Positions 1-64,000 of a stretch of DNA of 64,000 bases are shown piece after piece. The stretch is taken from positions 5,021,483 to 5,085,482 of the forward strand of contig SMSO01000032.1 in assembly GCA_004764695.1 (NCBI GenBank), read 5' to 3'. The position numbers and the translations under genes are program-made. The stretch's first letter is position 1, and every line of letters starts with the position of its first letter. The stretch comes from Schizochytrium sp. TIO01 (lineage: Eukaryota; Sar; Bigyra; Thraustochytrida; Thraustochytriidae). The notes below the pieces were generated by a model. It did no database searches. It worked only from the letters and a program-made list of their open reading frames with translations, and was not told where the DNA came from.

Positions 1-867
1 GCCAGATGGAAAAACTGCCATCCATCCATACGCTACGCTCCTCGTGGACGTCGAGGCTGAGCTAGCCAGCCAGCCAGCGGCTGCTTTGAGCTTTGAGCCC
101 GTGCTCGAAACCAGGACTCCAGACAACGAGGCCCCGGGCTTTGCAAGTCCTTTCCAAAGAATTGATCAGTTAGTTAGTTAATTAATCAATTAATTGCACT
201 CGTCATTACCAACAACTTCACAAATCGACGTTGTCATCTTATTAACGGGGTGTGCGCGCGTGCACGTGTGTGTTTTCACAGGAGTTGAGTCTGCTTCTTC
301 GCAGCTTTGGGTCGATTGGTAAACATTGAAGTTGGGAGCCGTTCGGCGGGCGATTCCGTCGCTCATTCGCTCGCAGGCCCATTCGTTCTGGAGAGAGCCC
401 CTCCGTCGCAGCGCCCGCGGCGTTGAGCCCTTCTCCTGCGCGTCTTGTCGCTCTTTGTCTCACTCTTCCACCGTCTTCGCTCCTAACTCCGCGCGCTTCC
501 CTGTTAGTCAAATGTCCCCATTCCGCCGAATGGCTTACGGGTCCTAACCAAAAGGAATAGCGGAAGAAAGAACAAAGACGCCAAAATGCGTTGCAAACAA
601 ACCAGTTCTAAGCTCGCGCTGCGCCCTCCAGCTCCTTCTCGAGAGCCCTCATCCCACTTTCTGCCACAGCCGCTAGCGAGAGAGAGAGATGGAGGCAGAG
701 AGAGGGAGAGAGCGAAGTGTCTTCTGGCAGGGACGCTTCTCCATCCGGCCAGCACTTCTTCTTGCTTGGTCTCTCAGAGCGGCGCCTTTCGCCCCTTTAT
801 GCCCACTGCTCTCGCTGCTTTTGCTGCTTTCTCGCGCCGGTTTTAGCTGCGAAGGGCCTCGTTTAGC

Positions 868-1085
868 CTGCTTGCGTGCTTGCTTGCTTGCTTGCTTGGT
901 AGCTTGCTTGCTTGGTAGCTAGGTGGCTAGCTTCCACGAGACCTGGAGGCAGGGCAAGCAGGAGGCGTTGAGGATTTCCGCTCCTCTGAGTTCTTGCCCC
1001 ACGGCGCTTATGCTGTTGCCAACAGTTGCTTCGTTTGCCTCTGCTGCGTTGGTTGGACACACAGCCGCCCTTGCTTTCTCACTTA

Positions 1086-1130
<45 letters not shown>

Positions 1131-1132
1131 GG
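868..1132. repeat. Two (CTTG)n tetranucleotide arrays
   Basis: Two blocks of the tetranucleotide CTTG/GCTT, at about 868-925 (interrupted by GGTAG) and 1085-1132 (nearly pure). They make long Leu/Ala/Cys-rich or Lys/Gln/Ala/Ser-rich false reading frames on either strand. Nothing suggests a coding role. Confidence 0.9.
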
Positions 1133-1263
1133 CCAGGGAATGGTGGTGAGCGAGCGAGCGTATCGAACGCGAGACGCGGCGAGGTTGTTTGACTGCATTG
1201 GTGCACGCCAGGACAGCGAAGAAAGGGCGGCGACAGCGAGAAGGAGAGCGAAGGCGTGAATGG

Positions 1264-1426
1264 CAATCCATCAATCCATCAATCCATCAGTCAATGAGTC
1301 AATGAATAAATGAATAAATGAATAAATGAATAAATGAATAAATGAATGAATGAATAAATTAATAAATTAATGAATAGATAGACAGGCCTAAGCGCCTCTC
1401 TTTCTCTCTCTCTCTCTCTCTCTTTC
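1264..1426. repeat. (CAATCCAT)/(AATGAATA)n array followed by (CT)n
   Basis: A chain of related 4- and 8-base units: CAATCCAT repeats, then AATGAATA repeats (about 1301-1353), then AATT-rich units, followed by a CT-rich run at about 1395-1426. The AATGAATA octamer is the reverse complement of the octamer that forms the large array at 6728-7290. Confidence 0.9.
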
Positions 1427-2087
1427 TGTTTGTGCCTCGACGAGAGGCCACAGTAGCAAGGGGCGCGAGCCAACAATTGCTGGTGTCTAGGCGTCTAGTA
1501 AATTTGCCGCCATTTGCCGATATAGCAGAGGCTGCTGGAGCTAAGTACTTACTTGGTCCGTTGCCAACTCGTCACACCAGCACCCATCAGGAGTGTTTTG
1601 CAATGGCTTAAACAGTGCTCTCTTAGGTTTCAATATTATTCTGTAGAGAAATAAAGTATTTGTGTATAGTATCGCTCAGACTCGGATTATTATTTTATAA
1701 TAATAAAGTATATTAAGTGAATATGTAAATCACTATTTAGAGTTTTGTCAGTAGGTATGGTTGTTATAATTAGAAGAGAAGTTTAGGGGAAGATTGACAT
1801 ACTTACTTAACTACTTACTTACTTACCTACTTGACAACAAAAATAAACGTGTTTTTCTAACACTCTTTTGATATTGAAAACATAAAACTTGAATACTGCG
1901 ATTCAATGATTAAATCAAGAGAGAGTGACTTCAATTGAAAAGCAGAGGAGAGCGGGGAGAGCGAGGAAACAGTCAAAATGAAATGCGCCTAGCGCTACTA
2001 CCTACTCGTAGCTTCCTCTGTATCAATTTCCCAACTCACAAACAACAGATTCTTCATCCCAACGCGAGAATGCTGCGGTTAGAATGC

Positions 2088-2443
2088 CGCAAAGAAAGAA
2101 AGAAAGAAAGAAAAAAGAAAAAAGAGGGGGAAAAGTTTTAGGTAGTTATAGGTACAGAAACCTAAAAAGTAACTTAGGTTCTGGATTGGCAAAAGCGCCG
2201 CGGCAGCTGAGCTGTTTCGGCGAGCCTTTTCCAGAGAGCGCTTTCAACCTATCGATTGCGAGGGCGCCGCTGATGCGCCTCTACAGCTCAAGTGCAATTG
2301 ACAGGCAGGTAGGTACTCTCTCCCACTTTTGCATGCATCCATACATACATACAATTTCATTCACTCCTGTGAGAAAGAAGCAAGAAAACGAGAAAATAAC
2401 ATTTTTCGTAAAAAAGAGAAAGAAAGAAAGAAAGAAAGAAAGA
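2088..2443. repeat. Two (GAAA)n arrays
   Basis: Purine-only GAAA/AAAG arrays at about 2088-2120 and 2408-2443, separated by about 290 bases of ordinary sequence. Lysine/glutamate-rich translations across them are repeat artefacts. Confidence 0.85.
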
Positions 2444-2820
2444 AGCGGATCAAAGTACCTATTTGCAACATTTTCAATCTCGATGCAAGCAAAGCTCGTC
2501 ATATGGAAGGCGGTGTAGGCTCAAGCGCACAGAAAAGAGAAGCTGCAGCTTTCAAGCACCTGTAAGCGATCCCCACGCGAGCTGCGCGCTCCTGTAAGCT
2601 TGTGTGTGCAGCTTGTAGGCTTGTACGTACACGGTGCTAGATACGCTTTCTTGGCCTTCAGGTGCGTGTAAACAAAAAGCAGCCTTCTTGCTTTCTGTAC
2701 TTATGTCATTCGTTAGAGTTCGCATCTCTTCCTTTGCAAAAAGTTTTCACAAAGGGTGCAAAAAGAAGAAACTAAAAGAAAAGCCACTCTGAGCGATGCG
2801 TTCAAGGCCTTCTGGTGGAG

Positions 2821-2878
2821 GCAATCAATCAATCAATCAATCAATCAAGCAAGCAAGCAAGCAATCAAGCAAGCAAGC
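2821..2878. repeat. (CAAT)n-(CAAG)n compound array
   Basis: CAAT units pass directly into CAAG units, which differ by one base, with a single CAAT unit reappearing among the CAAG units. Confidence 0.85.
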
Positions 2879-3108
2879 GCAGCTTCAGGTCAGGCTGTGG
2901 CAAAGCTTTGCGTGGTCCCAATGCGGTCGAGAGAACAAAGTTACGCTTCGTGTTACCAACTTTGACGGTCGCGATTTCCTCAATCGAAAGGAAACGAAGA
3001 GAATAGACAGACAGAGTGCGAATTATTATCTCGCGCAGAGGAAGAAAGAGTGAAAGACCGACCCAACAAAAGTGGCAAAGAATCAGTGACCAGCGAAACC
3101 ACAATAAT

Positions 3109-3173
3109 AAACTAAACTAAACTAAACTAAACCAAACTAAACCAAACTAAACCAAACTAAACTAAACTAAACT
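3109..3173. repeat. (AAACT)n/(AAACC)n pentanucleotide array
   Basis: Pentamer array of about 13 units, mostly AAACT with several AAACC variants in the middle. It is one of the few 5-bp arrays in the window, the other being TAACC at 55550. Confidence 0.85.
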
Positions 3174-6100
3174 GTCTCGATCGAAGCATTATTAGGTCCC
3201 AAAATATTAAATGAATGCGCCGCACAGTCGAAGCCGAACGTGCTACGCTGCAGAGAGGGTATGCTTTCAGAGCACAAAGATCGAATTCGAGGGAAGCGAG
3301 CGGAGAAGCCTCGGGGCGACTGCTGCGGTACCCAGACCCAAGGCGGGCCCGCTCTAGCGCCTACCAGCCGAGCGCAGGCCAGCGAAGCAGCGATCTTGCG
3401 CCGCAAACTCGCATTCTCATCAGCAAGCACCCAGGGTTACTTTTTTAGTTTTCATACTTTTAAATATTAAAATTAAATTAAGATGATTTTAATTCTAAAA
3501 AAAAGAAAAGTAAAGTATAATCTATTTATAAATAAGACTTTGATTGAGAACACAATTGCCACGTGAAGCAGTAAGCACGAAGGATACGTTCATTCCCATA
3601 CGAAACGAAACCACTCTGTGGTCTGCGATGATGAATGCCCTTGCGAGAGCATAGTATGCACCCGTGCACAACGGGCCGAAACCTCGCTTTCGAGCAGGCT
3701 GGAATCGATCTAGCGCGGTCGAGAGCTCTGCGACGAACGAACTGCGGGTGCAAGCGTTACGAAGGCAGAAACAGACTCATAATCACATAAGCACATAAAC
3801 ACACAAACTCATATACTCATAAACTCATAAACTCATGAACACGGACAGAGACAGAGACAGAGATGGAGAGAGACAGAAATCTTCTGCTTCGAGGTGCCGG
3901 AGAGGAAGCTGCAGCTTAAAGCCAGCAGAGCAGCCAGCTTCTCGGTCACACAGGCACAAGGAGTTGCGGTATGTGGGCAGGCAGAGCGAAGGCGGGAAGC
4001 GGCTAGCCAGCGGCAGCCCGCGAAAGCCGCCAAGAGAAGCTGCAGCTTCGTGATTCGCCTGCGGGGCCCCTCCCGCTCTCGAGGCGACGCCCCTCAAACA
4101 AACAGACAGACCCAAAGCCCAACAAAGACCCCGCCCTCTTCGGGCATTCTGCTCTCACGCCGCGGCCACCGACCTTTTGGGGACCTGGCTGGAGTCAGGA
4201 ATGCACCCCTGTAAGCCTGGATGCGCATCCGAACTTCGAAATTGGCGCCTCGCACGCCAACCTCGATACCGTTTTGAAGAGCGACGTCCTCGCCTGCTGA
4301 CTTCTGCTACGACGAGGCAGCTGCCTCGCTGGAAGAGTGCCCCCCGCCCTGCCCAGGGGATGGTGATAGCTGGCTGCGATCAAGAGTCGCGAGAGAAAGA
4401 GAGTCGTGTTGGCATTACGGGCGAGGAGGCCAAATGTGCTTACGCGAAAGCAGGCATTTGCGAGAGACCTTGACGATTATGAGGACTTACAACCTGCACA
4501 GGGAGTGCCTCGATAGCAAGAAGGCGGGATCTACAAGTCAATCAATCAAAGTCGTTGAGTGCATACGCATTTCGACCTGAATGTTTGCCCTTGATCTATC
4601 TTTATCTTGAAGCGGTGGTCCTCGCTCGGCACTGAGGTCTTTATCGCCGCCATCGCCCTCATCAGGAGACCGGTGGTAGCTAAGAAACTACACCGACCAT
4701 TCCGAATGCGCTTAATTTGGATAACCGAGCAGCAGTAGGCATACACGCGACCAACGCTTCTGCAGTTGCCTTCTGAAGGCCCAGCTTGAAAGCAAGAAAC
4801 CTGCAAGAAACCTGCGCGTGAGCAGCAGCACGCATCTACGCACGAGTCCTTTGTTCGCGCGGTTCTACTGAGCTCACGAATTGTCTTTTATAGACCTACC
4901 ATAGTCTCCGTCTCTCTGTAAGGAGCGACAAAGCTGCCGCGGCGGGAAACGGAAACCTAGCGAGCGAGAAAAACCAAAAAACAAGAAAACTTTTGGCTAC
5001 CGGAGACACCAATAATCAGCGTGATGCCTTCACGCCCTCGTCCAGCGAAAGATGTTTCAGTCGTACCCGCGTAAGAATGAGCGCAAGCAAAGTGCAGCCT
5101 GCCTTCCGAGGTATAGCAGCGTGGCGAATCATTTACAATTAGGTGCGTGCGTATGCATGAATGGCTTTACTCACGATTGTCCTTATTTACCCATACACAC
5201 GATAAATGAACGAAAGCGTTTACTTTCTTATTTCAAGTTGCTCATTCATTTCACCAAGACGTCTATGATGTAAGAAAGTCTATTTGTCCCTATTGAATGA
5301 ATAAATAAAAAGAATTAAAAACTAAAAAATGATTGAATAACCATGATAAAACAGCTTCAGACATCAAGTCAAGGGGTGGCAACGGAAGGAGAGCCAATGG
5401 GCAGGGCAAATCAAGCAAACAGGGAGATCTGAGAGAAGGCAGTGCGGTGACGGGTGGTCTCCAGACTTCGGCAGTCTCCTCTTAGACGCCGATCTATTTG
5501 CTGCAGACACACAGACAGACAGATATAGGAGAGAGAGCCATGATTTACTCGTTACTCAAACAGCCATAGACGATAGGTAGCTATAGCTACAGCGAACTAA
5601 GCCGGGCGCTATGCGAGTAGGAGTCGCATACAGGCTTGTAGGATCAGCTTCGTCTCTTTTCTTTTCCCATGCATGCATGCATGGATGGATAAAAGGATGC
5701 CCCTTTCTGGCTCTTCCCTCGACTCGTGAGAGCAATAGAATTTTAGTGCGCGGGAGAGGAAAGCGACGGTGCTCTCTCGCCATTGTTACTGCAGTCGGCT
5801 AGCGGAGCCACGCCGTCGGCAGCGCCTCTGTACGTTAAACCTTATTTATTCATTTTCTTCTCTCGAATCGTGGTTTTTGTTCAAGTTTTTTTTTTTTTTT
5901 TTAAATAATTTTTAAATAATAATTTTTATTTTAATCCTTTAAACCAATAGGTATTTTCTTCAAATCTATGCTTATCTGCCTACCAGTCAGATAGTAGCGG
6001 GTAGCAAGCGAGGCAAGTTTCTTTCTTTTGTGTCCTGCTCAATCTGGACGGGACAGGACAGGACTGCGCAACACAAGTCAGAGAGCACAGGACACCCAGA

Positions 6101-6517
6101 AGAGCGACCATTTCAATGGCCTCCCAGCCGAGAGATCCTCGCGCTGATCAACACGTAGATAGAGAGGTAGGTAGATAAGTGGCTGCCCGGCCAGCTGAGC
6201 TGAGCTGCTCCAAGCGATGGAGGAGGGAGCGAATGGAAATGCGATTGAGTTAGGAAAAGAACTCCACGGAGAAATAAGAGGAAAACATGTTTTCTAGCTT
6301 CGGAGGTTAGCCTTGGTTAGATAACTGGTACGTAGCAGTATCTGTTATCGAGGATTTATCTGTTATCTGTTTTCTGTTTTTCTTTTTTTCTTTTTTGGAT
6401 TATAAATAAACTTATAGATTATGTGCTGATCCTCATAAAATAAACATTCCGGCTGGAGGTAAGTTTGGGTCGGGAAATAGGTCTTTAGTCAAAGCTATAT
6501 AAGGTAAACATACCATG

Positions 6518-7292
<775 letters not shown>

Positions 7293-8014
7293 TACATGTG
7301 TCTGCTTCGCCCGTCTTGTATCGCGGCCGACTGCTCGTGCGGAAGAAAGGCTGCATGAGAGGAAGCGACAGAGTTTACGACTCCTCACTACTATTACTAC
7401 TACTGCTACTACCTGCACCACCACATAGGTCCATGCAGGACTTGGAGCAGAGAGAGAACAAAGAAAGAATAAAAGACAGAGAAAGGCTAGTCTTGCGAGT
7501 ACATGGCGAACGGCGTATCAAAGGCTGTCCCCCCTGTGAGGGGGTAATTCCTTGTGAGGAGAGCTGCCAAAAACAAGCTGGATAGCTTTGAGAGTTTTCA
7601 GCAGCCACACTCACGTAAAGCTATCTAGAGAGGGGACACTCATGTGAGCTGTTCGGCGCAGCTATTCAAGCGCTGATCCCCGCAGCTCAGCAATTGGCAA
7701 GCTCTCCCCTCCCGCAGAGTCGCATTAAGGATACCTGTATGTGGGTAATCAACCTAGTTACTTTGAACTCGGCAAAGCTAGCTAGCTTTCCAATACCTCA
7801 GTGGAGCCTCCTCTGCAGGCAGCGTCCCCTGGAAGCACGCAGGCACTCGCCCTCACCCACAGCGCCTCCAGCCAAAAGCCTTCTGGTTCTGGCTCTACTT
7901 CCAAACAAAAGCAATCTAGCTTCCTCGCAGCTTTTTTACAGCTTCTTCTCCAGCTCTGTGGCTGGCCAGTTAGCTCTCCTCTCCCCGCAGACTTGCAGAC
8001 TTGGCCGCTGCCGC

Positions 8015-8040
8015 CGCTCCCTCCCTCCCTCCCTCCCTTG

Positions 8041-8072
<32 letters not shown>

Positions 8073-8074
8073 CC
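8015..8074. repeat. (CCCT)n-(CCTG)n compound array
   Basis: CCCT units followed directly by CCTG units. They give Pro/Ala/Cys/Leu-rich false frames on the plus strand and Ala/Gly/Arg/Gln frames on the minus strand. Confidence 0.85.
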
Positions 8075-8267
8075 AGGGCACCGGTGGCCCAGAGCCGCCG
8101 TCCGTCGACTCCAGCTGAGCAGCTCTTGCTCGAGCCCCTCCGCTGCGGTGGCCGACCGCCCATCCTCCAAGCCAGCCTCAAAAGGGCGTCCGCGGAGGCA
8201 GTTTTACATATAGCCTGGTTCGTGACCCCTCTGAGGCCTATTCTCACGGCTTTACCAGCTACGTTGG

Positions 8268-8487
8268 ACTTTCTTTCTTTCTTTCTTTCTTCGCCACTTA
8301 TTATTGATTTTCATTGACCTTCTTTAATAAACTAATTTTACTTCACTTCACTTTACTTTACTTTACGTGCTTCTATGCCCACCTAGGCACCCACTGAGCG
8401 ATGGCTCAAGATATGATCTGTTTAGTACTTTTAGCAGCAGAGAGAAAGAAAGGAGAAAGAAAGGAGAAAGGAAAGAAAGAAAGAAAG
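8268..8487. repeat. TTTC, ACTTC/ACTTT and GAAA short arrays
   Basis: Three small arrays: TTTC units at about 8268-8292, ACTTC/ACTTT pentamers at about 8340-8366, and GAAA-type purine repeats at about 8432-8487. Confidence 0.75.
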
Positions 8488-8752
8488 TCGATAGGGGGAG
8501 ATATCGATCTATTTTTTAATTTAAAATAAAATGAAGCAATAGTGAATGGAATGGAGCGGAATAAATGGACCATTGATAGGCGACAGGACAAGCAGAGAAA
8601 GCCTCGAGTACATACCCAGATACGTAGATACATACATACCTACCCAGCACAGCATGCGCTGACCTTCGAGGATGTGTCGCTGAGCTAGGAACTAACCAAC
8701 CCAAAGACCAGGCGTCTTTTGTGGAGAGCGACTAAGAAGCAAGCAAGCAAGA

Positions 8753-8787
8753 AGCTAAAGCTATAGCTATAGCTATAGCTATAGCTG
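8753..8787. repeat. (AGCTAT)n hexanucleotide array
   Basis: Five AGCTAT/CTATAG-type hexamers in a row. The unit is nearly self-complementary, so the array can fold on itself. Confidence 0.85.
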
Positions 8788-8902
8788 TCGGTGAACGCGT
8801 CACTTGCAGGTTTCTTCTTCAAAATACACAAAACAGGAGAAAGAGTGAAAAAGCCGCGGTGCTTTCTTGCCTCTTTTATTAAGTTGAAATATACCGACGA
8901 TT

Positions 8903-9018
8903 GACTGACTGACTGACTGAATGAATGAATGAATGAATGAATGAATGAATGAATGAATGAATGAATGAATGAATGATTGATTGATTGATTGATTGATTCT
9001 AATTGATTGATTGCTTGA
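8903..9018. repeat. (GACT)n-(GAAT)n-(GATT)n stepped array
   Basis: Three adjacent pure blocks, GACT, then GAAT, then GATT, each differing from its neighbour by one base at the third position. The GATT block continues past a short interruption (CTAATTG) to about 9018. Confidence 0.95.
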
Positions 9019-10028
9019 TTGAACATTGGAGATGACTGTTAATATTCCCACTCGCATGCTATGGTTTGAAGTAGGCGTGAGCCTTATCCGCCGTTTTGGG
9101 GGGATGCAATTATTACTGTGAGGGGAAGTGCAGGAGTACAAAATGCGGCACGCTTTTCCCTGTTCTGTTATTTTCGCGCCCTCTCACGGGAGTATGTCAT
9201 TTGTTATTAATATTTGATTTTAAAACACATTTATATTTATATATATTTGTATGTATGATCTTCTTTTTCTTTTTTCTTTTTTTTTAGATTTCGAATATGT
9301 TTGCTTCTTTTTCTTTGTTTTTATTTAGCAGGAGGTATCATGACCCCGAAGTGAAAAAGCAAGATAATATGTATATATTTTTATAATTAATTTTAAAAAG
9401 CTTTTCTTCTTTAGAAAGAAAAACATTCATTTCAAAACTGGAAGTACCTAGTAGTAAAGTAAACTGAACTAAGCAAAACTAATACAAACTAATATAAAAT
9501 AAAACAAAATAGAATAAACATATCAAACTCTTTAAATTTTATAAAAGAGAAGAAAGAAAGCGTAGAGCAAAGAGGAAAGAGCAGCAGACACGCAGCAGCG
9601 GCAGCGGCGGGCGAGCAAAACGCGGCCAGGCGAGTCCGCGAGAGAAGCTGCAAGGCACCGGTGCAGGCAGGCCGACCAGCGAAACCGGGGCTCTGCAAGC
9701 ACCCCGCTGATAAAAGCGGCCTGGGCAAAACTAAACGCAGCCGCGACATTTCGACCATCATTCAGGTCATTTCATTTCACCTCACCTCATCTCAAAAAGG
9801 GGAAAGCAAAATATCACTCGGACCGTCGCTGCGTAGACGATTACAACAGCACCAGCAAAAGTCCCGACGCAGCACGAGATCCAGATCTTCAGAACGAGCA
9901 TAAAGGCGCCACCAATAGATAGCTTGGAGCGCCAAAACCAACATTTATCTCGTCGAAACCTGCACTTTAACGTGGTGAGAGCCAGGAAACTACACAGCAT
10001 CCGGTAGACTTGGGTTGTTCGAGGCAGC

Positions 10029-10313
10029 ATGGAAGACGACACAAGCCGCCGTGGCCCAGAGAGCGCAGGAGATGTGGAACCTTTAACGCAAGCCCGGGAT
10101 GACGTAGCGGCTGACGAAGCAGGAATGGCTCGCTCTGGCCGCGGATCAAAGGCGCAGCGTAGGCCCGGAGCATCTGAGGAGGAAGAGGAGGCCTCAGGAG
10201 ACAGTGCGGCAGAGCTGGAGAAACAACAGCTCGCTAAAGTGGGCGCATCCAAGTCCAGGAAATTGGGAGACGAACAAAATTATTCTCAAAAGACCTCGTC
10301 TTCTTCTTCTTCG

Positions 10314-10345
<32 letters not shown>

Positions 10346-12248
10346 AACGGCGCCGGAAAACTCAATATCATCTCCATTCTTGAAAAGGAGAGCGTCATCG
10401 AGCATGGAGGCAGAATCAGAACCTAGCGAAGATGCTAAACGCAGGCGTGTGAGCAGTGAAGCCCAATCGCTTTCAAGCCTGCAAGGACCTCTCGGGGCAC
10501 CAATTCTCCAAGGCTTTTTTCAACACACTCAACACATGCTAGCCTTTGTAGATCTCTCGGGACGCATCATTGTAGCGAATGGACGATTTGTAGACAGACT
10601 CGGTCGTGAGAAACTTTTAGATGTTGTAAATCAACATTACTCGGATGTGCTCTCGCCCCAGGCTGTGGAGGTAGTCCATGGGGTCCTGCAGGTCGTACGC
10701 TTTGGAGGTGTCATTAAAAAACGAGAGTTTGTCTTTGTCAAACCCCACGCAGAAAATCTCCGCAAAGATATTGCACTGATTTCGGTGAGGCCCGTTGCAG
10801 AGTCGGATATCGATTTCGTCCTCTCTGTCCAAGCCTTTTCAAATTTCGACCGCGTAACACCGCATAATTCGTTATCTGAAAACCTCCAAGGAGCACATAT
10901 CATATGTACTGACGTAACAAAAGAGTATTTTGCTCGCGAGAAACTCATCACCTCACAGCGAACTGCTGAAGGTGTCAGCAAGGATAAATCCGAAATGATG
11001 TCTACTATCACGCATGAGATCCGTACTCCGCTTGTCTCTGTACTCGGGTTTTCAGAACTTCTGCTGGACACAGATCTTACAGTGAAACAGAAGGAACTTG
11101 TTCAGCGTATTACCCGCTCTGGCGACGTTTTACTTAAACTCCTGAACAACTTTCTTGATCTCGCCAAGGTTGAAGCCGATGCTCTCGACCTAGAGACTGT
11201 GGAATTCAAGACTCTCAGCGTTCTGCAGAGCGTTCATGAACTTATGAGTGGCCGAGCTTTTCAAAAAAAGATCTCCTGGGAACTTGAAGTCTCAGAGAAC
11301 GTCCCCATTTGCGCTGTTGGAGACCAGGCCCGCCTCACGCAAATACTCATTAACCTTGTCAGCAATGCCATCAAATTCACCAGCAAAAATGGCTTGATCA
11401 GACTACGCGTTGAGGGCGATGCAGAGTTGTTGCCCCAAATTATCGGTGGTTTGCCACACCGCATGGTTTCCTTTCACGTCTCTGACACCGGTGTCGGTAT
11501 CTCTCCGGACAAACAAAATCAAATCTTTATGCCTTTCCAGCAGGCGGAAAGCTCTACGTCACGGAAGTATGGTGGGACAGGCCTTGGCCTACCACTTAGT
11601 CAGCGCCTCGCGGCACTTTTTGGGGGCACTGTGGATGTAGAATCCGTTGTTGGTAAGGGAAGCTGTTTTACACTAAAAATCCCTCTTGCGATTCCTGAAG
11701 GCACCGGGGTACTCGAGAAATCTACATACGAAAATGAAGCAGCCTCACTTATGGAGTCATCCAGCATCGATAGTAAATCCGATGGATCATCAACTGCTTC
11801 CAAACGTAAGGCAGCTTTGCCTGTCATTACTCATGGACTTGCGGCTCGTGGATTGCGTGTCTTAATTGTTGAAGACGCTATCGTCAACCAACTCATCTTC
11901 AAAACCTTCCTTGAGGCAGCCTCGATCAAGGTTGATGTGGCTTCCGATGGAATTGAGGCTGTTGAGCTTTTCAAGTCTCGCCCTTCTGACGCACTCTATG
12001 ACTTGATTCTCATGGACTTGCAGATGCCACGCCTTGATGGGTATGGTGCCACAAAACAAATTCGCGCCCTCGAGAAAAAACTGAAAATGTCTAGGACGCC
12101 GATTATTGCGCTAACAGCTTTTTCTGCCGGAAAGGAACTTAATCGTTGTCTTACTTCAGGATGTGATAACTATATTATCAAGCCTGTTAAGCGAAATGAC
12201 CTATTCCTCACCATTTGCGCAACCTTGAACCTTAGTGAAACACCTTGA
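10029..12248 (+). CDS. Hybrid sensor histidine kinase (PAS-HisKA-HATPase-REC)
   Basis: A 739-residue intronless protein that should sense a signal, autophosphorylate on His and pass phosphate to its own receiver. Residues 1-150 are disordered and acidic, with a run of 17 serines (90-106). A PAS-like sensor covers about 155-290. HisKA carries the H-box motif THEIRTP with phospho-acceptor His329. The ATPase domain shows the N-box NLVSNAIKF (Asn442, Asn446) and the G-boxes DTGVGI and GGTGLGL. The C-terminal receiver has the phospho-acceptor Asp663 in LILMDLQMP and the conserved Lys718 in IIKPVK. No transmembrane segment is visible, so it is probably soluble. All catalytic residues are present. 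The ATG at 10029 is the first in frame. Hybrid kinases of this type occur in protists, fungi, plants and bacteria but not in animals. The cognate phosphotransfer protein and input signal are unknown. Confidence 0.93.
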
Positions 12249-13723
12249 TAGCATTGGACCTTGCATATATATAGGGTAGTTCAATGGCACTGGCCATGTT
12301 TCACGTGCACAGAAGTTAAGGAATCTGGTATTTTTCGGCACATTTTCTTTGTCGAGCACAGTTTCTTCTGCTCGTTGGGTTTGGGAATAACCGGGTCTTC
12401 CATCCATAAGAAATGGATGGAGTCCTTGTCTTTTACTTTGCATTGCTTCATTCGAAAAATACTCTCATGCAAATTTTTATTCCTTTGTCGAGGAGGAGAC
12501 TTTCTCTTACTACACATGATTGGTCGTAGGAACTAGATTTTACCGAGAGCCATGACCTGGGCTTCGAGACAACACTACACTTATACACTATGTCTTGCAA
12601 GCGTCCAGGAACGCGGGGCTCCCACCTTAAGTTTTTGGGACAATCTAGTATGTATGTATTAGAAAGCAACATTTTTGATTGATTGAGATCAAAAGCAGGC
12701 CTGTGCAAGCTTTGTTAATTAGTGGTTTCTCACTTATTTTAAAGCTGCGTGCGTAAGCCCGAGTACATTTTTTCTCTTTCTCTTCTATTTTTATTCTTCT
12801 CATTTGCTCTTGTCTGTCTTGTCCAGCCGTCATTTTCTGTACTTTTCTTTGAAGGAATGCAGTCCCAATATCCCAAGATGTTCACTTGTCTTGTCTACAT
12901 CTTCTTGTTATTGTCTCTGAATAACTAAGTTTTCTCGCTTTTAATCTTGTCTCTCATAAGTCTAAATTGAAGTGGAAGGACAATATCGAATACCTAATAC
13001 CTGCCTACCTACCTACCTACCTACCTACCTACCTACCTACCTACCTAGCCAAGTGGTGACTGTTTCGGCCTGAATTTTAGTACCCAAGCAAAGCCTTTAA
13101 CTCATTACTTCCGACTAGTAATAGTACCTAGCCATATCCTTCAATTTAATTACGAGCGACTGCTCTATTCTCCTCGACCGTTGCTTCATATTCTTTTTTG
13201 AATAATAAAATTTTATAAGACTCTTAAATCTTACAATAGAATGCTCTTAGATTGTCTACAAACTATATACATAAAGTGTATGGAAAGGTAAGAGTGGTAT
13301 TAAGTACATTAAGTACTTAGGTGCATATACCTCCTCTGCCGCTACTACTACCACCACGCTAAGCATTACTAAGACACCAACAGGTACACACCGATCCGTT
13401 TGCCTTAGGGTTGCTATGTGTTGCTTTTCAGTCAGAACTAATCCTTCGTCTGTAGTGCGTCTTATGTAAAGGCGAGAAGTCTGAGTTACAATTAATCTAC
13501 TGTTGAATAGCTATGCGTTATATCTAAATAGTATACTTTATGCACGACGGCTTGCTCAAGTTTACTTTTGTACGCCATCGAAAGAGAAGAAGGAAGTCTC
13601 TCACTTCTGTCACTCGGGCAAAGTTACAGCCACTGCGTGCGCGTTGCGTTGCAGGGGCTGGGAAGAACAGGAGTACGCTGTTTTGTAAACCTTGAGACAT
13701 CATAAACTAGTAGAGCGACTACA
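12249..13723. other. Intergenic, with (CCTA)n array
   Basis: No gene seen. The stretch holds the 3' flank of the kinase gene, a (CCTA)n array at 13004-13047 and AT-rich sequence around 13190-13330. The final 100 bases are the upstream flank of the DPY30-domain gene. Confidence 0.6.
13004..13047. repeat. (CCTA)n tetranucleotide array
   Basis: Eleven pure CCTA units. Not in a reading frame of any gene. Confidence 0.95.
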
Positions 13724-15595
13724 ATGGACGCAGCATGGTTGAAGCAGAATGTGGGAGACGTCCTAACAGCGGCAATGGCAGACTGCGCTAGAAAGCAACC
13801 TGAAGATCCGATCTCGTTTCTTGGCAAGCACCTTCTCAACTATGTCGAGGCAGCTGAAAGACAGCAGAGGGAGGCTGGGCGTGCGGAAGATGGAGCAGAG
13901 CTTGCTAAGAATGAAGAGCAGATCTTGAGCATGCAACGAGCCGAGGATGAGGCTGAAGCATATTCTGCTGCAGCTATTCCTATTGCCATTGCAAAGGCTA
14001 TGAGTGAACTTACAGCTGCAAGAGAAATTGAGTTTGTTGAAGAAATGCACGGCAAAGACTCCTTCTTAAGTGTTGCAGATGAGCTAGAGGCAATGACCAT
14101 GCTAAAGTTCGAAAAGGCGCTCGATTATCTTCGATTCAATGCTAACGTCGAGTCTGCTTACCTTGCCAAACTTACACCGGAGGGTAACCTGGAGTTTGTT
14201 TCTTCTACAAATCCAAGAATTAAAGGGCAGGTTCTCAAGGATATCGTCGATGAGGAAGGTAAATCTACAGTCCTCCCTTTTGCTGTACTTGTCCCTGACC
14301 CCGTTGCCGAGGGAGAAGAAGGAGAGGAGAATCCTGCAGACTCCCCTGACGATCCTGATGCACCTGAATCATCTGAGAAGGGACCTGAGAGCGAGGAACC
14401 CAAAGAAATCAAGCTTCCTAGGTTTATTCATGTTCCCAACATGTTACGAAATGACCAAGTTCCCTTCCTTGGCCGCATCCCTACGTTGGGCTCCTTTGCG
14501 GCCATTCATGTCCCCTTTAGAAGCTCCATGCACAAAGAGGCCATCCCTGAAGACGGCGGCCTAATTGTACCTGAGGCTGCTGCTCCATCAGGAGGCGAAG
14601 ACGCTGATGAAGAGAAAGCTACTAATGAGGGAGATGCCGAAGATGAAGAAGGTACTGCTGCATCCGAAGCTGCTGGCGAGGGCGGTGCTGAGGGTGAAGA
14701 ATTGACCCCACCTCCAACTCCACGCAAGGAATGGCGTGCCAACACCAAGGATGCAGCTTACATTTTGTGCATTGATACCCTCGGTTCCTCCCGATTCGTT
14801 GAGGGAATTCCGCAGGAGAACATTGACTTGGCCCGCAAAATGGCCTACCATCTGGGCGAAATGCTATCCACCATTGAAAACAGTAGCTACCAGGCTGAGA
14901 TGCTGCATCGTGACGCACTAGCGCAAATGAATGAGGCCAACAAGCAGCTTGTCACCGAGCACCTTGCCTCCGCGGAGCAAGAAATTCAGGAAACTCTGGA
15001 CAAGATGAGAGCTGAGGCTAGCCCAGATCCAGTTGCAGAGGGAGAGGGCGAGCCTGCAGCGACTACCGAGCCTATGCTTGAAGAGGAACTCGCGTATAAG
15101 GAATCTTTGTCAAAACTACAAGTTATTCAGAAGACCTTAGCGATTACATCATGGTGGAAGGATAACGTTCGTGCGTATGTTAAGCTTTGCATTGAGCCTG
15201 AAGAACACGTACAGAAAGCTCTTCATGTATTTATGCGAGTCTTCGTTTCTCCATACCGTGCCTCAGCTAGCACGGATGTTTCATGGCATAAACTTAAAAA
15301 GGAGGAGCACGCTGCTTGGTTTAGTATTGTAGAGGAATTTGACCCAAGTGAGCCAGGTTCGGAGGCCTGCTGTGGCTTGGATGCTGCCACTTCACTTGCC
15401 CTTCTGGAGGAGGCTAAAGCTCTCACTTTCGAAGAACCTGCTTGGATCCCTGCTGTTGCAAGAATCGCCGTAACAGCTCTTGAAGCGGTTGTTGCTCGCC
15501 AAGCTCACCTAGACAAGCTCTCAGAACTCGAGGCCCAGCGCCTTGCTGCCGAGGCAGAAGCAGCTGCTGCAGCAGAGGCTGAAGAAGATGCATAA
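13724..15595 (+). CDS. DPY30-motif, GAF-like protein, possibly radial-spoke RSP2-like
   Basis: A 623-residue intronless protein. Residues about 4-45 form a DPY30-type dimerisation motif (WLKQNVGDVLTAAM, then DPISFLGKHLLNYV), the helical pair that docks on amphipathic anchors. Residues about 130-200 (LDYLRFNANVESAYLAKL onward) and about 345-400 look like the two halves of a GAF-type fold split by acidic low-complexity inserts (about 190-230 and 283-333). The C-terminal half is helical and ends in an Ala/Glu tail (604-623). DPY30 plus GAF in one protein is the known make-up of the Chlamydomonas radial spoke protein RSP2, so I infer an axonemal role; this is family analogy, not proof. Other DPY30-motif proteins (DYDC1, adenylate-kinase relatives) are alternatives. 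The ATG at 13724 starts the DPY30 motif with only three residues ahead of it, which supports this start. Confidence 0.65.
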   Translation: MDAAWLKQNVGDVLTAAMADCARKQPEDPISFLGKHLLNYVEAAERQQREAGRAEDGAELAKNEEQILSMQRAEDEAEAYSAAAIPIAIAKAMSELTAAREIEFVEEMHGKDSFLSVADELEAMTMLKFEKALDYLRFNANVESAYLAKLTPEGNLEFVSSTNPRIKGQVLKDIVDEEGKSTVLPFAVLVPDPVAEGEEGEENPADSPDDPDAPESSEKGPESEEPKEIKLPRFIHVPNMLRNDQVPFLGRIPTLGSFAAIHVPFRSSMHKEAIPEDGGLIVPEAAAPSGGEDADEEKATNEGDAEDEEGTAASEAAGEGGAEGEELTPPPTPRKEWRANTKDAAYILCIDTLGSSRFVEGIPQENIDLARKMAYHLGEMLSTIENSSYQAEMLHRDALAQMNEANKQLVTEHLASAEQEIQETLDKMRAEASPDPVAEGEGEPAATTEPMLEEELAYKESLSKLQVIQKTLAITSWWKDNVRAYVKLCIEPEEHVQKALHVFMRVFVSPYRASASTDVSWHKLKKEEHAAWFSIVEEFDPSEPGSEACCGLDAATSLALLEEAKALTFEEPAWIPAVARIAVTALEAVVARQAHLDKLSELEAQRLAAEAEAAAAAEAEEDA

Positions 15596-15924
15596 TCAGT
15601 AGTATAAATAGAACTATATTTCTTTAAAACCCCATATGTACAAAGATGCATACATTTGCATACATAACAATCATTTTCTTACAGACTTTTTCGTTAGTCA
15701 TTCATGACTGAAAATGTTGTCCTCCTGTCATACAGTCAGAACAATATTTATGTGCGCTGTCTAGATTTAGCTCAAAATTCGTGCTCTATAAAAGTATTGT
15801 AGAATAAAAAGCAAGATGCATGATAGGTTGATAGGAAGGGAATAGTTCTTTAAAATGTTATGGCAAGGCTTGTCTTCTTAGAATGTCGGAAAAGTACATG
15901 AGGACAGTAAAAGTAAGAAACAGC
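15596..15924. other. Convergent intergenic gap
   Basis: The gap between the stop codons of two convergent genes. It presumably holds both 3' ends. AT-rich, with no other feature seen. Confidence 0.6.
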
Positions 15925-18873
15925 CTAGCTAAGAAAATCAGCAAAAACTGCAGTTGTCAAGGCATGCAGGTCTTTACGATCTTGGTCATCCTTTGTGATA
16001 CGAAGCAAGCGAGCACATGTATCATAAGCTGTAAGTAGATAAGTCTGAATGGACTTGGCACGGAGTTTAGCAGTAGCATCGCTGTTGCTATTTCCCATCG
16101 CTTTGGGTGGGAATGTGGCTAAAACTGATTGAAAAGAATGTTGAAAGCCGAACGCTTCGGCTTCGATAAAAAGTCGGTCATGAAAGAGCTCTCTCGCGGC
16201 GCTGTATCTTAATGAGCGCCGCGTGCGCAATTCCTGTTTGCCTTTTGTTGCGTGATAAACCGCAACCACAGCGCACACATCGTACTCTCGATATCTGCCT
16301 GCTAGCGCAGAGCCCTTCAGCTCACCTGGGCGAACTGAAAGGTCTATGAGATCAAACAGAGGGTTTCCACCTGGTGATGTAATCATTCGTCTTGATGCAC
16401 GTGGCGAGGGCGTGGTTGCAACAGAACTTTCACGCTTTTGATTTTGTGGGGTCTCGGGACTAGAAGCTCCTAAACTTGATTTGCTTCCTCGTCGTACAGG
16501 AGTTGACAAGGATTTGTTCTTGGTGTTGTCTCTGTTTGAGTGACTGCTTGCAGAGCTGCGCCGAGACGCACTCGTGCCCGAGCGATGTGAAGTCGTTTCA
16601 TTGCGTGAAGAGATTGAGGCAGCATCATTACTACTACGATCTCTAATTTGCTGCTGTGCATGCAAAGGGGAGCTACGGCGAGACCCGCTCTTTGGCGCTG
16701 TAAGCTTACGCCGGTTAGCAATTGGAGTTGAGTCACTTGCTCGGCCCGAGACTCGGCGCAACCCAGGAGATAACAGACGATTACCGGTGCTACTGCGCTG
16801 AGGCATTGAATCATCAAGCGGCATTGACATCATTGAGATAGGGCTGGGTAAGCAATGGTCATTGCTAAAGTCAGACGCAGACACAGACTGCATAATACGA
16901 CCTGTGCTGTTGCGCATCATGCGACCCGTACTATTGCGCATGACGACGCACTGGTCAACCCGCATTTGCTGGCTGCCCTGGAAGCTTGCAGAAGACCTCG
17001 CTGAAGAGGAAGTAGAACCTTGCTGCTCGACATGGTGCGCACTGTAGCGACGGATTTCATGAGCTTGCTCCACCCATACAGTTTGCTCCTCCATATGTTG
17101 CATCTGCATATGTTGTTGCTGATGGTGCTGTTGATGTTGCTGCTGCTGCATTGTCTCAGACTTGATCTGCTTGAGAATTTCATCCTTAGCTTCACGAATT
17201 CCGAGCTGGAGTTTACGTTCCCACTCCATTTCTGCAGTTTTGCGCGCAAGATTCGCAGCGTTGCGCGTCGCCTCTTCTTTCTCCTGCTCAAGTTCTTCAG
17301 CAAGGGCAGAGAGTGCTTGACGTTTGTCAAATTCTGCTTGCTTGGATACTCGTTCTACGGCTAGAGTCATTTTTACTTGTGCACTGAGACGGCGATTCTT
17401 TTGCTCTTCTCGAAGACGCGCCTGCCAGTCAGATTCTGCTTCGGCTCGTACACGTTGAATAGCTTCCTTCATTCGATCCTCTTGTTCACGCTCAAGCTCA
17501 GCTTTCGTCTTCCGCTCAGTCTCACGGCGAACCATAGAACAACGCCGCCTCCACTCCTCTTCAGTCTCTTTACGTGCTTGCTCTTTTGCAAGCATGGTGC
17601 TTTGAATGTTTTCTTCTTGAATTCGCGCGATGGTAGCTTTGTCACGGTCAATCTTTGATTTTAGAATAGTAATGGCTTGAACACACTGCTTCACGAAGCT
17701 CGCCATGCCGACTCGCTCTACAGCGGAAGAGCAGGACGACGCAGAACCAGCGGAGGATGAGGAATTAGAGGTTGTCGCGCTGGGAAACTCAGACTTACAA
17801 TCTTCTTGGATAACTTCTAGAGATGAGGATGCCAGAGAACTCTCCAGAACTGATCCATTGGCGCTCATCTGCAGTTCTACGTCATGTTTGATCTCACGTG
17901 CCTTTTGGGACAGCCAAGCAGGTACTTCAGAGCATGCAACAAGGTTGTTAAACGCCTCACGTAGTTTTGGTAAGGTTTCCAGTTGGTAATCCTCGTCGTC
18001 GCGGTCGTGGGAAGACTCAAGTTCTTGATGAAGGAGGTTTAGGACAACTCCGCAGAATGCCACTAGCTCCTTATCTTCAATACGAACTTCGAGAGGTGCA
18101 ACCTCTTCGACAGTTCGTCTATTGTTACCATTTTCATCAGAGCATGCAGCTCTGCTGCTAGGTCGATCCGTGAGTGCTTTCATAGCGCCACGTCGGTTTC
18201 CTTGGACTCTTTCAATAGCGGTCTCACGAAGACCTTCGCTAGCCACAATAAGCTCTTCTTCTTCCTCCTCATCGTCCTCGTCTTCATCGTCGTCTTCATC
18301 ATAGATCTCCTCTACCTTGCACGGACTGCTACTGTTCTTGGCATGGTTGCTCCGCCCAAAGATGTTTTCTGCATCTTCATCATCCTGCATTTCGTTAGCA
18401 TCAAAGAGCTTGCCCAATGGCTTCCTGTTTCTTCCTGCTCTACGTAGTGCAGATCCAGGCGTAGCAGCAGCGTTTCCACCCTTCCTACCGTGTCCAAGTT
18501 GGTTCTGCTTCCGTTTTTCAGAGAAACGGCCACGCACGCGAACAAGCATGCTCGAACGGCGCCCATCCATGATGGAGTCATCCTCGAATGCTTCAATGGA
18601 AACAATGTTGTCCAAAGAGGTAGGAAATCCCGAAAACGACAGCCTTTCACGAAAGTTGCGCATGGATGCACTGTTCTGTGCGGGATTGGGTGAAAACGCG
18701 CTAAAGGCATCCGATTCTCTCGGCGTAAAGCTGGCATCAAGACTTCCTGTCAGGAACGAGGAACTCGAGTTTACATTCGAGTTGCAGTTACCTTGGCCAT
18801 TGTCACTAAAGTTTAAGCTCGACCCAAACTCCTTACTTTCAATTGGTCTCCTGACTTCGTTGCTCACCGGCAT
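15925..18873 (-). CDS. Large coiled-coil protein with C-terminal PX-like domain
   Basis: A 982-residue intronless protein starting at the ATG at 18873; the open frame runs a few codons further upstream but without another ATG. Order of parts: Ser/Asn-rich N-terminus; basic patch with an NRKPLGKLFDANE segment; acidic run of Asp/Glu at about 190-208; long coiled coil at about 405-590 (many Glu, Arg, Lys heptads); a Gln/His-rich stretch at about 575-605; two copies of RNSTGR separated by two residues; Ser/Arg-rich linker; and a C-terminal domain at about 840-975. That domain has the hallmarks of a PX phosphoinositide-binding fold: a Tyr-rich first strand (YREYDVCAVV), RRSLRYS in the place of the RRYSDF motif, the proline loop TFPPK, and a following helix with R..SIQTYLL. 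If right, the protein tethers something to endomembranes. The specific role is unknown. The PX call is by eye and moderate. Confidence 0.6.
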   Translation of the reverse strand: MPVSNEVRRPIESKEFGSSLNFSDNGQGNCNSNVNSSSSFLTGSLDASFTPRESDAFSAFSPNPAQNSASMRNFRERLSFSGFPTSLDNIVSIEAFEDDSIMDGRRSSMLVRVRGRFSEKRKQNQLGHGRKGGNAAATPGSALRRAGRNRKPLGKLFDANEMQDDEDAENIFGRSNHAKNSSSPCKVEEIYDEDDDEDEDDEEEEEELIVASEGLRETAIERVQGNRRGAMKALTDRPSSRAACSDENGNNRRTVEEVAPLEVRIEDKELVAFCGVVLNLLHQELESSHDRDDEDYQLETLPKLREAFNNLVACSEVPAWLSQKAREIKHDVELQMSANGSVLESSLASSSLEVIQEDCKSEFPSATTSNSSSSAGSASSCSSAVERVGMASFVKQCVQAITILKSKIDRDKATIARIQEENIQSTMLAKEQARKETEEEWRRRCSMVRRETERKTKAELEREQEDRMKEAIQRVRAEAESDWQARLREEQKNRRLSAQVKMTLAVERVSKQAEFDKRQALSALAEELEQEKEEATRNAANLARKTAEMEWERKLQLGIREAKDEILKQIKSETMQQQQHQQHHQQQHMQMQHMEEQTVWVEQAHEIRRYSAHHVEQQGSTSSSARSSASFQGSQQMRVDQCVVMRNSTGRMMRNSTGRIMQSVSASDFSNDHCLPSPISMMSMPLDDSMPQRSSTGNRLLSPGLRRVSGRASDSTPIANRRKLTAPKSGSRRSSPLHAQQQIRDRSSNDAASISSRNETTSHRSGTSASRRSSASSHSNRDNTKNKSLSTPVRRGSKSSLGASSPETPQNQKRESSVATTPSPRASRRMITSPGGNPLFDLIDLSVRPGELKGSALAGRYREYDVCAVVAVYHATKGKQELRTRRSLRYSAARELFHDRLFIEAEAFGFQHSFQSVLATFPPKAMGNSNSDATAKLRAKSIQTYLLTAYDTCARLLRITKDDQDRKDLHALTTAVFADFLS

Positions 18874-20565
18874 TTTGTGAACCTCCTTCCGTCGCAACAC
18901 AATACACCCTGGCGCCCAACCTTCTCAAGATAAGACAAACCTCGCCTACCACTGGACCCTAAGCTGTTCTTCGCAACAATCTCCAAGCCTCGCGAGGACC
19001 TCGCTGAGAAGGGCGTCAACAGCGGCGTGAGCTCGGTTGTGAAAACAGTTAGTTAGATAGTTAGTTGGGACGATCGGGTTCTGCTGTTCTGCTCGCGCTT
19101 GGAAGCAAGCAAGCAAGCTGTCTCGCCGAGGTTCCTCGCGCCTTTGGCTTCCCTGAACCGGGCGTTTGCGTGCTTGCCGGCAAGCGAACTGTCCGTAGCG
19201 AAGGCGCCTGAGGTTGGGGGTCTGGGCGTCAACGAGCGAATGCGCTTCGATCATCGATTTCAAAACTCCATTCATTTTAACCATCATCGTTGAGCTTAAC
19301 TATTCATCTCTAATCCAAGATTAGCTAACCATAGCGAATTCATCCTCAACAGAGAAAGATAGAAATGAACAAATGAAAAGATCAATCAGCGCAGGCCTAA
19401 AGTTACCGCTAGCTGGCCACTAGCCAACTCACGTGGCCAACGAAGAATTGTATTTCTTTGAGAGAGATAGAGAATGGGACGAATCCAAACGACCTTCAGT
19501 GAGGCCCTCTTAGAAAACTTCCCCACTTCTCGCTCTGCAAAGACTGCCCTCCACTGGGAAAATCACTTCAGTGTGTTCGCCTCCTAGCGCCACTGGAAAC
19601 TTACTGAGAGGAGAAAACTTTTGTGGTGTAACATGTAATTTCAAAATTTGGGTTTTATATTCAAGCTAAGTGGGGGTACTGAGGGAGATAAGAGGCGCAG
19701 AAAATGCAGAGGAGATGGGAGAGAGTGGGGAACGATGGGGTTCCTGAGAGACTCCTAGGGGAAGTCCCGGTGGCGGTTGCAACCAAAGTTTGGGTACGGA
19801 AAGTGTACCCAAATGTTGATGGCTTCTTCGCCCTCGTGCGGAAACGAGGACCTCATGAAATCTTGGCAGATTGTATCCTCGGAAGACGCAGCCTAAGTAA
19901 ATAAAATCACAACAGGGTCATGTCTTAAGCCATGGTTTGTCACGAAATATGTATGCATTTATGTACGTACCCGTGTATGTATCAATTGACTTGGGTCGAG
20001 ACAATGAATTTGCGAAATACGCACATTCACGTAATGACGGCTATATAATAATCGCATCGTCGATGGAGTGTAAGGCGGTTGGCGTGTCGAGAGACGATGA
20101 GATGCATGGCAAGGAGGTGCTGAGTGCTTCTTTAAATGAAAGGGAGTGAAAGCTATTCATCTCCCTGTCCAAAAGCCCAGAACTTCAGCACAGCCTTTTG
20201 TTCGCTTTCTCGTTTGGTGTGGAAACCTGAAAACCGTTCTTTTCATTCAATTTCTGAACTTAAAGTTTTCTCTTTCTACCTTATACTGTAAGATAGGCTA
20301 AATCAAGAACGTGAGAAAATAAAAAAAATTTGCAATTCCACCGTCTGCTTAATCGATCGTTCACAAGCTCTACGCCCTGCAAGCAAACATAGCCACAAAA
20401 TATCTCAGCGCGGAGCGCGTTCCGCGTGTCTGGTGACATTGGGGCGTGGTGGGGAGGTCTCCCTCGGCTTCTTTTGAAAATTGTCTTTGAAGTTAGTTGT
20501 TCGTGACTGCAAATCCGTTTTCACACTCTTCTTCTCCTTCTTCTGCTTCTTCTTCTCCTTCAACC
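18874..20565. other. Divergent intergenic region
   Basis: Sits between divergent start codons and should hold two promoters. A 66-codon ATG frame at 19704-19904 (+) has no recognisable domain. The sequence 20521-20560 just before the next start is a pyrimidine-rich leader (CTTCTT repeats). Nothing else is supported. Confidence 0.55.
19704..19904 (+). CDS. Possible small ORF, unrecognised
   Basis: An ATG-initiated frame of 66 residues lying in the gap between two divergent genes. The composition is protein-like (RLLGEVPVAVATKVWV, then YPNVDGFFALVRKRG), with no repeats and no stop until TAA, but I recognise no family. It could be a real small gene, a remnant of a larger one, or chance. Confidence 0.2.
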   Translation: MQRRWERVGNDGVPERLLGEVPVAVATKVWVRKVYPNVDGFFALVRKRGPHEILADCILGRRSLSK

Positions 20566-21759
20566 ATGGCGTATCTCGCCTCTGCAGAGCCAGACTCCGC
20601 GCGTGCTCGTGCGCAACGTAGAGCGGACCGTATCCTCGGGAGAGACACAGGCACGCCATTGCGAGCCCCTGTTTTCGAGACCCCTTCGCCAGCCCGTCGT
20701 CTTGGTGACGCCAACGCCTTGAGTACTATGAGCACATCATCTGCTGCCCGATCAGCATCTCGGTCTTCACAATATTCCTCCTCCTCCTCTACTGCTGCCT
20801 CAAGCTCGTCTTCACTACACTCTCATGGACCTGGAAGGTCTTCGCAGGACTTCAGAACGGAGACCTTGCCTTCTGCGAGCAAGCTTCACTCCGGCAAAGG
20901 CGATGGGGAGGAGCTCAAATTCCGCTCCGCACAGAAAGCGATGGACCTCAAAGTCTCTTGTGAAAACCCTGCTGACGCCGAGAACGCCAACACTACTGTG
21001 AACTGTGCGAGTGGAATGGATCACGCGAATGCTGGGGTCTACAAAAATGATATGGCACTTGCGAATGGGCAATCCTTAAAGTCTGGGGAAACTTCAGGCA
21101 AGAGTGGCAATACAGCGAATGCAACAGCGGCGGTACTGGGAGCGCTGGAGTCAGCTTTGTGGAGAGCCGCTGAACAGGAATGTTGGCGAGACCAAGAAGC
21201 TCGTGGCAACAGGTCAGGTGAGGAAGGACTCACACCAAAACATGTGATGGAGGCGAGGCTACAGAGGTTGAGACCGATTCTTGAAGACATGGAGTCTGGA
21301 GAGGTTGGTGTTGCAGATAGCCTTGCTGAAGAACTAGGCAAGCTGGAAAAAATCAACTTGGAGCTATCGTGGGAACGTCTTTGGCAATATTCACAAACCC
21401 GTCGCGTATTGACCTCGTTAATTTCTGCACGAGAAAAACTTGCCAAACAGTGCACTGAACCAGAATTAGCACGTAAGACGGAGTTTCTCGAGACGGCCCG
21501 AGCCAAGTGTGCCGTCATGCAAGCAGAGTGTACGCTTGACACCTATGGCCGTCAGGACCAGCAGGAAGCACTCACGCAGATTGCATGGACACTTGAGATG
21601 ATCAAGGCCGAAATTGACCGCGAGAACAAAGCTATGGAACAGAAACTTGAAGAACTCAAACTCCTCCCGCGAAGTTTGGTTGAGGAGTACGACGACCTTC
21701 AGGCAGCAATAAGTGAGAGACGAGACTATGTTCAGCGTCTCCGGGGTGCTGCAGACTGA
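20566..21759 (+). CDS. Coiled-coil protein, possibly augmin subunit HAUS4-like
   Basis: A 397-residue intronless protein. The start chosen is the ATG at 20566, preceded by CAACC and a pyrimidine-rich leader; the frame is open further upstream but without ATG. The N-terminal half is Ser/Ala-rich and disordered. From about residue 210 the chain is helical, with heptads from about 255 to 395. The segment from LDTYGRQDQQEALTQI to LVEEYDDLQAAISERR resembles the conserved C-terminal block of augmin subunit HAUS4 (a TYT-type motif, a long helix, then a LVxEYxxLxxxIxxxR motif). Augmin recruits gamma-tubulin for branching microtubule nucleation. The resemblance is judged by eye, so a generic coiled-coil protein is the main alternative. 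Confidence 0.4.
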   Translation: MAYLASAEPDSARARAQRRADRILGRDTGTPLRAPVFETPSPARRLGDANALSTMSTSSAARSASRSSQYSSSSSTAASSSSSLHSHGPGRSSQDFRTETLPSASKLHSGKGDGEELKFRSAQKAMDLKVSCENPADAENANTTVNCASGMDHANAGVYKNDMALANGQSLKSGETSGKSGNTANATAAVLGALESALWRAAEQECWRDQEARGNRSGEEGLTPKHVMEARLQRLRPILEDMESGEVGVADSLAEELGKLEKINLELSWERLWQYSQTRRVLTSLISAREKLAKQCTEPELARKTEFLETARAKCAVMQAECTLDTYGRQDQQEALTQIAWTLEMIKAEIDRENKAMEQKLEELKLLPRSLVEEYDDLQAAISERRDYVQRLRGAAD

Positions 21760-22778
21760 GAAAAATTGATAGCACGAGATTACTATCTGACTTCATACTT
21801 GTCAGTAATCGCGTTTCGCGTCTTGTAAATGTTGGCACAATATGGCTCACCTATGCTCATCTGAAGACTGGAATACAACGCGTGAAAGAAAATGAAAGGC
21901 AAACAAATGCATGTGCTGGGGAGCACAAGCTGCTGTCGCTGCCATTGTTATTGTTACAGCCAGTGGGCATTTTTTCGACAAGTCCCACACTTGATGCGCC
22001 TTGAACTTTAACGGCCACTTAACTGATGTGTCTTTAAATTGTTTGGTATAAGCTCTATAAGGAAATGCAATTATATCATTTAGAGTAGTATATTGCAGGA
22101 GAATCTCGAAATGCTTAATTTCGAATATATGCTCATCTAAAGAGAAAGGAAAGTGCATTGGTTTGTCAGACGTTGAGAATTAAAAATTAAAATAGTTGTA
22201 ATTTTAAAGAGCCCCCTTCGATGTGTAGTGATGTGCTATTGCTTAGCGATCCTTATAATATAAGGTATAGTGTACGCCTTCCGCTAAGATTTAAGAGGCC
22301 TCACCATGGTATTTCTTTAGTTTAAAAAAGAAAATGAACAAGATTTGGAAAACAGAAAAAAGTGAAGGATAAGGGTTTTCATGTTAAATATGTGGCCCCG
22401 TTTTACGAAATAAGATGTGCCCTCCTATCAGGGTTTCTATAGAGTAAGTCCCACAGCAGCTGCTAATAAAGGGTGCTGCTCAAACAACTCTTTTTTTGTG
22501 TATTCTCTTCCCTTTTAAAACGAAACGGAAAACTTCTTTGTAGCGTAACTACAATTCTTGGCTCCATGGTGATTCATCAAATCACAACCCTTTTCCTTTG
22601 ATTAGTTCTTACATTGGATGTTTTTGATGCGACGAAAATCCAGGTAGTAGCTACTCATAGAAGAACACTACTTCTCCTATCACGGGCCCTAGTGATGATC
22701 AGGAGTCTTAACTGCTCCGATTGAGCTAGTCTCTTAGTATTGCAGTGTATGTGCATTCAAATGTATATAGGCTACTAT
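21760..22778. other. Convergent intergenic gap
   Basis: Lies between two convergent genes. AT-rich; a 103-codon minus-strand frame at 21847-22158 has an ordinary-looking composition but no recognisable domain and overlaps the presumed 3' end of the upstream gene. No repeat or RNA gene is seen. Confidence 0.5.
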
Positions 22779-23531
22779 TTACCGCCGTCGTTGATCCATC
22801 ACCTGGTCCATATCAGGCGCAAAAAAGGCCGAGAAGCTCTTGCGAGGTGGCTTTTTCTTCTTGCTTTTCTTCGCTTTTGGGTTTTCTGGATCCTTTTCCG
22901 TTGCATCTGGTGTGTTATCATTGTTTTCTACACTGCTTCTCTGCCTCGAGAGACGTAGAAGGGAGCTTCGAAGTCGATTCCCGCTTGAGGTTCGCTGAAG
23001 GTTCGCAAGGCCCTTCTCAATCTTTCTAAGGTGAACAAGAAGCATACCCATATCTTGTAAATCACTTTCTTTGGCTTTGGAAAGCTCCGTCAAAGAAGTG
23101 ATTCCCAAGTGCGTCAATTGCCGCTCAAATTCAGATAAACTGTTCTCCTGAAGAAACTTTTGTAGTGCTGTTCTGTCTGCAAGGCCCTGTCGAAGACGTG
23201 CAATGCGGTCTTCATCTAGTCCGAGGGTCGTGAGATCTTCGTTTTGGAGAAAAGATAAGTCCCGAACAGAGCGGACTCCGAGACTTACAAACTTGGCCTC
23301 AAACTCATCTAATTCGTTGTCTAACAGGAATGATTTGGTATCACTGTCCATACGACGAGCAAGCGCTTGCTGAAGCTTCCGTCTTTCCACAACGGTCATG
23401 CCGGCATCTATAAAGTCCCCTTCCCGGAGATAAGACAAGTCATCGATTGTATGCACCCCTTGAAGCACAAGGCTTTCCTCATATTGACGAAGCCCATGCT
23501 TTTCAAGAAAACTTTGTACCTCGGAATCCAT
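22779..23531 (-). CDS. Triple SAM-like domain protein
   Basis: A 250-residue protein starting at the ATG at 23531; the eight codons ahead of it lack an ATG. It consists of three consecutive modules of about 60 residues (about 1-62, 63-122, 123-180), each with a SAM-like pattern: FLEKHGLRQYEESLVLQGV, then LSYLREGDFIDAGM; FLLDNELDEFEAKFVSLGV, then LSFLQNEDLTTLGL; FLQENSLSEFERQLTHLGI, then LSKAKESDLQDMGM. SAM domains self-associate or bind other SAM domains. The tail (about 185-250) is basic and Ser-rich, with a Lys/Pro patch that could act in nuclear import or membrane binding. No catalytic domain is present, so it is probably a scaffold or adaptor. The three modules are diverged copies, so the triplication is old. 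Confidence 0.75.
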   Translation of the reverse strand: MDSEVQSFLEKHGLRQYEESLVLQGVHTIDDLSYLREGDFIDAGMTVVERRKLQQALARRMDSDTKSFLLDNELDEFEAKFVSLGVRSVRDLSFLQNEDLTTLGLDEDRIARLRQGLADRTALQKFLQENSLSEFERQLTHLGITSLTELSKAKESDLQDMGMLLVHLRKIEKGLANLQRTSSGNRLRSSLLRLSRQRSSVENNDNTPDATEKDPENPKAKKSKKKKPPRKSFSAFFAPDMDQVMDQRRR

Positions 23532-24674
23532 CCTCTTGCGCGTTAGAGATCCCACCGGTTTATTTCAACCACGCCACGCCACGCCGCGCCTGAGAAGGGC
23601 AGGGCTGGGCAGGGCAAAGCAAAGCAAAGCTCTGAGCTCTGCTTGACTAACCCCAACCCTCTCTGCTCTTCTTTTGCGCTTTTGCTGCACGCGCCGATCT
23701 CCAGAATCTCTAAAAGATCTGCAAAGCGAACAACTTTGGGCGTGCGCTAAGTGTCCTTATCGAGCTTGGGGCCTGGAAGAAGTATGTCTTACCAGGAAAT
23801 TGAGGAAGTGCACGCTTTTCCAAACGCGACGTCGCGAGACTCTGCGTAGGCACCCCTTCAGGATAATAGCAATGAAATTGCTCGAACCACTTCAAGTTGT
23901 GTGTTATGTCTCTAGCATTTAGCTATTATCTATCTCACAATAACATCACACTCTAATACTACCTTCCACCTAACAAGTGCGTCTAAGTGAGTACTACATG
24001 GTCAAGCTAGCGCACACGAGCACAGTGAGTGAGTGAGTGAGAGAGAATTTTTTTACTTTTCGAAAGAAAGAATCTATTTGACTCGCAAAAGGGCAAGTTT
24101 TGCGAGCCTAGGCGGTTCAGCCTCCAGCAGGTTCAAGTCTGGACCGAAGCCGGACTAGGCGAGAAGAATCGCTTAGAAACAGCTGGATAAGGTACTGGGA
24201 TCGGGCTCGTAGATGGAGAGAAACATTTTGGGATATCAAATTGCAGAGTTTTGTGCACATAGGTTTGTTGGTTTAAAAAAATTATAAAATTATAAAATTA
24301 TAAAAATTAAAAGAATGCCATAAGTCATTACTGACTCAATTAAACAAAGGTGTGTGGTCTAGGCCTATAAAGGAATGGTCAATAGTATGAGAAGGACACC
24401 TCTTCAGAAGCGCGTGCACGGCGTGCCAGATGTGCAATAAGCAGCTCGCGGGGAGAGGGCCTCGGGGAGCAGGGCCTCAGGGAGGTACATTGGTGTGAGC
24501 TGTCTGGGCGAGGTGAAAGGATACAGGGTACTTGTGAAAATTTATCAATTTGTTGTGAAGTGAAAAGTTCAAGTCATATTTACACGACAGTAAGTCAGAA
24601 CCTAGGTACTATATGGAATGATGTGGGAAATGAATGGTATGTGGAATTGCAATGGGTTCCAAACACAAGAATGC
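23532..24674. other. Intergenic region
   Basis: About 1.1 kb between two minus-strand genes. It contains a short (GAGT)n block near 24024-24040 and AT-rich ATTATAAA repeats near 24280-24310. The stretch 24080-24190 is rich in short inverted repeats (TCCAG with CTGGA, and a GCCTAGGC palindrome), but it does not fit a tRNA cloverleaf. No gene is supported. Confidence 0.5.
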
Positions 24675-26138
24675 TCATGTGCGAGAAACCATAGAAGTGT
24701 CTGTAGGGGATGTGTATGCTCTCGGAGCTTCATCGCCGTTTAGGTTGTCTCCTTCCTCATCGTTGGGATCTGGGTCTGGTTCATGGTTATGGGCAGGGTG
24801 AAGAATGTGTTTATAAAAGTGATAGACAACAGACCTCCCGGGAAGCATCTTTCTCTTGTAAATAATTTGTTCATGCGCTAAAACTCCAAGGAAAGATACA
24901 TCATAACGCTCCCATCCTCCTACGCTGACGTCTAGACCAAAGAGCATCTCGCGTAAGAGATCGCGCTTTGCATCCCGCTGAAATGCCGTTTCTAAACTAG
25001 TAGGGCACGGGATAATGGCATTTTCTGATCTGTCTGCTGTTTTGGCCCGTTTTGTTGGGTTTTCGCAAATATCTTGCTGACTATTGGATTCTTGTTCTTC
25101 ATGGTTTGTATCGATTCCTTCATATTTATCATGGGGGGCTGCCGTACTACTGGCATGATCATGCGCTTCGATTAGACCCTGCTCTACGGTACGGGCAGAA
25201 TGCCAATAGCGGCGCTTATCTACATGCTCTAAGCTCCACGTGGTGAAATTTGCCATCAGCTTGGATGTTTTTTCACTTGCGCTTGGTGGACGGGCACCGC
25301 GAGCAAATATTGCACTCCCAGAGTTTTCACTGGATTCCAAGGCTTCCGAGTTTGATATGGATGAAGAAGGGCCAGAGCTGGAGAAGAGAGGTGAAGAAGG
25401 TGAAGAATTTGAGTTAGATGCACTGGTGACAGTTGAGTCGTCACCGTCGCTTCCGGTGAACATCGAGAACAGACGCGTTGAGTAAGGATTGCGATGGCGA
25501 ATAGCAGTGGTGGGATACGGCACTTGAAAGTCCCATTTGATATTTGAATACAGTGCGCGCCGCTGGAAGCGGCAGAGCGGGGCAAGAAATTCCTTGCGAG
25601 ATCCCATCGCATATAGAATTGGAATTCTCTCACCTGTAGCTGGGTCTTGGAAACTGTCATCTAAAAGACCAAGTTCACGAGTTGTCTGAAACAAGCGCAA
25701 AACAATAGTGTTCCAAATAGCGCTTACAGGGTTTCCTGGTGGTTTTCGGACACCCAAGTGCGGTGTAGCAAATGTTGCAAAAACAACAGGTTCTAACTTT
25801 TCAAAGAAACCTTGCTGATCCAAAAGATAGACTAAGTATCGGGCATAAATGCCTCCTAGACTATGCCCCACAATCGAGATACGATCAACCTGGTCAACAT
25901 TTTTCTCCAGTGTTAATGAAACTTCCTTTAGAGCTCGTTCTGCCCCCACTGAGACTCCATCCATCGTAGATGTATTCTGGCTGAGAGGCAAGAAAATGTA
26001 TTCCTTCGCGTCATCTTGTGAAGTGAGGAATTCTACAAAGTTTGCAAAGTCACCAGCACTGCCCCAAAGTCCATGCAAGAAAGCCACCAGATGAAGTTTC
26101 TTGCCGCTCTTACCCTGTCTGGTTTGTGCACGACTCAT
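24675..26138 (-). CDS. DUF676/ROG1-type serine lipase
   Basis: A 487-residue intronless alpha/beta-hydrolase. The N-terminus has the family's oxyanion region LVAFLHGLWGSAGDF (about residues 17-31), and the nucleophile elbow GHSLGG places the catalytic Ser at about residue 93, followed by the YARYLVYLL helix and the FATPHLGVR segment typical of DUF676 lipases such as yeast ROG1. The expected Asp and His of the triad are not assigned here. The middle (about 215-300) is Ser/Asn-rich and disordered; the C-terminal part has a conserved-looking block (WERYDVSFLGVLAHEQII). No signal peptide or transmembrane segment is seen, so it is probably a cytosolic or lipid-droplet acyl hydrolase. The start is the ATG at 26138; the ten codons upstream in frame contain no ATG. 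Confidence 0.85.
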   Translation of the reverse strand: MSRAQTRQGKSGKKLHLVAFLHGLWGSAGDFANFVEFLTSQDDAKEYIFLPLSQNTSTMDGVSVGAERALKEVSLTLEKNVDQVDRISIVGHSLGGIYARYLVYLLDQQGFFEKLEPVVFATFATPHLGVRKPPGNPVSAIWNTIVLRLFQTTRELGLLDDSFQDPATGERIPILYAMGSRKEFLAPLCRFQRRALYSNIKWDFQVPYPTTAIRHRNPYSTRLFSMFTGSDGDDSTVTSASNSNSSPSSPLFSSSGPSSSISNSEALESSENSGSAIFARGARPPSASEKTSKLMANFTTWSLEHVDKRRYWHSARTVEQGLIEAHDHASSTAAPHDKYEGIDTNHEEQESNSQQDICENPTKRAKTADRSENAIIPCPTSLETAFQRDAKRDLLREMLFGLDVSVGGWERYDVSFLGVLAHEQIIYKRKMLPGRSVVYHFYKHILHPAHNHEPDPDPNDEEGDNLNGDEAPRAYTSPTDTSMVSRT

Positions 26139-26681
26139 GTCTGTCACTGTCTTTTGATCCGAGCACAAGCCTTGCTTTTACTCTCGTCAAGATCTGCTTT
26201 CGTGAGACTCACCCTACTAGGTTTCTCCTTGCTCATCCGTGTAACTAAGCTTCTATTATGATCTCTCTTTGAAGATCTGTCTCATGCCTCTCTCGCTTAA
26301 AGTATTTGATAATGCCCTTTAACCCTGCTGTTTCAACTTCGTGACCAACTGCTTCAGATAGATCTCTCGCACCTTGCACCGTAGGTAGCCAGACTGCAGC
26401 ATCTCAATCAACTGCTTTGCCGCGGAAGAAATTTATTACCGTGCACGATACCAATAGACAATGCTATTATCATAGTACCGTACCTTAGCATTGAATTTAG
26501 TTCATCGAATCTCATTGCACAATTCTGCATTGCATTGCTTTGCTTTCGCGTTGGATTACTTTGGAGTGTGCTAGGCGAAGTATCTCCAGCCTTTTCATTG
26601 TCAACGAACAGACGTCATTGAAAATCCAAAGTCAAGTGCAACTCTCCATCTAAAGGCACGACCCTTGAATGGTTGATTTAC

Positions 26682-26872
26682 TCAATGATTGATGTATTCA
26701 ATGATTGATGTAATCAATGATTGATGTATTCAATGATTGATGTATTCAATGATTGATGTATTCAATGATTGATGTATTCAATGATTGATGTATTCAATGA
26801 TTGATGTATTCAATGATTGATGTATTCAATGATTGATGTATTCAATGATTGATGTATTCAATGAATGATGTG
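26682..26872. repeat. 16-bp minisatellite, about 12 copies
   Basis: A tandem array of the 16-mer CAATGATTGATGTATT, about 12 units, nearly perfect. One early unit has TAAT in place of TATT, and the last units decay into AATGAATG. Each unit contains the tetramers AATG/GATT, so it may have grown from a tetranucleotide repeat. Confidence 0.95.
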
Positions 26873-27880
26873 AACAAATGAATGACACGTCCTTCAAATC
26901 GAAGTATAATCAATCGATCTGCAATGGACCGTCATCTCGACCAAGATTCTGTAGTTCTCTCTCTTGCAAAGTGCCACCCTAGCACCGCGGATTCGAAGGA
27001 AGTTACTTCGAATAAGTTATACAGGTATGATGAAACTTGCATCGATAGAAGTCAATGAACCACCATTCGAGTTGGCAATCTCTCAGCAGCTCAAACTTAA
27101 AGTTGAAGTGGAACTCCAAGAACCCCAAAATCACGCACGTCCTAAATAGCACAGATACCGACATCTATCTAAATGCACATCAACACCTACGTATGATGAT
27201 TATCTATCTGAGAAAAACAAACAAACAAAGCAAAGCACGAGAGAGAAAAACACCCTAATTGAACGAAAAGGAACAGAACAGGTAAACTCCAAGTTATGTT
27301 CTCATTGACCATGAATTGAGTGGACAAACAGACACCGAGACAAACAAACAACAGACAAACAGAAAAGCAGAGAGCAACAGAGACGCCGATACCGACACGA
27401 GGCTCAGAGAGCGTCTCGAGGCTCGTGCCTAAGGCATGCCTTTCATAGGCTTGCGAGGGCGCTGGCGGCCTCCACGGACCCGAAGGCGCTGGCGTTGAAG
27501 AGGAATAGATAGGAAAGTATCCGAGTCGATTCGCAAAAAGGTTCTCTCGCTCGCTTAAAAGAACCTTTTATGTAGGTATATATTTTATTTTATATTATTT
27601 TATATTATTTAGTTACTTAATTTAACGATGATCTTTGATCATTTTGTTTGAGTGAACTTTATCAGTAATGGAAAAAAACTCATAGAAACGAGCGATTCTA
27701 CAAAATTCGCTTTCTCTCCTTTCGCTGATCGATACCGATCGCTCCTTCGGCTCGTGGCTCCTTCGCCGGCACAGAACGGGCCCGGAAAGGACCTCGAGTG
27801 CATCGTACCTACACGTCCGGAGGCGCCTCAGAGTCAGATTTTCGCCTTCGCTCAAGCGGCCTTACTGAGGATCGAGGGAG

Positions 27881-27916
<36 letters not shown>

Positions 27917-27926
27917 TAAGTAAGTA
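27881..27926. repeat. (GTAA)n array
   Basis: GTAA units with one TAA insertion near 27915. The unit looks like repeated splice donors (GTAAGT), but no exon is evident beside it. Confidence 0.9.
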
Positions 27927-28359
27927 CCCCTTCTTCTATTATGATCACAGTGCATAATTTTGCAATGGACAGAACATTTTAACTTTTAACTTTTCATGAA
28001 TCAACAAATCAATGAATGAGTAAATGCATAAATCAATAAATTGATAAATTAAAAAGACCGTCACCAGAAAAGAAAGGACTTTAAGTGCCGCTTTCGAAGA
28101 AACCGCTCGAAAAGCCCACATGAAGAAGAGCGGTGAGGAGAGAAGCAGCAGCATAAGGGCTCAAAAGCGATGCGCCGCAGAGAAAGGGCGAGGCTTAAAG
28201 GCCTCTCTCTTCGCTGAGCTTGGACGAAGGGAGAGGAGGAGAAGAGACAGCGAGAGAAACGGAAAGAAGAAGATCGAAGAGAAATCAAGAACAGAAGAGA
28301 AAAGAAAAGAAAAGAAAAGAAAAGAGAGGAAGCTAAAGAAGTAAGTAGGAGGGCCGCAC

Positions 28360-28562
28360 CAACGGCGGGGCTAGCTGTGGGTGAGGGGTTCATTCCACCT
28401 CCTAAGACCCCCGCCGTTGATTCGGGGCTTTGCCACTGCACAGGATCGCAGGTGAACCCCTTGCACTCTGTCCCCTGTAGACGGGTGCGTAGTTAGCCGC
28501 CTTTTAAAAGTGGGCCTCATTTCTCGCATCCAGCATTCACCACAGCTCGACCTGGAATGCTG
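28360..28562. other. Segment with nested inverted repeats, possible structured RNA
   Basis: Three perfect inverted repeats in 200 bases. CAACGGCGGGG (28360-28370) pairs with CCCCGCCGTTG (28409-28419). AGGGGTTCA (28384-28392, inside the first loop) pairs with TGAACCCCT (28453-28461, outside it), giving a pseudoknot-like topology. CAGCATTC (28531-28538) pairs with GAATGCTG (28555-28562). No known RNA family is recognised and no transcript evidence is available. Confidence 0.35.
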
Positions 28563-29377
28563 TGAGGCTACAGCGAAGAAGTTAAAGAACCACACTCTGA
28601 GCGCCACTGGGTAAGTTAGGAGACAGAGGGGAGGCCCAAGGAGACGGAATTCTGTTTTCAAAGACGCAAAAGGTGGTAAGTGTTGGCCTTGCTCCGGCTG
28701 CTTCTCCGCCTCCCAACCGTGGCGATCCCTCGGCGCCGCCGCGGCCTCCTCCGCCCTGCTCGCGGCCTCCCCCCCTCCCACGCCCCGACGCCTCCTCCTC
28801 CCTCCCCGGTCCCACCTCCTCTGGCCTTGATCTCGTTAAGCATGGGGTCTTCTGGGCCGGAACTCGTGGTGGAGCCAAGTCCTCGCCGCCATGCCGCTCC
28901 CACGCCTGCTCCCGCTGCTCCTGTGAGGGAGCTGGGCGGGGCCCGAGGGAGTCGCGACGAAGAGGATGCGCGAAGAACCTCGCTTGCAGCAAGGCTCGCC
29001 CGCGAGGCACTCGCAGAGCGGCGAGAAGGCCTGAGGAAATAAGAGGTCGCGCAGGTTGTTGGTGCCCGCCGCGAAGCGGCCGAGGATCTCTTTCATTTTA
29101 GTTGAAAAGGCGTGTTCTTTTCTGTTCCGTTTGTGTTCTTCTCTCCGCCTTGTCTTCTCTTTCATCTCTTTATTATTTTTTTTTTCCGCCCATTGGTCGC
29201 TTTTATGGTGATCATGTGGATCAAAAAGAGGATGCGGAGATAGTTGATGGACGACTGGGTGGAGAAGGACAATTGAAGGAAATAGGCCAGGAACGGGAGA
29301 GTAATGGTGGCTGAGAAGCAGTGTTAGGGAATTAGGTTTCTCTGACCTTGAAATGTGAGAATGATTGGATTGGTTGA

Positions 29378-29400
29378 CTGACTGACTGACTGACTGACTG
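29378..29400. repeat. (GACT)n block
   Basis: Five GACT units upstream of the zinc-knuckle gene, of the same unit type as the first block at 8903. Confidence 0.85.
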
Positions 29401-29559
29401 GATGTGGCTGAACGTGTTTTTGCTCCGTGGGCTGTCTTTCTTTGGTTATGTGTTTGTTATTTGGATTATGATGCATGTAGGCGTTTGTTGTGGAAAGAGG
29501 GCCAAGCGAGGCGGCAAAGGCCTAGGTTTTTGTTGAAATTCTGACGTAAAAGTAGGACA

Positions 29560-30289
29560 ATGGGTGACCGTTCCTGCTATGGCTGCGGTGGCACTGGCCA
29601 CATTGCCCGTAACTGCCCTGAGGCCTCCACCAACGAGGGTGGCTTCCAGGGCCGTGGCAACTTCCGCCCCAAGACTTGCTTCAACTGCGGTGGCGAGGGC
29701 CACATCTCCCGCAACTGCCCGACTTCCCCTTCTGAGGGTGGCGCCGCAGGTGGCAACAGCCGTGCCTGCTTCAACTGTAAGTTTTAAGCTTGTGCCTGTC
29801 GATTGCAATGGAGTTGGTAAAATCATTTGATGACATCAAATGTATGGTGTAGAACCGCAAATTGTGGGCTTTTACAATTCCATTCTGTTTTTTCAATCGC
29901 ATCACGCTTTCCACGAAAAACCTAGTATCAAATGACTGACTTATTGACGACGACGACGACGACGATCACTGGTGATATCATCGTATTTCGACCACGTGTC
30001 ATGCATTGCACTGCATACAGGCGGTGAGACCGGCCACATCTCCCGTGAGTGCCCGAGCGAGCCTATGCAGCACGACGGCCAGGGCGACTTTGCCCAGCGC
30101 CGCCGCAACTCCCGCCCCAAGTGCTACAACTGTGGTGACTTTGGCCACATCTCCCGCGAGTGCCCTCAGCGCGAGTCTGGCCCCAAGTGCTACAACTGCG
30201 GCAACTTCGGCCACATTAGCGGTGCCTGCCCCGAGGCCCCCCGCACCACCGAGGATGGCATGGATTACGATGCGAACAACGCTGAGTAA
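29560..30289 (+). CDS. CCHC zinc-knuckle nucleic-acid-binding protein (CNBP/Gis2 type), two exons
   Basis: Exons 29560-29776 and 30021-30289 encode 161 residues. There are five CX2CX4HX4C knuckles: Cys6-Cys19, Cys40-Cys53, Cys70-Cys83, then CYNCGDFGHISREC and CYNCGNFGHISGAC. Gly/Arg-rich linkers separate them. The layout matches the CNBP/Gis2 family of single-stranded RNA/DNA-binding proteins linked to translation control. The intron (29777-30020, GTAAGT to ACAG) splits the codon of Cys73, the second Cys of knuckle 3; joining the exons restores a perfect knuckle, which is strong support for the splice. Codon use is very biased to C/G third positions (for example AAC, TGC, GGC), unlike most neighbours and typical of a highly expressed gene. 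The intron carries a (GAC)n run near 29946-29964. Acidic C-terminus (DGMDYDANNAE). Confidence 0.93.
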
Positions 30290-30960
30290 ATAAATAACTC
30301 CTCCGTTCTGGATACCGGATCTTATTTTCCGCGCCCCTCTCATATTAGGGATTTCCTTGACGACTTCCTCTATCGTGACTCACGCAGCTTTCTCGTATAA
30401 AGCTTCGACTGCTCACGGTGGGCTCCAGAATCGTGTGATGATGCGTTAAAGTGAGAGCTCAGTTGTTTTGTTTGGTTTGCGCTTCCATAAATGCAAAGAA
30501 CCATCATTACTTCTTTTTGCTTTTTCTTACATCGCATTGGTCATTAGTAGTTCTTCATCAACAAACGACGGCGACGGCAATGACAGATGGAAGGTGAGAC
30601 GCTCCGACACAGTCATATACAAGCTGATTTGGAACAGTATAAAAAGAATACTCTTTATTAGTTTTGTCACAAGTCAATTTTTTTCATCTTGCACTCACCC
30701 TTCAAGGGCTTGTAATCCTGGAGTTCCTTTTCCATCATTTAGACGATAAGAGCACTTATCAAGAATCATAAGAAAGAAAGATTGTCAACAAGTGTTTAGG
30801 ATCCTTACAGACAGTTGTATACCCACAGACAATGCGCTCACACGCATGCAGTCAGGCAACTCTCCCAAGAATTAATTAGCAATGTTTAATTAGGTCACTG
30901 GCCAATATTGCAAGGTTTGATTTGTTTACACCAAAACACCTGCATGCTCAATTTAAGATT
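30290..30960. other. Convergent intergenic gap
   Basis: Between the convergent stops of the zinc-knuckle gene and a minus-strand coiled-coil gene. TAAATAAATAA directly follows the upstream stop codon. No gene seen. Confidence 0.55.
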
Positions 30961-31545
30961 TCAATCACTAGCAGGTTCTCCGCTAGAATAGGAGGAAGAT
31001 GAAGAAATAGTGATACTTGCTCGAAGGTTCTCGACTTCCTCAAAGTGTGATTGTGACTCCTCGGCAAGCATATTGACAAAGCGAGTATGCTGAAGCTCCA
31101 GTTTAGTGGAAAGGATATCATTTCGAGTCTTCAACTTCTCGATGTGGAGCTCAAGTGCTTCGATCTTTTGGTCTTTTTCTTCTGACTCCAGCTTGGCTTC
31201 CAAAAGAATTCCATGAAGTCGCTGCACCTCATGAACCAACTCAGCCTTACTATGGGCATTATACTCCAGCGCTTCAAGCTTGGCAATTTTAGCTTGTGCA
31301 AGTACTTCTTGCAGAGCTTCAATTTCATTGTTAGCCATACGTGCTTGTTCCTCAGCATGTTTGGCACTCGCACCGCGCGCTTGCACTCGCTTACAGAGCC
31401 CCTTGATTCGCTCTCTCAGGCGGTCAAGTTCGTCCTGGATCTCTGCGTTAAAAGCTGAGTACTTGCCTCCTCCATTTACCAGCTGTCGTGGCGACTTAGT
31501 TCGTGGGGACACGGCCCTTGGCGAGTGCCTTTCCATACGCCTCAT
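30961..31545 (-). CDS. Small coiled-coil protein, unrecognised
   Basis: A 194-residue protein from the ATG at 31545; the frame is open a further 45 codons upstream but has no other ATG, so this is the first usable start. Residues 1-25 are basic with three SPR/SPRT-type proline-directed phosphorylation-like motifs (SPRAVSPRTKSPRQL). From about residue 33 to 175 the chain is one continuous coiled coil (FNAEIQDELDRLRERIKGL onward). It ends in a Ser-rich tail. The basic phospho-motif head plus coiled coil suggests a cytoskeletal or centrosomal element, but I recognise no family. Confidence 0.6.
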   Translation of the reverse strand: MRRMERHSPRAVSPRTKSPRQLVNGGGKYSAFNAEIQDELDRLRERIKGLCKRVQARGASAKHAEEQARMANNEIEALQEVLAQAKIAKLEALEYNAHSKAELVHEVQRLHGILLEAKLESEEKDQKIEALELHIEKLKTRNDILSTKLELQHTRFVNMLAEESQSHFEEVENLRASITISSSSSYSSGEPASD

Positions 31546-32210
31546 CGTGCCGGACTCCGCAGTGATAGTTAGCCAAACACGACATACAACTTTGTGATGT
31601 ACAGCATGTGATCTATTTTCACAATCAATCTTCTTGCCACGTGACTTGTACGATTCTTCAGAACTGACAACGGATAACACAAGTAAGAAGAATTAAACCA
31701 AAAAACAAAGTATATAGTTATCGCTAATGTCTACTTATTAGTAGTGCTATTCACAGTGCCTCACCTGAAAGAAAAGAGAAGCAGCAAGGTGTGCGCCCGA
31801 ATTCTGGCTATGACCAGTACGTCGACACGTGAGAAAGCCTTATCGCTCCACTCAAGCTATGTGGAGATTGAAGATTATATGAGAGGTAGGAGGGAAGCTT
31901 TGCGGGTTGTTGTGTGAGCAATGTTTATGTTTATCAAAAGAAGCGACACAATGACTGTGCCAAACAAAGTACATCATGGTAGAGAATGAAATCCGTACCA
32001 TAATCGCTAATTTTAATAAAAACAGCGAGCCGGATTGATTCTGTTATTTTAGCCTCGAGTGGGATTCAACTTTTTTGATTCGTGATGGCCACTAGCATCA
32101 CCTCCGCGGGTATATTCCGTTGAGAAATTACATTCACGTTCTACTTCTTTATTGGTATGTGAATGAATTAATCAAATTGAAGCAGGAAGCAAACCCCAAA
32201 TTGCGGCAGA
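31546..32210. other. Divergent promoter region
   Basis: 665 bases between two divergent start codons. It should hold both promoters. No motif is clear enough to call. Confidence 0.5.
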
Positions 32211-32819
32211 ATGGAAAGCAAAACTCAACACTTCGAGGGCAAGTGTGACGAGAGCAATCTACATAGGTTGAAGCCTGGATTCGACGATATACAAGTAGTT
32301 GAACATGAGAACCGAAGACCCCAAGCCATCAGTTTTTTCCCCAAGGAAATTGAGCAAGTCGGGAAGGACATATGTAGTTTCTTCGACGCTCATGTTAATC
32401 GCGATCCAAATAGCCCTAGGTTAGACATCATTGACAGCGTTCCGGGGGCTCATGCACTTCGTTCTCTACTTTATCAATGGAATGAAGTGCAAGCCATCTG
32501 GATCTACGACTACGAACTCTTGCGAAGTCAGGAAATCATTGACCTGTACAGTCGAAACATTGCCCGTGGTCTGGTTCCTTTTGCAGCCAATGTCGACGGC
32601 GACTACATATGCGCGGGCTTAGATGACCATGATGGAGGGGCGTTTTGCGTTGATGGCGAAACAGGGGAAGTAGAAAGTGTTGAAGCTCAATCTCTTGCAA
32701 CCTATTTAGAAGAATACCGCAACATGCTTCTAAGCGGACGTCTTGAATACATTCAAGACTATGGAATGGTCGAACGCACATTAGAACCAGCCACAACGAC
32801 AACAGAAAGCAAAAAATGA
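32211..32819 (+). CDS. SMI1/KNR4 (SUKH)-like domain protein
   Basis: A 202-residue intronless protein starting at the ATG at 32211. Residues about 105-180 carry the pattern of the SUKH fold: LVPFAANVDGDYICAGL (the hydrophobic-G-D strand), DDHDGGAFCVDGETGEV, then a helix of the SLATYLEEYRNML type. In fungi SMI1/KNR4 coordinates cell-wall synthesis and signalling; in bacteria SUKH proteins often act as immunity proteins for polymorphic toxins. No toxin gene is next to it, so the family name should not be read as an immunity role here. No signal peptide or membrane segment is seen. The Lys-rich end (TTTTESKK) may be a tail. The fold assignment is by motif only. Confidence 0.6.
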   Translation: MESKTQHFEGKCDESNLHRLKPGFDDIQVVEHENRRPQAISFFPKEIEQVGKDICSFFDAHVNRDPNSPRLDIIDSVPGAHALRSLLYQWNEVQAIWIYDYELLRSQEIIDLYSRNIARGLVPFAANVDGDYICAGLDDHDGGAFCVDGETGEVESVEAQSLATYLEEYRNMLLSGRLEYIQDYGMVERTLEPATTTTESKK

Positions 32820-33367
32820 TTCATACCTACAAGAAGGTATGGCTCTCAGCTTGAATCTTAAGTCCATTTTTAGAGTATCGGTGGGTTAAGCATGTGATGA
32901 AATGAGCCATTGTAAAAATGGCGGCAAAAGTTGTGTACTTTGGGGTCATTTGATTTGCCCTTCCACGGCTTTCAACAATGGCAATTTAAAAGTTTTCCAG
33001 GCCCCCCTTTTGGTCTTTTAACAATTTTGAGAATGAATGAGATGTTTGATATGAATATTGAAGACTTGATCCAAGGCTGCTTATGTCGAAATTTGCACAT
33101 GAGTCTACTCTTATGGTGTAACCCTTCTCAAAAGACTCGTGTCCACTTCATGCAAAGAGTCAACTTCCTTACTTTATTGGACGAGAGATCTTGTACTTGT
33201 GGTTAGGCTACTGGAAAAACAAGAAAAGAGATGAATGAGATACGAAAAGTACAGTAAGAAAACAAAATTGAATGATGTTCAAGAGAGAAAAGTGATGAGA
33301 GGAGTATGGAAGGAAAAAAAAAAAAACAAAGGTAGAGTAGTTGTCAAGCCAACATAGAAGCGACTTT
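32820..33367. other. Convergent intergenic gap
   Basis: Between the SUKH-like gene and the last exon of the PP2A B55 gene. It has an A-rich run at about 33314-33327. No further gene is supported. Confidence 0.5.
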
Positions 33368-35160
33368 TCACCGGGCATAGATGAACAAGTTATTTTCACC
33401 GGCAACCTGTAGATGTGCACACGTTAAATGTGTCCGAAGATGTCGGCAAAGTGGGATTAAAATACACACCAAAGAAATCAACAGTCCGTCCATTGTTTCA
33501 GTTTGTTAGTCAGCTGGATTCCAAAAAGAGTTTTCAGACAAGAGGGCATGAGCAAGAAGAGTAGCGGGAGAGCAGGAAGGTTGCGGCTACTTTGATTTGT
33601 ACGCCAATAAGGTTGCTCCTCTTCAAATTTCGAGGTTTGAAAAATAAAACTTACCGCAACGGCATTTCCATTTGGATGCCAGTTGAGCTGTGTAATACGT
33701 TTCTCGTAATTAATGGTATCGGGATCAATTCCAAGAACGTTGCTAGACCCATCGGAAGGTGGGTAAGACCTTCCATCTTTTTTCTTCTTGCGACTGAGCA
33801 AGGAAACGAGTCCTGGTTTAGATAGTCGTTTCTTAGCGCGCAAGGAGCTGCGAGATCCTCTTGAGGAGTCATCACCACTAGATGGTATGATCGGCATGGT
33901 AGCGTAAGGCGCCTTCGAGGCCTCAATTAGAGTATCGGTTCGACGATTAAGATCGTAGATGTGAAAATAGGAGTTATACGAACCTGTCATGATGCCTTGG
34001 GCAGACACAGAGACGTCAAAGCTTTCATATAGGTATTCGTTTTCGTATAGATCCCAGAGTTTCGGGCTCAGATAATCGTGCACAGGGATGATCTCGACTG
34101 GTCGGGATTCCTGGCGAACATCCCAGATTTTCAACGACATGAAGTCACGTGCAACGATGAGATTGTTTGGGGCGAACTTGACATCTGAGATGTTACGCAG
34201 GAGATCAGCGAGGAAAGGGCGACCGGGCATTCCGCCGGCACCTGTGTGCATGCGGGCATTCTGTTTGTCCATGGCATCAAGCGCTGGGTCGTGAAATTCG
34301 AGGGAGCTTGAGTCACAGAGCGCCTTCTCGCGCATATCACAAAGTCGCACAAGGCCTCGGTTGGTGCCGTAGATGAAGGAGTTGGAGTTTACCTGATCAA
34401 GATCTGCTGCGGTAATATACTCCATGAGTTTGGTCATATCCATGGGTTTGAGGTTGACTACCTGAAAGGCGACATCGGTAACGTTAAGGTTCCACAGGTT
34501 GATGGAGAGATTGTCCGCACTCATAAAGCTCTGGCCATCGCAACTGGGCACAAGCGAGTGAATATTAAATTTGTGAATCTCTGGTGAGTACTCGCGCTTC
34601 GGTGTTGCTGTGACAAGACGCTCAACCGTCTCGCTTTGAGGGAAACGCAGGCTCTTGATACGGTCTGGAGCACGAGGCTGACCCTTTGTGTCTGATGTGT
34701 TAAATCCAGTGGTATACTTGACTTCTCGTTCTTGGAGTTTCCACATTTTGATTGCCTTGTCGTTGGTTGTGAGCATGAAGACGCAGTCATTTGTCTGAGG
34801 GAGAAATTTGATTTTTGAAATACGCTCCTCGATTGCAATTGACCGCACATAGTCAAAGTCTGGTTCATGGCTCTGAAATTCGCAGTGAAATGTGTAGTGA
34901 ATCTTGCCTTTGCTGTTATCGGAACGAAGCACCACGACGCGTCCACCCCGGTCTCCGCTCGCCAAGAACGATCCGGTGGCGTCGAACTCAACGGCGCTTA
35001 AGAGGTCTGAGTCTGGCATCGAGTCCTCCACGGGCATTTTTTTGAACCATTGTGCAAACCGCCATGGTTTCTCTGGTTCACAGAGATCCTCAGATCCGCC
35101 TGTGCCGCTGCTATCGCCCATTGATGATCTTGACCCAGAAGACGATGGCGCTGCTGCCAT
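33368..35160 (-). CDS. PP2A regulatory subunit B55 (PR55), two exons
   Basis: Exons 35160-33655 and 33406-33368 encode 514 residues. The protein is a WD40 propeller that targets protein phosphatase 2A to substrates. Family landmarks: WRFAQWFKK near the N-terminus, LLSAVEFDATGSFLASGDRGGRVV (blade 1), YVRSIAIEERISKIKFLP, a DLLRNISDVKFAPN segment and KLWDLYENEYLYESFDVS. Residues about 428-475 form an extra Ser/Arg/Lys-rich insert (SLRAKKRLSKPG) that most B55 proteins lack or have shorter. The intron (33654-33407, GTAAGT to CTACAG) sits after GNAVA; the 39-nt last exon encodes VAGENNLFIYAR and stop, which is exactly how B55 proteins end (AVA..NNLFIF). Reading through the donor would give an unrelated tail ending at 33478, so the spliced form is clearly the real one. 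The ATG at 35160 opens an Ala/Ser-rich leader. Confidence 0.95.
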
Positions 35161-35822
35161 ATTCTATCTAAAACCACGCAAAGTGCACGAGCCAAGCAAG
35201 CAAGCTGCTGCAGCAGTGCTTACTTACTCTTATTAAGCTCGCCACCGCTGTACGACGACTGTCTCGAAGCCGCTCTCGTCTAGCCTAACCAAATTCGCCT
35301 CTGCGTCTGCGTCTGCGTCTGCGTCTCCGCCTGTGCCTGCGCCACTTGAGCAATCCGCTCTTGGGTGGCGTGTACGAATGAATACACAATCTATAATCTA
35401 TAGACTGCGTATATATTTCTATGTATGTATGTGGCCGTGGGGCGGCACGTGCTCGCAGCCAGCGCCAAGCTGAGCTGGAAATAACGCAGCGATGGGCCGC
35501 GGGAGCTCGCTCGGGGGCTCGGGCCTCGCCCGGCGGCGCTGCTGTCTCCGGCTGGTCGGTCTGGCTGACGGCTAGCTCGGGGCTGCCTCGCTCCGCTCGC
35601 GTGTGCACGCCACGGCGGCGGCGGGCTCCTAGTTGGGTGCTTGCTTTGCTTCCCTGCTTTGCTCTCCTTCTTTCTTTCTCTCTCTCTCTCTGCTTTACAA
35701 ACCTTTCAATTACACCAAAAAGAATAAAAGAAAGCCAAAGTGAGAGTAATGGAAACTAAAAGGAAACTAAAAGGAAACTAAAAGTCAACTCTGCAAAGAA
35801 GAACACTCAATACTCCGCAGAA

Positions 35823-35998
35823 GTAACTAACTAACTAACTGACTAACTAACTAACTAAGTACCTAAGTAAGTAACTAAGTACCTAAGTAAGTAAGTACCT
35901 AAGTAAGTAAGTACCTAAGTAAGTAAGTAAGTAAGTAAGTAAGAAAGTAAGAAAGTAATGATACCTTCGATCAATCGATCGATCGATCGATCGTCGAT
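35823..35998. repeat. (AACT)/(AAGT)/(ACCT) compound array then (ATCG)n
   Basis: AACT units with one GACT unit, changing to AAGT units interspersed with ACCT units, ending in AAAG-containing units at about 35957; then a self-complementary ATCG array at about 35967-35998. Neighbouring blocks differ by single bases. Confidence 0.9.
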
Positions 35999-36461
35999 GG
36001 ACTGATCGATTGAGGTGGCCTGCAGCTAGCTTGTGCTCTCACGCGAGGCAGGCAGGCCTCGCCTCGCCTTCCCGCTCTGCCAGCGAGCGAGCGAGTGTCT
36101 GCTTGGGTGAATGAGTGAGCGGGTTTTAAAACGAGAGAAAGACTGAATGGATCAGAGAAAGAGGGAATGGAAATGTGCGATGGACGCCGCGAGAACAGCA
36201 GCGGCGGCGAGCCCAGCTCAGCTCAGCTGGCGAAGGGTGGGCGGGGAGGGAGGAACGCGGCCGGGAGAGACCTCCTGGAGTCGGTCGAGGCGACCTGCAC
36301 ACCGACCTGCACCGAGGCCTTCTGCCAGTCGGAGTACTGCTGGGTACTGCGAGCGAGGATGGATGTGCCCTCTGTGGTTTGAATATTTGTTGTTTAATTA
36401 TTCGTCATTACGAACGATTTTCCATTTCTTTCTTTGGTCTGTCTTTATACTCTTTTTTCTT

Positions 36462-36462
<1 letters not shown>

Positions 36463-36495
<33 letters not shown>

Positions 36496-36655
36496 TTGGC
36501 TTTTTTGCTTTTTACTTTTTCTCTTTTCTCACTTTCACTTTCTCTTCTTTTCTCTTTCAAGTCTGCATATCATGATTAAGAGGCACTTTCCTTTTCTTTC
36601 CTTTTCTTTCCTTTTCTTTCCTTTTCTTTTCTTTTCCTTTCCTTTCTTTTCGATT
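36463..36655. repeat. Pyrimidine arrays: (TTTC)n and 10-mer (TTTCCTTTTC)n
   Basis: A TTTC array at about 36463-36500, then, after about 85 T-rich bases, about six units of the decamer TTTCCTTTTC at about 36585-36655. They generate Phe/Leu/Ser-rich false frames. Confidence 0.8.
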
Positions 36656-36942
36656 ACCTACGATAGAATGCAAAACATTTATTCACACACGCACATCCCT
36701 AGCACTTGGGTAGCTACTGCTATGGACATCTATCTCTACTGGCATATTCTTTTGCTTGCTATTTAGTTGTGAATGAATGCGAGCGAGAAACCAAATTGGT
36801 GAAGAGCCTTGACGTGTGTCTTTTCACGCCCTCCCAGCTCTTGCTTGCTTTGGCTTCTGTATCTATCTATGTATACCTTGACTTCTTCTCTTCTTCTTTT
36901 TATGCTTTTGACAGTGCTTTCAGGCTTCCCAACGAACGAAGG

Positions 36943-36975
36943 TGCGAATGAATGAATGAATGAATGAATGAATCA
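36943..36975. repeat. (GAAT)n array
   Basis: About eight GAAT units, the same unit as in the middle block at 8903-9018. Confidence 0.9.
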
Positions 36976-39900
36976 GAATCAATCAATCGAAAGAGAGAGC
37001 GCCACGGAAGATCAACTTATGAAAGAGGTGTTTATTTCTGTATTCTGTGTGAGTGTGTCTTCTTCACAGTTTCTGAGATCCCGATCTTCGTCGCCGCTGC
37101 GTCCTTGCGTCGTGGCCGAGCTGAAGCCCAAGATCAAGAGCACTTTGCAGCACAGTTGCCGACCGAGTGCGAACGAGTGCGAGTGTGATTCATCATCAGA
37201 TCGCGATTGGTCAATATCATCTGAGATGAGATCGGATTCGTTAGTAAAAAAGGTGAAAGTTTCGTCATATCATCGATCATTTCATAAAACGTACTGCCAT
37301 GATGGGAAGAGGAAAGAGGTGTAGCACGTACTTCAAGACATAAGCTGATGATGAAGTGCATTTGTACCCAAGCAACGGAGGGATGGCTCGCGAGACCTAT
37401 GAGGTCTTCTTCGCAGGGTTCTCGCGGCCCGCCTGTTGAGCGCACCCTTAGTGCTGCACGCGGACAGTGAGTGCTTATATCGAGTGGTAGTTTGCTTGCT
37501 CAAAGCGCTGAGAAGAAAGGCCGCAATTGCCTTTTTTATTTAATTTATAAAAGAAGTGCAACAGTTGACGATAGGCAGCTGGTATCGTAAACGGTAGGAG
37601 TCGTAGCTGTGAAAAGCAACTTTTAAAACTGAGTAGAAAATAAATTTTAATTATCAGGTGTGAGGTCGTGCGCGTGCACATTCCTCTTTCAGGGAAGTGC
37701 TATTTATCTATAGCGGTAGAAATGAATGAAAACATCGTTGCGCAACTAAGATCGAATGCAGATTTATCGCCTCAGGCTTGACCATTCTCTTCCATCCTCC
37801 AAGCTTTGTGAGGAAAGCGAAGACACACGAACTTGAGTTTGGACTTGGCCAGCGAGTTTGGACTTGAATTCTATAGAGGGAGGAAGATTGCATTGACAGG
37901 ATGCGATATTCAAGAATGGACAATCCTTTGCCTGAAACTTGTGCATCGTTCAATGGAGCAGAGAGACTTTCTTAACCTACAACTTGAAGTTGCTTGGTAC
38001 CACCTAGAACGAGCTGCATGTTTGTTGTCCAATTCGTTCTAGTGTCAAGGCCCTTTGAGGGTTTCTTTCATGATCATCAATGCCCATTCCCAAGCCTGTC
38101 ATTCATTTACGAGGCAGTCAAACAGCACTATTCGTGCCAATCTCTGGTTTTCTACTTCCGTTCGTAGTGTCGTTTACCAGTCGCTTCCTCCGTGTAATTT
38201 GTGAAGACGAATAGAATAATGCCTACTACTTTGTCTCTCTTCAGATCTATTCTAAACTCTATGTAGAAAAGTTTTGCAAAAGAGGAAAAAGAAAGAGGAA
38301 GAAGCAAAGAGCAAAAGAGCGAGGAAAGACACACCAGCCAAAATCAACGAAGACAAAAATTGAAACTCAAGAGATGCGCCAACGAACTGCAGAATAATGT
38401 CATCTTGACCACCAGCGTCCGCATCAAATTACCACACCATAACAATCGGCACGTATTTGATAGTGCGAACCCTTCGAGAGCGTGCTTAATGCCCCAATAA
38501 ATCTCATTGCAACAGGTGTTAAACTTGGTCCTTTCACTTTCTTTCAATTGAGGATTGACTGTCTTTTGTTAGAGTCTTTTATTTTTATTTTATTTTCTCT
38601 TTCAATTGTGCGACGATGCTTGCAAAGTGTCTCCCATTGCGATTGTGAGTGAGGTGCCCCGCATTCCCCCCAATGGCCGTAAAGGCAAAGGACGACGCGC
38701 GTGCACGACAGGCCCCGAGGTGGACGCACTACAATCTAAATTTTTGATAGTTGTGAAAGCAGAAGCACCCATAGGTTTGAGGACTTGCAGAAAGCACCAT
38801 TTATATCTCACAAGGCCGGATTTACTCCCAGGAGATGTGAGCACTTTTTCAACAATGGTAACATTTTCAAAAAGAAGGAATACATGAAAAGAAAAGGAAA
38901 CGATCTATTAGGACACAATCAAGTTGATTGCAAGGGAGCAAAATAATTCAAGCTCACAGCAATAATACTAAAAGCTCTACAGCTGAAAAAAAGATAAAAA
39001 AATAACCCCCAATACTAGTTGTACGAATTGCAACCAGACAGAGCATATAATAATCGCTTTTTTCTAAAGTTGAGGTTCTAAAATAAGTTGTTTTTTCATT
39101 CCTTTTATAAAATTCACGCGTAGTGCACACCTTTATGTCTGCTGGTAACCTTAAGAAGGAAGCGTTTCGAAGAACCCCGATTAAGCTTCAAGCTTACCCC
39201 AAAGATCAGTTTCTAAAATCTGCCTGCCTTGGATTGATATTATCTTTCTTCAAGATTTAAAGCATTTCAATGTCATTAGATATGGCATTCATGGCCGCAT
39301 ATCAGAGTGTGCCCATGCTTTCGCTGTAGACAACTAGCACAACAGGAACAAAAGCTAAATACTTCGCCACCTTCTTCAAATCGCTGTCGAGAAATTGATG
39401 TTGCTCCTTCAAGATATTGCACACAAGCAAATCAATTAGCACTCATGCTAAGCAAACAGGCAACTATGCAATCAGGCGCGCGAGCCAGTGTGCCTTCCTT
39501 AGACTGGTGTGTTACTCAGTAGGTATCTACTACTGTGCCTGAACTTGATTGATCATGATAAAGATCACTTGAGTCATCATAATTCTTAAGAAGTCTAATA
39601 ATTATCTATACTTATCCTTAATCGGTATCAAGTGCCCTTTCATAGACCCTCTGAGTCGGCTCATCTTGAAATCTAATACCCGTGATACAAACGGGCTAGG
39701 TATCCTCAAGCTAAGCATGGATCCTTTCTTTATTTATTTTGTTTGTTTGTGCAAAAACGCAGCGCATACAACCAAAGAAACGCTTAGAGCTGAAGCGCAA
39801 GAGCTTCGTAAGGTGTTGCCAATCCCCGTTACCTTTCGTCAACCTTTAAGCTAACCCCAGCACGAAGCGGCTTCATGAGTAATCTATGCTGTGCTGCACG

Positions 39901-42448
39901 TGCTGCCTACAAAAACCTTCACGTGCCGATTAGTATATATTTGCCACATCAGATGGCTCGTAAGATACTGAGAAAGAGCGCGAGCCTTCCTTGAATGCTG
40001 TTGTACGCACAGGGAAGAATGGCCTTTGAGGCGTTTACACATGTTGAACTCAGAAGTTGTGGCACTCCCGAAAGAATCCAATACGGATCACGAAAAAGCA
40101 AATGTCGAGCTGCGTCAGGCTTCACGGGTGGCAATGGTAGATGAGCTAAAGAACGTAAGCGAGGCTTCATTTTGAAAGAAAATGTCACAAAAAAAGGAGA
40201 GGAAAAAAAAAAAACATTCCCTTTATGGCAGCATGGTAGGAGAATTGAGACACAACGATCATCGCATGAGCTCTCGTCTTATCACTTTCAGAGTTGCTTA
40301 TTTGTTTGCAGCAGCAAAAAGTTTGAATAGTTAAGTCGCTGGAGGCTCATTTGGACTTGCTCGTCACGTCAAGGAGAAAGTGCCCAAAATACAAGCAGTG
40401 CAAACATAGAGCAGGGTTCCTGTCGAAAAATTGTGAGATATAATAAAAGATTATTTTAATTCGTTTCTTTTTCTTTGTGAATAAATTGTTGCTAGTGATA
40501 GACATACCTAGTATTAGTAAAGATTTTTTGTTTATACTACTATAAAATAAAAAGGTAACAAAAAGAGACATAGAAAGAAGAAAAAACCGCTTATCAAAAT
40601 TGGTCATCAATGTCTGGCCCAGCTAGCTAGTGCACCAGCTAGTGAAAATCGACATTCCCCTCTGATTTCATTTCTTTTCGGAAAAGCCCTGCTCGATTTG
40701 AGTGGTCACTACATTGTCTATAGTTGCTTTTATTTATCCAAATAAAGAATTAAAATATATAAATAAAATTAAAAAGTTGTTTCGGAATTTGCCCCCGACT
40801 AAGAAATCAGGAACTTTGCTCATATTGCAACTCAACTTCGCTGCCCAAGAGAGCATACCAGCAAAGGTGATATTCTATTTAAGACCCAGCGTTGAGATGA
40901 CAGTATAATAGTCAGGATAAACAACGAATAAATATAGGCTACTCTGGCATATGTTTTGGTCTACTTTAATGTAAATTCAAAGTGATATGGCGAGATATGG
41001 TATTGCGACAATTCGTGTGTGCTTGAAAATTTAACTGCTGCTACTAAATTCGACAAGGTAGTATGATATCATTTCGGTCGTTGCTTCCAGGCGTCCAACG
41101 ATCATTTGGCACGTGTTATGCATGCTCAAAAACTCTATGAATTCTGCTCCGCCTAAGATGTTTGCTTATTTATTATCTTGTAAACTTTTCCTTGTAAAAT
41201 ACGCAAGGATAACTTATGGTGAATAGTCTATTCTTCCGACGTGCTTAAGTTTCAACTGCAACACTCTATAGCCTGTTGAAAGCGAAATCATCATATAGCA
41301 TTGAGACGAGTGTACAGTGTCCTTTTACTTTCAACTAAAAGTATACCTACTTGAAAATATGCTTTCATTGGTAGCAGCGACACGGATGCGACTAACTCGA
41401 ACGGGGTGGTGTGCACTGAGAGAGGGAGTGGTGTGTAGAAGGGAAAGGAACTGTGGGAACTAAAAAATATATATATACATAGATTTCGATTTTTGATTTT
41501 AAATATACAAATTATTCCTACGTCCTCTACAACTCCAATAAGCAAGTGCTAACAGGAATAGTAATTCATAATACATTTTTTTGCTACTTAACTTACCTTG
41601 TTCCTTCTCATTTCTGTCATAGTCGAAAAGATTTTTGAGGGTGATCGAAGTTGAATTTGCGGTTCAACTTCAAATTTGGGGCATTCGCTTTCAGGCTTTG
41701 CAGGACTTGGCCTTTGAATGTTGAAGAGCTTAACTTCTAATATGATGAACACTCCAGCAGGAAAACTTTTATCAGCAAGCGTCGTGAAAGTCTCTAAATT
41801 AGGCCCTGGATGAAATAAACATCTTGGTGGATGCATCACCGAGAATTCTTTTGTTCGGCAGTTCTGGCAATGTTGGTGGTGGTGCACTCGTACGAGGCAA
41901 AGCTAGGAGCAGTATAGTAACCTTACCTAGAGGTCACTGGTTAACCTCTGGCTCTCTGTAAAGCAACCATCAATATTTATTAGCTTTTCACCTCCGAAAC
42001 GTTTTCTCTTCTTATAAAAACATACTACGCCTAGACAAGTAGAAAGCAATGGTATTTAGAGAAATGGAAATTTCAATCTTTATGGGGAAATAATATGTAG
42101 GAGCTACAAAAAGAATACTAGATCTGGGACTTGCTACGACATTCTGCAGTGGAAGAGTGCTACCATCTTAAGTTGTTCTGCTACTAAACATTGCATAATG
42201 GCGCGCTTCTAGTTCTGCTACAAAAAGGCTCTTAGCTCTTCGCTCATTCGCATACACACGTCCAATCATCCGATTATGTACTTAGTTCTGGAACATGAAC
42301 TCTACAAAGAACAAACAGATACTGGCGGTTGCCCCTTCCTACATTTGCATGAAGGCAATAGTAAAATTATGTGCACTGCAGAGTCAGATCTGTGTGTTGA
42401 TGCTTTAAAGCAAAACATGCCAGGAGCAGCAAGGTGTTGGTCCGCAGT

Positions 42449-43798
42449 TTAAGCTTGAAGGAAATCGTCCTTCACAGCCTCGCGTTGGTTCCGAGCCTTG
42501 GAACGCATTTGAGAACGCTCCTTGGTTTTCGCAGACCGCGAAGACGAAAAGACTGCACCATCCATGCCAACAAGGTGGCCATCATCTGCAAAGTATGTTT
42601 CGTCTAACTTTGCTCGCAAATTGAGCAGATTTTGAATGGCCTCGTTCACCTTGGCATGCGAAGCAAGCCGCTCGCCCAAGACTTCGCGCAAGAAGTCTGC
42701 ACGCTTCAGTTCAAGCCAGCCCTCCAGGGTAACGTTGACCTTGTCGAGGGACATCTTCATCTCGGGCTCAGTCTCATCGCGAACCGAAGCAAGAATGCTG
42801 CGGAAGCGTGCACGCTGCTCACGCAGGTCACGCTTTGTCACATTCTTCTCATTTTGGTGAGATAGGTCTTCGAGCACTTCAACAAGGTTATCGAGATTCT
42901 CATCGTCAACTTCGTCACCCGTAACGAATTTTGACGAGTCCTCAATCTCAAGACCCTGTTCAACAGTCTTATGTTCAGGCTGCTCATCAAAGCTCGGCGC
43001 AGCGTCGTTTGCGTTATGAACGTGCTTTTCAGCCGCAGAATTGTCCTCTTCTTCGTCCTCGCTATCTACGTCTTCAACATCATCTGCATTTGCGCATACA
43101 GACAGGAGGAGTGCAAGGTCCTCACCTGCTTCGGCACGGACCTCGGTATTGCCATGCGTAAGAAGAGACTGAAGGGCGTGGCGAAGAGATCCCCGGTGCT
43201 TGACGAGGTAGCTCGCATCCGCCAAGGACGCGAGGTAGCCCCAAGTCTGCAAGGCAGCAATCTTGGGCTCGTCAGCAAGGAAGGCAGTGAGAAGCCCGTT
43301 GGACTGATCAAGCGTGGAGAAGAAGACGTCGTCTTCTTCGTTGCAGAGGCTGGCGAGAAGAGCCAAGGCTCGAATAGCAGCTCCGCAACGATCGACATCC
43401 TTCATGAAGGTCAGGAGCGGCTCGTAGCACTCTGCGAAGAGCTCACGCTTGCTCTCGGGCGTGAGGACAATGGCGAGGACCTCCACAAGAGTGCAGCATG
43501 ATTCAAACTCTGCTACAGGGGATTTGCGGAGGATCGTGCGCAGGCTTGAGACGAGGGTTACGAGTGTCCCAGCGAGAGGGTCTTGGCCCTCGGAAGAGTC
43601 GGATTCCGCATTGCGACGCAGGTAATCCGTGAGCATCTTAATGCCATGAGCTCGGGTAGCCTTTGCCTTTTCGGAGAGCTCATCAACCCATACCTGTACA
43701 TCAGGCTGGGCATCGGCATCTCCCGCGTTAGCAGAGGAAGAGTCCTCTGCGGACGCATGTTGATGGTGATTGCCTCGCTGCTGACCTCCGCGTGCCAT
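42449..43798 (-). CDS. IFRD (interferon-related developmental regulator) family protein
   Basis: A 449-residue intronless protein with an ATG at 43798. The N-terminus is His/Gln/Ala-rich. Residues about 30-230 form armadillo-like helical repeats (VWVDELSEKAKATRAHGIKML, then LLTFMKDVDRCGAAIRALALL, then IAALQTWGYLASLADASYL), matching the IFRD N-terminal domain. An acidic linker follows (about 235-262). Residues about 335-449 fit the IFRD C-terminal domain: KVNVTLEGWLELKRADFLREVLG, an HAKVNEAIQNLL helix, and the terminal SKARNQRE-like basic motif that resembles the family's RSKARS/RDKR ending. IFRD proteins (including fungal and plant relatives) act in ribosome-associated stress and transcription co-regulation. 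The domain order and full length agree with the family. Confidence 0.85.
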   Translation of the reverse strand: MARGGQQRGNHHQHASAEDSSSANAGDADAQPDVQVWVDELSEKAKATRAHGIKMLTDYLRRNAESDSSEGQDPLAGTLVTLVSSLRTILRKSPVAEFESCCTLVEVLAIVLTPESKRELFAECYEPLLTFMKDVDRCGAAIRALALLASLCNEEDDVFFSTLDQSNGLLTAFLADEPKIAALQTWGYLASLADASYLVKHRGSLRHALQSLLTHGNTEVRAEAGEDLALLLSVCANADDVEDVDSEDEEEDNSAAEKHVHNANDAAPSFDEQPEHKTVEQGLEIEDSSKFVTGDEVDDENLDNLVEVLEDLSHQNEKNVTKRDLREQRARFRSILASVRDETEPEMKMSLDKVNVTLEGWLELKRADFLREVLGERLASHAKVNEAIQNLLNLRAKLDETYFADDGHLVGMDGAVFSSSRSAKTKERSQMRSKARNQREAVKDDFLQA

Positions 43799-44839
43799 CG
43801 TCCTCCAAAGCTCCCTCTCTAAACTCCCTTCGTGAAACTCTCACAGATGTTCTTCAGTTGCACCTTAATTGCACGCTGTCCAAGTAGCTGGCTGTGACTG
43901 CAGTACTGCGCAGTCTTTCGATCGCTCAGGTTTCGAATTTGAACCTGAATTTGGATTTGGATTTGGATTTCTGTCTGTTTTTTAAACCTAGCTAGGTGCT
44001 GTTCCCTCCAGGAGTCCCTTTAATGCGCCTCTTACCCTTATCCCTAAGAGTTCCTTTTTACTTTTGATCCCTCCTTATCTTTAGGAAGGAAGGACGCACA
44101 TAATAGTCCCCAGTGGTACTGTTTACAATAGAAGGCGCCTAGCAACTCGGAAGGAAAAGTCGGGGATATCTTGCATAGTTTGCTGGATATAGTTAATACA
44201 AGTTCATATTGTTACCATTATAAACTTGTGGAAAAGTGCGGGGCGCGAGAAAAGCGTCCCTTTCCGCGCCTGCTTGCGCCAGCCTTCTCCAGGTAGAACC
44301 AGAGATGTATCTAGGTACCTACAAACCTGCTTTCGAGGACATTCACTTCGCCTCTGGAGACAGACCTTGGGCAGCAAGGAAGCCAGCGGAAGGTGCCTGT
44401 GCTTGTCTACCCACGGAAACGCACGCTGACGGGTTTCCAGGCTCGACAGGGCCCGCGAGACAGAACTTGAGCATTAAACGCAGAAATTGACTCTAATACG
44501 CGAAGATTGAAACGATGATTCGATGATGATCTTTTTCTTTCTAATTATGGTCTCTGCTTAGTTACGAATGCAAATTGGCTACTTATAATTTTATTAGAGT
44601 TAAATGAACGACCGTTTTAAATGATGGTTTCTACGGATCATGGATCTTGACATAGTAACTATTGAATGTGGTAAAGGTTTGATGGTCCGGTATGGCTTTG
44701 ATATTCCGGTATGGCTTTGATATTCCACTGGAGCCAACCTTAATACCTACTGACTCGCCTACGTTATTGACTATTGTCTCACTACAAATACTTCACCTAC
44801 AGTTATTAGTATATCTCGATCCAAAAATTCTTCTTTGCC
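43799..44839. other. Intergenic region
   Basis: No gene is supported. The region includes a GATTTG-type short repeat near 43951-43970 and a perfect 19-bp tandem duplication (unit TCCGGTATGGCTTTGATAT) at 44686-44723. The upstream part is the promoter side of the IFRD gene. Confidence 0.5.
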
Positions 44840-44950
44840 TTCAACGTAATCACCAAGTTTAATTGCAGCGCATTCACCAAGCAAACTGCCAACATATTAA
44901 CCAAGTTTAGTCCCAACGTATCCACCAAGTGAATTGCCAACAAAATTTCC
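44840..44950 (-). repeat. Degenerate 24-bp tandem repeat encoding glycine octapeptides
   Basis: Four 24-bp units, at 44851, 44875, 44899 and 44923, each starting with (C/A)ACCAAG on the plus strand. On the minus strand they encode eight-residue units of the form YVGxxLGx (GYVGTKLG, YVGSLLGE), interrupted by an in-frame TAA at the third unit. They lie at the downstream end of the broken NTPase gene, in the same orientation. Confidence 0.7.
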
Positions 44951-47900
44951 TATCAAAGCATACTTGTTTTTTGTTTTTGTTTTTTGTGATAAGGGAGCGC
45001 TCGTTGAAACATCCCTTGATGCAAGCGGCTTTTTCGATATCAGAGTCGTCTTCGTCGCAAAATATTGTGTTTGAAATGGAAAAATAAACACGTTAGTGTT
45101 GTTGAAAATAGATCGAAAAGGTTTTGTTTTATGAACGGGTATACGTCTCGTTCTGAATCTTCATTACATTCTACTTGAAAGTTCTTGAAGAGGGTATATT
45201 TTGTTGGATTGTTAAGGTTGATGCTGGCAGTAGGATTCGCGCAGTCATCATAGCTCATTTGTCTCAATGCGGTGATCCACGATGTGTAAGAACTAAAACC
45301 GAAAAGGTTCTTGAGTTTGATCACAGTAATTGGTTGCACAAACTCAGTGCAATGAGCGCGGTTGATGCTTGTACGTGCTCTGGAACTGCGAAGTCTCACC
45401 AATTGGTGTTAGGTAGTAACCAATGAAATTAGGTTGACTTGCGAAGTTCTCGGTCAACTTTTCATTGAACTCCGCAAGAACTTCATTTGTGTGGAACATG
45501 TGGAAATATGCCACGTCCAAAATAAACCAGATGTTTTGTTCGACGAGTTTCTTGAACATGTTCTTCTTCAAAGTATAATTTATATCTTCTACAAGTAACT
45601 CGATATTACTATTCTGGGGTAGATGAAACGAAAGACACACGACGAAGGACAGATTGGAAAAATTAAGATCATCATCATCAATACGGCCTCGATTATCGGT
45701 GCGAACGACACTAAATACTGATATACCTTCAAAAACCGTGTTTGGGGATACTGTACTGCAAACAATTGGGGTATTATTATGGTCGAAAAGATGTTTTGTG
45801 TCATTACGACTCACGGCAATAGTGTAAGAAGAAGGATCGCTCTTTGCAAAATCGCTGAACTTACGAATTTCGTAGATCCCGTAGTCAAGTATGTCGTTGA
45901 TGATGACAAATCGATGACGCTCTGTAAGCAACCTCGCCCTATCATTATCGAAAGGCGTGAAATCCCTTCTGAGTTTGTCAAAATCAGAGTAAGCGTAGTT
46001 TCTATCCACCGACTTGGAGATAACGAAAGCGCACAATCGAATGTACAGTGTGTCAACTAGGTCATGGTATGTGCCAAAGTTTGGAATGCAAGTTAAAACC
46101 ATACTGCTCATCAATTTGCAACTTTCGTTCAATGTTGCAATAAGAATCGGGGACATCTGGACACGAATCTCCCCCGAGTTTGACCTACTCCCCGTCTTGA
46201 TGATGCTGAAAATGGATGATGCTGAAAATGCCGGAATGCTCGGCTGCTTCAATCGTTAGGTCAAAATGAAAATCCTGATTATTTGTAGAACCAAGTGCTG
46301 AATTGAAATTCCAATTTTTGTAAAGAGGCATTTCAGTGATCGCCAAGATCAAAAGAACCTTCAGTGCCCTGATCGAGTAATCTCTAATGATAGTACCACG
46401 TTCACGTCCCGTAAGTGGTGCATCTGAAAAATCAATGGACTGTGCTATTTGTGATTCCCACGTGGCGAGAGAAAAGATACTCGAAAGATACTGAATCATG
46501 TCGTCCCTCATGTGGAAGGTATCGATAAGTAGATCGGGTGGATTGCCCAAACTTTTTAGTGCATCCTTTGACGTTTCATCATGGGGGTTCTCACGCAGAG
46601 TATCATTGTAAAGATTGATATCACGCATCTTGCAACAGAAGTCAAGAAGCTTTCTGCCGTACGACCGAGTAAAAATATGTCTCAGAGCAATCGTGTAAAA
46701 CCGTGGATGGCCACCTAATTCTGACATAAGCCCTACAAAATATTCATTGTCGAAAATACACGGCCATGCTTCCACTCTTTCATCGCCGATAGATGTATTA
46801 TCAGGGTTTGAATATCGAATAGCCTGAAACAGAACCTTCTTTACAAACTGAATTTCCAAGTCTCGAAGTGCATCTTTATAACCAATAAGACTTCCTAAGG
46901 TATAGACCTTTGTGCCAGTTAGACTACTTACAGTAGTCACACGACCGTGATCAGCTTCACTTGCCTCGATATAACTGGTCATGCCCGTGATAATGGGGTA
47001 GACGCGCATGGCATCGTCCCTCTGAAGTAAAAGTATATCAGTACATGCCTGAGTAAGCATCTTTGAGCCCAACATATCTTCTCTGTACTCGTCTAATTGA
47101 AGAAACAAGAGATCTATTTCGAGTTTTCTTTTCAGCATCGCGAGGAAATCGATTAGTTTGAAGTCGTATGCGTGCTGCATAAGAGACTGTGCTTCTTGGC
47201 CATCAAGACCTTTACGATTCGTCGCGGCATAAAGCAGAACAGCGATAATATACGCTATTCTATTCTCTTTGTTGTCACAATCATTACTTGTATCGGTGAA
47301 AAACAGTGCAGAACGTAATTGGACAACTGAGCCCATGCGTAGACAAAAATAAGACGCATTCTTAGAATACGTTCTACGCGTTTTATGGCACATAGTCCTC
47401 GCTATTTCAAATCCTAGACGCGTCTTACCACATCCACTTGGGCCCTTGATGATCGGAATCGCCAAGTGCTGTGGATTGATGTTACCTTGGAATATCGTAG
47501 ATAAACGATCTTCGGTGCTTTCGAAGAATTCATGAGTCATCTCCGTTTCCACATAATCAAATGTGTAATTGATTTTAATGGCTTGGTCCTCTATCGTATC
47601 GATGTATTCAACCATGTTCTCCAACTCGTATAAAGTTGTATGCGTGTTGAGTGCAGGTTCAATGAAGCACTTCATAAGGACATCAGTAGTTTCATGAATC
47701 AATTCTGTTACAGTACTTGTGTTCATTTCATTAAATGCCCCACCGCGTTCCACCTCTTGATTTGGCGTCATAATGGTACCAACTAATGCTTCGATTCCTA
47801 GATCAGGGTTTCCTTCGGCTGCTGCGAATATGAATTCACATAGACCACGGATTGCTTTAGCTAGACTATGAGGAGATGCACTTGCAGCCCAGATAGTTAT

Positions 47901-48113
47901 CTGTTGCGTATTGTACGTCCCTTCAATAATACGAAATCGATTCGTATCGGGATCGTGTCGAAAGCCTTCAGATATAGCACTCTTTATAAAGTCCAATGCT
48001 GTTTTGGCGTTGCTAATGGTATGTGTGTCGACGTATTGGAGACAGGTGTCTAAAATGTCAGTTCTCTGTGCATCAGTATATGGTCTTTGTGTGGCGCGAG
48101 ACGCCTTAGACAT
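44840..48113 (-). pseudogene. Decaying P-loop NTPase gene
   Basis: A large minus-strand gene broken by frameshifts. The first part (48113-46185, 642 codons from an ATG) holds a P-loop, IIKGPSGCGKTRLGFEIART (Walker A GPSGCGKT at about residues 227-234), and a Walker B-like LLFLQLDEY about 115 residues later, as in AAA/STAND-type ATPases. It stops soon after a perfect 16-bp tandem duplication (46199-46230). Removing one copy joins it to the next frame, which continues to 45344; further frame changes near 45344-45400 and 45040-45090 lead to a short piece ending in glycine octapeptides with an in-frame stop at 44897. The joined length would be about 1,050 codons. Long frames without other lesions suggest the damage is recent, or that one allele or assembly is faulty. 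I do not recognise the family; a large accessory NTPase (effector- or defence-like) is only a guess. Confidence 0.65.
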
Positions 48114-50179
48114 GATTGCAGCGCAAACAAAGCCATTCTGTGTTTGCTTCGTTCACAAGCTTACCTAATCAAGGAATGTTCTTGGCGAAGAATAAGGTAT
48201 TGAGGCAAGTAGGTATGAATCGTCTAGCTAGGACACCGGCACTGATCAAATAGATCCCTCCCTCGCGGGGCTAGTCAGCTAGCCGCCTAGCTAGGTATTA
48301 AGCAAACGATCGGAGCGCCCTGGTAACACGGGAGAAAATAGAGTGGTACTGAGAGTTGATTAATCTATGTTCTACTAGAGCATGCACCTCCATGGCGTTG
48401 TTCACTCTCGCTTACTCTGTCTTCTTCCCATTTTCGTTTTAGTCGCTCGATATTCTATGCATCAATCTAAAACTTCCAACTTCCTTTGTTCTACTTATTT
48501 GTATATCCTAACTTTAATACAATCAAGCCTAATGATCAACCCCCCCCCCCCCCCCCCCAATGATTTGGAATTTCTATTTGCTGCAACGACTTGTCGCTTG
48601 AATACAAGAGCCTTTCATGATGCAGTCGTCGGGCTAGGTTTAGGCGATACGAGATCATTCGAATAACACTTATTTTAAAGTGGTTTTTAAAATGCAGAAA
48701 AATGAGTCAATAAAATTCTTGATACCAGTGGGGCCAGATGTAATGAGAGATTGTATTACTTGGTTTCATATCAGCATAAACTTGGGTTTATGAAGATCTG
48801 TGTCGAGTAGCATCGCGATTGATTCTTTGGTATTAAGCATAATTTGCCGCACAAAATGCAATTCAAATTTATCTTGGTTACTATGGACAAATAGTGTTCA
48901 GCAGATTTATTTCAAAATAGTTAACATCGAATTCTCCAAGGTACTCACCGTCGTCATAAATTCAGTGTATCATTATGCCAGGTTCGAGCTCAATAGGTAC
49001 TTTTTAGAGATTGAGTATGTATATAATTGATTCGATTGTACCTCAAACAAGAAAATTGCTTAGCTATAGTTGAATAGCTTCTTTTACGTAGATCAAACTC
49101 AAGAAGATGCAATAGCTTACTGAACTTTTCGTAGCAGAGAATCTGCGGATTTAATTGTACTCCTCTGTTCTACAATAGTACAGGCAATTGTATAAAAAAG
49201 ATGATAAGGATTAGTTCATAAAAACTTTCATGAGCAAGGCCACTTCATTACAATCATAATCAGTAAGTACGTGCTGTAGATACATGATCATGTCGTCGTC
49301 TCTGAATTCGTTTTGAGTTTCCTTTTACTTTCCTCGGTGCCTCACAAATCTCCATGGCGATCGTTTCTTAAGTGAAATAGTCCTCTAGCAGTATCCAAGC
49401 TAGTTATTTTTATTCAGGTGAATTATAGCTTCTATTATCAATCAAATACAATTTCTCTTCTGATATTACATTTGGAATCTGCTTGGGAGAATGGTCGCAT
49501 AAATACTAATGTTTGTGCTCCTCGCGCACTCAACAGTGGCCCTTGTCGATTCTAAATAAAAATCCCTAAACAAAAATTTACACGCTCGCTCATTCCTTGA
49601 ACAATGCCTCAGAGGAGATCATGAAGAATCTCGAGCTCTACTATGAGCCTATGACTTTTTTTGCAGATGGGAGGATAGGACTACAATAAGGGTAAGTAAG
49701 GCTAGTCTATCTAGCTATGGGATACAAGAGAGCGCGTGGACTTTAATTTAAGACGTGTACGAAAAGAGGATGAGGGAATAAAATACGAGGATTATTAATC
49801 AAGAGTTTGAGCCACAATGAGTGATTGAAAAACGACGCCCAATGCGGATTCCGCGGCAGGATCTTTAGGGCTTTGACGACGGCCCACGGCGCTTCGAGGT
49901 GAAAGACTGGTGACAGCTGCGGCGACTGTGCAGTACAAACTGATAGTCGAGGCCGTGGATATCGAGCTGTGCGACTGGTGCACGAATGGGAAAGAACTGG
50001 AGATCCCCAAAGTAGTGATAAACGTTTTTTGACTGACCCTGTGCCTCCGTTTGTGCTGCTAGGTTGATTGCTGGGGGCGAACGCGTGCGGAAGGAATAGC
50101 ACATGAAAGGTGTCGCTGCGAGATCATAAAGTAAAATATACACTCTAGTACTGCAACGAAACAAGCTCTGGAGTTAAGA
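48114..50179. other. Divergent intergenic region
   Basis: About 2 kb, AT-rich, with a 19-base poly-C tract at 48540-48558. It lies between the start of the NTPase pseudogene and the start of the MMPL-like gene and should contain their promoters. No gene is supported. Confidence 0.5.
48540..48558. repeat. Poly-C tract of 19 bases
   Basis: A pure C homopolymer in otherwise AT-rich DNA. Homopolymer length is unreliable in many sequencing technologies. Confidence 0.95.
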
Positions 50180-52807
50180 ATGGAAACTCCGCTTCTGGGA
50201 GGGCCCGAGGGCAATGTCGTGAACGAGATCGACCGGCAAAGAATGCGAGTGATTAATGGCTCAGCAAAATTCGAACGCTACCTTCTCAAGGTCAAAACTC
50301 AAAAATGGTTCATAATTTCTTTTTGGACAATCCTTACTGCTCTTGGGTTTGTTTATGCTTCAACATTTACAAAACTTGGTACTGATCATTTACAGCCACC
50401 AGCATCATCGAAAGCAGCTCAGGCCGTGGCTGAGTTTCAGCAAAGATTTGAACTTCAAGCTCAGCAAGTCCCTCTTATTGTGCTTGTGGAATGTAGACCT
50501 CAATCCAACTGCACTGACGTTCGCCAGCCTGAACTGAAAGAGTTTCACCAAGCGCTGGTGGATCGCGCCGAAGAATACAATGAAACACATTACAATGTGA
50601 TTGACATTATGGGTTACTATGGCTTTGAGGGAACACTTCTGGATAATTTAAAGTCAGGATTTGTATCAAATTCTGGGGATGTAATGTTTATCACCGTGAT
50701 GGTCCGCACGTCAAATGAGACTTCTGCGCGACGTCATTTTGTCAATTATCTTGATGAGGTTGTTGACATGCTTAACCCAGATCCTGGTCAATATGACATC
50801 GGCCTGACAGGGTTTGATGCTCTCAATAATGAGAATACCGGAGCTTCATCCAAGCAAATCGCGCGTGTCGACATGGTTACCATTCCTCTTGCAATTCTAG
50901 TGCTTTGGTATATGGTAGGCTCCTGGCGACTTTTACTCCTTGCTACCATCACCATGGTGATAAGTATTCTTTCAGGTATGGTTACCATTGTATTCTTCAT
51001 TGAGGGTCTTGGTGCACCACAACCCGAGCCTACAACTACTCAACTAGTCCAAGTAATCTCGTTGGCCCTAAGCGTGGACTATAATCTTTTCCTCCTCGGG
51101 CGATTCCAAACTGAAGTCAAACAGGGTGTATCTCCTCCACTAGCCATATATATTGCCATGCACAGAGCTGGTCATGTGGTTCTGATGTCCGGCGTTACCA
51201 TTTTTCTCGTTATGCTAGGCTTTGTGATTATACCAACACCTACAATTCGCATGGATGGCGTTATTCTTTCCACGGGTATTGCTTGTTGTATCGCAGTTAA
51301 CCTTTCGTTAGTGCCAGCTGCTTTGTACGCTTGGCCAGGTTTCTTTGCACAGAATGGGGCACACTGTCGTACAGGTGCGCCAGTATACCAGCAAGCTGAT
51401 GAACTGTCTGAAATCTCAATGGGCTATGCCCCCCTTGAATCCTCCTCACAAGTCCACACTCTGGAAGGCGTGCATCCCATGTATCGCGGATTTCGATTCA
51501 AACTCACGAAATTAATTGTACGTTGGCCGTACAACCTTATTGTGATCATTGGTCTATATGCCTTGGTTGTGCCTCTTGCAATTCAGGTAGCACGCATTGA
51601 CATGAACCAAAATATTTTACATCTCCTCCCCAGAGGCTCGCAGTCTGGTGCTCGCCTGTCGCGCATGTTTGATGACTTTCCTGGAGGCACTTTTGCTCCA
51701 TATTATATTTTAATGACTGTTCCCAAAGGCGAAAGTGTCGTCCGTGAAGATACATTCTCTCTAGCTCAACATATCAGTCAGCGCATTGTGGATGAAACAT
51801 CTTGCACCTCTTCAGGTGTTATGTCTCCTGCTTCTGTGGGCGGGCTTCACATCGGGCCCCTTGAAGCTACGGGATTTCTCACCCTTGCTCATTCGCCTTT
51901 TTGTCATTTAGGATTCGTCCGTGAACACATGGCCTGGGCATGTCGACGCGCTGTGGAGTACTCTTATCTATGGTCGAAGGCGGTCAACCCGTCACAAGAT
52001 GCGCTTCTTATCGACATTACAGTTCCTTTTTTCCCTTTCGACGCCCACAGCAGAAGCTTCATCAGCCATATTAATAAGATGCTAGAAGAGGAGGTGTTTC
52101 GTATTGCTCCAACTAAAGTTGAGCTGTCTCTGAACGGATTCGAAGTACTTCCCAATGCGATTGAAAGCGAGGTTTTGAGTATCTACCCGTTGCTCGTGAC
52201 GCTGACTTTGCTTGCTGTTTTTATCACATTAGGTGTGATGCTTCACAGCTATTTTGTTCCAGTGCGTCTACTACTCACACTGTTTCTTCCTCTTGCGTCC
52301 GTATTTGGATTTGCGGTACTTGTTTACCAGGATGGAATTCTGAAATGGACGGGTATTGCCTCACTTTCTCCTGCGAATGGCTTCTTATGGTCAATTCCCA
52401 TAATGATTGTGACCATGATATCGGGACTTGCTTTAGACTATGATGTGTTGCTTATTAGTGCGATTGTAGAACATCGTGCCGGTGGCTATGATATTCAGGC
52501 TGCTATTGTCAAAGCCGTCTGCGAAACAGGCTCGACCATTACTGCTGCTGGTATTATCATGTTTTGTGCTTTTGGAGGTCTCTTGCTCAGTACACAAAAT
52601 GTGATTAACCAAGCTGGGTTTCTTCTCTCTACGAGCATTTTGGTCGATACCTTTGTTGTGAACACGCTGCTTGTTCCAGCCTTGATTTCTATGGGTGATA
52701 AGTTTGCGTGGCAGCCAATGGAGATGCCTTATGATCGTCTCGTCTCACTTCGAGCTAATGAATTTCCTCAAGATGAAACCCCAGAGAACTACAATGACGC
52801 TTATTAA
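50180..52807 (+). CDS. MMPL/RND-superfamily membrane transporter
   Basis: An 875-residue intronless protein. Topology is that of two RND repeats: TM1 at about 43-62 (WFIISFWTILTALGFVYAS), a large outer loop (about 65-230), five TMs (about 235-390), a cytosolic linker, TM7 at about 440-462 (WPYNLIVIIGLYALVVPLAI), a second large loop, and five TMs (about 665-835). Both repeats keep the charged motif in the fourth TM of MMPL proteins: SLALSVDYNLFLLGRF and SGLALDYDVLLISAIVEHR, with the Asp-Tyr pairs expected for proton relay. MMPL/RND members export lipids or hydrophobic compounds; eukaryotic relatives include Patched/NPC1-type proteins. No sterol-sensing domain is evident. The closest fit is the MMPL group, which is more common in bacteria and some protists. 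Substrate unknown. Start at the ATG at 50180. Confidence 0.88.
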   Translation: METPLLGGPEGNVVNEIDRQRMRVINGSAKFERYLLKVKTQKWFIISFWTILTALGFVYASTFTKLGTDHLQPPASSKAAQAVAEFQQRFELQAQQVPLIVLVECRPQSNCTDVRQPELKEFHQALVDRAEEYNETHYNVIDIMGYYGFEGTLLDNLKSGFVSNSGDVMFITVMVRTSNETSARRHFVNYLDEVVDMLNPDPGQYDIGLTGFDALNNENTGASSKQIARVDMVTIPLAILVLWYMVGSWRLLLLATITMVISILSGMVTIVFFIEGLGAPQPEPTTTQLVQVISLALSVDYNLFLLGRFQTEVKQGVSPPLAIYIAMHRAGHVVLMSGVTIFLVMLGFVIIPTPTIRMDGVILSTGIACCIAVNLSLVPAALYAWPGFFAQNGAHCRTGAPVYQQADELSEISMGYAPLESSSQVHTLEGVHPMYRGFRFKLTKLIVRWPYNLIVIIGLYALVVPLAIQVARIDMNQNILHLLPRGSQSGARLSRMFDDFPGGTFAPYYILMTVPKGESVVREDTFSLAQHISQRIVDETSCTSSGVMSPASVGGLHIGPLEATGFLTLAHSPFCHLGFVREHMAWACRRAVEYSYLWSKAVNPSQDALLIDITVPFFPFDAHSRSFISHINKMLEEEVFRIAPTKVELSLNGFEVLPNAIESEVLSIYPLLVTLTLLAVFITLGVMLHSYFVPVRLLLTLFLPLASVFGFAVLVYQDGILKWTGIASLSPANGFLWSIPIMIVTMISGLALDYDVLLISAIVEHRAGGYDIQAAIVKAVCETGSTITAAGIIMFCAFGGLLLSTQNVINQAGFLLSTSILVDTFVVNTLLVPALISMGDKFAWQPMEMPYDRLVSLRANEFPQDETPENYNDAY

Positions 52808-53370
52808 CGACTCCTGTTTTGTTTTAGAAATGCCTCTTAACCTCGCATTCCCAACTATCTCTTTAAATAGATATCTTCAAACAAGAGGATGGTTTTTGCT
52901 GACATCTAATGAGGGTGTTCCACTATCTTTTAGAAGAAGTGAAGGTGTATATTTTAGAATGAGAATTGAATTACAGGTAGAAGTGCCATGGTAAATTTGA
53001 ACAAATTTCAAAAGAATTCGAATTAAAATAACGAGACAGCAACGATCTCCACCTTGTTTTCTGCACCAATCGATACTGTAACTACCATATCACTATACCT
53101 TGCAAGACGCTTTTGGAGTGGGTAACGTAGCTTCCCTTACATATTGGGAATCTAGCATCCTGGGGCAACTATGTCGCATAATAATCGCCATTGAAGCAAC
53201 GTAGAAACAAGAGACGAAGCAATCACAGCTATTCTCTCCAATTACAAGCGTGGCAGTGGAATATTTATTTTAAAAAAAAGCGACACTTTGAAAAATTAAG
53301 ATAGCATGCCAACATGTTTATCTGATTAGCTACGTTTTATGGCTAAACCTCGGCGACTTTAGAGAGCGAA
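52808..53370. other. Convergent intergenic gap
   Basis: 3' flanks of the MMPL-like and macro-domain genes. No other feature is seen. Confidence 0.55.
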
Positions 53371-54852
53371 TTACTCTGCTTCCTTCTCCAGAAACTCGCG
53401 AACGCAGTCGTGCTCATACTGCGTCTTGCAAGCTACTACGAGTTGGTCCATGTCCCACAAATTAAGCTCAGGCTCGCGTGCCGCACGTGCCAGCACGGTA
53501 GCAAGTGCCCGTGCAGACTCGCGAACAGCCTCGGGATCACCGCGAGGAAGATTACCAAGAAGTGGCAAGACCAACGTGTGGATGTGTCTCTCGTTCCTGG
53601 CACGATCAAGTGCCGCGAGGTAGCGGTCCTCCAGAGTCTCGCGAGATTCACCTCCCCTCGAGCTGACGATGTGGATGATATACTTGCTTGGCAGTTCGAA
53701 GGCAGGCGTGGTGATGACCGTCCCGGTCTCGAGCATGGAGATCCTTCGCTGCGCCATGAAAGTCTCGCACGAAACCGCTAGGCGCAGGCCTGCCTGGAGG
53801 AAGGCTTGCTCCCATACTCCACCCGGGAATGAATTCACGAGGCTTGGGGGGCACGAACGCACAACGCAGTCAGCAGCCATGTTAGTTGGCACGCCCTGCC
53901 AGACGCAGATGCGGCTGCAGAGATCCCCAAAAAGGCGCCAGAGGGGCTCATGCTGCAGCATATGATCTATATCCGAAGCCGCCTGAGTTCTGACCTCGTT
54001 CATGCGCATGCGCTGGTCCATCTCGTCCCTCAAGCTGTTCAGGCTCTCCAGCGACTCGTGATTAAAGGTGTTTGCTGGACTTTGCACAGACCTCGATCTT
54101 CTACGGCCTGAGGGTATGTCCTCTGGAGCCTCATCTGAATTACTATCGGAGCCATTTTCATCAGAATCTCCGCGCGAAGAGTCCTCATCCAAGTCGCTTT
54201 CTCCATGAGAGGATCGACTGCTTCGACGCGACGACTCCGCTGTGATGCGAACACAATCTTCGAGCTCTTCTGGAGAAGGAGGAGGATCCTGAAGAGGAGC
54301 CTCATCGAGCCACTCAACAGTGTTCTCAAAGGTCGCTTGAATCTGCCAAATGCGGCCATCTGGCAAGATCTGACCGGCCTTGGCGAGGCCTGATGCAGGG
54401 CACCGGTACGTCACATAGCCAAACTTGCTCTTCTCGTGACCAGGAGCCAAGAAACCGTGCGTCAATGCAGCTACCCGAAGGACTCCTGCAGACTGCGTCG
54501 AGAACGAAGTCATCGTCTTCGAATTTTCAGGAGATTGCACCTGCGAGGTTTGCGAGGCTGAAGAGGAGTCCGAGGAGGAGTCCGAGGAGGAGTCCGAAGA
54601 GGAGTCCGAAGAGGAGTCCGAAGAGGAGTCCGAAGAGGAGTCTGACGACTCCGAAGAGAATGAGGAGTGCGACAACGGTGACGAAGAAAGCGAAGGTGAA
54701 GACATCGAAGCAGGTTCTTCAGAAGACCTCAGGAACAGCGAGTTCGAAGTCTTATACGAAGACGGAGATGAGGACGCAGCGAGAGAGTGAGCAGTGGAAG
54801 AAAATTCACAGAGGGTCGAGCCAGTGGTCATGGAGGAGCAGCAGGAGGCCAT
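53371..54852 (-). CDS. Ser/Asp-repeat protein with divergent macro domain
   Basis: A 493-residue intronless protein with an ATG at 54852. The N-terminus is Ser-rich, and residues about 62-100 are an SDSS tetrapeptide array encoded by a 12-bp DNA repeat (54575-54650). A middle globular part (about 115-190) and a second acidic Ser/Arg stretch (about 195-260) follow. Residues about 310-465 look like a macro (ADP-ribose-binding) domain: AADCVVRSCPPSLV at the first binding loop, then GTVITTPAFELPSKYIIHIV, then a helix, then HTLVLPLLGNLPRGDP. The second part matches the family's G.aviTpgy.LPakyviHtv motif well. The Asn residues normally in the first loop (VNAAN) are missing and the glycine-rich loop is reduced, so ADP-ribose hydrolysis is doubtful; binding only, or loss, is possible. 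The Ser/Asp arrays are good casein-kinase-2-type sites. Confidence 0.65.
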   Translation of the reverse strand: MASCCSSMTTGSTLCEFSSTAHSLAASSSPSSYKTSNSLFLRSSEEPASMSSPSLSSSPLSHSSFSSESSDSSSDSSSDSSSDSSSDSSSDSSSDSSSASQTSQVQSPENSKTMTSFSTQSAGVLRVAALTHGFLAPGHEKSKFGYVTYRCPASGLAKAGQILPDGRIWQIQATFENTVEWLDEAPLQDPPPSPEELEDCVRITAESSRRSSRSSHGESDLDEDSSRGDSDENGSDSNSDEAPEDIPSGRRRSRSVQSPANTFNHESLESLNSLRDEMDQRMRMNEVRTQAASDIDHMLQHEPLWRLFGDLCSRICVWQGVPTNMAADCVVRSCPPSLVNSFPGGVWEQAFLQAGLRLAVSCETFMAQRRISMLETGTVITTPAFELPSKYIIHIVSSRGGESRETLEDRYLAALDRARNERHIHTLVLPLLGNLPRGDPEAVRESARALATVLARAAREPELNLWDMDQLVVACKTQYEHDCVREFLEKEAE

Positions 54853-55549
54853 GGGCGCAGGCCGTCAGCCTGGCCGCCTCGCGTGGTGCCGACGGGAAGG
54901 CACCGTGGCGAGAAGCGTCGTCGGGAGCTGAGGGGCGTCAGCGTAGGTACGAGCGGCTGCGCGGTGATTGTGGCGGAGGCTAAGAGCCTGAAGAGTTCCA
55001 CAGGTGCAGGTGCAAGAGCAACTGCCTTGCTTGCGGGCAGCGAGGGCGACTGGAGACGCAAGCGCGATCGGGCTTTGCCCTTCGGACACTCAGTCTCCCT
55101 TTTACTATTCGCAGTTCATTCCATTTCATTTCCATTTCTTTTCACATTTGAGGAAATTAATTAATCAATTAATTAATTACACTAATCAGAAAGTAAACTC
55201 TGAGTCAGTTCAGTTTCATTTTGATTTTGTATTAACTAAAATTAATAAGCGCATGAACAGTAGGGTCAAAAAACGTAAAAGTTCGATAACTTATATTTCG
55301 ATGTGATTGTTTCATATTAACCATATATTATGTTTAGTTAGATTATTAATAAGAAGTAGAGGTTAGATAAGAAAATGGGGAGGCCGAGGAACCGACAAGC
55401 TCCAAACACTGCAAGTGGAGCAAACCTCGAATACAAACCAGCAAAGTTCTTTCACCATCTCATTGGAAACACGCTAGTCGCTTACTTGATGCTTCAGGTG
55501 CTGACGCGTGATTTGCGGGGGAGTATTGAAGTAATATACAGCTACTGTC
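54853..55549. other. Upstream flank of the macro-domain gene and of the IS607 element
   Basis: AT-rich after 55140. It includes an AATTAATT-type stretch near 55156-55180. A 60-codon ATG frame at 55375-55557 (+) (GRPRNRQAPNTASGAN onward) ends in the telomere-like array and has no recognised domain. The left end of the IS607 element may lie in this stretch or just after it. Confidence 0.45.
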
Positions 55550-55574
55550 TAACCTAACCTAACCTAACCTAACC
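55550..55574. repeat. (TAACC)5 telomere-like array
   Basis: Five perfect TAACC units (TTAGG on the other strand) immediately upstream of the IS607-type element. The unit equals the arthropod-type telomere repeat and is one base shorter than TTAGGG. Whether this organism's telomere uses it cannot be told from the window. Confidence 0.9.
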
Positions 55575-55584
55575 AAGCCCTCAT

Positions 55585-55609
55585 GTCCGACACATCCTGT
55601 GTATCGGAC
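55585..55609 (+). other. Imperfect hairpin near the left end of the element
   Basis: GTCCGA (55585-55590) pairs with TCGGAC (55604-55609); inside, CACA pairs with TGTG around a TCC loop, leaving a two-base bulge. It lies 10 bases after the TAACC array and may belong to the left end of the IS607-type element. Confidence 0.4.
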
Positions 55610-55740
55610 TGACATCATACATTCATTCCTGCCTGTATCCAGACCTGAAACCCCAATAACTCATATATCATCCTCTTTCTCTTTCTCCTGAGTTCGTCAT
55701 CCTTGTCAGACTACCTCTCCACGCTTCACAGCTCAGGCTA

Positions 55741-56367
55741 CTCTGCAATAGGAAGTTTGGGGTCTCAGCAAGCGCCCTTCGGGGCTGGGCCGACGGCGGA
55801 CGCGTGCGCTTCGCGCGCTTCCCCGGAGGCAAGCGCATCTATGCCAGCGACGATGTTGAGCGCATCTTTGATTGCGGTTCCACCGGCCGCGAGCAACGCA
55901 GCTCTGGATGTACCGTTATCTACGCCAGAGTGTCCTCGGTCAAGCAAAAGGAGGACCTCGAACGCCAGGTTGGCGATCTCCAGCGCGCCTACCCAGATGC
56001 TTCCGCCGTCTACAAAGACATCGGTAGCGGGGTCAATTTCAAACGCCAAGGTCTGTGCTCCCTACTGGACGCCTGTGACCGCGGCGGAATCGGCCAAGTT
56101 GTGGTCATGCACCGCGACCGACTTGCGCGAATCGCAGTCGACCTCTTGGAACACCTTTTCGAAAGATAAAATGTCAAACTCGTGGTACACGGCCAAGATG
56201 CACATGCCGGAGACTCAGACACCTTCACCAAAGACCTCCTCGGAATCATCACCGTCTTTGTGGCATCGCATCACGGAAAACGAGCAGCGCAAAATAGACG
56301 GCGACGACGCAGCGAGGAAGAAGCGAGCTCGCACGAAGGCGCGCAAGACCATCAAGAAAGAATATAA
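55741..56367 (+). pseudogene. tnpA: IS607-type serine recombinase TnpA, interrupted by a stop codon
   Basis: The frame encodes an N-terminal MerR-like DNA-binding domain (RKFGVSASALRGWADGG, then FPGGKRIYASDDV, at 55750-55860) and a serine-recombinase catalytic domain: VIYARVSS with the nucleophile Ser codon at 55933, DIGSGVNFKRQGL, and the HRDRLAR motif. A single in-frame TAA at 56167-56169 follows LLEHLFER; beyond it the same frame resumes with the expected end of the family (LVVHGQDAHAGDSDTF, then LLGIITVFVASHHGKR) to a second stop at 56365-56367. So only one nonsense change separates this from a full-length recombinase. No ATG lies in frame ahead of the helix-turn-helix (the upstream in-frame stop is at 55657), so translation would need a GTG or TTG start or a spliced leader exon. 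Probably inactive as a full-length enzyme. Confidence 0.85.
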
Positions 56368-57646
56368 CCTTGTCCGTGCCAGAAAGGTTAGGGTATATCC
56401 TACTAAAGATCAACGTACACAGTTGCTTAAATGGTTTGGTGTCACTAGAAGAGCCTACAATATTGGCGTTGCGTTTCACCGAGACATGGCGAAGGGCGAG
56501 AAAGAAGCCATCAAATTGCACCAAGAAATGTGTATTATAAAGGATCCCAAGACGAAGCAGGTTTTGGTAGATGAAGATGGGAATCCAAAAACACATGGGG
56601 CACTTGGTGGAGAACTGAAGGCCGTCCGATATAAAGAAAAGAATCCTACTCTTACATGGGTGCTCGATGTCCCCCAGGCTATCCGTGATTCCGGGATTCG
56701 GGATTTCTTCAAGGCTCTTAACTCGGGACGAGCCAAAAACGAAGAACTCGCTGCACAAAAGAAAGTTCACGAGCAATCTTTTTATAAGTTTCGGACCAAG
56801 CGTGACGAATCACAGATTTTCGAAGTGAATGCACGTACCTGGAATGCGAAGAAATCAAAGACCTCCAACTTTCTAAAAGAATTCCGAATGCGTAAAGAAA
56901 AGTTCCCCGACCAGATTTCGAACGCCATGCGTGTGCAAATGAATCGCCTTGGGCATGTCTACTTCTGCTTCTTACGAGAAGAAAAAAAGCGTCCAATGGA
57001 CCAGGCACCCAAGGCGCACCATGGTGTCATTGCTCTAGACCCGGGTGTTCGCTCGTTTCAGACGATGTATGACGCCGATGGCCGCGCCATTGAATGGGGC
57101 ACAGGGAAAGATTTTAGAACCATATTCTATCTCTGTCGCCGCGTTGATAAGATCCAAAGCAGCATTGATAAAAAGAAAACTGCATCCAGTGATAAAGACA
57201 ATTTCAACACCCCCTTGAAGCGCGCCTTCTATCGCGCCCAACTCAAGATCAAGAACAAGATCACTGAGATTCACCGCAAGCTCGCGCTTTGGCTTTGTGA
57301 AAACTATCGTGTTATTCTCTTGCCCAAGTTCGAAACCTCTAAGATGAGCAGGAGGATGGAGCGACGGATCTCCAAGAAGTCTGTTCGAATGATGTGTCGT
57401 TGGTCCCATTTTGGGTTCCGCCAGGCTCTCATTCATAAGGCTGAGATGTTCCCGTGGTGCAAGCTTGTTCTTTGCCAAGAAAGTTACACTTCCAAAACAT
57501 GCAATGAGTGTGGTACCCTCCACCATAACCTCGGGGCATCCAAGATTTTCCAATGCCCTAATCCCAAGTGCAACCATGTAGCAGACCGTGATGTCCATGC
57601 CGCAAGAGGCATCCTTTTACGCTACCTATCCAAGGACATGATTTAA
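56171..57646 (+). CDS. tnpB: TnpB/Fanzor2-type RNA-guided nuclease
   Basis: A 491-residue protein from the ATG at 56171, one base after the tnpA TAA; the same frame is open much further upstream. TnpB-family proteins are RuvC nucleases guided by an RNA from the element's own right end. Landmarks: an N-terminal WED-type start (LVRARKVRVYPTKDQRTQLL) preceded by about 67 extra residues; a REC-like helix region; RuvC-I VIALDPGVRSFQTMYD with Asp290; RuvC-II ILLPKFETSKM with Glu388; a zinc finger with Cys444, Cys447, Cys462 and Cys467; and RuvC-III ADRDVHAARGIL (Asp472/Asp474). All expected acidic residues and all four cysteines are present, so the nuclease looks intact, unlike the recombinase. The N-terminal extension contains the basic cluster ARKKRARTKARKTIKK, which could act as a nuclear-localisation signal. 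In the IS607 context the best name is Fanzor2. Confidence 0.93.
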   Translation: MSNSWYTAKMHMPETQTPSPKTSSESSPSLWHRITENEQRKIDGDDAARKKRARTKARKTIKKEYNLVRARKVRVYPTKDQRTQLLKWFGVTRRAYNIGVAFHRDMAKGEKEAIKLHQEMCIIKDPKTKQVLVDEDGNPKTHGALGGELKAVRYKEKNPTLTWVLDVPQAIRDSGIRDFFKALNSGRAKNEELAAQKKVHEQSFYKFRTKRDESQIFEVNARTWNAKKSKTSNFLKEFRMRKEKFPDQISNAMRVQMNRLGHVYFCFLREEKKRPMDQAPKAHHGVIALDPGVRSFQTMYDADGRAIEWGTGKDFRTIFYLCRRVDKIQSSIDKKKTASSDKDNFNTPLKRAFYRAQLKIKNKITEIHRKLALWLCENYRVILLPKFETSKMSRRMERRISKKSVRMMCRWSHFGFRQALIHKAEMFPWCKLVLCQESYTSKTCNECGTLHHNLGASKIFQCPNPKCNHVADRDVHAARGILLRYLSKDMI

Positions 57647-57653
57647 AAAAAAT

Positions 57654-57718
57654 CATTTCATTGAGTCGCGGGTTAGTCTAACTAATCCGCGATCGGGTCT
57701 TAGACCTGCTATGAAATG
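57654..57718 (+). ncRNA. Two-hairpin structure after tnpB, candidate omega-RNA/fRNA 3' part
   Basis: CATTTCAT (57654-57661) pairs with ATGAAATG (57711-57718), an 8-bp closing stem. Inside lie an 11-bp hairpin, 57667-57677 with 57681-57691 (one G-U pair, loop CTA), and a 6-bp hairpin, 57694-57699 with 57703-57708 (one G-U pair, loop TTA). TnpB/Fanzor guide RNAs begin in or after the 3' end of the nuclease gene and end in a guide drawn from flanking DNA, so position and shape fit. The exact RNA ends and guide are not determined. A simple terminator or element-end recognition site is the alternative. Confidence 0.5.
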
Positions 57719-58993
57719 CAAGTTTTGCAAATTTTGTAGTTTAAAATCTAAGAGAGCGAATAATACAGAGACCATCAACGAATGCCCTTCCTTCACTCAT
57801 CCATTAGCTCCGCAGCGGCGAGGGAGGTCTCACAATTGCAAAAGAAGAACCTTGCACACGTGGGCATCTTGCCCAGATCTTCATTCGTTTGCTTGCTTAT
57901 CGCTGCGACTTCAGGTCCCTGTTTGGTGGCCAGTCTCGAAGTGAGGCTGTTGCAGTCTGCCTAACAAGGTGCTATGGACTCCTACTGCTTCGAGGAGGAG
58001 CTGTAACCCAATTCTGAGCTGTGAACCAAAGCCTTTTCAGGAGTCTGCAATGACGGTGGTTCATGAGGAGCTCAGACAATAGAGGCATCGGGCGCTGGGC
58101 CAAGCCTGGGCTGCCTCTCTTCGCAGCGCCGAGTGGTCTCTTCGCTGGCGCATGATAAAGTCTTTCGCTGCGTGCTTTACAACTACAGGTGTGCTTTGCT
58201 CATAATTATTGGCATACCTAACTTAGAACTTTACTTTTGTTTGTTTATTTGTTTGGTAAAGAAAAGTTTACGTTTGTAAAGCATACTATTATTGGCTCTA
58301 GGAGCCGCCTAGCGTTTTCTAGGCTCCCGGTTTCGCTCTTTCTTAGTTTGATCAGAATGAAATGATGCTTTGGTTTGGATTGTAGACAAGTAAGTTTAAG
58401 CAATCTGAACAAATGGAAGAAATTATGGTTCTCTATTGAAGGGGGAAAATACTTCACTTGCGGGAGCTGAATAGTTCACTTGTGGAGGGAAGAGGCGACT
58501 GTTAGGGCTTGAGAGGAACGAATCCAGAGCATCCACTCTTATGCTCCGCGCACGCGTAATTCAGCCCAGACTCTAGAGAAGACACCGAGGAAGCTCAAGA
58601 GAGCACTAATCGTGGGCTGTTTGGTCTTTATGAGATGTTAGTTATGAAGTGGAAGGCGGAGGAGTTCCTGAAAAACCAGATATGAATTGCTTTGGTTGAC
58701 CAAATAGGTACATAACGAAAATCCATAAGTCGAACAAAGGAATTTTGTAAGTGAAGTATATGGAACTCACAAGTGAGACAAACATTTATTATCCATAGTA
58801 ATGGTTATCTCTGTAAATGGGTTATAGAGAACTATACAGGGCGCGATTCCGGCGTATAACTGATTTTTCAAGATAACATGAACAGCAAATTGAAGAGCGC
58901 AAAACATCATCGCGGCGCGAGCAAGTGCTCTGCGCGCGACCAAAACACCTGAGGGATTGCGTGAGATTTAAACCCTTCAAAGTGCCTGCGACC
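57719..58993. other. Intergenic region
   Basis: Between the IS607-type element and the ZW10 gene. No gene is supported; frames here are short and unrecognised. If the right end of the element lies past the hairpins, its junction is here. Confidence 0.5.
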
Positions 58994-61429
58994 ATGGACA
59001 ACGACATGGAATACTACGGGTCGGCCTCCCAGGCAGCGTCAGACTCGCCGTCAGATGTGCTGCGAGACCTCTTGGCGGCTAGTAGTGGGCGTAACGACAG
59101 CGGCTCAGCCGGTGCTGGTGAGACTAGCGATGTTGAGCTCGAATTAGAGCACTGGGAGAGATTTGTGGAAGCTTTGGATACGAGGGCGAATGCCACCAAA
59201 AAAGCTGTCCAAAATGTGCTTGTGGGACACCACCCTGAATTTGCAGACACCTTTTCTTGCTCGCAAGAAGTTGGAGCCCAAGTAGGCAAGCTTCGCGAGG
59301 ATTTGCGACAGGCTATGGACGAGGCATCATCCGAAGAGTCCTTTCAGGGAGCTGGCGTTCTTTTCTTGGAGGAGAAAAATCGCATTCGAGGCCAGCTGCA
59401 AAGACTCAGTGGACTCATCGAAACTCTTGAAGAAATGCAAGCTGTGCAAGCTTCACTTGATCTTGTGGACAATGCTATTGATGCAGGTTCTCTTGCAGAC
59501 GCAGGAAGTGGACTCCGCTCTGCAGAGGATAGTCTGGATAGTATGGTGCGTGGAGGCGGCAACTTCGTGGACTCAAAAGTCAGTAGGGCCGTGAGAGTTC
59601 TTGTACGAAGGAAAAAAGCCAAGCTTCAAGCTGCTGCAGAAGCCCTCGTTCGAGCAAGCCTGCGCATAACCGAACGCACGATTAGTGTATCTTCAGTTCG
59701 AGGTGCATTCAAAATCCAAGAGGCATTTGCAGCACTCGATGCACTTGGCACGCTGCGCGCACTAGCTCGGAAAGAGATCGGCGGTCCTTTGCTTCAACTC
59801 GTTCTCAGACCCATCGTAGCAGATGGCACTCTGAACTCTACAACCTCACAGACTGACCGAAGCATAGAGATATTCTTTGCAAAATCAACGCAGACCGAAG
59901 AAGCACGTGCTGCGTCGCCTCGTAGCCACGACATGGAGCTCCGACTCGAACGTGTCTTCGAGCACGTGCTGGAGACTCTTCGTTTTATTGATGCAAATGT
60001 CTTTGGCGGCAACGTCGAATGGATGGCTTTACTTTCTGACAGTGTCTGGGGCCAAGCTGACCCAGATGGTCCTGGTGGATTGGCAGCTTTGCTTCGTGAA
60101 ACCCTCGTCAATGCTTTGCCTGAAGATCCGTCACTCCTTGCCTCATACCAGGGTCTGGCACTCTCTGCGAAAGAACTCGAAGACGTTTTAGACGAAATGG
60201 GACTTGCCGGAAACGGCCAACGCCCGTTATTGGCCTATCTAAATGATCTCCACGGTCACCTTGCAAAGAAACGTCGTTCATATTACCTTGAGAAGGCGAG
60301 AACTTATATGTTGGAGGAGTACAGCACTGCAGAAAGATCTTTGGACGAAGAACCGGAGTCTGAACTTTTTGAACTCTTAGAGAGGCTTAGTGAAACTGGA
60401 GATCAGGGTCCTGGTGTGTTTCGGGTGCCTGATATGAAGGTAACACAGTGTGCAAAGTCTGTCCTTCGCCTATGCTACCAATGTCTTGAAGAAGCAGTTC
60501 GCACGGGAGGTAGCTCGGAAACTGAAGAGGGGACCTCTCTTTCGTCAGTATTGGTGCACACGTGCCGTGATATGATCGAACTTTTCAGGATTCTTGTCCC
60601 GGCAAGACATAAACGTGCCCTGTCAGATTCCAGCAATGGCCGCCTGGCTTTGCTCCTGCACAACGATTGTATATTCATTAGCTGTCACTTGGTTGTTATT
60701 GGGTTTGTCTACAGACACAGGCTTCCTGGCAAGATGCACGAGGCCTTTCTTACTGTAGATCTTGTCCCTAGTTTACGTGAACTATCAGCAACACAGCTCA
60801 ATACACAACTTCGTCTCCAATCCGAGCGTTTGGTACGGGAGAATTTTACGGATTCTGCGCCCTCTTCACCATCCTCGCCTCTTTCAAGCAGCAATCCTGC
60901 AAAAGGAAAGCTTCAAACCCCAGTGGATACGATTGCAGAGCGTCTCGAGGCGTGCCAGCGTGGCATTCAGGAGCTCGCCTCTGAGTTTGATGAGATCCTT
61001 GAGGTCGATCTTGCCGCTCAAAGTTTAGCATCTGTTGTGAATAGTGTTGTGGAGGGCTTCCTCTCTTTTGTGGGAAGTAACTTGGCATCGTCTCGAGCGG
61101 CAGCTGCGCGCGCCTCACCCGATTCAGATTTGACCCTCTCTTCAAACGAGATCAGCTCTCTTCGTGAAAGTCTGCAATCTTTCAAGGATGTTGTGTCTAG
61201 GGAGGTTTTGCAGCGCCTGCGTCATCAGAAGGACCGCAATGAAATTGATCACGTTTGTCCTGGTATTCTAGTCCTCACCCAAATCAGTGCATGCTTAGAG
61301 CGGTTTTTGTCTATTCATATTTTTCAAGATAAAGTCAAGGCTGGCGCACTTGCAGCCCTGAATTCCCGCCAGGTCCGCGGCCTCACGACTTTCTTGTTCC
61401 CTTCTGATTCTCCTCTAGATGCGCATTAA
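58994..61429 (+). CDS. ZW10 tether/kinetochore protein
   Basis: An 811-residue intronless protein, close to the length of animal ZW10 (about 780). The ATG at 58994 has a good context (GCGACCATGG); the frame is open 23 codons upstream without an ATG. The N-terminal third is helical (about 45-260), as in ZW10 and other CATCHR tethers. The best family match is the C-terminal half: LLHNDCIFISCHLVVIGFVY corresponds to the conserved HNNCMYIAHHLL block, followed by TVDLVPSLRELSATQL (the VDLVPxFRxL motif). Two disordered Ser-rich inserts are present (about 1-40 and 643-660). ZW10 works in the NRZ/Dsl1 complex in Golgi-to-ER traffic and, in animals, in the RZZ spindle checkpoint complex; which role applies here is not shown by the sequence. 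Confidence 0.85.
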   Translation: MDNDMEYYGSASQAASDSPSDVLRDLLAASSGRNDSGSAGAGETSDVELELEHWERFVEALDTRANATKKAVQNVLVGHHPEFADTFSCSQEVGAQVGKLREDLRQAMDEASSEESFQGAGVLFLEEKNRIRGQLQRLSGLIETLEEMQAVQASLDLVDNAIDAGSLADAGSGLRSAEDSLDSMVRGGGNFVDSKVSRAVRVLVRRKKAKLQAAAEALVRASLRITERTISVSSVRGAFKIQEAFAALDALGTLRALARKEIGGPLLQLVLRPIVADGTLNSTTSQTDRSIEIFFAKSTQTEEARAASPRSHDMELRLERVFEHVLETLRFIDANVFGGNVEWMALLSDSVWGQADPDGPGGLAALLRETLVNALPEDPSLLASYQGLALSAKELEDVLDEMGLAGNGQRPLLAYLNDLHGHLAKKRRSYYLEKARTYMLEEYSTAERSLDEEPESELFELLERLSETGDQGPGVFRVPDMKVTQCAKSVLRLCYQCLEEAVRTGGSSETEEGTSLSSVLVHTCRDMIELFRILVPARHKRALSDSSNGRLALLLHNDCIFISCHLVVIGFVYRHRLPGKMHEAFLTVDLVPSLRELSATQLNTQLRLQSERLVRENFTDSAPSSPSSPLSSSNPAKGKLQTPVDTIAERLEACQRGIQELASEFDEILEVDLAAQSLASVVNSVVEGFLSFVGSNLASSRAAAARASPDSDLTLSSNEISSLRESLQSFKDVVSREVLQRLRHQKDRNEIDHVCPGILVLTQISACLERFLSIHIFQDKVKAGALAALNSRQVRGLTTFLFPSDSPLDAH

Positions 61430-61868
61430 ATTCATCACTGTTCACCGAATAACCCACCCTAGCGAAAAACGTTCGGATTCTTTGGAACTGGTTCACAGAA
61501 GAGGCGACCTTCATCACGAAGAAGCTGCCTCAATTTTTCTTTGCCTTGGGCTGAATTCTTACCATTTAGAACATCGTTTTTGCGTATCATACTACCGTTC
61601 CCAAAATTGCTAAATAAACCATTTCGTATTAGCTTTGATGGTGTGCTCTTCTTTTTAAAGAAGATGGCGTTTTTGATGTTTTCATGTCTGGACTAGAAAA
61701 GGGCATTGCAACTCTTTCAAGGTTCAATCATCTTCGTTTTCAATGAGGTAATGTGAAAAATGTTTAGGAGGGTGCATTATCAAGGGGCTAACGCAGACTA
61801 ATATTACTGCTGGAAAAGATCCAATAGACGTGTGTGATGTGTCACAGCCATAGAATGACATGTTCCAC
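61430..61868. other. Convergent intergenic gap
   Basis: 3' flanks of ZW10 and TTC1. AT-rich; no gene seen. Confidence 0.55.
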
Positions 61869-63129
61869 TCACTGCTGGAAGGAGATCGAATACGAGCCAG
61901 TGCTGGGATCCTGAACAGCCTTAAAGTTGTCAAGACTCAAACCAAACTTGCCCAAAACTGTGTTACCCAGATCCTTGAGTTTTCCCATCATCTCTTCTTT
62001 AAGTTTTTCATTCTTTTCCTTTACAGCGGCATCAACACGCTTCTGCTCAAGAACACCTGTACGAAACGAGGGGTCGATTTCCACGACTTGGTTAAGATCT
62101 GTGAGAGCATCGTCAAGTTGATCCATTTCCTCATAAATCTTTGCACGGCGCATATAAGCCTTAATGTATCGTGGATCAAGTTCAATAGCGTCTGAGCAGT
62201 CATCAAGGGCATCCTCGGTACGATCAAGGTGCAACAGACAAGCAGCGCGATTGTTCAAAAAGATAGCCTTGTTCGCCTTAAAGGTCTCCGTTTCAGGTGC
62301 ATACTCGAGAGCCTCTGTATAAACATCAATCGCCTCCAGGTATTGCTTCCGCTTGAACAAGTTGTTGCCTTCCTCTTTAAGCTCATTTGCGCGCACACCA
62401 TTCTTCTCCACTAGACGGACTGATCCCGGATGGTTGACGTACTACGAGTATTAAAATGGTCGCCAATATGAGAAATATGTAAATTGTCAGTATTCAGGAA
62501 ACTCATATTATGCCGTCCTCTCGGAAGGCTTTCACAAATGTTTAAAAGGTGCCCAAAGTAAGCCAACTTACTGTTTCCAAATGGCGTTCCGGTATTTTAG
62601 TGTCACCAAGGTTTGCTGGATGAATTCTGTTTTACGAACATCACGCAGGACTGCCACGTCAGTCATTTCTGAAATCAGAAACGATATATCAATCGTCTTT
62701 GCACAATTAATTCTGTACGCTCAACCTTCTTCTTAAATGCCCTTTGCTACAAAGCTCAGGCTTGGAGCTGCTTTTCGTGTAATAAAATTGCTCCATGCTG
62801 GCTCACTTGCAAAAAAGTCAAAATCTCCCATGCCACGTCGCTTTTGCTAATCTTTGACATTCTTGTCACGATTTCAATCGACATAAATAACCATATTCCC
62901 TTTCTGCCCATGGTTTCTCTCCGCCCTTCGGATCCCAGAGGTAGTCTACATACGATCCCTTCCGAGCAAGCGACGCTCAGAGCACTTTCGTCGATTGACC
63001 ATGCACTTACTTTTCGATAGAGATGTTTTCGGTGGGCTTTTCTGCCGGCTGCACCTCAACCTCCTCCTCCTCCTCCTCGAGGACGTTGTCCTCTTCGTCC
63101 GAAGACGGTAATATCTCGATCTCAGGCAT
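61869..63129 (-). CDS. TTC1-type TPR co-chaperone, three exons
   Basis: Exons 63129-63011 (119 nt), 62626-62572 (55 nt) and 62441-61869 (573 nt) encode 248 residues. Exon 1 gives an acidic N-terminus (PEIEILPSSDEEDNVLEEEE). Exon 2 encodes IHPANLGDTKIPERHLET. Exon 3 encodes three TPR motifs (ANELKEEGNNLFKRKQYLEA; NRAACLLHLDRTEDALDDC; AYMRRAKIYEEMDQLDDAL) and the family's C-terminal signature EEMMGKLKDLGNTVLGKFGL, then STGSYSISF. Both donors are GTAAG and both acceptors end in AG, and the frame joins without a stop (the split codon K40 lies between exons 1 and 2). An earlier AG in front of exon 2 would give a stop, so the acceptor before AATTC is the right one. TTC1 binds HSP70/HSP90 C-termini and small GTPases. 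Start is the ATG at 63129. Confidence 0.9.
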
Positions 63130-63685
63130 CTTGCTCAAATTCCAATCGCAAGCCCTTTTCTCCTTCGCTTTCTTCTATTCGGGTCTGGATCACCGACTTT
63201 CTTCTTCTCTCTGTTTTCGTCTTCTTTTTCTCTTCTGTTGTTCTGCTTTTATTCTTCTTCTTTAAACACATCTAGGCCTAGTGTATTGCCTAGTGTCTAC
63301 CTATTAGGGTAAAAACAGCGAATAGACGTTTAATTTATTTTACTTGCAGAACATCGATCAAGCCTTGTAAGACATGTTCACGTAAACTGTGACTCTCACG
63401 CTCGAAAGATTGTATCCAAGCCTGCCTTTTCAGCTCTGGCAGCAACAAAATTTGACGGATTTTGTTTGGGTTGGCGTTCGTTTCTTGCGAGATTGAACTT
63501 TCTTGGCTTTCGATTTTATTTCGTTGATTGTTTGTTCTTCTAGACGGATATAATCATCATAATAAAAATGAAAATATCGAGCTCACGAAGAAACACGAAG
63601 AGGCAATCAAATCCTTAAATAGGATCCCTGGAAACCTCGATTCCAATCCGGAGACGAGACTTCGAAGAGACTCGCGGTGCTAAAG
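63130..63685. other. Divergent promoter region
   Basis: 556 bases between the start codons of TTC1 (-) and the STE24-like gene (+). It should hold both promoters. Pyrimidine-rich from 63170 to 63265. No specific motif is called. Confidence 0.5.
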
Positions 63686-64000
63686 ATGACTCTGGAGGAC
63701 TGGCCTCTCTTCCGCCAGACCGGGTGGGCGCCACCCGATGGCGTGAACTATCTTGCTTTGGGCCTCGGCTTCATCGTGGCAGAACAGACGCTGGAAATCG
63801 TGCTTTCTCTGCGCCAACGAGGCTATTTGAAGCGCGACAAGCTTCCGGAGAAGCTCGAAAATGAGGTTCGTGCCATCGACGACGCTGCTGCACCTGAAAA
63901 GGCTGCTGAGGCACCCAAGGTCCAAGATATGGGCCGCGAAGAAAAAGACGCTGCACCCAAGACTCTCTTGGAGCAGCTGCGCGCTAAGTTTCACAAGTCT
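63686..64000 (+). CDS. CAAX prenyl protease 1 (STE24/ZMPSTE24)-like, 5' part only
   Basis: The first 105 codons of a gene cut by the window edge. The start is the ATG at 63686. A first membrane helix (YLALGLGFIVAEQTLEIVLSL, about 22-42) is followed by RQRGYLKRDKLPEKLENEV and, after an acidic Ala/Glu/Lys insert (about 68-92), by LLEQLRAKFHKS. The order of membrane helix, QR-rich loop, LPxxL and a later F.KS fits the N-terminus of STE24, the ER zinc metalloprotease that trims prenylated proteins (FEKSRLYQ in relatives). The insert is longer than in typical members. The HEXXH site would lie beyond the window, so the name is provisional. Confidence 0.6.
   Translation, partial: MTLEDWPLFRQTGWAPPDGVNYLALGLGFIVAEQTLEIVLSLRQRGYLKRDKLPEKLENEVRAIDDAAAPEKAAEAPKVQDMGREEKDAAPKTLLEQLRAKFHKS

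Follow-up and report, generated by a model that had tools for sequence, protein, structure and literature searches.

In nucleases of the Fanzor2/pro-Fanzor type, the N-terminal domain is probably dual-coded with the serine transposase of the same IS607-type element, as suggested by sequence comparison and structural modelling. The computed support consists of an open nuclease frame, an avoidance of stop codons, a reduced synonymous change, a predicted Fanzor2-like fold and the retention of the domain in the viral protein L061. An initial annotation of the DNA had treated transposase and nuclease as mere neighbours; on the present evidence, one of the two is largely written over the other. The explanation as a whole, namely a Fanzor2 family that has spread in this genome, with the roles proposed below for TnpA and the nuclease, and with the N-terminal domain lying in the +1 frame of tnpA, is one that we consider likely.

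The window, which is the whole stretch of 64,000 nucleotides that was analysed, lies on contig C31 of an assembly of 64 Mb in 37 contigs. The reading proposed from the letters of the window, namely a eukaryotic genome that harbours an IS607-type element whose Fanzor2-type nuclease is intact, is borne out by profile matches, by the intact frame and by many copies, and the element is flanked, as described, by a macro-domain gene and ZW10. Its start had been placed at 55550. The use of other genomic copies to define the ends, also proposed at that time, replaces this coordinate and gives an element from about 55261 to 57754. The mapped parts are the following.

About 55261..57754, + strand: IS607-type Fanzor2 element, from the common ends of the aligned copies, the left end being uncertain by several bases.
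55258..55260, + strand: CAG, candidate insertion/TAM motif, directly left of the element.
55375..55456, + strand: tnpA codons 1-27 (start of the winged-helix part), with the same ATG as in nine other copies.
55457..55750, + strand: 294-bp insert in tnpA, made of 67 bp and a 227-bp repeat.
55524..55750, + strand: the 227-bp repeat inside the insert, which also occurs alone elsewhere.
55751..56361, + strand: remainder of the tnpA serine recombinase (catalytic domain; NF033518, PF00239).
56167-56169, + strand: nonsense codon in tnpA of the window copy.
55841..57646, + strand: Fanzor2/TnpB frame of 601 aa, starting at the first in-frame ATG after the insert.
56051..56215, + strand: nuclease N-terminal domain, residues 71-125 of 601 (AlphaFold2, structural alignment, HMM).
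56171..57646, + strand: shorter nuclease ORF of 491 aa, the version of the initial annotation.
57038..57046, + strand: RuvC-I DPG motif (D290 of 491, D400 of 601).
57479..57481, + strand: alternative RuvC-II glutamate just before the zinc finger (E437 of 491, E547 of 601).
57500..57592, + strand: zinc-ribbon cysteines (CNEC, CPNPKC) and DRD motif.
57647..57754, + strand: right end, probable guide-RNA scaffold as predicted (two hairpins and a closing stem).

The nuclease frame 56171-57646 matched the NCBIfam model NF040570 (guided_TnpB; E 2.9e-26, 92.7 bits, cut-off 100) and the Pfam model Cas12f1-like_TNB (E 2.2e-13), so that the suggested profile search did find TnpB/Fanzor models. Since its scores lie below the curated cut-offs of all three NCBIfam TnpB models (92.7 of 100 bits for NF040570, 57.3 of 350 for NF038280 and 63.4 of 425 for NF038281), the protein is a divergent relative rather than a canonical IS607_TnpB. 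The Fanzor2/pro-Fanzor fingerprint, defined in the available part of PMC10711439 by a RuvC-I DPG and an alternative RuvC-II glutamate that precedes the zinc finger by about six residues, was found with DPG at nt 57038 and the glutamate in ESYTSKTC at nt 57479. Asp290, the four zinc cysteines and DRD, all listed by the initial annotation, are present. Its catalytic Glu388 occupies the canonical TnpB position, but Fanzors reportedly use the glutamate just before the zinc finger in its place (PMC10711439, available part), which is here E437 at nt 57479. The predicted fold agreed with a solved Fanzor2 in a structural alignment of the AlphaFold2 model. The window nuclease thus appears to be of Fanzor2/pro-Fanzor type and apparently intact, and RNA-guided cleavage is predicted for it.

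The tnpA gene has 232 codons opened by the ATG at 55375 and is whole in nine other copies. In the window, the open piece of the recombinase matched NF033518 (IS607) with E 1.4e-28 and 99.7 bits against a cut-off of 110, and the score was 143.3 bits when the stop was read through. The serine-recombinase frame noticed initially is therefore of IS607 type, but it is not a working one in this copy, which carries the 294-bp insert and the stop at 56167-56169. The insert is common to the window copy and to four others (L032, L033, L034 and L052). An intron was considered and rejected, as the insert has neither GT-AG nor AT-AC ends and a repeat that also stands alone forms part of it. This 227-bp repeat begins with TATTG, ends with CAATA and contains a (CTAAC)n run, and two solo copies (L057 and L060) are flanked by 5-bp duplications; it resembles a MITE, inserted here into the tnpA of a single Fanzor2 subfamily. 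Beside it, the 67 bp at 55457-55523 were found, among the loci examined, only in the five insert-bearing copies. This subfamily multiplied all the same, which points to movement in trans.

A DNA search of the genome found 21 copies matching over at least 1,900 bases with 80-100% identity, together with one truncated copy, and a protein search gave 103 matches, mostly decayed. The copies share the right end at 57754 and a left end near 55261. The 491-residue nuclease stretch is without stop in 14 of them, the 232-codon tnpA is present in nine, and eight have both. Changes common to at least two copies were found at 15/240 and 12/261 nt of tnpA and at 90/618 and 58/661 nt of the nuclease, and are thus rarer in tnpA, while singletons are evenly spread. 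One older copy, L048 (G000:C6:722137-720133), carries tnpA and nuclease in one open frame, a natural fusion by frame change. L053-L059 and further protein matches are remains of older Fanzor2 families with 38-60% protein identity and point to repeated waves in this genome.

The family might be a relic whose frames are open because the copies are young, with nothing moving or cutting now. This would agree with a window copy unable to make intact TnpA, with the many decayed pieces among the protein matches and with tnpA singleton changes that are spread evenly over codon positions, as in neutral decay. Against it, both frames are kept in eight copies, the most similar pair of copies is 99.77% identical and dN/dS among 13 copies is below 0.4 (0.29 for tnpA and 0.39 for the nuclease-only part). 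Moreover, a homologue derives from a transcript: the 601 residues of P0001, predicted from an MMETSP transcript, are 99.2% (596/601) identical to copy L032. The frame is thus transcribed in this organism or in one very close to it, with the start of P0001 being itself a prediction. We regard the relic as possible but rather doubtful.

Insertion seems to take place next to CAG. In 15 of the 20 copies scanned by script, this motif lies no more than 12 nt to the left of the conserved left end (background 0.154 per 12-mer); this count leaves out L047 and L050, in which the left end is replaced. The 16th case is L040, which was mis-anchored by the script and in which CAG is visible in the junction alignment. 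Between CAG and the conserved CAAA, 3-7 bases vary among L031-L052, with both sides conserved. Most junctions lack an obvious target duplication. In L035, the same 11 bases occur after CAG on the left and at the start of the right flank, which is unusual for IS607. The flanks of L036 were found joined without the element at two other places, with 83 and 82% identity, and those of L043 in part. AG would fit as core dinucleotide.

At the other end, the last 108 bases of the element fold with an energy z-score of -5.31, and none of 200 shuffles was as good. The consensus fold of 17 distinct copies has two hairpins and a closing stem, in which few pairs change yet still pair, and an Rfam search of this end gave no match at E 0.1. 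On the basis of this modelling, 57647-57754 is a probable guide-RNA scaffold, with the guide expected from 57755 onward.

Taken together, one IS607-type Fanzor2 family would have spread in a thraustochytrid-like nuclear genome, of which the window holds one copy. Intact copies would supply the TnpA that cuts the element out and places it beside CAG, and copies with a broken tnpA, such as that of the window, would move in trans. By analogy with known TnpB and Fanzor systems, Fanzor2 with the right-end RNA scaffold and a guide from the right flank may cleave the donor site once it is resealed (CAG plus flank), and this cutting may favour re-copying of the element. Finally, the catalytic domain of the recombinase would share its DNA with the first folded domain of the nuclease, and the latter may help to bind the guide RNA or the target close to the wedge domain.

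In intact copies, the nuclease frame stays open upstream through tnpA, in its +1 frame; in the window it is open over 665 codons from stop to stop, starting at about 55650. In the window family, the zero stops have P 0.097 by codon permutation of L036, and 0.021 and 0.0044 with other codon usages. Fourfold rates (0.027, 0.037 and 0.009 versus 0.061) go in the direction seen in Moorena, with overlapping intervals. The evidence for a functional overlap from the window family taken alone is only suggestive.

The cyanobacterial pro-Fanzors are more informative. The Moorena genome contains at least nine such elements in three groups that are about 33-37% identical. Fourteen loci, all from this one genome and found with a nuclease query, were inspected and nine were tested; the others were L075 (same as L073), L081, L087, in which part of the overlap is lost, and the pieces L089 and L093. 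In all nine, the nuclease frame is stop-free over 174-207 tnpA codons. Codon permutation predicts 2.1-5.0 stops (P 0.0035, 0.001, 0.0195, 0.0215, 0.015, 0.05, <0.0005, 0.029 and <0.0005), and 9.8-12.7 are predicted when codons are drawn from the nuclease of the element itself (P<0.0005 each). The other frame of the same elements has 8-17 stops and the tnpA frame 0, 0, 1, 1, 0, 1, 4, 0 and 2. The element with four stops in tnpA, L086, has none in the overlapping nuclease frame, so that the nuclease outlives the transposase. In parallel, nine canonical IS607 tnpA genes served as controls; eight were picked out of the 157 plasmid records that matched, and the ninth came from a Thiotrichales MAG. 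A recombinase-frame scan of 18 loci yielded one canonical control, L080. The same +1 frame has 4, 14, 16, 5, 10, 0, 8, 6 and 17 stops, which is near expectation and amounts to 4-17 in eight of nine, while the lone zero belongs to a GC-rich haloarchaeon with 1.1 expected. Across the order of Moorena, 34 of 148 genomes had matches, and 71 of 78 near-full-length matches (30 genomes) were without stop, their frames being 480 codons or longer, whereas the frames of six C-terminal matches reached only 407-434 codons; at most nine candidates were scored per genome and identical copies were counted apart. In these cyanobacteria, both frames are stop-free beyond expectation.

Synonymous change tells the same region apart. 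In the five elements of Moorena group 2, the fourfold difference of tnpA is 0.523 (0.406-0.632) upstream of PYW, similar to that of nuclease-only DNA (0.526, 0.477-0.571), and 0.229 (0.139-0.326) from PYW to the end of tnpA; nuclease-frame fourfold sites within the overlap give 0.17. Group 1 (0.333, 0.159 and 0.406) shows the same direction with wide overlapping intervals. The same DNA of group 2 is under amino-acid constraint in both frames. The halved fourfold change of tnpA in cyanobacteria coincides with the stretch that is folded by AlphaFold2. The folded N-terminal segment has only moderate pLDDT (block means 53-88). The residues before PYW are disordered and free to evolve in the nuclease frame. 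The domain at 56051..56215 is encoded in the +1 frame of the tnpA catalytic domain and is followed by a predicted helix at residues 140-163. In the structural alignment, the N-terminal stretch aligns with the mimivirus Fanzor2 (9b0l) from residue 53, while TnpB and Cas12f rows start downstream. CasX rows also start inside the stretch (model residues 104-106), so that the match to 9b0l rests on its first and last residues.

Distant homologues share the same N-terminal extension. At E<=1e-3, a profile built from 18 proteins matched 51 of 118 homologues, a number that counts the 18 themselves, as well as the Moorena protein and the viral protein L061. In L061, a giant-virus Fanzor2, the would-be overlapping tnpA frame is full of stops and the extension is kept; the only overlapping ORF examined has no Pfam family. 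Among viruses, a plain search with the window nuclease gave four candidate stretches, none of them confirmed, and a search with a mimivirus fragment found no relative and no mimivirus DNA. An alignment search gave 12 loci, with L061 as the sole near relative among the matches listed, and a scan of prokaryotes gave two loci, L073 and L074.

Where translation of the nuclease starts was approached through conserved ATG codons. In all six aligned group-2 elements, as well as in copy L036, a nuclease-frame ATG lies at the same place in the winged-helix part of tnpA. The window copy is without it and has its next one at 55841. The starts of the database proteins P0100, P0103 and P0109 lie deeper inside, as would be expected if gene callers disfavour long overlaps. 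With A at -3 and G at +4 of the tnpA ATG, leaky scanning past it would be inefficient. The N-terminal domain would be translated, in the eukaryote perhaps by such scanning or from an inner promoter.

A less favourable view of the overlap is that the +1 frame is open by codon bias, that its likeness among homologues is a passive by-product of TnpA conservation and that the true start is at 56171 or further inside. The conserved motifs do coincide with the most conserved parts of TnpA, and the own-codon permutation in the window family, the inner starts of the three database proteins and the free evolution of the disordered residues before PYW all agree with it. However, stops are avoided, relative to the canonical tnpA controls, in three divergent groups from cyanobacteria, tnpA fourfold change is halved from PYW onward, L061 keeps the domain without an overlapping tnpA and the N-terminal stretch agrees with the mimivirus Fanzor2. 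We hold passive conservation to be improbable and prefer a dual-coded domain. As to its origin, we lean towards an overprinting of tnpA, after which the domain would have stayed dual-coded in cyanobacteria and eukaryotes and later been freed in viral Fanzor2s not overlapped by tnpA. Bacterial or viral contamination of the assembly, a caveat of the initial annotation, might be thought of for a prokaryotic family such as IS607 with relatives in cyanobacteria and viruses, but is hardly conceivable for 21 long copies with different flanks on many of the 37 contigs, eukaryotic flanking genes and a near-identical product of a eukaryote transcript. The flanking ZW10 matches an MMETSP protein without a difference over 97% of its length and shares 70% identity with its counterpart in Hondaea fermentalgiana, which places the host among the thraustochytrids or near them.

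Fanzor2, pro-Fanzors, their fingerprint and the guide-RNA model were already known (PMC10711439, PMC10432273 and PMC3627910, in their available parts). The Fanzor2 of Acanthamoeba polyphaga mimivirus (TnpB-like protein L79, PDB 9b0l) is 21% identical to the window protein. The cyanobacterial pro-Fanzors resemble the window element in fingerprint, IS607 transposase and, in Moorena, overlap, but have bacterial hosts and are 29-35% identical to the window protein; the available text of PMC10711439 mentions neither an overlap nor the N-terminal part. According to the accessible portion of PMC3627910, ACa-1, CRv-1, ISvMimi_1 and ISvNY2A_1 likewise combine Fanzor2 with a serine recombinase and are without terminal inverted repeats or duplications; they occur in other hosts and no overlap is described there. 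Canonical IS607 TnpA/TnpB have the same gene order, with the serine recombinase first. IS607 reading frames are said to overlap often (PMC6188088 and PMC9956272, in part), but the annotated overlap is just 4-17 nt in the four of eight canonical records in which the next gene overlaps. In the available parts of the open-licence literature, no description of a nuclease N-terminal domain encoded across tnpA was found.

The window family is a multi-copy and recently active eukaryotic set with 14 open nuclease frames, a predicted guide RNA and a candidate CAG motif. If the proposed reading is true, a domain of an RNA-guided nuclease would be made out of frame from its partner gene, in relatives that span cyanobacteria to protists and with a viral line in which the domain stands alone. 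Annotated pro-Fanzor and Fanzor2 genes that begin downstream may then miss their first domain, which would bear on tests of their activity. Finally, transposase and nuclease would evolve under mutual constraint.
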